41,066 nt of DNA from Cryomorphaceae bacterium (GTDB lineage Bacteria; Bacteroidota; Bacteroidia; Flavobacteriales; Schleiferiaceae): contig JAIUMB010000003.1 of the NCBI GenBank assembly GCA_022565745.1, positions 1-41,066 on the forward strand. The letters are read 5' to 3'. A program made the translations under genes and the position numbers. How positions within the stretch are numbered: position 1 is the first letter of the stretch; each line of letters opens with the position of its first letter. Positions 1 to 41,066 of this stretch are shown piece after piece. The notes below the pieces were generated by a model that saw only the letters and a program-made list of their open reading frames with translations, searched no databases and was not told the origin of the DNA.

Positions 1-2
1 AC

Positions 3-416
3 GCTGCCACGCCAGGCTTAGATGTGGTGAATTTCTTTGAATTGGTGTTATTCTCCTTTTTAACCGGTAATGCCGATATGCATTTAAAGAATTTTTCATT
101 GCTGGAGCAACCCGGATTGGGAATGGTATTGTCGCCAGCCTATGATTTAATCAATACAGCATTGGTAAATCCGGCTGATGATGAAGAAATGGCACTGCAT
201 CTAAATGGGAAGAAGAAAAGAATAAAAAAACAAGACTTTGTAGCGGCGATGAACACCTCGCATCTCGATGCAAAACAGCAAGAAAATATTTTCATGAAAA
301 TGGAAAAGGCAAAATCGAAATGGCTGGAACACATTGATATTAGCTTTATGTCAGATGATTTTAAAAACCGATACAAACAAATCGTGATAGATCGATTTGA
401 AAGGATAAACGAATAA
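3..416 (+). CDS. HipA-like C-terminal fragment (serine/threonine kinase fold), 5' end outside the window
   Basis: Reading frame is open back to the window edge (AATPGLDVVNFFELVLFSFLTGNADMHLKNFSLL...). The GNADMHLKNFSLL and PAYDLINT segments are HipA_C-like. Confidence 0.8.
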   Translation, partial: AATPGLDVVNFFELVLFSFLTGNADMHLKNFSLLEQPGLGMVLSPAYDLINTALVNPADDEEMALHLNGKKKRIKKQDFVAAMNTSHLDAKQQENIFMKMEKAKSKWLEHIDISFMSDDFKNRYKQIVIDRFERINE

Positions 417-486
417 TGTGATTACTACCAATTCAATAATTTTGCATTTGTCAGACAAGTACAAACTCTCAAGTATAGCTACAAAT

Positions 487-650
487 AAACATTCGTGGGA
501 ATTCGTGTCCATTAGTGGCTAAAAAAACAACACTTCGTGGCGACGCTAATTACACGCATTTGTATTGCCACGAATTACACCAATGTTCACGAATAAACAT
601 TCGTGTGCATTCGTGAACATTCGTGGCGAAAAAAGCAACACTTTGTGGCG
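487..650. repeat. ATTCGTG-rich direct and inverted repeat cluster
   Basis: 487-542 and 595-650 are 56-nt ungapped direct copies (about 48/56 identical by eye). An inverted copy (gccacgaattacaccaatgttcacgaat) lies between them at about 568-594. Confidence 0.8.
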
Positions 651-909
651 CTCACAAAACAAATCTCTGCGTGCAAGAATATGAAGTTGGATGAAACACT
701 TTCCGCACATTCATTAAAAATCAGAAGCGGATTTTTTTCGCGGACTTATTCTCATAATATCGCCTGAACACCATCCTCATCCCCAATACAAGCCTTGGGT
801 TTCTTGCCTATATTTGCACTTGATTCAAATATTTTAAAGAATTTGATGTTAAAGTAAAATGGAAGTGACCATCGACAATTGGAATCGGTCAAATGGTAGT
901 GAAAGTATA

Positions 910-1063
910 ATTAGAGCTTGTCCATAAAGTCTAGTGGCTAGGCTAGAAAGTTCGAGAGCAAGGCTTGCGAAGGTTGAAAATCAAGGAGTTTACTAAAGTA
1001 AATGACTGGATTTTCAACCGAGCATAACGAAGCTATCGGACTTTATAGACAGCCACTAATTAA
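910..1063. repeat. MITE-like imperfect inverted repeat (long hairpin element)
   Basis: Termini attagagcttgtccataaagtc and gactttatagacagccactaat are near-complementary. Perfect 11-bp stem GGTTGAAAATC (972-982)/GATTTTCAACC (1009-1019), with inner TTTACT-aa-AGTAAA (989-1002). Confidence 0.7.
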
Positions 1064-1249
1064 ACGATATCTCGATCAATGAAGAGAAGTCGGTTTCATT
1101 GAATTTCGGGGTGCGGCACCTCAAACAGGAGGGTATTTTATTTCGGACAAACTACACAGGATTATCAATGAAAAACCTGCGGGATAAGGTGCGAATTGAC
1201 ATATGGATTGGACTCGATGGTTGCCGAAAAAATGTTCTATTAAACTAAT

Positions 1250-1292
1250 CATAACGAAGCTACCCTACTTTATACACAGCCACTAATTAAAC
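1250..1292. repeat. Second direct copy of the right arm of the hairpin element (copy 1 at 1023-1065)
   Basis: cataacgaagctaccctactttatacacagccactaattaaac versus cataacgaagctatcggactttatagacagccactaattaaac: 39/43 identical, ungapped. Confidence 0.85.
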
Positions 1293-1301
1293 AAAAAAAG
1301 A

Positions 1302-1658
1302 ATGCCTAATATCTTTGGTGAACCCCTTATTTCCTGCTGCAACGACCCACTAACGGGCTATTTTCGCGACGGGTACTGTAAAACCGACGCGTCTGATCGT
1401 GGCAGTCATACCGTGTGTGCCGTGATGACGGAAGAGTTTTTGACGTTTTCTCGAAGCCGGGGCAACGACTTGATTACTCCCAGACCGGAGTTTCAATTTC
1501 CCGGACTAAAACCGGGCGATAAGTGGTGCTTATGCGCTTTGCGGTGGAAGGAAGCTTTGGAAGCAGGAGTTGCACCATTGGTCGTGCTGGAAGCCACCAA
1601 CGAAAAAACTTTGGAATACGTGAACATCAACGACCTTATTGCCCATGCCGCAAAATAA
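1302..1658 (+). CDS. DUF2237 family protein
   Basis: MPNIFGEPLISCCNDPLTGYFRDGYCKT...GDKWCLCALRWKEALEAGVAPLVVLEATNEKTLEYV matches the DUF2237 pattern. Confidence 0.85.
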   Translation: MPNIFGEPLISCCNDPLTGYFRDGYCKTDASDRGSHTVCAVMTEEFLTFSRSRGNDLITPRPEFQFPGLKPGDKWCLCALRWKEALEAGVAPLVVLEATNEKTLEYVNINDLIAHAAK

Positions 1659-3084
1659 TCAACCGGGATTTTCGTATTCGTATCTGTCGCTGCCAAATAC
1701 GTTCTATAGTCTGGAGAAACCTGCCAACTTCCCCACTCCCGATATCATGTTGTGGAATCGCACACTGGCCGAAGAAAAGCAGTTTAGCAATGAACAACAG
1801 AAGCTTCTGACCGATTTACTCATGGGCGTGCAGTCCTACGAAAACCTATCGTCATTTGCGCAAGCCTATGCCGGACACCAGTTTGGCCACTTTACCAAGC
1901 TGGGCGACGGCAGGGCAATCATGCTCGGAGAATATCAAAACAACGGACAAATCTTCGATATCCAATTGAAGGGCAGTGGACGTACGCTCTACTCCAGAAA
2001 TGGCGACGGAAAGGCGACGCTTAAAGCCATGCTTCGAGAATATTTGATGAGTGAGGCCATGCACGGTCTCAACATTACTTCCTCAAGAAGTCTGGCGGTG
2101 ATAAAAACCGGGGAGCCCGTTTACCGAGAATCGGCGCAAGAAGGCGCTGCCCTTGTCCGCATGATTAAAAGCCATATCCGTGTAGGAACATTCGAGTACG
2201 CCGCGCATATCACAGGTTCCATCGACGATTTGAAAGCGATTACCAACTACAGCATCAAACGACTTTATCCCGAAGTGGAACAGGAGGAAAATCCCGTCGC
2301 CGGACTACTCAAAAAGGTCATGCAAGAACAAATTGATCTGGTGGCCAATTGGATGCGCGTGGGATTCATTCACGGTGTGATGAACACCGACAACGTTGCG
2401 CTAAGTGCCGAGACCTTCGATTATGGTCCGTGCGCCTTTATGAACGCCTATCACCCGGGCACCGTGTACAGCTCCATCGACCGCGACGGCAGGTACGCCT
2501 TTGGCAATCAAGCACCCATCATAAAGTGGAATATGGCGCGCTTTGCCGAAACACTCCTCCCCATCCTGCATCCCGAACAAGAAACCTCACTCCGACTGGC
2601 GCAAGCAATGTTCAACGAATTCGACACGCAATGGAACACTGCCTATTACGGGGTTATGCTCAAAAAAATTGGCTTTGACAACAATCGTCCTGAATTATAC
2701 GCATTGGTCGATGAGCTGCTGAATATCATGCAAAATAGAGGCCTGGACTACACAAATACCTTTCGGGCATTGTCGGAAGAAGAACGTCCACTTGATGATG
2801 AACCTCTCAAACCCTGGAAAGAAAAGTGGTATAAAGCCGTTGCCGAGGCAAAAGGCATGGAACACGCTCGAAAAATCATGAAAGCGCATAATCCCGTGTA
2901 CATACCTAGGAATCATTTGGTGGAGCAAGCTTTAGACGATGCCGTAAATGGCGATATGGATTTGTTTGAACGCCTAAGCAATGTTTTATCAACGCCTTAC
3001 ACCGAGCAAGAAGGACAGGAAAACTTCACCAAACCTCCGCAAACAGATTTTGATAGTAGCTATCAAACGTATTGCGGTACGTGA
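1645..3084 (+). CDS. selO: Protein adenylyltransferase SelO / YdiU (UPF0061) family
   Basis: Motifs YAGHQFGHFTKLGDGRAIMLGE, QLKGSGRTLYSRNGDGKATLKAMLREYLMSEAMHGL, GFIHGVMNTDNVALS and C-terminal YQTYCGT. ATG at 1645; the track start (TTG, 1639) is less likely. Confidence 0.93.
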   Translation: MPQNNQPGFSYSYLSLPNTFYSLEKPANFPTPDIMLWNRTLAEEKQFSNEQQKLLTDLLMGVQSYENLSSFAQAYAGHQFGHFTKLGDGRAIMLGEYQNNGQIFDIQLKGSGRTLYSRNGDGKATLKAMLREYLMSEAMHGLNITSSRSLAVIKTGEPVYRESAQEGAALVRMIKSHIRVGTFEYAAHITGSIDDLKAITNYSIKRLYPEVEQEENPVAGLLKKVMQEQIDLVANWMRVGFIHGVMNTDNVALSAETFDYGPCAFMNAYHPGTVYSSIDRDGRYAFGNQAPIIKWNMARFAETLLPILHPEQETSLRLAQAMFNEFDTQWNTAYYGVMLKKIGFDNNRPELYALVDELLNIMQNRGLDYTNTFRALSEEERPLDDEPLKPWKEKWYKAVAEAKGMEHARKIMKAHNPVYIPRNHLVEQALDDAVNGDMDLFERLSNVLSTPYTEQEGQENFTKPPQTDFDSSYQTYCGT

Positions 3085-3196
3085 GCAGGGGGGCTGTATT
3101 TTGAGGGGTGTGATGAAGTGAAACAATCAATTCGCAATGGGATGGCGTTTTTCAACTCGTGAACATTCATATTTGCCGCCATTTCATATTAAATCG

Positions 3197-3204
3197 TAAT
3201 TTTG
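3197..3204 (+). promoter_or_regulatory. Candidate Bacteroidota -7 element TAATTTTG
   Basis: Matches TAnnTTTG, 36 nt upstream of the GTG start at 3240. Confidence 0.4.
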
Positions 3205-3239
3205 ACCAATCACGACAACCTAATACCGTGTAAAATTAC

Positions 3240-4388
3240 GTGCAGCACAAAAGCTCTGTGGCTATTGGATTCTATTGCGTGTTAACCCTGATTACTTTGG
3301 GGTTGCATAGCCTTGAAGCGCAGCATCCCGTTTTAAAATTCTTTGGTGTGCGCCCCATGAACGACACCATTAAGCCCGATTTACACGGATTTACTTTGGT
3401 GCCGCTGCTGTACTATACGCCAGATACGCGATTTGCCGCCGGGGCCTCGTTGGTGTATTACTTTTCCATTCCTGCAGGCGATTCTACCGAAAAGGCGACG
3501 CGTTTGTCGTTTATACAAACACTGGCCGACTATACGCAAAACAATCAGTTTGACTTCTGGGCTACCTGGAACGTGTTTGCCCACAATGAAAATTATCTGT
3601 TTAAGGGTGAACTCAGATACCGAAATTTTCCGGATCGATTCTACGGCATTGGCAACACCACTCCGGAATCGAATATGGAGCGCTATAGTTTTGACCTCTT
3701 CAGCGCAAAGTTCTTAGTGTTAAAGCAGGTGTATCGCAATTTTTTTGTGGGGGCAGATGTGCACTTGGGTAGGGAGTATAATTTCGATCTTGACGAGGAT
3801 GGTGTTTTGGCTTCCGGAGCCGTTACAGGCGCACGAGACCTCAATGAAATTGGAATTGGTGGCGTGGCCATTTTCGACACCCGCGACAATGTGATAAACG
3901 CACATCGCGGAGTGCTCTTTGAGCTTTCAACATATCACTATAACCAATCGTACGGCAGCACGTATCAATACACCAATATCAATTTGATTGGCCAGCATTA
4001 CCGAAGTTTGTCCGCCAATCACGTGCTCGCTTTTCAGATGAGGGGAAATCTCAATTTTGGAGAGGTTCCGTTTCTTGATATGGGCATGGTGGGAAACGAC
4101 GATTTGTTGCGGGGGTATGCGCGAAACCGCTTTCGCGACAACCATTTTTTGGGCGGACAATCCGAATATCGATTTCCTTTGTATAAACGGCTTGGAGGTG
4201 TGGTGTTTGCCGGTGTTGGGGATGTATTCAATGCGATGGATGATCTGCGCTTTCAGCATCTGAAATACAGTGTGGGCGCAGGGCTTCGCTTTTTGGTGAA
4301 TCCGGCAGAGCGACTAAATGTACGCTTTGATGTAGGCGTTGGTCGCAACAGCATCGCCTATTATTTGATGGTGACCGAGGCGTTTTAA
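3240..4388 (+). CDS. Surface antigen (D15/BamA-like) outer-membrane beta-barrel protein
   Basis: Signal-like N-terminus; GGVAIFDTRDNVINAHRGVLFELSTYHY and LGGQSEYRFPLYKRLGGVVFAGVGDVF resemble the bacterial surface antigen barrel; terminal aromatic residue F. Confidence 0.8.
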   Translation: MQHKSSVAIGFYCVLTLITLGLHSLEAQHPVLKFFGVRPMNDTIKPDLHGFTLVPLLYYTPDTRFAAGASLVYYFSIPAGDSTEKATRLSFIQTLADYTQNNQFDFWATWNVFAHNENYLFKGELRYRNFPDRFYGIGNTTPESNMERYSFDLFSAKFLVLKQVYRNFFVGADVHLGREYNFDLDEDGVLASGAVTGARDLNEIGIGGVAIFDTRDNVINAHRGVLFELSTYHYNQSYGSTYQYTNINLIGQHYRSLSANHVLAFQMRGNLNFGEVPFLDMGMVGNDDLLRGYARNRFRDNHFLGGQSEYRFPLYKRLGGVVFAGVGDVFNAMDDLRFQHLKYSVGAGLRFLVNPAERLNVRFDVGVGRNSIAYYLMVTEAF

Positions 4389-4463
4389 GGGGGGTGGTTC
4401 CTGAAGGGATGTTCAATGGATGTGAAAGCCATGAATAAAAATGCAGGGTTGTTAATTGCGTTG

Positions 4464-4471
4464 TAATTTTG
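4464..4471 (+). promoter_or_regulatory. Candidate -7 element TAATTTTG of rnpB
   Basis: Matches TAnnTTTG immediately before the 5' P1 strand of RNase P RNA. Confidence 0.5.
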
Positions 4472-4830
4472 CAACCGACCAGCCGACTTGTCGCTCCGCA
4501 AGGGGAGGAAAGTCCGGACAGCATAGAGCAGCATGCCCTGTGAAAGCGGGGGCGTCCATTGCCATATCGATGGATGACAGATAGTGCCACAGAAAAAATA
4601 CCGCCGTTAAACTTCGGTTTAAAGGTAAGGGTGAAAAGGTGAGGTAAGCGCTCACCGCTTCATTGGCAACAGTGAAGGCAAGGTAAACCTCATGCGCTGC
4701 AAGGCCAAATAGATGAGTGAAGTGGAGTGGCTCGCTTCTGTATCTCTTCGGAGATTGCGCTCATGGGTAGGCCGCGTAGATAAATGACAAGTTGGAAACA
4801 GAATCCGGCTTATGAGCTGGTCGTTTTTTT
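4472..4830 (+). ncRNA. rnpB: RNase P RNA (bacterial type A-like)
   Basis: Conserved blocks gaggaaagtccggac, acagatagtgcca, ggtaagggtgaaaaggtg, gtaaacc and agataaatgacaagttggaaacagaatccggcttat. P1 pairing cgaccagc (4476-4483)/gctggtcg (4816-4823), followed by a T-tract. Confidence 0.95.
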
Positions 4831-4849
4831 TCACCAAATAGAAGATGTT

Positions 4850-5029
4850 ATGGCAAAATTAAAAGTGTCTCAATATCGCACAATACTTAAAGAGGAGGGA
4901 TGGAAAGGTCTGGTGATTAAGCTTGGCCCAAAAGCCGCTATTCTTCTTTTTTTATTCTTTCTTGGGAAAGGACTTGTTTGGTTGTTTATTTTTTATGGTG
5001 GATATGAATTGATTAAAAACGCATTCTGA
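4850..5029 (+). CDS. Small (59 aa) hypothetical membrane protein
   Basis: Internal ATG gives MAKLKVSQYRTILKEEGWKGLVIKLGPKAAILLFLFFLGKGLVWLFIFYGGYELIKNAF. The track start at 4784 lies inside rnpB. Confidence 0.55.
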   Translation: MAKLKVSQYRTILKEEGWKGLVIKLGPKAAILLFLFFLGKGLVWLFIFYGGYELIKNAF

Positions 5030-5036
5030 TACATAC

Positions 5037-6305
5037 ATGCAAAAAACAGAAAAACCTTTAGATTTATCGCCCCCCTTATACTTTGTAGTCTTATTGAGAT
5101 TTTTAGAGTGGGTATATCCGCCGGCAGCGGTAAAAATAGCGCTTCGTTATTTCTATACGCCCATTCCGTTTAAGCGTCCGGGACGCGAATCAAAAACCTA
5201 TGAACAGGCCAAGCGTCAAGAGTTGATGATTGGTCGTAAGCGCATCACAGTATACACTTGGGGTAAGTCTGATAAAAAAATTCTGCTGGTACACGGATGG
5301 TCTGGTCGAGCTACGCAGTTTTACAAAGTTAAAAACTACCTGCTTTCGCGTGGCTTTCAGGTCATTGCTTTTGATGCGCCGGCGCATGGTGAAAACAAAG
5401 ATGTAAAAACCACCCATATGCTCGAATTTGTCGAGTCCATTGAACGGGTAAATATGACGTTTGGTCCCTTTTACGGCGCCATTGGGCATTCCTTGGGGGG
5501 CTTGGCCATTCTCAATGCCTACAACAAAGGTTTTAAGGTGGAGAAAATTGCTGTGATTGCGGCACCTAGTTCCATTGCCAATGTGGTACGCGATTTTTGT
5601 CAACGCATCAAAGCGGGGGAGAAAACAGAAAGGGGTATCGTGGCCAATTTGATTGCCGAGTATCAAGTGCCTTTGGAGCATTATTCTGGACAAGAACAAG
5701 CACCTACTGTAAAGGCCAGTGGCTTAATTGTACACGATATCCACGATCACGACGTGTCCGTAGAGGAAGGTCGTATGTTGAACAAGGCTTGGAAGACTTC
5801 AAAATTGCACCTAACCAAGCGACTGGGGCACCGACGGGTACTGCGAGATAAGTTTGCCGTAGCGATGATTGCGGATTTCTTTGGGAAGAGAAATCCTGGC
5901 AGACCAAAGCCACAGAGAAAGCCTCCCCGCAGCAATGATCAGAAGGCAGAGCAGGGTAAAACCGCGGCGCAAAAGCCTTCACCACAGAAGCAAAAACCAA
6001 AGCCCAAACCACGTCCGCAAAACCCCAGCAATAAAGCTGAAGAAAATAAACAACAGGGTGTGCAGCGTGAGAATAATCCACGTCCCCAAAAACCGGCTGC
6101 TAAGCAAGAGGAAAATAAAAAGCAAGACAGCCAAAGCGATAATAAACCACGTCCACAGCGACGTCGTCCGCCTCGTAAGCCCAAACCACAATCTAGAAAG
6201 GAAGATACAGCCAATACGCCAAAGCCTGATAATAAGAAAGACACGCCCAATAAGCAAAGCGCGCCTAATAAATCTAAAAGTTCGGAAGACGGGAAGCAGT
6301 CTTAG
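5037..6305 (+). CDS. Alpha/beta hydrolase with long basic, low-complexity C-terminal tail
   Basis: LLVHGWSGRATQFYKV, FDAPAHGEN and nucleophile motif GHSLGG; tail from about residue 285 rich in K/P/R/Q/N. Confidence 0.88.
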   Translation: MQKTEKPLDLSPPLYFVVLLRFLEWVYPPAAVKIALRYFYTPIPFKRPGRESKTYEQAKRQELMIGRKRITVYTWGKSDKKILLVHGWSGRATQFYKVKNYLLSRGFQVIAFDAPAHGENKDVKTTHMLEFVESIERVNMTFGPFYGAIGHSLGGLAILNAYNKGFKVEKIAVIAAPSSIANVVRDFCQRIKAGEKTERGIVANLIAEYQVPLEHYSGQEQAPTVKASGLIVHDIHDHDVSVEEGRMLNKAWKTSKLHLTKRLGHRRVLRDKFAVAMIADFFGKRNPGRPKPQRKPPRSNDQKAEQGKTAAQKPSPQKQKPKPKPRPQNPSNKAEENKQQGVQRENNPRPQKPAAKQEENKKQDSQSDNKPRPQRRRPPRKPKPQSRKEDTANTPKPDNKKDTPNKQSAPNKSKSSEDGKQS

Positions 6306-6559
6306 AGAGTTGCTGGTTTTTAGTTACTTGTTGTTAGTCGATAGTTACAAGTTGTTGGTTTTTTGCATTTAATTATAATTTCAGGTTCACGTTGTTTAGG
6401 TTTGGAAAAGAGAATCATCCATCTAAAAGTCACGATTACCCTCCTGACTCCAATAAATAAACACGATCAAAGGAATATAAAAACTAAACGTTAGAAACTT
6501 AATACAAAACAAAACATTAACCGCATCTGTATATCTACAATAACATAAATAGCCACAAG

Positions 6560-7045
6560 ATGAAACCATCCCTACTAGCAGTCATCGTATTGTCACCACT
6601 TTTGGCTTTTTGTCAGCAACCCAATAAACAAGACGTCATGAAAGATAAAGCATTTCCGGTTCAAAAAACCGAAAAAGAATGGAAAGAAATTCTCGATAGT
6701 GAGCAATACCGTGTACTCAGGTTGAAAGGCACTGAGCGGCCGCATACCAGTGAGTATAACATGCATTATGAAGATGGTTTATACAGCTGTGCCGGTTGTA
6801 ATGCGCCATTATTTGCCTCGGATAGTAAGTTTGATGCGCATTGTGGTTGGCCGAGTTTTGATAAACCGGTATCCGATACGGCTGTTGTAGAAGTACCGGA
6901 TAACACTCATGGTATGCGTCGTACGGAAATTTTGTGCGCCAATTGCGGTGGGCACTTAGGTCATGTTTTTCCAGACGGACCAAAAGAAACCACGGGCATG
7001 AGATACTGTATCAATGGTGTGGCACTTGATTTTGATGACCAATAG
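6560..7045 (+). CDS. msrB: Peptide-methionine (R)-S-oxide reductase MsrB with N-terminal signal sequence
   Basis: [37 protein letters not shown] and [13 protein letters not shown] (zinc Cys pairs and catalytic Cys). Confidence 0.95.
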
Positions 7046-7082
7046 ATGGTCAACACGTTTTCAGCATGGTTGAAACGCCGCT

Positions 7083-7904
7083 TTAGTAAAACCGAAACGA
7101 CACACCAAACTCAATGCTGTGTCCATACCAATCACTGCGAATATTTTGGTTTAAAGCGTTCGTATTTTCAATGGAACGGCTTAGATTGGGAATACCTTGA
7201 AATTGGCGATACTCTACGAGAAAGGTCAGTTCATTAAATTCAAAAGAAATACCAGCAGTTGCGCCGTAAATAATGGATGTACCAATGAGTCGAATACGAT
7301 TAATCCCGTCAATAATTGGTGAGTCAGGGGTGTAGGTATTACCGTTTTCTAAAGGCTGAAATGTTTGCGCTGTAATTTCAGAAACACCACTGCTTGGACT
7401 GATTAGTGTATTAAAAAATCCATTGACATAAATATTGATGGCGCCCACATTGCCGTCTTCGTCCCAGTCGAATGGAAACGAGTAACCACCTCCCATAGAG
7501 AAGGGAATGGCAAAATATTTTAATCTGGTGTTGACATCTATAAAACCGTACTCATCATTTTCAAACCGCTTTGAATAACCAAAAAATTGTTCGCTAACGC
7601 CTAAGTTTGTCTTGGCGAACCAGTGCTCGTTAAAGAAAAAACGAAGGCCAAAATCCAAGCCGTAATTTCTTGTATAACTTGGGTTAAAAGAGGAGGTGCC
7701 TTCGCTGGTAATGGGCGCAAATTCGTTGATGAAGTCGTTGTTGCGCGTCATGATTTCAACGGGAATTGCACCGTTTTCTTGTTGAGTAAGGCCGTACTTA
7801 AACGTCAATTCTTTCTCAACATTCACCCAAGAGAACTGACCGTTGACTTGCTGATGTGAAATAAATAGAGAGACAAATAAAAACAAAAATGTACGCTCTG
7901 TCAT
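7083..7904 (-). CDS. Outer-membrane beta-barrel protein (porin-like), hypothetical
   Basis: Signal peptide MTERTFLFLFVSLFISHQQVNGQ, alternating beta-strand pattern and C-terminal GVSFRFY. Internal ATG at 7904 preferred. Confidence 0.65.
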   Translation of the reverse strand: MTERTFLFLFVSLFISHQQVNGQFSWVNVEKELTFKYGLTQQENGAIPVEIMTRNNDFINEFAPITSEGTSSFNPSYTRNYGLDFGLRFFFNEHWFAKTNLGVSEQFFGYSKRFENDEYGFIDVNTRLKYFAIPFSMGGGYSFPFDWDEDGNVGAINIYVNGFFNTLISPSSGVSEITAQTFQPLENGNTYTPDSPIIDGINRIRLIGTSIIYGATAGISFEFNELTFLVEYRQFQGIPNLSRSIENTNALNQNIRSDWYGHSIEFGVSFRFY

Positions 7905-7925
7905 ATACGATTTTAAAGTATGCGA

Positions 7926-7933
7926 CAAAGGTA
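7926..7933 (-). promoter_or_regulatory. Candidate -7 element TACCTTTG (minus strand)
   Basis: CAAAGGTA on + = TACCTTTG on -, upstream of the beta-barrel gene start at 7904. Confidence 0.4.
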
Positions 7934-7957
7934 CAATCAATCTAATGCAATTGATGT

Positions 7958-8128
7958 TTAGATTTTAGTGATGTAAAATGCACTAAAAATTATGCCTATA
8001 AGCAGCACAAGCACCACAGCAATTTGTTGTTTGAGGTTTTTGCGCTTGTCCGGGGACTCTTTGCGTTTTCTTTTTAAGCGTCGAATGGCCTTCGCACGAC
8101 GCCTAACGCGATCTTTTGGATGTGCCAT
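7958..8128 (-). CDS. Small basic single-TM hypothetical protein
   Basis: MAHPKDRVRRRAKAIRRLKRKRKESPDKRKNLKQQIAVVLVLLIGIIFSAFYITKI: highly basic N-terminus then one TM segment. Internal ATG chosen over the track start at 8191. Confidence 0.5.
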   Translation of the reverse strand: MAHPKDRVRRRAKAIRRLKRKRKESPDKRKNLKQQIAVVLVLLIGIIFSAFYITKI

Positions 8129-8226
8129 GATTCGTTTGGTTTTAATTGTCGCCTCAAATATAGTATATTTTGTAACTAAATCCAAATCCATTGGCAGTAA
8201 ATGATTTAACGGCGTAAATCCTTATT

Positions 8227-8628
8227 TTACGAGATGGGATTTAAAACCACGCTAAATATGGTAATGGTGTTTGGGTCGCGACCATAATGCAGCTTGTCGA
8301 TGGCCTCAGGGATGTCTTTTGCCCTAAAATAAGACGTGTGCAGCTCTTTGTTGTCTTTAAGCGACCACTGAATGGTGTATGAATTGTGTTCACTTTTATA
8401 CGCTTTTACATAGGTGAGCATTCTGCTAAGTGCGTCGCGCTTATCGTAGCCGATAGAAGTGTGGAATAAAAAGCTTTGCTCGTGCCTTGGATTGACGGTT
8501 ACTACATCCAGTCTAATTTTGTTATCTGATGTTGATTGAAAATTGAACATGATATTTGTTTTTCCGAGTTGGAGGTACTGCTCAATTTTCTTTTGTAGAT
8601 CCAATATATCAATGTGTTCGTCGCTCAT
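8227..8628 (-). CDS. Hypothetical protein (133 aa)
   Basis: Complete ORF in an otherwise open gap, plausible soluble composition; near-consensus TACCTTCG upstream on the minus strand. Confidence 0.55.
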   Translation of the reverse strand: MSDEHIDILDLQKKIEQYLQLGKTNIMFNFQSTSDNKIRLDVVTVNPRHEQSFLFHTSIGYDKRDALSRMLTYVKAYKSEHNSYTIQWSLKDNKELHTSYFRAKDIPEAIDKLHYGRDPNTITIFSVVLNPIS

Positions 8629-8695
8629 AACATTTTTTTTTGCGAAGGTACACCAATGGCCAATATTTACATATCTCGGTTGCTAATAAATATGC

Positions 8696-8703
8696 TATTT
8701 TTG
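8696..8703 (+). promoter_or_regulatory. Candidate -7 element TATTTTTG of trmD
   Basis: TATTTTTG-CCGC-ATG: only 4 nt between motif and start codon. Confidence 0.5.
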
Positions 8704-8707
8704 CCGC

Positions 8708-9400
8708 ATGCGAATAGACATTATAACAGCTCTTCCAAAATTACTGGAAAGTCCTTTTTCCGACTCCATTTTGCAGCGTGCAATTAAAAAAGGCATAGTA
8801 GAAGTGCATTTGCACAATCTTCGCGATTACGGAATTGGCAAGCATAAGCAAATAGACGACTATCAATTTGGTGGAGGTGCAGGTATGGTTATGCTAATTG
8901 AGCCTGTAGAGCAATGTATTTCGGGCTTAAAACGTGAACGACATTACGATGAAGTTATCTACATGACCCCAGATGGAGATCGTTTTAATCAACGTACCGC
9001 CAATGCGCTATCGCTTTGTCAAAACATCATCATTCTGTGTGGGCACTACAAGGGCGTTGATCAACGTGTTCGTGATTTGTTTATTACCAAAGAAATATCC
9101 ATAGGCGATTATGTATTAAGCGGTGGAGAGCTCGCAGCTGCTGTGGTCAGTGACGCGGTTATTCGCCTTCTACCGGGCGTGCTCAATGACGAAACCAGTG
9201 CGCTTACCGATTCATTTCAAGACGACTTGCTAGCGCCTCCGGTATATACGCGGCCGGCCGATTACCAAGGACATAAAGTCCCCGATGTGCTTACTGGAGG
9301 GAATTTTGCTGATATTGATGCTTGGAGAGAAGAGCAAGCGTGGCAACGTACCAAAGAACGCCGTCCGGATTTATTGCCAAAAAACCATGATGAACTTTAG
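8708..9400 (+). CDS. trmD: tRNA (guanine-N1)-methyltransferase TrmD
   Basis: [51 protein letters not shown] and [14 protein letters not shown]. Confidence 0.97.
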
Positions 9401-10592
9401 TGAACTCCCTTCCCCACATTCTTACGATTATCATTTACCAGAAAATAGGATTGCGTTTAAGCCTCTAGAAAAAAGGGATGATTCGCGCTTGTTGGTTTAC
9501 AGTCAAGGGCAAATTGACCATCGGCGCTTTTATGAATTACCCGCGTTATTACCTGCCAATAGCCGATTGTTTTTCAATGAAACCAAAGTGGTGATGGCCA
9601 GATTGCACGCATTGGTGCCGGAGAAAAACCGCCTTATTGAAATATTTTGTTTGGAAGCTCCAAAGGGAAAAAGCGTCGAACAGGTTATGCAGTCTAAAAA
9701 CTCCGCAACATTTTACTGTTTGGTAGGTGGTGCACGTCACTGGAAAAGTGGCACGCTGAATATTCAGGTAGAGCATAATGATTTTCAAGCCACTCTTGAA
9801 CTGGAAATGCTCCAAAGAGAAGAAGGGAAGTTTTTAATTGGTTTTGCTTGGCAAGGCGATTTCACCTTTGCGGAAATCCTCGATGCCGCCGGGAAAGTAC
9901 CATTGCCTCCGTATATAAGGCGGGATGTTGAAGAAAGCGATTCCTCACGTTATCAAACGGTTTACGCCAAACAAAAGGGTTCGGTTGCTGCACCTACCGC
10001 TGGTTTGCATTTTACTCAGGAAGTGATGCAGAAAATAAGTGAACGAGACATTCATATGTGTCCACTTGTCCTTCACGTTGGTGGAGGTACATTTCTGCCG
10101 TTAAAGGCCGAGGCATTAGAGAATCACATCATGCACGCGGAGGAAATGGTTGTTACGCAAGAAACGATTGAGGCCATTCAAGACGAGGTCGATAAACGTG
10201 TTGCCGTAGGCACCACCAGTGTGAGATACTTAGAAACACTATATTGGTTGGGTGTTAAGTGCATACAAGGTGGTGATTGTTCTTTTTTAGACCAATGGGC
10301 GCCTTATACCTTACCGCAAAATATCTCTCTTCAAGATAGTATGAGGGCTTTGTATAATTTTATTGGGGAGGGCAAGCTGTACGCAAAAACATCGATGATG
10401 ATTATTCCTGGATACCGTTTTCGTGTGGTTGACGGTTTGGTTACCAATTTCCATCAACCCAAATCAACGTTATTGATGTTGGTTGCAGCCGTAGTCGGTG
10501 CCGATTGGAAGCGCATTTATCAAGAAGCGCTGGACAACGGTTATCGCTTTTTGAGTTACGGAGATTCAAATCTTTATTGGGTGAATGGGTGA
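9387..10592 (+). CDS. queA: S-adenosylmethionine:tRNA ribosyltransferase-isomerase QueA
   Basis: [42 protein letters not shown] and [19 protein letters not shown] at 9387 overlaps the trmD 3' end by 14 nt. Confidence 0.95.
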
Positions 10593-10656
10593 TGCAAATG
10601 GCAGATGCTTTATTGTGAATGCTTACAAATGCCCAATAATTACCAGTCTCAATAAT

Positions 10657-10684
10657 TTTACACTTTACACTTTACACTTTACAC
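10657..10684. repeat. Short tandem repeat (TTTACAC)x4
   Basis: Four exact 7-nt units read directly, between the convergent queA and thyA 3' ends. Confidence 0.95.
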
Positions 10685-10694
10685 TTTTGATTTA

Positions 10695-11489
10695 TTAAAC
10701 CGCCACTTCTCCCTTAATGTGCGGATGCGGATCATATCCTTCCAGCGTGAAATCGTCGTAAGTAAAACCAAAGATGTCTTTTACATCGGGATTGATTTTC
10801 ATACTAGGCAAAGGTCTTGGTGCACGAGAAACTTGCAATTTAACCTGTTCCATGTGATTGCTATATATGTGCGCATCGCCAAAAGTGTGCACAAAGTCAC
10901 CCACTTCGAGTTCGCAAACTTGAGCCATCATCATGGTGAGTAGAGCGTAGGAGGCGATGTTGAAAGGAACGCCCAAGAAAATATCAGCACTGCGTTGGTA
11001 TAGTTGACAAGACAATTTGTTGTTGGCCACATAAAATTGAAAAAACGTGTGACAGGGAGGTAGCGCCATGTTTTCAATATCGGCGACATTCCAGGCGCTC
11101 ACGATAAGGCGGCGGCTGTCGGGCGTTTTTTTGATTTGCTCTACTACCCTGCTGATTTGGTCGATGGTTTCTCCGTTATGGGTAGGCCATGAACGCCATT
11201 GGTGGCCGTAAACCGGGCCGAGATTTCCGTTCTCATCAGCCCATTCATCCCAAATGCGAACCTTGTTTTCTTTTAGATAGGCAATATTGGTGTCGCCGCT
11301 TAAAAACCATAAGAGTTCATGTATGATGGATCGAAGGTGGAGTTTTTTGGTGGTCACTAAAGGAAAACCTTTTGATAAGTCAAACCGCATTTGATGACCA
11401 AAAACAGAACGAGTACCTGTACCCGTTCTGTCTGTTTTATCAACGCCTTCTTCAAGTACGCGTTTGATGAGATCGTGATATTGTTGCAT
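10695..11489 (-). CDS. thyA: Thymidylate synthase
   Basis: [38 protein letters not shown] and [12 protein letters not shown]...[23 protein letters not shown]. Confidence 0.98.
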
Positions 11490-11512
11490 GATGCTTTGTC
11501 AATTCGAAAAGG

Positions 11513-11520
11513 CAAATTTA
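11513..11520 (-). promoter_or_regulatory. Candidate -7 element TAAATTTG for thyA (minus strand)
   Basis: CAAATTTA on +, 24 nt upstream of the thyA ATG and overlapping the dps stop region. Confidence 0.4.
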
Positions 11521-11991
11521 CTTTATAAAACTCGTTAGCATCCAATGCATTTTCTCGGTGCGCTTAATGTATCCGGTTAGCATGTCTTCAGTCGCTACAT
11601 CACCGATGGCAGCAGCCTCTTCCAACGAATCAACCATAAATGAAAGTAAAATTTCAAAATCGCTCAGCACTTCTTTCACCATCTCTTCGCCGCTTAAGTC
11701 GGTGCCGGTTTCTTTGATTTCGGCCATTTCTAGATATTCTTTTAGCGTGCTTGCTGGGGTGTGACCAAATACGCGAATGCGTTCGGCGATTTCGTCGATT
11801 TCTAGTTTGACTTCGTTGTACTCGTTTTCAAACTGATCGTGTAAATCAAAGAAATCACTACCGGTAACATTCCAATGATAATTGCGAAGCTTTTGGTAGT
11901 GCACGTGAAGATTCGCTAGAACGAGATTGAGTGTATCTACAACGTTTTTGGATTCTTCTGAATCAAAACCGAGTTTTTTGAACGTAGCCAT
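11518..11991 (-). CDS. dps: Dps family DNA-protection / ferritin-like protein
   Basis: NLVLANLHVHYQKLRNYHWNVTGSDFFDLHDQFENEYNEV... is Dps-like. Internal ATG at 11991 (MATFKKLGF) preferred. Confidence 0.92.
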   Translation of the reverse strand: MATFKKLGFDSEESKNVVDTLNLVLANLHVHYQKLRNYHWNVTGSDFFDLHDQFENEYNEVKLEIDEIAERIRVFGHTPASTLKEYLEMAEIKETGTDLSGEEMVKEVLSDFEILLSFMVDSLEEAAAIGDVATEDMLTGYIKRTEKMHWMLTSFIK

Positions 11992-12035
11992 AAATAAAAT
12001 GTGTTTTAAATTATTGATTATCAAATGAACATCTA

Positions 12036-12043
12036 CAAATATA
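12036..12043 (-). promoter_or_regulatory. Candidate promoter of dps: TTG-N20-TATATTTG (minus strand)
   Basis: CAAATATA at 12036-12043 and CAA at 12064-12066 on +, spacing 20 nt. Confidence 0.55.
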
Positions 12044-12176
12044 ATGTGCAGTTAAGCATTTTCCAAATGACATAGGTCACATACCACATAAAGTTTTCTC
12101 AATGCATTAGAAAAAAGGTGCTTGATAAACTTTAAAATTTACGTAAAAAAAGTGCCCTCGGCGTATATGAAAAAAT

Positions 12177-12184
12177 TACTTTTG
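12177..12184 (+). promoter_or_regulatory. Candidate -7 element TACTTTTG of ruvA
   Basis: TAnnTTTG match 29 nt upstream of the ruvA ATG. Confidence 0.45.
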
Positions 12185-12213
12185 CCGTTCTTTTTACATC
12201 ACAAAAGAGACCT

Positions 12214-12804
12214 ATGATATTTAGTTTACGTGGATCATTATTGATTTCAAAACCAACCCATTCGGTGGTTGAGTGCTGTGGCGTTGGTTATCAGATTAAT
12301 CATTCAATACACACTTACGAAGCCATTCGCAATCAGAAAGACGTTTATGTGCTTACCCACTTAATTGTTCGCGAAGACGCACAAATCTTATATGGATTCA
12401 ACGATAAGGCGGAAAAAGACATGTTTTTACTCCTAACGAGTGTGTCGGGTGTTGGTCCAAACTCCGCAAGACTGATTTTATCACACATGACGGCAGCTGA
12501 GTTGGTGCGAGTCATTGGTGCCGGCCAAAGCGATGTGCTGCGAACCGTCAAAGGTATTGGGGCAAAAACAGCGGAAAGAATTATCGTAGACTTAAAAGAC
12601 AAAATCGCTTCAGTTTCTGGTGATATGACCGATGACGCCATCGCGTCAATAGCGGACAACAGCATGATGCCCGATGCCTTGACAGCCTTAGAGGTACTGG
12701 GATACCCCAAGGCAGCCGCGGTGAAGGCCATCAAAAAGGCCATGCAAGTTCCCGGTGTAACAACCGTAGATCAAATCATTAAACAATCGCTTAAAAACCT
12801 GTAA
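12214..12804 (+). CDS. ruvA: Holliday junction branch migration protein RuvA
   Basis: MIFSLRGSLLISKPTHSVVECCGVGYQI, FLLLTSVSGVGPNSARLILS and VKGIGAKTAERIIVDLKDK (helix-hairpin-helix motifs). Confidence 0.97.
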   Translation: MIFSLRGSLLISKPTHSVVECCGVGYQINHSIHTYEAIRNQKDVYVLTHLIVREDAQILYGFNDKAEKDMFLLLTSVSGVGPNSARLILSHMTAAELVRVIGAGQSDVLRTVKGIGAKTAERIIVDLKDKIASVSGDMTDDAIASIADNSMMPDALTALEVLGYPKAAAVKAIKKAMQVPGVTTVDQIIKQSLKNL

Positions 12805-12812
12805 TTTTAGGT

Positions 12813-15800
12813 TTGATACATTCATTCTACCGATATAGTGGATTTTTGCTGTTGATAGGCTTAACGGCGTTGGTGCTTTCACCAGCGCGTGCCTTGACGC
12901 ATCTGCACTTGGAAAATGAGTGGGTGTGGGCCAACGATAGTACAGAGCCGGATACGTTTCCCTATCCCTATACCGGTGAAGGAAGTGGGTTGTATCTCAA
13001 AGATCCTTCAAACGTAAAAGAGGAGGTTTCTTATGATCCGGAAACCAACATGTATGTGATTACCAAAAAAATTGGTGAAACAGAAGTGGGTACGCCAAGA
13101 TATCTCACACCAGAGGAATACCGCGAATACGTATTTAGTCAGCAAAGCACAGATTATTGGGAACAAAAAGCGGGTTCAGGTGCCGGTCGAAAGCGCGACC
13201 CTGAAGACGATGGTCGGGACGCGGGATCTGGACTTATTCCTCAAATTGAAGTGGGTGGTGAACGGTTTAAAAATATTTTTGGTAGCAACTTTATTGAAAT
13301 CCGACCTCAAGGTGCTGCTACGCTAACCATAGGTGGTCGATTTCAGCGTGTTGATAACCCTATGATCCCCGAGAGAAATCGAAGTACGTTTAACTTGTTG
13401 TTTGAACAAAGGATTCAGATGAACGTGACCGGTCAAATTGGTACGCGACTTAATCTGCAGACCAACTACGATACAGAAGCGACGTTTGCCTTTGAAAATA
13501 CCATGAAAACGGAGTTTACCGGTGAGGAAGATGATATTTTTAAGAAAATTGAGGTGGGTAACGTAAACCTGCCGCTCAACTCTGCCTTAATCACCGGCGC
13601 ACAAAGCCTCTTCGGGGTAAAAACACAAATGCAGTTTGGTAAAACCATGGTGACTGCCGTGTTGTCTGAACAACGTAGTCAGACCAGCTCGGTCAACGTA
13701 GAAGGCGGTGGCATGCAGCAGGAGTTTATGATTCAGGCCGACCAATATGAGGCTAATAGACACTACTTTTTATCGCACTACTTCAGAGATAACTACGAGA
13801 GATATTTGCGCAATGCGCCTGTTATCACTTCGCCTATTCAGATTACACGTATTGAAGTGTGGGTGACCAATCGCCGCAGTCAAACCGAAGATGTACGTAA
13901 CATAGTTGCTTTTATGGACCTTGGTGAAGCCGATAAACCATCGGCATATAGGAATTCTGACGCCAACTTGCCCGGGCCGAGAATTTTTACACGCGTAAAC
14001 GACCGACGCCACCCAGAGTTGCCGCACAATCAAATCAACAGTTTGAACCCTCGTCAACTCGAGCAACAGGTGAGTGGCATACGGGCCATTTCTACGGCGT
14101 CAACCAACTTGGAGAACAGAGGATATGTTGATGGAGTTGATTTTACCGATTTGTCAAACGCTAGAAAGCTGACGCCCCAAGAATTTTCTTTTCATCCACA
14201 GTTGGGATACATTTCATTGAATCAATCGCTCAATCAAGATGAGGTGTTGGCGGTCGCCTACCAATATACGGCCAATGGAAATACTTATCAGGTCGGTGAG
14301 TTTTCTAATGATGGTATAATGCCGCCCAGTACTCTTATTCTAAAAATGCTAAAAAGCACACTACTTGACGTTCGTGTGCCTCTTTGGGATTTGATGATGA
14401 AAAACGTCTATTCACTCAATGCATTTGGAATCTCTCCAGAAGATTTTCGCCTGGATGTGCTGTATTGGAACGACGAAACTGGGGTGCCAATCCCTTTTCT
14501 CCCAGAGGGAAATCTCAACGAAGAGCTCTTGCTTCGCGTAATGGAGCTCGATAGGGTCAATAAAAACTTAGACCCGCTACCTGATGGTATGTTTGACTTT
14601 ATGCCGGATGTCACCATCAAACCACAGACGGGTCGAATCATGTTCCCTGTTGTTGAGCCTTTTGGTAGCAATCTCCGGCGAAAATTAGATCCCGAATTTC
14701 ACGATCAATACGTGTTCCAACAACTCTATGATAGTACTCGGTTTCGAGCACAGGAAGAAACGCAACTCAATAAATTCTTCTTAAAGGGTCGATATAAATC
14801 CAGTAGTGGATCGGAAATACAACTCAACGCCATCAACATACCTCCGGGCTCGGTGATCGTAACCGCCGGAGGTTCGCGTCTTCAGGAAGATGTTGACTAC
14901 ACCGTGGATTACAACCTCGGTCGGGTAAAAATTCTCAACGAAGGTATTTTGCAATCGGGTATGCCCATCAAGGTGGATTTTGAAAACAATACCTTATTTA
15001 ATGTGCAAACCCGGCAGTTTTTTGGGGTGAATGTCGATCATAGACTGAGTGACGACATTAATATTGGTGGTAGCTTTTTGCATCTGCGAGAAAGACCCCT
15101 TACGCAAAAAGCCAACTTGGGCGAAGAACCAATCGCCAATTCCATTTGGGGAATGAACTCGCAGATCAATAAGGAAGTGCCTTTCCTTACTCGATTGGTA
15201 GATAATATTCCTTTTATCAGTACCAAAGAAAAATCAACAGTGTCGTTTCAAGGTGAATTTGCCCACCTTATTCCAGGTAGTCCGAGAGCCATCAACATTA
15301 CCGATGAAGAGACGACGTATATAGACGACTTTGAGACCAGTCAAATGTTTATCGATATTCGAAACCCCATGCAGTGGGTGATGGCAAGTACACCGGCTGG
15401 TCAGCCTGATTTGTTTCCGGAAGCATCTCTCAATAACGATGTTAAGGTAGGGTATAATCGTGCGCGAATGGCCTGGTATACGATCGACCCTATTTTCCAT
15501 TTGAGCAATCAAAGCACACCGCCTAATATTCGAGAAAACAGAGAGCTGCAGTCCGACCACTACGTCCGTGAAATCCTATTCCGTGAGGTGTTTCCCAATA
15601 TGGATCGCGACCCCGCACTACCGCGTAACATTCCTACCTTAGATGTTGCCTATTATCCCAGTGAACGCGGACAATACAATTTTGACGTGGAAGGTGAGCC
15701 GGGGATATCCGCCGGTTTGAACGAAGACGGAACGCTCCGTGATCCACAGTCGAGATGGGCGGGGATTATGCGTCAGTTGCAGACCAATAACTTTGAAGAG

Positions 15801-18800
15801 CAAAACATTGAGTTTTTACAGTTTTGGATGCTTGATCCATTTCTAGAAGATCCTTCACTTAGTGGTGGTGACTTGTATGTCAACTTGGGTAATATTTCTG
15901 AAGATATATTAAAAGATGGTCGTCAATCATTCGAAAATGGTCTGCCGGTAGATGGAGATTTCACTAAAGTAGACACCACTGCTTGGGGGTTGGTGCCCAA
16001 GATTCAGCCACAAGTAGCAGCCTTTGATAACGACCCCTCAGCCATCAATGTACAAGACGTAGGGTTGGATGGTTTGAATGATGAGCAAGAAAGGAGTTTT
16101 AATTATGGCGATGCTGGTAACTACGTGCAAAGGGTAGAACAATCGTTTGGAAACAACACCGGGGCTTACCAACAGGCATTTGAAGATCCCGCGGGCGATA
16201 ACTACTCTTATTATCGTTCATCTGCTCTCGACGATGCCGAAGCCAATATATTAGAACGTTATAAATTCTTCAACAATACAGAAGGAAACTCCAATACCGA
16301 ACAACCCGATGGATATCCGCGTACGGCTACAACCAGACCAGATGTGGAGGATATCAATCAAGACCAAACCTTGAGTAAATCCGAGGCCTATTTCCAATAC
16401 CGCATTTCTCTTCGTCAGCAAGATTTAAGAGTAGGACAAAACCACATTACCGATATTTTTGAGACGCGCACGCCCGAACTCCCGGATGGAACGGTAAAGA
16501 CGGCGCGATGGATTCAGTTCAAAATCCCTATTTTTCAACCCGATAGACGTGTTGGTCCCATCAATGATTTTCGGTCAATTCGCTTCATTCGATTGTTTAT
16601 GACCGGTTTTTCAGATCCGGTTGTTGTTCGTTTGGCGCGTATGGAACTCATCCGGGGAGAGTGGCGTCGCTATATGTTTTCTCTTGACGGTATCCGCGAT
16701 GAACTTGAAGAAGACGAAGACTTTGAAACCACCTTTGAAACCAATGTTGTCAACTTAGAAGAAAACGGTCAGCGCTCACCCATCAATTATGTGCTGCCTC
16801 CGGGGATTGAGCGTCAACAATTTTTTCAGACGTCAGGAATTCAGGCGCAAAACGAGCAGTCGTTGTCGATGACTGTTTGTAATCTTCGCGATGGTGATGC
16901 TCGCGCCATATTTAGAAATGTTGCTTTGGATATGCGCCTCTATGAGCGTTTACGTATGTTCGTTCACGTTGAAGAGCGCTTTCCTCAAGAGCCAGTCCGC
17001 GATGGTGATCTTACTGTTTTTATTCGCGTGGGGTCCGACTATAATCAGAACTATTACGAATACGAACTGCCAACTTTGGTGACGCCTTGGGGAGCCGTTG
17101 ATCCAAGAGAAATATGGCCGGAAGCCAACGAGATGATCATTGATTTGCAAGAGTTGAGAGAGGTTAAGTTGGAACGCGACCGCGTGGGTACCCCCATTCG
17201 AGATCGCTATACCAAAGAATTTGGCCCCTACAACGTAACCGTCGTGGGGGTGCCCAACTTAGGAAACGTGCGAACCATCATGATTGGGGTGCGTAACCCC
17301 AAGAAGACACTGGGCGATATGACCGACGATGGATTGCCTAAGTGTGCAGAAATATGGGTCAATGAACTGCGATTGGCGGGTTTTGATCGGCAAGGAGGGT
17401 TTGCTGCCAATGCCAGGGTTAATGCGCAGTTGGCAGACTTTGCAAACATCACACTGACGGGTAATTATAGCTCAATTGCATGGGGTAGTCTCGACCAAAG
17501 TGTGACCGAAAGAAGTCAAGAAGAGGTCATGTCTTACGACTTACAAACCAGTTGGGAGCTCGGAAAATTCTTCTCGGAGAATGTTAAGCTCCGATTACCT
17601 ATGTTCTTTAGCATTGCAGAGGAATGGCGCAACCCAAGATTTAATCCATTGGATCCGGATATTGAGTTTCGAGACGCACTTGGCAATATTGAAGACGCCG
17701 GGGCACGAGATTCAATTAGAAAAATAGGTCAGACCTATAATATGCGGCGGAGCTTAAACTTTACCAACGTGCGCAAAGATCGAACAAATACCAAACGAGA
17801 TCCGAGGATTTACGATATTGAAAATTTTGCGTTAACGTATTCATTCAGTGAAAACTTATTTAGAGACATCAACACTGTTTATGATGTGCGGCGCGAACAC
17901 CGAGGGTCCATTAATTACAGTTTTCAATCGCGCGCAGCCCCTCTCGAGCCCTTCAAAAATGTAGGCTTTTTAAAGAATGATGCCTTTAAATTGGTGCGTG
18001 ATCTCAACATCAACTATATGCCGTCGAGGATGGTGTTTAGAGGGGAAGCCAACCGAATGTACAACGAAATGCAAATGAGGAATACGGACAATCCGCTGTT
18101 CCAGTTGGATACCACCTTTGACAAAAGTTTTTCACTCAATCGCCAATATGATATTGGTTACGACTTAACCAAGGCACTTCGTATCGATTTTCAAGCGAGA
18201 ATGAATACTTGGATTGATGAATTACCCGGTTCGGCAAGAGATACAGAGGTGCGAGAAAGTATCCGGGAGAGTTTGCGAGATTTTGGTCGTCCGGTTCGCT
18301 ACAACCAAACACTGACAGTCAATTACGATGTGCCCATTAAAAAATTACCTTTCTTAGATTTCGTGCAAACCGTCAACGCCCGATACAGTGGTGATTTTGA
18401 TTGGCAAGCCAACTCGTTAATCGCTCAGATGGCTGGTCCGGAAGACGATTCCTTGAACCTGGGAAATACCATTCAAAACTCTTCGTCTATACAATTAAAT
18501 GCTCAAGTCGATTTTGTAACCTTATACAATAAGGTCAAGTTCTTAAAAGAAGTCAATCAAGGCAAACAACAGCAAATGAGAGGTGCCGGAAGAGGAGGGC
18601 CGCAAAGACCAGGAGGCAGAGGAGGCGCCCAAGAAACTAAGGAGGAAGAGGAGGAAGAAAAGCCAAGCATTTTTATGGAAATCATAAAAGCAACGACCAG
18701 AGTAGCCATGAGTTTACGCTCGGCCAACTTAAGTGTTACCCAAACCGACGGTACCTTATTGCCGGGTTTCTTATTGGAACCACAGTTCTTTGGAATGAAT

Positions 18801-20108
18801 AATTGGTCTGCACCAACGCCGGGGTTTGTTTTTGGCTCTCAAGCCGATATTCGACAAACAGCCGCTAATGAAGGGTGGTTGTCGACTTCCCCACTGCAAA
18901 ACCAACAGTATTCAAGTACATCCAATCGCAACATCAACGGTAGAGCCTCATTGGAACCATTAAAAGATTTGCGATTAGAACTTACGGTTAGTCAAAATAA
19001 AACAGAAAGCCTCTTGGAGTTTTTTAGATTTAATCCGGAGATGGATATGTTTGAAAGTCAGAATCCATTTTTTACGGGGATGTTTACAACCTCTGTTATC
19101 GCCATAGGTACCAGTTTTGAACCGAGTGAGGCCCCCAACTACGACTCCGAAGCTTACGACCAATTTCTAGCCAATCGCGAAATCATCTCTCGAAGACGAG
19201 CAGAGGCCTTTGCACAAACCAATCCCGACTATATTCCGGAAATAACGGGTAGTCCTGATTCGGCCAACTTTGGTTACGACCGATTTAGTTACACCAGTCA
19301 AGGGGTGCTTATTCCTGCCTTTATATCGGCATACTTAGGAGAAAACGCCGAAACCATGTCTCTTGACCCAGATCGAAATCTCGGGATATTACTGCCCAAT
19401 AGAGGTATACCTTTACCCAACTGGCGATTGACTTATGATGGCTTGGGTAAACTTAAAAAATTTAGAAAAATATTCTCGAGTTTCGTAGTCAATCACGCTT
19501 ATATCGCCAATTATACTGTTGGAGGGTTCAATACCAACTTGCAGCGTCAACAAAGAGAGATGGATGGAGAGGCCATTATTGATGAGAATGGTGATATTAT
19601 GCCCGAAAATCAAGTGGGAACCATCAGTATGACCGAGCAGTTTGGCCCCTTTATTGGCTTTAATATGCGTATGCGCAATAGCATCACGGCCCGCATCGAA
19701 TATAAGCGCGACAGAAATGTAATGTTGAGTTTGGCAAATAATCAAATCACAGAAACCAAAGGCAATGAGATTGTTATAGGTGGCGGCTACATTGTTAAAG
19801 ACTTAAAATTACAGTTTGTATCGGTTGGCGCGCAACGAACAAACCCGGTAAGTAATCTCGAATTACGTATGGATTTATCCATCAGAGACAATCAAACGGT
19901 GATCAGACGAATAGTCGAAGACCTCAATCAGATTACTGCAGGTCAAACCATAACAAGTATTAAAGTGTCAGCAGATTACGCCATTAGTCAACGGGTAAAT
20001 GTGCAGGTGTTTTACGATCAGATTTTATCTAGATACAAAATTTCAACCGCCTTCCCTACGTCTAATACCAATGTTGGCTTCCGTGTTCGCTTAAATCTCG
20101 GTAGTTAA
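12813..20108 (+). CDS. sprA: SprA/Sov, T9SS translocon and gliding-motility outer-membrane protein
   Basis: 2431-aa ORF; LIPQIEVGGERFKNIFGSNFIEIRPQGAATLTIGGRFQRVDNPMIPERNRSTFNLLFEQRIQMNVTGQIGTRLNLQTNYDTEATF is characteristic of SprA N-terminal repeats; closely follows ruvA. TTG start at 12813. Confidence 0.96.
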   Translation: MIHSFYRYSGFLLLIGLTALVLSPARALTHLHLENEWVWANDSTEPDTFPYPYTGEGSGLYLKDPSNVKEEVSYDPETNMYVITKKIGETEVGTPRYLTPEEYREYVFSQQSTDYWEQKAGSGAGRKRDPEDDGRDAGSGLIPQIEVGGERFKNIFGSNFIEIRPQGAATLTIGGRFQRVDNPMIPERNRSTFNLLFEQRIQMNVTGQIGTRLNLQTNYDTEATFAFENTMKTEFTGEEDDIFKKIEVGNVNLPLNSALITGAQSLFGVKTQMQFGKTMVTAVLSEQRSQTSSVNVEGGGMQQEFMIQADQYEANRHYFLSHYFRDNYERYLRNAPVITSPIQITRIEVWVTNRRSQTEDVRNIVAFMDLGEADKPSAYRNSDANLPGPRIFTRVNDRRHPELPHNQINSLNPRQLEQQVSGIRAISTASTNLENRGYVDGVDFTDLSNARKLTPQEFSFHPQLGYISLNQSLNQDEVLAVAYQYTANGNTYQVGEFSNDGIMPPSTLILKMLKSTLLDVRVPLWDLMMKNVYSLNAFGISPEDFRLDVLYWNDETGVPIPFLPEGNLNEELLLRVMELDRVNKNLDPLPDGMFDFMPDVTIKPQTGRIMFPVVEPFGSNLRRKLDPEFHDQYVFQQLYDSTRFRAQEETQLNKFFLKGRYKSSSGSEIQLNAINIPPGSVIVTAGGSRLQEDVDYTVDYNLGRVKILNEGILQSGMPIKVDFENNTLFNVQTRQFFGVNVDHRLSDDINIGGSFLHLRERPLTQKANLGEEPIANSIWGMNSQINKEVPFLTRLVDNIPFISTKEKSTVSFQGEFAHLIPGSPRAINITDEETTYIDDFETSQMFIDIRNPMQWVMASTPAGQPDLFPEASLNNDVKVGYNRARMAWYTIDPIFHLSNQSTPPNIRENRELQSDHYVREILFREVFPNMDRDPALPRNIPTLDVAYYPSERGQYNFDVEGEPGISAGLNEDGTLRDPQSRWAGIMRQLQTNNFEEQNIEFLQFWMLDPFLEDPSLSGGDLYVNLGNISEDILKDGRQSFENGLPVDGDFTKVDTTAWGLVPKIQPQVAAFDNDPSAINVQDVGLDGLNDEQERSFNYGDAGNYVQRVEQSFGNNTGAYQQAFEDPAGDNYSYYRSSALDDAEANILERYKFFNNTEGNSNTEQPDGYPRTATTRPDVEDINQDQTLSKSEAYFQYRISLRQQDLRVGQNHITDIFETRTPELPDGTVKTARWIQFKIPIFQPDRRVGPINDFRSIRFIRLFMTGFSDPVVVRLARMELIRGEWRRYMFSLDGIRDELEEDEDFETTFETNVVNLEENGQRSPINYVLPPGIERQQFFQTSGIQAQNEQSLSMTVCNLRDGDARAIFRNVALDMRLYERLRMFVHVEERFPQEPVRDGDLTVFIRVGSDYNQNYYEYELPTLVTPWGAVDPREIWPEANEMIIDLQELREVKLERDRVGTPIRDRYTKEFGPYNVTVVGVPNLGNVRTIMIGVRNPKKTLGDMTDDGLPKCAEIWVNELRLAGFDRQGGFAANARVNAQLADFANITLTGNYSSIAWGSLDQSVTERSQEEVMSYDLQTSWELGKFFSENVKLRLPMFFSIAEEWRNPRFNPLDPDIEFRDALGNIEDAGARDSIRKIGQTYNMRRSLNFTNVRKDRTNTKRDPRIYDIENFALTYSFSENLFRDINTVYDVRREHRGSINYSFQSRAAPLEPFKNVGFLKNDAFKLVRDLNINYMPSRMVFRGEANRMYNEMQMRNTDNPLFQLDTTFDKSFSLNRQYDIGYDLTKALRIDFQARMNTWIDELPGSARDTEVRESIRESLRDFGRPVRYNQTLTVNYDVPIKKLPFLDFVQTVNARYSGDFDWQANSLIAQMAGPEDDSLNLGNTIQNSSSIQLNAQVDFVTLYNKVKFLKEVNQGKQQQMRGAGRGGPQRPGGRGGAQETKEEEEEEKPSIFMEIIKATTRVAMSLRSANLSVTQTDGTLLPGFLLEPQFFGMNNWSAPTPGFVFGSQADIRQTAANEGWLSTSPLQNQQYSSTSNRNINGRASLEPLKDLRLELTVSQNKTESLLEFFRFNPEMDMFESQNPFFTGMFTTSVIAIGTSFEPSEAPNYDSEAYDQFLANREIISRRRAEAFAQTNPDYIPEITGSPDSANFGYDRFSYTSQGVLIPAFISAYLGENAETMSLDPDRNLGILLPNRGIPLPNWRLTYDGLGKLKKFRKIFSSFVVNHAYIANYTVGGFNTNLQRQQREMDGEAIIDENGDIMPENQVGTISMTEQFGPFIGFNMRMRNSITARIEYKRDRNVMLSLANNQITETKGNEIVIGGGYIVKDLKLQFVSVGAQRTNPVSNLELRMDLSIRDNQTVIRRIVEDLNQITAGQTITSIKVSADYAISQRVNVQVFYDQILSRYKISTAFPTSNTNVGFRVRLNLGS

Positions 20109-20126
20109 TACGCCTCATTAAAAAAC

Positions 20127-20156
20127 TTGTAAACCTCATTTTTTCCACTATTTTTG
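20127..20156 (+). promoter_or_regulatory. Candidate promoter of gcvH: TTG-N19-TATTTTTG
   Basis: TTG 20127-20129 and TATTTTTG 20149-20156, 19 nt spacing, upstream of the ATG at 20183. Confidence 0.6.
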
Positions 20157-20182
20157 TCCGCAAATAAAAAAACCATAAACTT

Positions 20183-20560
20183 ATGAATATCCCCGGCGAA
20201 CTAAAGTACACTAAAGATCACGAATGGGTTCGTGTAGAAGGTGATACGGCAATTGTAGGTATTACAGATTTTGCCCAACAAGAATTGGGAGACATCGTTT
20301 TTGTAGAAGTTGATACCGTAGGCGACGATGTGGACAAAGAAGACGTGTTTGGGTCTATTGAAGCGGTGAAAACAGTGTCTGACTTGTTTATGCCGGTAGG
20401 AGGCGAGGTGTTGGCGTTTAATGAAGCCATAGAAGAAGATCCGGAACTGGTAAATCGCGACCCTTACGGAGAAGGCTGGATCGTAAAAATAAAAATTTCC
20501 GATACTTCAGAGCTCGACCATTTACTGTCTGCCGAAGCATATGGAGAATTAGTCGGGTAA
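20183..20560 (+). CDS. gcvH: Glycine cleavage system H protein
   Basis: [35 protein letters not shown] and [21 protein letters not shown] (lipoyl-Lys motif). Confidence 0.98.
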
Positions 20561-20571
20561 AAACACTCGGC

Positions 20572-20928
20572 ATGGTGCGTGGTTACCTCCCTTTTATCGC
20601 TTGGATGGTTTTTATGACCATCATGTTGTTGATGCCTTCTAAAAAGGTGCCTTCTGTTTTAAAATCGGTAGAAGATTGGTTGCTACACATTGTCATCATG
20701 CTGATTAGTGTGCTTTTGCTGTATTTCCCTTTTCGGATAAGAAAAGCAACCCCGTCGTTCTATCTAAAAACCCTGCTGATGTTCCTTTGCTACAGTATTG
20801 TAGTAGAGGCCATTCAAGAGTATTTTATTCCCGGAAGAGGTGGTGCTGTAAGCGATGTTGTTGCCAATATGACGGGGGTGCTTTTAGGATTAGGCATGGT
20901 TTATGTTTTCTCTAAAAAGCACCACTGA
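20572..20928 (+). CDS. VanZ-like family membrane protein
   Basis: Four hydrophobic segments; EAIQEYFIPGRGGAVSDVVANMTGVLLG is a VanZ-like signature. Confidence 0.85.
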   Translation: MVRGYLPFIAWMVFMTIMLLMPSKKVPSVLKSVEDWLLHIVIMLISVLLLYFPFRIRKATPSFYLKTLLMFLCYSIVVEAIQEYFIPGRGGAVSDVVANMTGVLLGLGMVYVFSKKHH

Positions 20929-20966
20929 TGGCGAAAAGTGACTTAGGATTGTAATAACATTTTGAT

Positions 20967-20993
20967 GTTCATTATTTATTTTTGCAAATGAAC
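20967..20993. promoter_or_regulatory. Palindrome GTTCATT-N13-AATGAAC enclosing a TATTTTTG element
   Basis: Perfect 7-bp inverted repeat arms; -7 motif at 20977-20984 inside; second TATTTTTG at 20995-21002. Confidence 0.4.
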
Positions 20994-21203
20994 GTATTTT
21001 TGTAGCTTTACGACGTCATTGTAAAAGAGAGGTTCACGGAATGTTCGTTTTTTTTACTTGACTGTACTATAGCCGTTTGAAAGCTCAAGGGCTGGATGTT
21101 AGATACGTGGTTTTACATTGCTAAATGGCTTGTACGTGGCATGGCTATCAAAAATTTTCATAGCGAACGAATAATTTTAATCGAAAGAAACAATAACGAC
21201 TGA

Positions 21204-21908
21204 ATGAAGAGTAAAAAATCAAATAAGGCAGATTTGGAGAATAAGCGGTCCATTTTTTTCCTCGTTGGTCTTGCTGTATCCCTTATTTTGCTGATTATTA
21301 CCGTTAACTGGAAAACTTACGAGAAGCGTGATGCTTTTTTAGGTGAGTTGGATATTGTTATCGATGAAGAGGAAATTGTCCAAACCCAACGTCAGGTGAA
21401 AAAACCACCACCACCACCGCCGCCGCCAGAACAGATTGAAGTGGTTGAAGACATCGTTGAGCTCGAAGAAGAACTCATTATGGAAACCGTAGAGGTCGAC
21501 CAAGATGACGAAGTGGAAGTGGTCGATTTTGGTGGCGAAGAAACCGATGAGGTACTCAATTTCGCTGTGGTAGAAAACAAACCCATTTTTCCTGGTTGTG
21601 AAAATGAAAAAACGGAGCAAGATCGCGCCGACTGTTTCCAACGTATGATGCAAAAACACGTGGCTAAAAACTTTAAGTTTCCAGAAATTTCTAAGAAAAT
21701 GGGATCTCAAGGTATTATTGTGGTCAACTTTGTGGTTAATAAAGATGGAAGTATTTCTGAGGCTAAAGTGGTTCGTGGTGTAGATGAATCACTCGATGAA
21801 GAAGCGCTACGCGTCATTAATAAGTTGCCAAACTTTGAACCCGCTAAACAGCGTGGACGCCCAGTGAGAATGGCCTTTAACATGCCCATCAACGCACGTA
21901 TCCAGTAA
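21204..21908 (+). CDS. TonB-family energy transducer
   Basis: Single N-terminal TM, KKPPPPPPPPEQIEVVED linker, C-terminal GIIVVNFVVNKDGSISEAKVVRGVDESLDEEALRVINKLPNFEPAKQRGRPVRMAFNMPI. Confidence 0.95.
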   Translation: MKSKKSNKADLENKRSIFFLVGLAVSLILLIITVNWKTYEKRDAFLGELDIVIDEEEIVQTQRQVKKPPPPPPPPEQIEVVEDIVELEEELIMETVEVDQDDEVEVVDFGGEETDEVLNFAVVENKPIFPGCENEKTEQDRADCFQRMMQKHVAKNFKFPEISKKMGSQGIIVVNFVVNKDGSISEAKVVRGVDESLDEEALRVINKLPNFEPAKQRGRPVRMAFNMPINARIQ

Positions 21909-21932
21909 TAGTCACTTAACAGGCTTTGTTTT

Positions 21933-22472
21933 ATGCTATACATCAAGGCCTTACATATAATTTTTGTTGTTACCTGGTTTGCCGGTTTGTTTTACATCGT
22001 GCGCCTTTTTGTGTATGCGGCAGAAGCCAATGATGAAGCTGAACCAAAACGACAAATTCTCCTCGGTCAATTTTATATCATGCAGCGTAGGCTGTGGTAT
22101 GGCATAACTTGGCCCTCTGCAATTCTCACCTTTATATTTGGTCATTGGGTTTTGCTGCAAGGGCCGTGGAAGCATATGCTCTTTCAATCGTTCGATTGGC
22201 TTACCATTAAGTATGTCCTCGTTTGGGGTCTTTTGTTCTATCATCTGTGGTGTCATAAAACGTTTAAACGCCAGCAAAAAGGGGTATTTACCCATACCAG
22301 TAATGCCTTGAGGATTTGGAACGAGGTAGCAACCTTATTCCTTATAGCCATCGTATTTTTAGTGGTTGTGAAAAACAATCTTTCGCTGATATATGGGGTG
22401 GGCGGTCTGGTTTTATTTGCCTTTTTGTTGATGGCAGCAATCAAGATTTATCGTATGTTGAGGACTAAGTAG
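21933..22472 (+). CDS. hemJ: HemJ-like protoporphyrinogen oxidase / CopD family (UPF0093) membrane protein
   Basis: MLYIKALHIIFVVTWFAGLFYIVRLFVYAAEA...IMQRRLWYGITWPSAILTFIFG...FDWLTIKYVLVWGLLFYHLWC. Confidence 0.88.
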   Translation: MLYIKALHIIFVVTWFAGLFYIVRLFVYAAEANDEAEPKRQILLGQFYIMQRRLWYGITWPSAILTFIFGHWVLLQGPWKHMLFQSFDWLTIKYVLVWGLLFYHLWCHKTFKRQQKGVFTHTSNALRIWNEVATLFLIAIVFLVVVKNNLSLIYGVGGLVLFAFLLMAAIKIYRMLRTK

Positions 22473-22628
22473 ATTGCCTACAAGCCCAAGTGGCTGAAGT
22501 AGAACATCGATCGCTGTAGCCAGTATATTGCCCATACATCACTGCGCGAGTGTGTGAAAAAATATTTGATTACCCATTATTCCTTGCTAAATTAGCGCAT
22601 TGTTTTTTTGTCATCCAGATGAATAGTT

Positions 22629-24158
22629 ATGTTTACTGATATCGTCAATTCGTTTTTGGTTTGGGTTATCCGAAGGCGAATCAACCAAATCAATTTATTT
22701 ATGGAGCACCCGGACGAGGTTCAGCAAAATATTCTGGCCTCTAACATTGCTCGTTCAGTAAACACTGAATACGGAAAAAAATATGGATTTGCCGATATTC
22801 ATTCGTACGAACACTTTAAACAACAAGTACCCATTGTTGATTACGACGATATAGAACCGCTAATACATCGAGTGAAAAACGGCGAACAAAATATTTTGTG
22901 GCCTTCAGAAATCCGTTGGTTTGCTAAATCATCCGGCACCACCAATGCGAAAAGTAAGTTTATCCCCTTAAGCAGCGATTCATTAGAAGACTGTCATTTT
23001 AAAGCGGGCAAAGACATGTTGGCTTTGTATTTTCACAATAAACCGGAATCAAAGATTTTTACCGGTAGGTCTCTTCGACTTGGCGGAAGTACACAAATAA
23101 GCAACATCAACAATCAGTCGTATTTTGGTGATTTGAGCGCCATATTGATAGAAAACTTTCCAGTTTGGGTAGAGTTGCGATCAATTCCTTCAAGAGAAAT
23201 CAGCTTGATGGATGAATGGGAATCAAAAATGCACGAAATTGCCAATGCATCGATAAATGAAGATGTAACTTCGTTGGCGGGCGTTCCTTCTTGGATGCTC
23301 GTATTGATGAATCACATATTGACGGTTACGGGAAAAACAAACATTCACGAAGTGTGGCCGAATCTGGAGTTGTACATGCACGGGGGGGTGAGTTTTGACC
23401 CATATAGAGAACAATTTAAATCCATTTTACCCAATCCTGGCTTGGAGTATATGGAAATTTATAATGCCAGTGAGGGTTTCTTTGGTATACAAGATCAACT
23501 GGGTAGCAATGAAATGCTGCTTATGCTTGATTACGGAATTTTCTACGAGTTTGTGCCTTTAGACAAACTGAATGACCAACCATACGAACACATCAAGCCG
23601 CTGTCTGAAGTAGAAGTAGGTGTGCCATATGCTATGATCATTACAACCAATGGTGGGCTATGGAGGTATAATATTGGCGACACAATTACCTTCACTAATA
23701 CACGACCATATCGATTTAAAATATCGGGTCGGACCAAGCATTATATCAATGTATTCGGTGAAGAATTAATGATATCCAATGCCGATAAAGCCATTGAAGT
23801 GGCTTCCGCAGAACACCATTGTCGTGTGGTGGATTATACCGCTGCTCCTGTTTATATGAGCGGAAATGATAGCGGCGCTCACGAGTGGTTGATAGAGTTT
23901 GAAGTTGCACCCGATAGTATGGAGGCGTTTACCGAAACTCTTGATGCAACCTTAAAATCCCTGAATACTGATTACGAGGCTAAGCGACATAAAAATATGG
24001 CATTAAAAATGCCAATTGTACATCAGGCACCAAAAGGACTTTTTTACCGTTGGTTAAAAGAAAAAGGAAAGCTCGGGGGGCAGCACAAGGTGCCCAGACT
24101 GATGAATAATCGAACCATACTTGATGAAATGTTATCATTTAAGGCCCATGTGGCATAG
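22629..24158 (+). CDS. GH3 (auxin-responsive promoter) family, acyl-adenylate-forming enzyme-like
   Basis: RWFAKSSGTTNAKSKFIPLS ATP-binding motif, YNASEGFFGIQD, WRYNIGDTITFTNTRPYRFKISGRTKHYINVFGEELM and KVPRLMNNRTILDEML. Confidence 0.93.
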   Translation: MFTDIVNSFLVWVIRRRINQINLFMEHPDEVQQNILASNIARSVNTEYGKKYGFADIHSYEHFKQQVPIVDYDDIEPLIHRVKNGEQNILWPSEIRWFAKSSGTTNAKSKFIPLSSDSLEDCHFKAGKDMLALYFHNKPESKIFTGRSLRLGGSTQISNINNQSYFGDLSAILIENFPVWVELRSIPSREISLMDEWESKMHEIANASINEDVTSLAGVPSWMLVLMNHILTVTGKTNIHEVWPNLELYMHGGVSFDPYREQFKSILPNPGLEYMEIYNASEGFFGIQDQLGSNEMLLMLDYGIFYEFVPLDKLNDQPYEHIKPLSEVEVGVPYAMIITTNGGLWRYNIGDTITFTNTRPYRFKISGRTKHYINVFGEELMISNADKAIEVASAEHHCRVVDYTAAPVYMSGNDSGAHEWLIEFEVAPDSMEAFTETLDATLKSLNTDYEAKRHKNMALKMPIVHQAPKGLFYRWLKEKGKLGGQHKVPRLMNNRTILDEMLSFKAHVA

Positions 24159-24978
24159 TAAGCTTTTATTTCTGCTAGCAGTTCTTGTGACAGCTTGCTC
24201 CGCTAATGCACAAGTGGTCCAGCCTGATACCATTAAGGTTTTTAAGTTGAGAGATGCCAATGCTTTTATGAGTACCGACCACCTGGGGGGGCTTTATATC
24301 GTAGAGCGTAACGAGGTGACAAAGTACCCCAATCCAATGACATCTAAAAAAAGAATGCGATTTTCCGATCCTCAGAACGGAGAAATTGCCCATATAGATG
24401 CCTTTAATCCCTTGGCCATTTTGTTGCTGTATAAACCATTTAACCTGATACAAATCGTCGACAATCAGCTCAATCGTTCTACAGCCAATATATCCCCAGA
24501 ACAACTAAACATTATGGACGTGCAGTTGGCTGCAACTTCCGATGAAAACACGGTATGGATATATGACCAATCAAGTGACCAGCTGCACCGACTTAATATC
24601 GACCGGCGAAGGGTTGCTTTTCAGTCACAAATCATCACCAAACTTGCAGGACGAGAGGTTGAACCCAATTATCTCGTTGCCAATATGAATGGGGTGTATC
24701 TCAATTGTCCGGAAATAGGCATTCTCGTCTTTGATTTTTTTGGCAACTATAAAAAATTAATACCCATTACCGGTCTGAAACGATTTCAAGTCAAACACCA
24801 AAATATTGTTTATTGGCAAGATGGAATGTTGCAACTGCAGAGTATTGATTTCCCCAAACATTCCAAGGTAACCATACCGGGCATTAATCCTCGACATGTG
24901 CGCTTGGAAGACAAGTATCTGTTTATGCAAACAAAAGATGCAGTAGTTGTCATTTTAAACCCGTTGGATGGTCAATAA
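24148..24978 (+). CDS. Hypothetical secreted/lipoprotein-like protein, possibly beta-propeller-like
   Basis: Signal sequence MWHSKLLFLLAVLVTACSANAQ; repeated beta-rich segments. ATG at 24148 overlaps the GH3 3' end by 11 nt. Confidence 0.6.
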   Translation: MWHSKLLFLLAVLVTACSANAQVVQPDTIKVFKLRDANAFMSTDHLGGLYIVERNEVTKYPNPMTSKKRMRFSDPQNGEIAHIDAFNPLAILLLYKPFNLIQIVDNQLNRSTANISPEQLNIMDVQLAATSDENTVWIYDQSSDQLHRLNIDRRRVAFQSQIITKLAGREVEPNYLVANMNGVYLNCPEIGILVFDFFGNYKKLIPITGLKRFQVKHQNIVYWQDGMLQLQSIDFPKHSKVTIPGINPRHVRLEDKYLFMQTKDAVVVILNPLDGQ

Positions 24979-25032
24979 TCTTTGTGGCATTGAATTTGTC
25001 ATATATGGTTTATCAATTTAAAAATCAATAAT

Positions 25033-25326
25033 ATGAAACGTTTAGTATTGCCGCTTGCTATTTTATTCTCCTCGGCAGCATTTGCCCAAGAGAAACCTAA
25101 AAAATTCCAGAATGAAACGTCTGTTGAAAAATCGGAAGGAATCAAAGCTGTGGTTGAACTTGATTATCAAGAAACGTCTGTTGAATTAGATGAAGAATCA
25201 GAAAAACACTTGAATAAGCAAATTAGAATTCTTCAGCGCAAACAAAGTCAGCAGAAGTACAACAACAATCAAACCCGCGAAAATATTCAGGCTGCACCAT
25301 CTGAGGGGATAAGAAAGCAAGATTAG
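25033..25326 (+). CDS. Small secreted hypothetical protein (97 aa)
   Basis: Clear signal peptide MKRLVLPLAILFSSAAFAQ; charged, likely disordered mature part. Confidence 0.6.
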   Translation: MKRLVLPLAILFSSAAFAQEKPKKFQNETSVEKSEGIKAVVELDYQETSVELDEESEKHLNKQIRILQRKQSQQKYNNNQTRENIQAAPSEGIRKQD

Positions 25327-26807
25327 AACATCTGACCAAACACCAAGAAAAACTGTCGGTCTTCCGCACTCACTGCGTAGTCAAGTCGAATAATTGTACT
25401 CTGATTCCAGTGAATGCGGAGGCCCAATCCTCCATTATAACGGAAGCCTCTAAGTCCTACGTTACCCAACTCATCCCACACTCTACCGGCATCGGCAAAT
25501 GGTACTGCCGATATGATCCAATCTTGATCAAAAAGAGAGAAATTGGCAAATTGTGTGCGCCACTCTACACTGCCAAAACCGTAAACGGGTGCGCCAAATC
25601 GAAATTTTTTATACCCTCTCAGATTGTCTTCACCACCAAGCAGTCCAATTCTACCCTGACTGGCACTCCAAACATCAAAAATTTCCCGAAAGAATATATC
25701 TTGTCCATGGATAACGCTAAAGGCAGCACGACCGGCCAAAGTGCTTTGCAATTGATTGCGCCCCCATGTAAACAAAGGGAGAAAACCTTGTGCTTGTAGC
25801 ATATGACGCATATAGCTGAAATCTGAGCCGATGATTTGATCGGTTGCACCCATGCCATATTCTAGCAATAAACCTTTGTAAGGATCCGGTTCAAAATCGC
25901 GGGTGTCGTATATAACCCCAGCCTTGAATTTTACCGATAATCCACCTTCATAGCCCATTATATTTCTTCTACGCCAGTATGAATCGGGGTCGTTGCGCTC
26001 AGATGCGTAGAAATCTCGTGTAACTTGTGTTATACCAGACGTAGCGTCTATGTCATTTCCATCGGCATCAAGCGCGTCGTCAATGGTTTCGAAATCGTAG
26101 TGTCTGTATACTAAGTGGGTGAAGCCCAGTACACCAAGTACCCGTAAATCGCCGTCAAAAAAGCTGCGCTCCAGTACCAGATCTAAGGCGTATTTTCGGT
26201 ATTGTAGGTAATGCAAACGGCGATCGCTGTACATGTCGGTAGGGTCTTCGTCTCTCATTCCTTCAGGGGCGCCAACAGGGTTGCCAGGTCGGATGGTTCG
26301 CAGTTCGTCTAAATAATCTCCGTAAAATGGAGCACTGCCGTTAAAGGGTGATTCATCAAAGGGCGATAAGAATGCCTCACCCATTCCAAAGTACAGTTTG
26401 TTGGGGTTGTCGGCAAAAGAAAAGGTCGATCTAAAACGCCACTTCGTATTGAAAATATAAGGGATATCGGCCCCTAGTTTTGCCGCAATCTTCCCGTTCT
26501 CGGCGGCCCATACACTTACTTTATATCTTTGACGATAAGGGGTGTAGGCGAAAAACGGATCGTTGCGATTACCATTGTTAAAAATTTCCGCATCTACACC
26601 AATACCAAAACCTTGAATGGGGTCATAAGCAAATCTAGGCAGCCCGGTTACGTAGAACCCTTCTTTCTTTTTAGCCAAACGCGAATCACTGAGACGCTTT
26701 CCTTCACTAATCGCAAAAGGTAAAGTGTCGTTTAATTGAGCGTGAATGTCTCCGAAAGATGAAAAAATAGACAAGCCAATTATGCCAATAAATAGCTTAA
26801 TAGTCAT
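25323..26807 (-). CDS. BamA/TamA-like outer-membrane protein (surface antigen family)
   Basis: GVIYDTRDFEPDPYKGLLLEYG, GGEDNLRGYKKFRFGAPVYGFGSVEWR and C-terminal FFLVFGQMF. Confidence 0.88.
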   Translation of the reverse strand: MTIKLFIGIIGLSIFSSFGDIHAQLNDTLPFAISEGKRLSDSRLAKKKEGFYVTGLPRFAYDPIQGFGIGVDAEIFNNGNRNDPFFAYTPYRQRYKVSVWAAENGKIAAKLGADIPYIFNTKWRFRSTFSFADNPNKLYFGMGEAFLSPFDESPFNGSAPFYGDYLDELRTIRPGNPVGAPEGMRDEDPTDMYSDRRLHYLQYRKYALDLVLERSFFDGDLRVLGVLGFTHLVYRHYDFETIDDALDADGNDIDATSGITQVTRDFYASERNDPDSYWRRRNIMGYEGGLSVKFKAGVIYDTRDFEPDPYKGLLLEYGMGATDQIIGSDFSYMRHMLQAQGFLPLFTWGRNQLQSTLAGRAAFSVIHGQDIFFREIFDVWSASQGRIGLLGGEDNLRGYKKFRFGAPVYGFGSVEWRTQFANFSLFDQDWIISAVPFADAGRVWDELGNVGLRGFRYNGGLGLRIHWNQSTIIRLDYAVSAEDRQFFLVFGQMF

Positions 26808-26809
26808 GT

Positions 26810-28012
26810 TTAATTGAACGTATTTATTTTTAAACGACGGGCGGCAACAAAGCTAATCAATGATCCAATTACCAATACGGTAAGGATAACCTTTGCAATG
26901 TCGGTCATGTTCAGTCTTACCGGATAAGCGTCAACGATATATCCAGCACCCATACCCACCAAGCCAAACTGGTGCTGCAGCATCACAATAATACCGCCAA
27001 TAGCCAATCCGCTCAATGCGCCGATGGTGGTAATTAAGAGTCCTTCCATAAGAAAAACACGGCGTATGTTCTTAGTGTTCATGCCTATAAACCACAAGGT
27101 GTGAATGTCTTGTTTCTTGTCGAGTATCATCATGCTTAGTGAGCCAAGTAGTGTAAATGAGGAGATAAGAAGGATGAGTGAGAAAATGAGATAGGTGATT
27201 AAACCCTCCGCTCGCATGACTTTAAAAAACGCGGCTTGTTGTTCATTGCGGTTTTTGACCTCAAAGTCCTCACCGAAAAACTCAATGAGCTTTTTTTGTA
27301 CACGCTTATGCCTTGCATCGTCTGTCAATCTAATTTCTAATGAGCTGATGATTCCTTCTTGGTCACTCATCATTTGTAGCCGATGGAGATCTGAAATGAC
27401 ATAACGGACATCAAAATCCGGTTGAACTGCAAATAGACCTGCAGCAAAAACAACATCTTGATTAAAGGCTCGTTCCGGCTGAAGCAAATTGCGAGACGTT
27501 GCCTTGGGGACATATATTTGAATGGCTTCTGAGCGTCCTGTAGACGATAATCCGAGGTGCCAAGCTACACCAATACCAAAAACCGCATCGGGGTGTTGCG
27601 TTTTATACGCGCCTCGATACACGGATTCCGAAATGTTGGTGGTGTTAGTAAAGGTGCTGTCTACGCCTTTTAAACTGGCAATGTATTCTTGTTCTCTGTA
27701 TCTAAGCAGTACACGTTCTTCAAGAACTGGACTTACCGACACTACATCTTCCCATTGCAGTAGTTCTTCAATTTTTTCCTCGTCATGAGGAAATGATTTC
27801 CCAATGCGGGCAGACACTTTCATGTCGGGATCAAACGTGGAGTAAAAGCCTTTTACCAAATCTTCTAGGCCATTAAAGGCTGCAAGTATCACCAGCAGAG
27901 CAGCAGTGCCCACTACCAATCCGCTGATGCTAATACCCGCCAAGATATTTACCGCTGTGGCACTGTGACGCGAGAAAAAGTATCGGCGAGCAATGAAATA
28001 TGGCAAACGCAT
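26810..28012 (-). CDS. FtsX-like ABC transporter permease (LolC/LolE-like)
   Basis: PYFIARRYFFSRHSATAVNILAGISISGLVVGTAALLVILAAFNGLEDLV, SFTLLGSLSMMILDKKQDIHTLWFIGM and IRRVFLMEGLLITTIGALSGL. Confidence 0.93.
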   Translation of the reverse strand: MRLPYFIARRYFFSRHSATAVNILAGISISGLVVGTAALLVILAAFNGLEDLVKGFYSTFDPDMKVSARIGKSFPHDEEKIEELLQWEDVVSVSPVLEERVLLRYREQEYIASLKGVDSTFTNTTNISESVYRGAYKTQHPDAVFGIGVAWHLGLSSTGRSEAIQIYVPKATSRNLLQPERAFNQDVVFAAGLFAVQPDFDVRYVISDLHRLQMMSDQEGIISSLEIRLTDDARHKRVQKKLIEFFGEDFEVKNRNEQQAAFFKVMRAEGLITYLIFSLILLISSFTLLGSLSMMILDKKQDIHTLWFIGMNTKNIRRVFLMEGLLITTIGALSGLAIGGIIVMLQHQFGLVGMGAGYIVDAYPVRLNMTDIAKVILTVLVIGSLISFVAARRLKINTFN

Positions 28013-28023
28013 GGGCGTGATGT

Positions 28024-28383
28024 TTACTTCAGCGGATTGTCGCCTTCGCCTCTTAACAAACGATCGATATTATCTTCATAATCGAGCGAATCGTCGACGT
28101 AATAACGCAGTTCTGGCATTTTTCGAATTTGCTTGCCAATGGTATTCCCAAGTTCGCGTTTGATAAAACCTTGTTGCTGACCAATGGCTTCAATCACTTT
28201 ATCTGCATTGGATGAAGGGAAAATACTCAAATAAACATTGCCTACTGAAAGGTCAGGGCTCACGCGAACTTTGGTCACACTCACCAATATTCCTTGAAAG
28301 TGTGTTTGTGAAAAACGTTGAAAAATATGCCCAAGTGATTCAATCATAAGTTGATTTAGGCGGGTAAGTCTGGTGTTGTCCAT
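28024..28383 (-). CDS. rbfA: Ribosome-binding factor A
   Basis: TKVRVSPDLSVGNVYLSIFPS and LGNTIGKQIRKMPELRYYVDDSLDYEDNIDRLL. Confidence 0.93.
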   Translation of the reverse strand: MDNTRLTRLNQLMIESLGHIFQRFSQTHFQGILVSVTKVRVSPDLSVGNVYLSIFPSSNADKVIEAIGQQQGFIKRELGNTIGKQIRKMPELRYYVDDSLDYEDNIDRLLRGEGDNPLK

Positions 28384-28400
28384 GCTGCTAAATTATACGA

Positions 28401-28408
28401 CAAAGGTA
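28401..28408 (-). promoter_or_regulatory. Candidate -7 element TACCTTTG of rbfA (minus strand)
   Basis: CAAAGGTA on +, 18 nt upstream of the rbfA ATG. Confidence 0.45.
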
Positions 28409-28466
28409 GTTAATTTTGTTGGACATTTTTGCGGTATAAATGGGTGTATGGCAATGAGCGGTGGGC

Positions 28467-28474
28467 TACTTTTG
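28467..28474 (+). promoter_or_regulatory. Candidate -7 element TACTTTTG of the MATE gene
   Basis: TACTTTTG-CCGC-GTG arrangement, same spacing as trmD. Confidence 0.45.
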
Positions 28475-28478
28475 CCGC

Positions 28479-29810
28479 GTGACTAAAAGAGAACACTACC
28501 GGAAAAATTTGCAACTGGCCATCCCGGTTATGATAGGGCAGCTCGGCCACGTGATGGTAAGCGTAGCCGATAGCGTAATGGTGGGGAAGCTGGGAACTTT
28601 GCCCCTGGCTGCTGTGGCGCTTGCCAATAGCATTTTTGTGGTGTTTATGGTCTTTGGCGTGGGGGTGACTTTTGGTATCACACCTCTGGTATCCAATGCC
28701 GACGGGCAAGGAAAAACAAATCTGCCCAAACGATTATTGCAACAAGGCTTACTGGTTTATACCTCCTTAGGTGCCGTGCTGTTTTTGCTCTTATTGGCCG
28801 TGATTCCTTTAATGCCTTATTTCGGACAAGACCCAGCGCTGATTCCCATTACCCGACCGTACTATATCATATTGTCGAGCTCCATATTACCGCTTTTGCT
28901 CTTTATGGCATTTAAGCAGTACGCCGAAGGATTTGCCGATACCCGCTTTGCTATGTACATCAGTGTAGGGGCCAATTTACTAAATGTATTGCTCAATTAC
29001 CTGCTCATTTTTGGTCAGTGGGGGTTTCCGGAATTGGGCCTCAATGGTGCTGGCTGGGCCACGCTAATTGCACGTGTGTTGATGTTTGTCGTGATGGCCT
29101 TCTATGTTCTCTACAAGTGGCCATTGCGTACATTGCCTAAGGGAATCAATCGCGTTTTGGTGAGAAAATTATTGGCCATTGGAATCCCTACCGGGTTGCA
29201 GTCCATTTTTGAAGTGGGCGCATTTGCCGTGGCAGCACTCTTTGCCGGTATGCTCAGTGCCGAGGCGTTAGCAGCGCATCAAATTGCCATCAATCTTGCG
29301 TCGATAAGTTACATGGCAGCTACAGGATTAGGGGCAGCAGCGGCAGTGCGGGTGAGTAATCAACTCGGACGACAAGATCCAGATAACCTGCGTGCCGCAG
29401 CACGCTCACTGTTTTCTCTCACGGTGATTTTTATGATATTTGCCGGTGCCGTGCTGTTTGTATTCCGCGATACGCTGGTCGGTTTTTACAACGATAACCC
29501 GTTGGTCTTAAACTTAGCAGCCAATATGCTTGTTGTGGCCGTTGTGTTTCAGTTGTCTGATGGCTTACAGGCTGTTGGGTTAGGCGCATTGCGTGGTTTT
29601 ACAGATGTTCGGTTACCTACCATTATCACTTTTGTTGCCTATTGGGTGTTTACCATTCCTTTGGCGTATGTGCTTTCCCAATATACCAGCATGGGCGCAA
29701 TGGGTATATGGTACGCATTGGCTTTGGGTCTAACAATTTCGGCTTTGCTGCTTCACGTGCGCTTTAGACGCTTGCTGATAAAAAAATCTTTGGAATTAAA
29801 GCGAATCTAA
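28479..29810 (+). CDS. MATE family efflux transporter
   Basis: LAIPVMIGQLGHVMVSVADSVMVGKLGTLPLAAVALANS; about 12 TM segments. GTG at 28479 (TKREHYRKN) preferred over the track start. Confidence 0.94.
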   Translation: MTKREHYRKNLQLAIPVMIGQLGHVMVSVADSVMVGKLGTLPLAAVALANSIFVVFMVFGVGVTFGITPLVSNADGQGKTNLPKRLLQQGLLVYTSLGAVLFLLLLAVIPLMPYFGQDPALIPITRPYYIILSSSILPLLLFMAFKQYAEGFADTRFAMYISVGANLLNVLLNYLLIFGQWGFPELGLNGAGWATLIARVLMFVVMAFYVLYKWPLRTLPKGINRVLVRKLLAIGIPTGLQSIFEVGAFAVAALFAGMLSAEALAAHQIAINLASISYMAATGLGAAAAVRVSNQLGRQDPDNLRAAARSLFSLTVIFMIFAGAVLFVFRDTLVGFYNDNPLVLNLAANMLVVAVVFQLSDGLQAVGLGALRGFTDVRLPTIITFVAYWVFTIPLAYVLSQYTSMGAMGIWYALALGLTISALLLHVRFRRLLIKKSLELKRI

Positions 29811-29869
29811 AATATTTGCACAACCCCGCTTTTGTGACTCTGCACCCCCTGCATTTTATAAACAGCTGC

Positions 29870-32668
29870 TTATTCTTCCTTATCACCAAATGCTCCGTGA
29901 TACACGATTTCTTCAATCAAACCACACAAATATTGACTGAAGGATTCACGTAATTCTGCCGGTTGGGTGGCGTCTTTCTTCAACCACTTGTAGCCATCGC
30001 TTTGTTTTTTTAAGCCAATCAACGCAGCTCTAAAAGGGGCGGATTGGTTGCCGTCCAATAGGGCGTAGCACAACAACTGTATCCCGTAGCCCAGTTTGTC
30101 TAAGCGTTTTTCGTGATCAATCTCCTCGGGGTTATCAGGCCAAGCAATGGTTTTTCCTTGTCCGGTGCTGCCGGTCTTATAGTCAAGATACACAGTGGTG
30201 TTGTCGTCCCAAAGCTCCAGTCGGTCGATGACACCACAGAGTTTTACCGGACCGTACTTTGTTTGCAGTGGCAGGTTTACGCACTTCTTGCCACCTTCCA
30301 TGCGGTCGGTACTTTTGTTTTCCAGTGCCAATATTTTTCGGCCATTGGTCGTAATGTCGCTTTCAAAGGCAAATGCCAAATCAATCATTTCGTTGGCTGC
30401 GGTTAGCGCCAGTAAATTTTTGCCGCTTTTTAATGAGGCGCCGCCCAGCTCTTTTTGCAAGGCTGTTTCGAGCTTTCCCTTGGCTTCTTTCCTCAGTGAC
30501 TTGAGTGTGTCTTTGTCGGGAAATGGCTGGTTGATGTATGGGGTAAACACAGCTTCCAACACCGCGTGAACGGCTTGTCCCAATGCGGGCATGTCCACAT
30601 CTTCGCTGGGATCGCTGTCTTCCTCGCGAATGCCGAGTAAATACTCGCGGTAAAATTGAATGGGATCGCGGAGGTACTTGTTGATGGCCGAGGGAGAAAT
30701 GCCGTCTGTGGCGAGTTTTTTCTCCAAGGCATCGACCACTTGTTCAGACTTGTTGATGCTTAGGGGGTGCCAATTGTCATCCTGACTTAAAGGGGCGTAG
30801 TATAAGATTTTTTCCAGTTGTAAATTCTCGGGAAAGGCCTTGCGCCATTCCCAGTCAATTTGGTAGATAAAGCGACTGGGGCCGGCATTTCCCATACCTG
30901 ACCCACCTTGGGTATAAACCAAGTCGGCGGTGTGTACGCCGTGAAAAAGGTGGTAAAAATGGTAGGCAAAAATGGCGTCGTTGTGGGTGTGAAGGGTGAG
31001 GTTAAACTGTCGCCTGACGTCATTGGGTATCAGCGAGGGTTTGTGTTTGCTGCGCGGTATCACGTCTTCATTTACCGAGAGCACCACCATTTGATCGAGG
31101 TGAAGCAATCGCGTTTCCAAGATACCCATGATTTGAATGCCGGTTTCCGGTTCGCCGCGAAAACTGATGGTTTCATTTTTGCACAACTGCCAGCACACAT
31201 CAGCCAAAGTGTTTAGATCGATGTCGTTGAGGTAGTTTTCCACCCATTGCTTGAGGTCGCGAATCACGTGTAGTGCCGCATAGGTTTGCTCACGTTCGTA
31301 ATTTTCATGCTGTGCACGCGATTGATCCCAGTAAACTGCAATGGATTCGAGCAACTGTTCGGTTTGTGTTAAAGCCGAAAGTGGTGCTTCTTTGGGCGAT
31401 AGGAAGTCGGCCAGTTCGGGCGATAGGTATTCTTTGAGAAGTGCGGGTTTGATGTAGATCAAGTTGCCTCTGCTCATTTGATTCATCAAGGCTTGTACGT
31501 CGGAATGGTGACCTTTACTGGAAAACCACTCGATCATAAACGGATGGCGCAGTACCCGGAGGAGGTCTTTGTAATACAAACTGCCCTTGTTTTTATACAA
31601 GCGGGTGAGGTTGTAGATGAGTTGGCCGGCTTGGAGATTGTCCAGACCAATGCCCAGGGTTAAATTGACATTGGCTTTGGCCGGTAGAAGTTGCACCAAA
31701 TCGTTTACCAGGGTTTCATCGCTGAGTACAATGGCCACTTGTTCGTTGGCATAGACTTTTTCCTCTTCCCATTGAACCACTTTTTCGGTGGCGTATAGCA
31801 CCTGTTGTACATTACCGGTCGTTTCTACACAGGTCACCTTCAGAGGGTGCTGGCCGATGTTGGCGGGCATGGCGTTTTTGTCTTTGTCGCTGAGCAGGTC
31901 ACTGTGCATGTCGCGGAAAAACAGACCGGCTTCTTGCTGTTTTTGCTTGACATACCAAGCGTCGGCGTCCCAGAAAAACTGTGCTTTATTCATGCGTTTG
32001 GCACTGCGCATGATGTTGGATTCTGCCGGAGATAGTGCGTTAAACCCGGCAAAAATCAGGTTGGATTCCGGGTGGGAAGTAAAAAATTCGTGCAGGTACA
32101 CCGGCGCATTTTCGGCAAAAGTTCTAAACGCCAGTGCAGGATCTGCCATGTGGTCTTTGAGGAGGTTGTTTCGATAGTCGGTGTATACAGCGCCCAAGGT
32201 TTCGTAGAATGCCAAGTACTTGCGCGCATAGGTGCCTTTGGCGGCGTCCGGTGCATCGGGTGCCCACTGTTCAATTTTTTTGATGTCGCTGAGGTAGTTG
32301 AATAAATCAGCGGGGTCGGCGAGGTAGAGGTCGATTTCGTAAATATCGGTGAGCAGCATGGGGCCAAGACCGAGAAACTCATCGATGGTAAAAGACTTTG
32401 AGGCGTGTTTGTCAACGCTGTTATACAAGCGCAGTAAGCTCTCTGTGCTGCTGCATTTTTTAAGGTTCACACATTGAAACACAAACTCTTCGATGCTGAG
32501 AATGGTTGGTGCCGCGATGGGCTTGTCGATGATTTTGGCCAGTGCCTTTCGCAAGAAAATGGCGGGTCTGAGATTTGGTATGACGATGAATTGGCGGTGC
32601 AATTGCTCGCCGTATTGACGGTAAAGTTCGTGCGCAAGGTGGTCTAAAAACGTGCGGGGCATGATCAT
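29870..32668 (-). CDS. AddB-like PD-(D/E)XK nuclease family protein
   Basis: RQFIVIPNLRPAIFLRKAL N-terminus; SINKYLRDPIQFYREYLLGI, LGQAVHAVLEAVF and TTVYLDYKTGS (D-x-K core) are RecB/AddB-type nuclease motifs. ATG at 32668 or 32662. Confidence 0.9.
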   Translation of the reverse strand: MIMPRTFLDHLAHELYRQYGEQLHRQFIVIPNLRPAIFLRKALAKIIDKPIAAPTILSIEEFVFQCVNLKKCSSTESLLRLYNSVDKHASKSFTIDEFLGLGPMLLTDIYEIDLYLADPADLFNYLSDIKKIEQWAPDAPDAAKGTYARKYLAFYETLGAVYTDYRNNLLKDHMADPALAFRTFAENAPVYLHEFFTSHPESNLIFAGFNALSPAESNIMRSAKRMNKAQFFWDADAWYVKQKQQEAGLFFRDMHSDLLSDKDKNAMPANIGQHPLKVTCVETTGNVQQVLYATEKVVQWEEEKVYANEQVAIVLSDETLVNDLVQLLPAKANVNLTLGIGLDNLQAGQLIYNLTRLYKNKGSLYYKDLLRVLRHPFMIEWFSSKGHHSDVQALMNQMSRGNLIYIKPALLKEYLSPELADFLSPKEAPLSALTQTEQLLESIAVYWDQSRAQHENYEREQTYAALHVIRDLKQWVENYLNDIDLNTLADVCWQLCKNETISFRGEPETGIQIMGILETRLLHLDQMVVLSVNEDVIPRSKHKPSLIPNDVRRQFNLTLHTHNDAIFAYHFYHLFHGVHTADLVYTQGGSGMGNAGPSRFIYQIDWEWRKAFPENLQLEKILYYAPLSQDDNWHPLSINKSEQVVDALEKKLATDGISPSAINKYLRDPIQFYREYLLGIREEDSDPSEDVDMPALGQAVHAVLEAVFTPYINQPFPDKDTLKSLRKEAKGKLETALQKELGGASLKSGKNLLALTAANEMIDLAFAFESDITTNGRKILALENKSTDRMEGGKKCVNLPLQTKYGPVKLCGVIDRLELWDDNTTVYLDYKTGSTGQGKTIAWPDNPEEIDHEKRLDKLGYGIQLLCYALLDGNQSAPFRAALIGLKKQSDGYKWLKKDATQPAELRESFSQYLCGLIEEIVYHGAFGDKEE

Positions 32669-32826
32669 TTTTTTGATGCCCTAAAGGTAGTGATTATTGA
32701 AGTGATTGTTGTTGATATTGTTAAACATTAAAGTGTGGCTGGAATTTAAGTGGTGAGCGTTTAAAGTCAGGGTTTAAGTGTATTTACAAAAAAGAATTTC
32801 ACAAATCGATTGATAGATTTTTTTTG

Positions 32827-32834
32827 TAACTTTG
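32827..32834 (+). promoter_or_regulatory. Candidate -7 element TAACTTTG of the TA module
   Basis: TAnnTTTG match 22 nt upstream of the ATG at 32857. Confidence 0.45.
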
Positions 32835-32856
32835 GTAATCTGAAAAATTGTATGAA

Positions 32857-33087
32857 ATGAAAACAGCATTGCAAATAGATTTAACCTTTGACCAAATATT
32901 GTCAATTATAAGGCAGCTTCCACTACAGCAAAAATTAAAGTTGACCAAGGAATTAGAAAAGGAGGCTATTGACAGTAAATTATCTCGTTTGTTAGAAGTA
33001 TTTAAGACAAAAGATATTGCTATAGAAACCATATCAGAGGAAGTGGATATAGTTAGGAAAGAAATTTATGAAAAGAAAAAACGTTAA
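32857..33087 (+). CDS. Putative antitoxin of a PIN-type toxin-antitoxin pair
   Basis: 76-aa charged helical protein MKTALQIDLTFDQILSIIRQLPLQQKLKLTKELEKEAI...; 20-nt overlap with the PIN gene. Confidence 0.75.
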   Translation: MKTALQIDLTFDQILSIIRQLPLQQKLKLTKELEKEAIDSKLSRLLEVFKTKDIAIETISEEVDIVRKEIYEKKKR

Positions 33088-33499
33088 GGTTATTTTTGAT
33101 ACCAATGTTTGGATTAGTTTCTTGATTGGCAAGCAGTTATCGACAATAAAAAGGTATATTTCTAACGGGGATATAACGATTGTGGTTTCTGAACAATTGC
33201 TGTCTGAAATTAAAATCGTTACAAGTCGCAAAAAACTCAAAAAATACTTCCCTAAAGAAAATGTGAGAGAGTTGATTGATCTTATGGATGTTATTGCTGA
33301 AAAGGTTGAGGTAAAACCAAGTCATTTTATTTGCAGAGATCCGAAAGACAATTTTTTATTGGATTTAATAGATTTTTCAAAAGCCGATTATTTAATTACA
33401 GGGGACAAGGATTTATTAGAACACAATCCATTTAAAACGGCACAAATTCTATCTCCTGCAGAGTTTGAAAACAAACTTAAAGCTAGCTTTAAATCTTAA
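33068..33499 (+). CDS. PIN-domain toxin (putative toxin-antitoxin component)
   Basis: VKVIFDTNVWISFLIG, VSEQLLSEI, CRDPKDNFLLDLIDFSKADYLITGDKDLL: acidic PIN active-site residues present. Confidence 0.9.
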   Translation: MKRKNVKVIFDTNVWISFLIGKQLSTIKRYISNGDITIVVSEQLLSEIKIVTSRKKLKKYFPKENVRELIDLMDVIAEKVEVKPSHFICRDPKDNFLLDLIDFSKADYLITGDKDLLEHNPFKTAQILSPAEFENKLKASFKS

Positions 33500-33540
33500 A
33501 TGAAGTCCATTCGCAGTCATAATATTTTATAAATTACCAA

Positions 33541-34773
33541 TCACTGCAACACCAGCCGCTTACTAACACTCCCTTGCATCGACGACAAGCGCAAGGTATA
33601 CACACCCTTGGCCAGATGTTTGGCTTGGATGGTTTCTGTGGCATTGTTTATCACCTGCTGATGCACGGTTTGTCCGGCCGCGCTGATAAGGGTCACGATC
33701 CATTGACTGCCTTCATAAGATGGAAATTCAATGTGAAACGTGCCGTTTGATGGATTGGGGTAAACGGACACATCTTGTTCGCGGATATGCGATTCTGTTT
33801 GAAGTGAATGTTGAATGCCGGTGTTGGTTACAAATAGACGATCTGAGAGTCCACCTGTAACTATGTGTTCATCAGAAATAAAAACAATATCCCAAAGGTT
33901 TTTAGAGTAATCGGGATTTGAAGTAAGTTGTTGTTCAAACCAATGGTCTCCCAGGTCTGGTGTACAATGAAATTTGCCATCCCCGCCGCCGGCACAAACC
34001 ACATCGCCGTAGCCGCCAATAAAATTTGTGGGGTGTAACAAATGTACTTTGGTTAATCCATCGTAATTCAAAAGTCCTTCTGTACCTGTATATGACCTTA
34101 CAACAGTAGATGTAAAGCCCATTTTATTATCGAACACTACAAATCCAGTGTCTGGACTGGTGAAGTACAAGCCTTTGACGACCGGATATGTGTGCACCAT
34201 TGGCTGACTATCAATCTGCCAAGTAAAACCGCCATCGCTGGTGTAAAAGATCCTTTCAAAATCCTCATGCACACCATAAAAGTGGTTTTCATCGAGAATA
34301 AAGCATATTTCCGGTGATTCTGTGGTAGTGCTGTGGCGCATGGTCCAACCAGAGGGGCTGTCAAATACGTACCAGTAATATTCACCATCGTCTTCACCGT
34401 TGAGGATGATGGTGCCGTTGCGTTCTTCGAGATTGTAAAAATCGCTGATGGCGAAGGTGTCGGAAATGATCTGCCAGTTTTGTCCACCATCAGCTGTTTG
34501 GTAGGCATCTTTCCACCCAACGGCAACCCCTATATTATCGTCGATAAATACGGCTTTTTTAAATAAGGCATACATGGTGGTGTCTTGAGTCCAATCCCAG
34601 CCACCATTGACTGTTTTGTGAACGCCTCCAGGGACAGTGCCGCCCTTATACCCCACGCTGTCATTGATGAAATAAATGAAATAGGCGCTCCCCAACTGCG
34701 GCGTAGATCGATCCACCCACTGCCCGAAGAGCAAAGCGGGAAAGAGAAGGCATGTGTAGATAAAGGTTTTCAT
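33541..34773 (-). CDS. T9SS type A sorting domain-containing protein with Ycf48/BNR-like repeats
   Basis: Signal peptide; repeated W-x(n)-D/T blades (GGWDWTQDTTMYALFKKAVFIDDNIGVAVGWKDAYQTADGGQNWQ); C-terminus VSVYPNPSNGTFHIEFPS...LAKGVYTLRLSSMQGSVSKRLVLQ. Confidence 0.93.
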   Translation of the reverse strand: MKTFIYTCLLFPALLFGQWVDRSTPQLGSAYFIYFINDSVGYKGGTVPGGVHKTVNGGWDWTQDTTMYALFKKAVFIDDNIGVAVGWKDAYQTADGGQNWQIISDTFAISDFYNLEERNGTIILNGEDDGEYYWYVFDSPSGWTMRHSTTTESPEICFILDENHFYGVHEDFERIFYTSDGGFTWQIDSQPMVHTYPVVKGLYFTSPDTGFVVFDNKMGFTSTVVRSYTGTEGLLNYDGLTKVHLLHPTNFIGGYGDVVCAGGGDGKFHCTPDLGDHWFEQQLTSNPDYSKNLWDIVFISDEHIVTGGLSDRLFVTNTGIQHSLQTESHIREQDVSVYPNPSNGTFHIEFPSYEGSQWIVTLISAAGQTVHQQVINNATETIQAKHLAKGVYTLRLSSMQGSVSKRLVLQ

Positions 34774-34897
34774 GATTCGCGTTTAAAGAATGTAAATATA
34801 CACAAAAAAACGAGAAAGCATAAGACCTTTCCTTCATTGGAGGACGCTGTGATTTCAACCAGTGCTTACCTGCACGCTTTTTGTTGTGTGCTTGGTC

Positions 34898-35485
34898 TTA
34901 CCGCGATTTTTCCTTCTCCCACTCATCCGCTACCACTTCTAACTCGTGATAAAAGTCTTTGCCAAACTTTCTGATGATGGCGTCTTTGGCAAATTCGTAA
35001 ACGCGTATTTTTAAGGATTGACCGAGGGTACAGGCCGGCGAACAAATGTCCCAGCGGTCGTAATTCACGCCGTAGTATCCGCTGCGGTAACTCTTTACGC
35101 GAATGGGGTAGAGGTGACAGGAAACAGGCTTGGGGAAGTCGATCTTGCCTTCTCGGTGGGCTTTTTCTATGCCACAAAGGGCGGTTTTGCCTTCGAAGAT
35201 GACATAAGCGCACTCGTTGCCGTTGATCAGTGGTGTGGCATAATCGTCGGTGTCGTCAGGAATCCAAGTGCCTTGTTCCTCAATGGCCTTTCTGCCCTCC
35301 GGACGAAGGCCGTCTTTGATGATGGGATAGATCTCTTCCAGTATTTTGGTTTCTTCCTTTTCCAAAGGCGCACCGGCATCTCCGGCCACGCAGCATGCAC
35401 CATGACATTTGCTCAAGTCACAGTGAAAGGCTTCTTCCAGTATGTCGGAAGCGATGATTTTTTTATCTATTTCAAATGCAGGCAA
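34898..35485 (-). CDS. DUF3109 family protein (Cys-rich, possible Fe-S/Zn)
   Basis: DILEEAFHCDLSKCHGACCVAGDAGAPLEKEE, CHLYPIRVKSYRSGYYGVNYDRWDICSPAC. Confidence 0.9.
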   Translation of the reverse strand: MPAFEIDKKIIASDILEEAFHCDLSKCHGACCVAGDAGAPLEKEETKILEEIYPIIKDGLRPEGRKAIEEQGTWIPDDTDDYATPLINGNECAYVIFEGKTALCGIEKAHREGKIDFPKPVSCHLYPIRVKSYRSGYYGVNYDRWDICSPACTLGQSLKIRVYEFAKDAIIRKFGKDFYHELEVVADEWEKEKSR

Positions 35486-35621
35486 AACGAAGGTCTTTAA
35501 TGTTCATTCTTTTCATGTCTCCAATAAATCCATTTACAGAGAAGCCATCTATATTAACCCCTTGCTCAATCATACACTCACCTATTATTACTTACAGTTA
35601 TCGGATTTTGTCGACAGCCAA

Positions 35622-37652
35622 TTATTTTAGGTATTTGTTTAACCACATAAAAAACTCCGTTTGCCATACAATGGCGTTTTGCGGCTGCAGTACCCAGTGG
35701 CCTTCGTCGGGGAATAGCACCAAACGGCTGTCAATCCCACGGATTTTGGCCGCTTGAAAGGCTTGAAGTCCTTGCTCCACCGGTACGCGGAAATCTTTTT
35801 CTCCGTGAATGACCATGATGGGGGTATCCCATTGATCGACCTTACTGTGGGGTGAAAATTCCAAATAGGATTTTGGTGTGGGCTTATTCCAGTAGGGTCC
35901 ACCTAAATCCCAATCGGCAAAGAACAGTTCTTCGGTGGTGCCATACCAGCTCTCCATGTGGAAGAGTCCGCAGTGTGAGATAAATGTTTTAAACCGACCA
36001 TTATGGACACCCGCCAATTGGTACACGCTGTATCCACCATAACTGGCACCCACAGCCCCTAAACGGTTTTCGTCGATGTACGATTTTTTCGCCATTTCAT
36101 CCACAGCCGTGAGGTAGTCGGCAATGGGTTGTCCGCCCCAGTCACCGCTGATGTCATCGTTCCAAGCCTTGCCAAATCCGGGCAAACCACGACGGTTGGG
36201 GGCTATTACCACGTATCCTTGAGAGGCCATGAGTTGGAAATTCCAGCGGAAGGAGTAAAATTGAGATACGGCGCTTTGGGGGCCGCCTTGGCAGTACAAC
36301 AAGGCCGGATATTGCTTAGATTCGTCAAAGTCAGGCGGAAGAATTAACCAAACCAGCATTTTCTCACCATCAGTGGTGGTTACCCATTCTTCGCGGATTT
36401 CACTGGTAGGCATGCGGTCAAATATGGGCGTGTTGACCTTGGATAGCGCCTCTGCTTCTCCGCGCTTACTGAAAGTGAAAATCTCCGTCGGGTGATTCAT
36501 GTCCATGCGTTCGGCCACTATGGTGCCTTTTCCGGCTTTGATGTTGCCGTAGTTGTAACGTCCGGTGGCAAAGGCTTCAGCTTTAGCTGTGACGCCGGTT
36601 TTTCCAAACGATAGATCGAGTTTGTAGATCGGAATGGTGGCCTTTTCGTCTTTGCTTATGTAAACGGTTTTTTTATCGGCCCAGTCGTAGCTGTGCCAGA
36701 AATCAGCCAGAGTACGATGTGCTTTGTTTTCCTTGAGGTCATATACCACAAAGTGCGACTCGTCTGATTCAAAACCGGCACGCGGCATACTCAGCCAGCT
36801 CAGGTGTTTTCCGTCGGGAGAAAATTTGGGATACTTATCGTAACCTTGGTTGTCACCGGAAATTTCGGTGGTTGACTCTGATTCTAGCTCGTAAAGAAAA
36901 ATGCGGGTATTGGTACTTTGGGCAAATTCCACGCCGGTTTCGGGCTTCAATACATAGGCAATGTGGGTGCCATCTGGGTGGATGCTGTAATCGCCTTTGC
37001 CGCCAAATGGAGGTGTAGGAAACGCATAGTCTTTTCCTTTCATCAAGTCTTTATAGATCACCACTGGGTGAACAATCTCTTTGGGTAAATCTGCAATGCA
37101 GAGGTGCTCGGTCATTTCGCCTTGCCAGTCGTCCCAGTGGCGGTACATCAAATCGTCGTAAACGCGTACATTGGCTTTTTTCATGGATTCATAGGGTCGG
37201 AGCAGCCAGTTGTTGCGCGGCACTTTTTTCGAAAAGACCAGTAAATGGCCATTTTTTGTTTTTTGCAAATGTGCATTGGCAATGCCATCGCGGATATCGG
37301 TAACCGGTTTTTCTTCGCCGCCCCACTCTTTTAGGTAGAGTTGTCCCTTACGCATAAAGGCAATGGTTTTGCTGTTGCCCACGAAGTGTGCACCGGATTC
37401 GCTGCCGTCTTCCTTTTCACTGATGCGTTCTGCAGCACCTCCTTTGGTAGGAATACGGTAAACAAGGCGTTCTCCCTTGTTTTTCCCCATGTCGTAGGTT
37501 GTAATTCCGTATAATGCGTATTTTCCGTCGGGTGACACGTCGTCTAGACTAACGCGTCCCAGTTTCCAAAGTAGTTCAGGATTCATTCCCGATTGTGCTT
37601 GCATGGATAGTCCGATTGAAAGGCTAATAATTAAGGCGAATATCTGCTTCAT
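35622..37652 (-). CDS. S9 family (prolyl oligopeptidase-like) serine peptidase
   Basis: Signal peptide; GAVGASYGGYSVYQLAGVH nucleophile motif, VIHGEKDFRVP and PDEGHWVLQPQN catalytic Asp/His. Confidence 0.94.
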   Translation of the reverse strand: MKQIFALIISLSIGLSMQAQSGMNPELLWKLGRVSLDDVSPDGKYALYGITTYDMGKNKGERLVYRIPTKGGAAERISEKEDGSESGAHFVGNSKTIAFMRKGQLYLKEWGGEEKPVTDIRDGIANAHLQKTKNGHLLVFSKKVPRNNWLLRPYESMKKANVRVYDDLMYRHWDDWQGEMTEHLCIADLPKEIVHPVVIYKDLMKGKDYAFPTPPFGGKGDYSIHPDGTHIAYVLKPETGVEFAQSTNTRIFLYELESESTTEISGDNQGYDKYPKFSPDGKHLSWLSMPRAGFESDESHFVVYDLKENKAHRTLADFWHSYDWADKKTVYISKDEKATIPIYKLDLSFGKTGVTAKAEAFATGRYNYGNIKAGKGTIVAERMDMNHPTEIFTFSKRGEAEALSKVNTPIFDRMPTSEIREEWVTTTDGEKMLVWLILPPDFDESKQYPALLYCQGGPQSAVSQFYSFRWNFQLMASQGYVVIAPNRRGLPGFGKAWNDDISGDWGGQPIADYLTAVDEMAKKSYIDENRLGAVGASYGGYSVYQLAGVHNGRFKTFISHCGLFHMESWYGTTEELFFADWDLGGPYWNKPTPKSYLEFSPHSKVDQWDTPIMVIHGEKDFRVPVEQGLQAFQAAKIRGIDSRLVLFPDEGHWVLQPQNAIVWQTEFFMWLNKYLK

Positions 37653-37673
37653 GTTTCTAAAAATTGAAATGGG

Positions 37674-38642
37674 TTACAAAGGTAGTGATTCTGCAAAAAG
37701 CATTCCTAGGTCTAAATTGAGGTAGGCGGCTTGTTTAGGTAAAATGGATTCGGCCGACAGTCCGGGTACGGTGTTCACTTCAATAAGGTGGGGCACATCG
37801 TTTTGATCGATGATAAAGTCTACCCTGGCTAGTCCATTGAGTTGTAGTTTTTTGTAGACCAATTCCGTTTGCGCCATGATGGTTTTTTGTGCGTGCTCGG
37901 AGATTCGGGCGGGTGTGATTTCTTCAGACAGGCCGCTGTATTTAGATTCGTAGTCAAAAAATTCGTTTTTGGGAACAATCTCCGTAATGGCTAAAGCGGT
38001 TACTTTTCCGTTGCGTTTGCAAACACCGCAAGCCACTTCGGTGCCTATAACGGCAGATTCTACAACTACAGCGTCGTCTTCTGTAAATGCAACGTTTAAG
38101 GCCTGCGCAAAATCATCGGCGTTTTTTACTTTTGAAACGCCCAAACTGCTTCCACTGCAATTGGGTTTAACAAAAAGAGGCAGTCCAAGCTTTTTAATGA
38201 TATTTCTGGAATTGATGCTGTCATTCTGGTGAATGTATTCCGACTTGGGTACGGTGATGCCCATATGACGAATTACCATGTTGCACTCGGCTTTGTTAAA
38301 TGTCAATGCAGAGGCAAAGGCATTGGAGGTGGAGTGCGGCATGCCTATAAGTTCAAAATAGGCCGGTAGGAGACCATCTTCGGCTGGAGTGCCGTGTACC
38401 GCTACAAAAACGCCGTCAAAGGTTACTTGGGTGTTGTTTTTACCTAAAAAAGAAAAATCGTGTTTGTTGATGGAGAACTGCTCACCGTCTATATCGGCGT
38501 ACCAACCGTCTTTGGCAATGATGACTTTAAAGCAGTTAAACGCATTGCGAAGGTGGTCAAAAACCACTTGTCCGCTACCCATACTTACGTCGTACTCACC
38601 GGAGTAGCCGCCCATGACGATGGCGATGTTTTTTTTGCTCAT
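37674..38642 (-). CDS. ddl: D-alanine--D-alanine ligase
   Basis: MGGYSGEYDVSMGSG, VAVHGTPAEDGLLPAYFELIGMPHSTSNAFASALTFNKAE, PLFVKPNCSGSSLGVSKV and LIEVNTVPGLSAESILPKQA. Confidence 0.96.
   Translation of the reverse strand: MSKKNIAIVMGGYSGEYDVSMGSGQVVFDHLRNAFNCFKVIIAKDGWYADIDGEQFSINKHDFSFLGKNNTQVTFDGVFVAVHGTPAEDGLLPAYFELIGMPHSTSNAFASALTFNKAECNMVIRHMGITVPKSEYIHQNDSINSRNIIKKLGLPLFVKPNCSGSSLGVSKVKNADDFAQALNVAFTEDDAVVVESAVIGTEVACGVCKRNGKVTALAITEIVPKNEFFDYESKYSGLSEEITPARISEHAQKTIMAQTELVYKKLQLNGLARVDFIIDQNDVPHLIEVNTVPGLSAESILPKQAAYLNLDLGMLFAESLPL
37677..37684 (-). promoter_or_regulatory. Candidate -7 element TACCTTTG of the S9 peptidase gene, inside the ddl 3' end
   Basis: CAAAGGTA on +, next to the ddl stop codon, 25 nt upstream of the peptidase ATG. 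Confidence 0.4.
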
Positions 38643-39700
38643 AGGGAATGTGGTTGCTGGTCGATTAATGGGTTAAGAGCCAATGTGAATTGTTGTGCTT
38701 GAATGGTGTGAAAAGTCTTTTCACTCGTGAATGCATTTGAGATAAAAAGAGGAAGCCAGATGGCCATTAATAAAATAATGAGTATGCGTTGCCAAACTTT
38801 TCTCATTTCACTTAAGAGCAAAAAACTTAGGGATATGCTGCACATAAACCACCACACATTTGCGTATTGCGAGCTATCTTGAAACAATATAGCCAAGAAC
38901 AAAAAGCACAGCCCGGCCAAGGCAAAGCTTCGACCGGAGTAGGTCCAGCGTTTGGCGCGGGTTATTTCGGTGAGAAAAAGGAGCATCAAAACAATCGTCC
39001 ATGTATATTGAAACCAACGTTGCGGTTGGTTGCTGATGTTTTGGATAGACGCGGAGGAAAAGCTTGGTGAAATATTTGGTAAAACAACGTCTTGAAGCAA
39101 CAAGAATGCAGAAAGTGCGAGTGTGCTGCCCACAATAGCCAAGCGTTTTTCTTCCTTTCTTACTATAATAAAATCGATAATGATAAGCAGGATAAATGCG
39201 GGGAGTATGGGTGGATTAATGGCAAATACGAGTAACCCAAAAAGCAATGGTAAAAAGAAATATAGCCACTTGGGCAATCGGTAATCGAGAATGATGAAGC
39301 CGATAAAGGCGACGCCGATGGCTAAGAATGCGGTGATGTGTCCGAGCAGTAGCAGTTGACCTATTACTATAGGTAAAACAATCAACGCATTGACAGCAGA
39401 AATGCCTTTTTGTCGGCATCGCAACTCAGCCGCAAATCCAGTTATGCCGATGGACATCGCAATGAGTAATTTTTCTGCAGATATAAAATTGAGGTTGACC
39501 ACATACGCCAACCAAGTTTCATGTCCGAAAAGGTAGTTGTGAGGCGTGTTGCTGCGAATAGCATTAATCATGCTGTGCACCTCGGCGCTGAGTTGGTTTT
39601 TTGATACAATAAAAGGAAGAAGGGCTAGAGCCAAACACAAATAAAACAGCCAGCGCGCGAGCACCGGCTTGTTTTTCAGCTTGTGTAACAGCCGTAGCAT
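38639..39700 (-). CDS. Hypothetical polytopic membrane protein (about 10 TM)
   Basis: 353 aa with many hydrophobic segments; overlaps the ddl start by 4 nt, 4 nt gap to frr. No family recognised. Confidence 0.75.
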   Translation of the reverse strand: MLRLLHKLKNKPVLARWLFYLCLALALLPFIVSKNQLSAEVHSMINAIRSNTPHNYLFGHETWLAYVVNLNFISAEKLLIAMSIGITGFAAELRCRQKGISAVNALIVLPIVIGQLLLLGHITAFLAIGVAFIGFIILDYRLPKWLYFFLPLLFGLLVFAINPPILPAFILLIIIDFIIVRKEEKRLAIVGSTLALSAFLLLQDVVLPNISPSFSSASIQNISNQPQRWFQYTWTIVLMLLFLTEITRAKRWTYSGRSFALAGLCFLFLAILFQDSSQYANVWWFMCSISLSFLLLSEMRKVWQRILIILLMAIWLPLFISNAFTSEKTFHTIQAQQFTLALNPLIDQQPHSL

Positions 39701-39704
39701 GCGA

Positions 39705-40268
39705 TTACACCGTCATGATATCGGCTTCTTTACGTTCCAAAATACTGTCAACCTTACTGTTAAAGTTGTTGGTAAGCTTTTGGATTTCTTCTTCGTTGCC
39801 TTTGATAAGGTCTTCTGGAGCGCCGTCGTCTTTGAGTTTTTTCAAGGCATCGTTGGCGTCTTTACGTGCGGCGCGGATGCTTACGCGGGCGTGCTCAGCT
39901 TCTGCTTTGGCCGCTTTAACCAGGTCTCTACGGCGGTCTTCGGTCAATGGCGGAATGTTGATGATCACCATTTCTCCGTTGTTGGATGGGTTGAGCCCCA
40001 GGCCGGCGTTGAGGATGGCTTTTTCGATTTCCGGAATCATGCTTTTTTCCCAGGGCTGCACGGTAATGGTGCGAGCATCAGGAGTTCCTACGTTACCTAC
40101 ACCGCTCAATGGGGTAATGGAACCGTAGTAGTCTACTTTTACCGGAGAGAGCATCGCTGGATTGGCTCTTCCAGCACGGATTTTAACCAGTTCTTTTTCT
40201 AAATGAGAAATGGCATTGTTCATCGACTCTTCGGTCTCTGCAAAAATGAGTTCTAATTCTTCGTTCAT
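39705..40268 (-). CDS. frr: Ribosome recycling factor
   Basis: HLEKELVKIRAGRANPAMLSPVKVDYYGSITPLSGVGNV and IPPLTEDRRRDLVKAAKAEAEHARVSIRAARKDAND. Confidence 0.98.
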   Translation of the reverse strand: MNEELELIFAETEESMNNAISHLEKELVKIRAGRANPAMLSPVKVDYYGSITPLSGVGNVGTPDARTITVQPWEKSMIPEIEKAILNAGLGLNPSNNGEMVIINIPPLTEDRRRDLVKAAKAEAEHARVSIRAARKDANDALKKLKDDGAPEDLIKGNEEEIQKLTNNFNSKVDSILERKEADIMTV

Positions 40269-40277
40269 GGCAATATA

Positions 40278-40985
40278 TTAATTATGTACCAGTGTTCCTA
40301 TGTTCTCGCCGGCAACCACTTTGAGAAGATTGCCGCGGGTGTTCATATCAAACACCAAAATGGGAAGCTTATTTTCTTCACTAAGCGTAAAGGCCGTCAT
40401 ATCCATAACGTTAAGGCCTTTTTCGTAAGCTTCGCGGAAGGAGATTTTTTCGTATTTCACCGCGTTTACGTCTTTTTCGGGGTCGGCGGTATAAATGCCA
40501 TCGACGCGTGTGCCTTTAAGGATGACTTCGGCTTCGATTTCAATGGCCCTCAATGTGGCGGCTGTATCGGTTGTGAAATAAGGGTTACCTGTTCCACCAG
40601 AGAAAATGACTACACGGCCTTTTTCTAGGTGACGAATAGCGCGGCGACGGATGAAAGGCTCAGCAATTTTATCCATTTCTATGGCATTTTGCAAACGGGT
40701 GTAAATGCCTTTGTCTTCTAGTGCGGATTGAAGCGCCAATCCATTGATGGTTGTGGCCAGCATGCCCATGTGGTCAGCTTGCACGCGATCCATGCCTTCA
40801 CTGGCACCGGATACACCACGAAAAATATTACCGCCACCTATAACAATGGCCAATTGTATACCTTTTTCTGTAATCGTTTTAATTTCTTCAGCGTAAGCTT
40901 TAAGTCTTTCCGGATCAATTCCGTATTGTCTATCGCCCATGAGGGCTTCTCCGCTGAGCTTCAGGAGTATTCGTTTGTAATGCAT
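40278..40985 (-). CDS. pyrH: UMP kinase
   Basis: [47 protein letters not shown] and [45 protein letters not shown]. Confidence 0.98.
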
Positions 40986-41004
40986 CGCAGTTCTGTAATT
41001 GCTG

Positions 41005-41012
41005 CAAACCTA
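41005..41012 (-). promoter_or_regulatory. Candidate -7 element TAGGTTTG of the pyrH-frr operon (minus strand)
   Basis: CAAACCTA on +, 20 nt upstream of the pyrH ATG. Confidence 0.45.
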
Positions 41013-41066
41013 CGGAAAAAATGCGTATCGCTTTGGTGGGAATTTGATAAATTTGAGACGTTGAGA

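Follow-up and report, generated by a model that had tools for sequence, protein, structure and literature searches.

An imperfect hairpin between two genes

The window, by which we mean the whole stretch of 41,066 nucleotides that was analysed (Cryomorphaceae bacterium, assembly GCA_022565745.1, contig JAIUMB010000003.1, positions 1 to 41,066 of the forward strand), carries between a HipA-C gene and a DUF2237 gene a long imperfect hairpin element which contains no open reading frame of 80 or more amino acids (Table 1). A sequence-only reading of this region had described a miniature inverted-repeat transposable element (MITE)-like hairpin, and all of the sequences it quoted are found at 910-1063. 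The near-complementarity that it saw in the outer ends is real, GAGCTTGTCCATAAAGTC pairing with GACTTTATAGACAGCCAC, and the 11-bp stem GGTTGAAAATC/GATTTTCAACC and the TTTACT-aa-AGTAAA at 989-994/997-1002 are likewise present; the boundaries, however, had to be redrawn, since the quoted ends 'attagag...cactaat' include part of the TAATTA target-site duplication (TSD). The right end has two possible left partners, the outer terminal inverted repeat (TIR) or the inner arm, and the hairpin that is conserved in relatives is the inner one. The RNA fold reaches -58.9 kcal/mol vs -31.6 +/- 3.7 in dinucleotide shuffles (z = -7.5), and the DNA fold of the element is also extreme (z = -6.9). The conserved junction of the terminal hairpin may be formed by tandem G-A pairs. 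An Rfam search with the element matched no curated family.

Table 1. Parts of the element and a neighbouring right-end copy, in window positions.
Feature	Position	Strand	Basis or remark
Left target-site duplication TAATTA	908-913	+	Sequence; family-wide TSD test
Element proper	914-1056	+	143 bp
Left (outer) terminal inverted repeat GAGCTTGTCCATAAAGTC	914-931	+	Sequence, alignment; decayed in old copies
Core hairpin, 125 nt (model R1)	933-1057	+	Conserved and covarying unit in relatives
Left inner arm AGTGGCTAGGCTAGAAAGTTCGAGAGC	933-959	+	Pairs with right end (columns 1-27 with 103-128)
Conserved left internal-loop sequence AAGGCTTGCGA	960-970	+	Alignment of copies
5' side of variable covarying stem GGTTGAAAATC	972-982	+	Covariation
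Terminal hairpin GGAGTTTAC..GTAAATGA	985-1005	+	Stem nearly invariant; conserved GGAG/TGA junction
3' side of covarying stem GATTTTCAACC	1009-1019	+	Covariation
Conserved right internal-loop sequence and inner arm GAGCATAACGAAGCTATCG	1020-1038	+	Alignment
Right terminal inverted repeat GACTTTATAGACAGCCAC	1039-1056	+	Sequence, alignment
Right target-site duplication TAATTA	1057-1062	+	Sequence; family-wide TSD test
Solo right-end copy CATAACGAAGCTACCCTACTTTATACACAGCCACTAATTAAAC	1250-1292	+	9 bp before DUF2237 gene

The genes downstream in the window have no DNA match in the other four genomes of the genus and were therefore of no use in a comparison with empty sites. Short dispersed repeats of the type 'attcgtggcg / attcgtgtccattagtggc' lie near elements, at 480-660 of the window and in the 5' flank of locus L011. 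Further along, the RNase P RNA (RF00010) at 4475-4828 overlaps the first 45 bases of the listed open reading frame 4784-5029, the start of which is therefore probably further in.

A dispersed family with terminal repeats and target-site duplications

The element has 22 matches in its own genome, part copies included, or about 20 copies. Among 60 relatives compared, each of the four other members of the genus has at least 13-17 matches, and a few weaker ones occur in three further genera. The family is abundant across the genus, in each of its five genomes, and occurs sporadically in other Cryomorphaceae; the named records that carry it are metagenome-assembled genomes (MAGs) of Cryomorphaceae/Flavobacteriales. 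Of 398 genomes of the order searched with a covariance model of the core, 10 contain it; among the genomes searched the family occurs only in Flavobacteriales, its hosts being a group of soda-lake members of that order. Carriage by viruses, phages or plasmids was rejected: the core pattern had no match in the viral search, the 16 viral contigs that matched the TIR pattern were all without the core, and the plasmid and phage searches gave no match.

The features of the family were read from 50 aligned copies, which are the best-matching ones of a larger number and come from MAGs in which genes were called as long open reading frames. These copies begin and end with GAGCCTGTCCATAAAGTC and GTGGCTGTCTATAAAGTC within a duplicated 6-bp TAnnTA site (TAATTA, TAAGTA, TATTTA, TAAATA and others), the 18-bp TIRs being GAGCYTGTCCATAAAGTC / GTGGCTGTCTATAAAGTC. 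Identity between the two flanks is highest when exactly 6 bp are compared without any offset, at 78% vs 65% for permuted partners and with none of 300 permutations as good; of the 31 copies whose left end can be recognised, 15 have a perfect duplication and 20 have at most one mismatch. Element-free orthologous sites were found at L033, L044, L049 and L056, while at L003 and L002 a relative has a right-end copy only where the window's species has a right-end copy together with a full copy, a pattern that fits later insertion beside the right end, or possibly deletion between two right ends. The empty sites looked for on the strength of the sequence-only reading thus exist at the level of orthologous loci but not to the base, no base-exact one having been obtained among the loci compared because the intergenic DNA of these species has diverged. 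With a length below 300 bp, no transposase gene, TIRs, a TSD and presence or absence at orthologous sites, the family shows these features of a bacterial MITE, and the earlier view of the element, which a single copy with neither homologues nor a flanking duplication, or a known structured RNA, would have refuted, proves largely right. That view did not include the location at stop codons, the retention of decayed copies or the finding that it is the inner hairpin which is conserved.

The copies differ in their interior. About 20 of the 50 carry an 18-bp palindrome CCCCGATAGCTATCGGGG or a variant of it after the left internal-loop sequence AAGGCTTGCGA, and CCTAAAACCTTCGGTAAGGG is found at the right internal loop; these insertions give size classes of 137-139 nt and 160-164 nt (L031, L047, L005, L025 and about 16 others, as well as L052, L061 and L064). 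Solo right ends occur at L003 (1341-1500), L054 (1940-2010), L067 (4330-4440) and L120 (about 1636) besides the one in the window, and several such half copies have a different interior, so that they were rejected as degraded relics only. Some solo right ends follow a different, GGGGTTAGCCTTGCGCTAACCC-like hairpin, which suggests a second MITE family with the same right end. Simple repeats of the GACTAAGACTAAGACAATGAC type are found at many places in the window's genome (G000) and in G001 (left flank of L049; G000:C18, C198 and C23).

No transposase with these ends was found in the five families searched (IS1595, DDE_Tnp_1, Y1, DUF772 and DDE_Tnp_1_2) in MAG assemblies, which often lose IS copies. 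The element is thus non-autonomous as had been supposed, the proposed search for an enzyme with matching TIRs came back empty, and mobilisation in trans is something that we infer from the TIRs and the TSD. The end sequence had suggested an IS1595 parentage, which was rejected as no PF12762 match was obtained in five genomes and the TSD is 6 bp, not 8 bp; the DDE_Tnp_1 loci L072-L080 lack matching TIRs, and the weak match of the model in L072 appears to be fortuitous. Near an IS1182-like pseudogene at G001:C43 there are GTGGCTGTCTAGAAAA-like sites in the same orientation and no hairpin, and this candidate too was set aside. An attC site, considered on account of the long imperfect hairpin, is argued against by the TIRs and TSD. 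Genes resembling TnpA-REP subclass 2.6 (motifs YIHQNP/YVHNNP/YLHQNP) were seen at G006:2155892, G006:2830094 and G032:C206, where they are flanked by long hairpins of their own that are unrelated to the element.

Placement at stop codons and maintenance of the hairpin

Whereas the copy in the window is not at a stop codon, 24 of the 50 copies have to their right an oppositely oriented gene whose stop codon lies in the TSD or directly at it, either inside the TSD or composed of its TA and the first G of the element. The corresponding arrangement at the left end is found in at most five copies, and in the 188 kb of DNA around the copies a stop codon is touched by only 12 of the 165 TAnnTA sites that lie in non-coding sequence; the excess is therefore both large and one-sided. 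Stop codons of orthologues that are element-free or have a right end only, read by hand from alignments, coincide with those of the genes beside the element, or lie no more than two codons away, at four of five loci (L033, L044, L049 and L002), from which it follows that the genes are mostly not truncated by the element. Truncation by a stop codon that the insert supplies was thus mostly rejected, with exceptions at L056, where the G004 orthologue appears to read past, and at L049, where three of four orthologues stop within two codons and G000 seems to read further. The left-hand genes show no strand bias. At three loci (L006 1299, L054 2171 and L062 2927) a tRNA-Arg gene, with anticodon CCG or UCU, starts 5-8 nt past the element on the same strand. 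The papers searched yielded no report of insertion directed to stop codons.

This placement bears on the strongest alternative, a purely selfish MITE in which the hairpin would serve transposition only, through the transposase or through single-strand recognition, while the sites at stop codons would result from the choice of TAnnTA together with the purging of harmful insertions. TIRs and TSDs are what such an element would have, and the tandem nested copies with one common TSD at L058 fit it. A share of stop-codon sites that amounts to about 7% of non-coding TAnnTA vs 48% of the copies, on one side alone, and a bias of about 24 to 5 between right and left ends nevertheless speak against it. 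The same explanation attributes compensatory changes in the hairpin to palindrome correction or to different active sources, and different stems could indeed reflect different source lineages.

Covariation was assessed in 26 copies without internal insertions over 38 predicted pairs. Pairing is kept in 96% of cells, and double changes occur in 19 of the 38 pairs (66 cells), which exceeds all 500 shuffles (0/500) and lies far above slid controls; helix 5, the 11-bp stem, has double changes in seven of nine pairs. This strong covariation, together with the absence of an Rfam match, upholds the earlier suggestion of an RNA-forming repeat. Because the relatedness of the copies inflates covariation tests, two independent lines of evidence were sought. 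In 16 copies the outer left repeat has fallen to 22-44% identity while the core still has an identity of 0.82 and the right end one of 0.90; no convincing alternative duplication was seen in these copies, whose loss of the left repeat could partly reflect a subfamily with another left end. L006 and L054 are orthologous: both lie beside the same tRNA-Arg and have the upstream gene in common (95.6% identity between the proteins), and although their flanking intergenic DNA is largely unalignable the core differs at nine sites only, six of which make up three compensated pairs of the inner stem (T-A to C-G, G-C to A-T and A-T to G-C), one in the consensus structure and the last two read by hand in a register shifted by one base. 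L104 and L089 have both neighbouring genes in common (about 83% protein identity) and L088 has the same adjoining flank sequence; all three keep the hairpin, and changes in the outer stem are compensated on both sides. These observations support maintenance of the hairpin after insertion, even in copies that have probably lost the ability to move, by selection on base pairing rather than on mobility. Template-switch correction of imperfect palindromes can also produce compensatory changes, but such correction should remove the mismatches of the conserved asymmetric internal loops as well, and most copies still have these loops. Since the hairpin is kept in copies without a left end and TSD, and the differences between orthologous copies fall on both sides of the stem, we regard the purely selfish reading as unlikely, though it deserves to be taken seriously.

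The varying pairs contain 36 G-U cells vs 12 A-C cells, G-U is constitutive at two pairs, and in 46 of 50 copies the better fold is that of the + strand, all of which points to pairing in one strand, as RNA or as single-stranded DNA. A single-stranded DNA element on the + strand, like a REP sequence or the end of an IS200/IS605 element and moved by a tyrosine (HUH) transposase, would account for this asymmetry and the tolerance of G-T, as for the conserved mismatches in the stem, and a TnpA-REP subclass 2.6 with atypical dispersed structures is indeed known from Bacteroidetes (PMC6006769). TIRs with a 6-bp TSD are not expected of Y1 enzymes, however, and no Y1 gene above threshold was found in the window's genome, G001 or G004; those found elsewhere are flanked by other hairpins, none by the element, and a Y1 partner was rejected. 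We consider such an origin improbable. Least credible of all is a conventional structured RNA, a regulatory leader or small RNA spread by duplication, which would agree with the covariation and with vertical retention at some loci but has against it the TIR/TSD architecture, presence and absence at the same site between species, the lack of association with any single gene class and the Rfam result.

Where a stop codon adjoins the right end, the better-pairing + strand is antisense to the gene in question; this, with the lack of strand bias in the left-hand genes, makes a poor fit to a simple 3'UTR role, and the element has no U-tract or other signature of an intrinsic terminator. By analogy with ERIC and NEMIS (PMC2229807, PMC10969869), the hairpin most likely acts in RNA at transcript ends.

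Relation to known elements and meaning

The reading that we favour, and judge to be probable, is that of a non-autonomous ERIC-like MITE with a selected, strand-specific hairpin that probably acts in RNA at gene ends. The 18-bp ends would be recognised by a transposase supplied in trans, which would insert the element into TAnnTA with duplication of the 6 bp. Copies would accumulate at gene ends, mostly with the stop codon of the opposite gene on the right in the target site, and a stop codon so placed would leave the gene at full length. Once the element is inserted, its outer left end would decay, while the 125-nt hairpin would be held by selection on pairing; in the presumed transcript it would form a 3'-end or intergenic RNA structure that may protect, process or end the neighbouring transcript. 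A bolder version, which we put forward tentatively and hold to be somewhat doubtful, is that native stop codons or transcript ends are what the transposition machinery is directed to, and that the hosts have taken over the hairpin as a transferable 3'-end RNA module, kept by compensatory evolution once one end is lost and the copy immobile.

ERIC (also IRU or RU-1) of enterobacteria is a dispersed, intergenic imperfect palindrome of about 127 bp with TIRs and a TSD that forms a hairpin in transcripts, and at the 3' ends of Yersinia genes an effect on mRNA has been reported (PMC2229807, PMC10969869). From its description it resembles the present family in size, imperfect palindromy, dispersal, intergenic location, TIRs and TSD; the host phylum is unrelated, however, the target of ERIC is the dinucleotide TA in place of a 6-bp TAnnTA, and the concentration exactly at stop codons and the orientation bias are features of the present family. 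The YPAL (RU-2) hairpins of Yersinia, of about 168 bp and reported to be transcribed with upstream genes, likewise have TSDs and filled and empty sites, but their TSDs range from 3 to 26 bp, they have internal inverted repeats and they target other dyad symmetries (PMC2229807). The Correia/NEMIS elements of Neisseria have TIRs of about 24 bp, an RNA hairpin processed in mRNA and size classes from internal insertion (PMC2229807), the TIRs and size classes being the common features; they differ in their TA target and host, and the insertions of the present family are palindromes in internal loops. With REP/RAYT sequences, including the TnpA-REP subclass 2.6 (PMC6006769), the family has in common that it consists of dispersed strand-asymmetric hairpins in Bacteroidetes, whereas no associated Y1 gene was found for it, and it has TIRs and a TSD and is much longer. 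The family therefore belongs to a known kind, the bacterial MITE with a structured transcript, and is a distinct variant of it by its stop-codon placement, its one-sidedness and its compensatory retention after the loss of one end. It is apparently undescribed, no description having been found in the papers searched, which is not proof of absence.

It is an old question, raised by ERIC, NEMIS and BOX, whether the hairpins of bacterial MITEs are no more than selfish or persist as regulatory RNA parts. The present family offers a natural experiment on it: many of its copies lie at native stop codons, related species lack the copy, some fixed copies have lost one end, and the covariation allows selection for the hairpin to be told apart from selection for mobility. 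Insertion directed to stop codons, if true, would moreover be a useful target preference.
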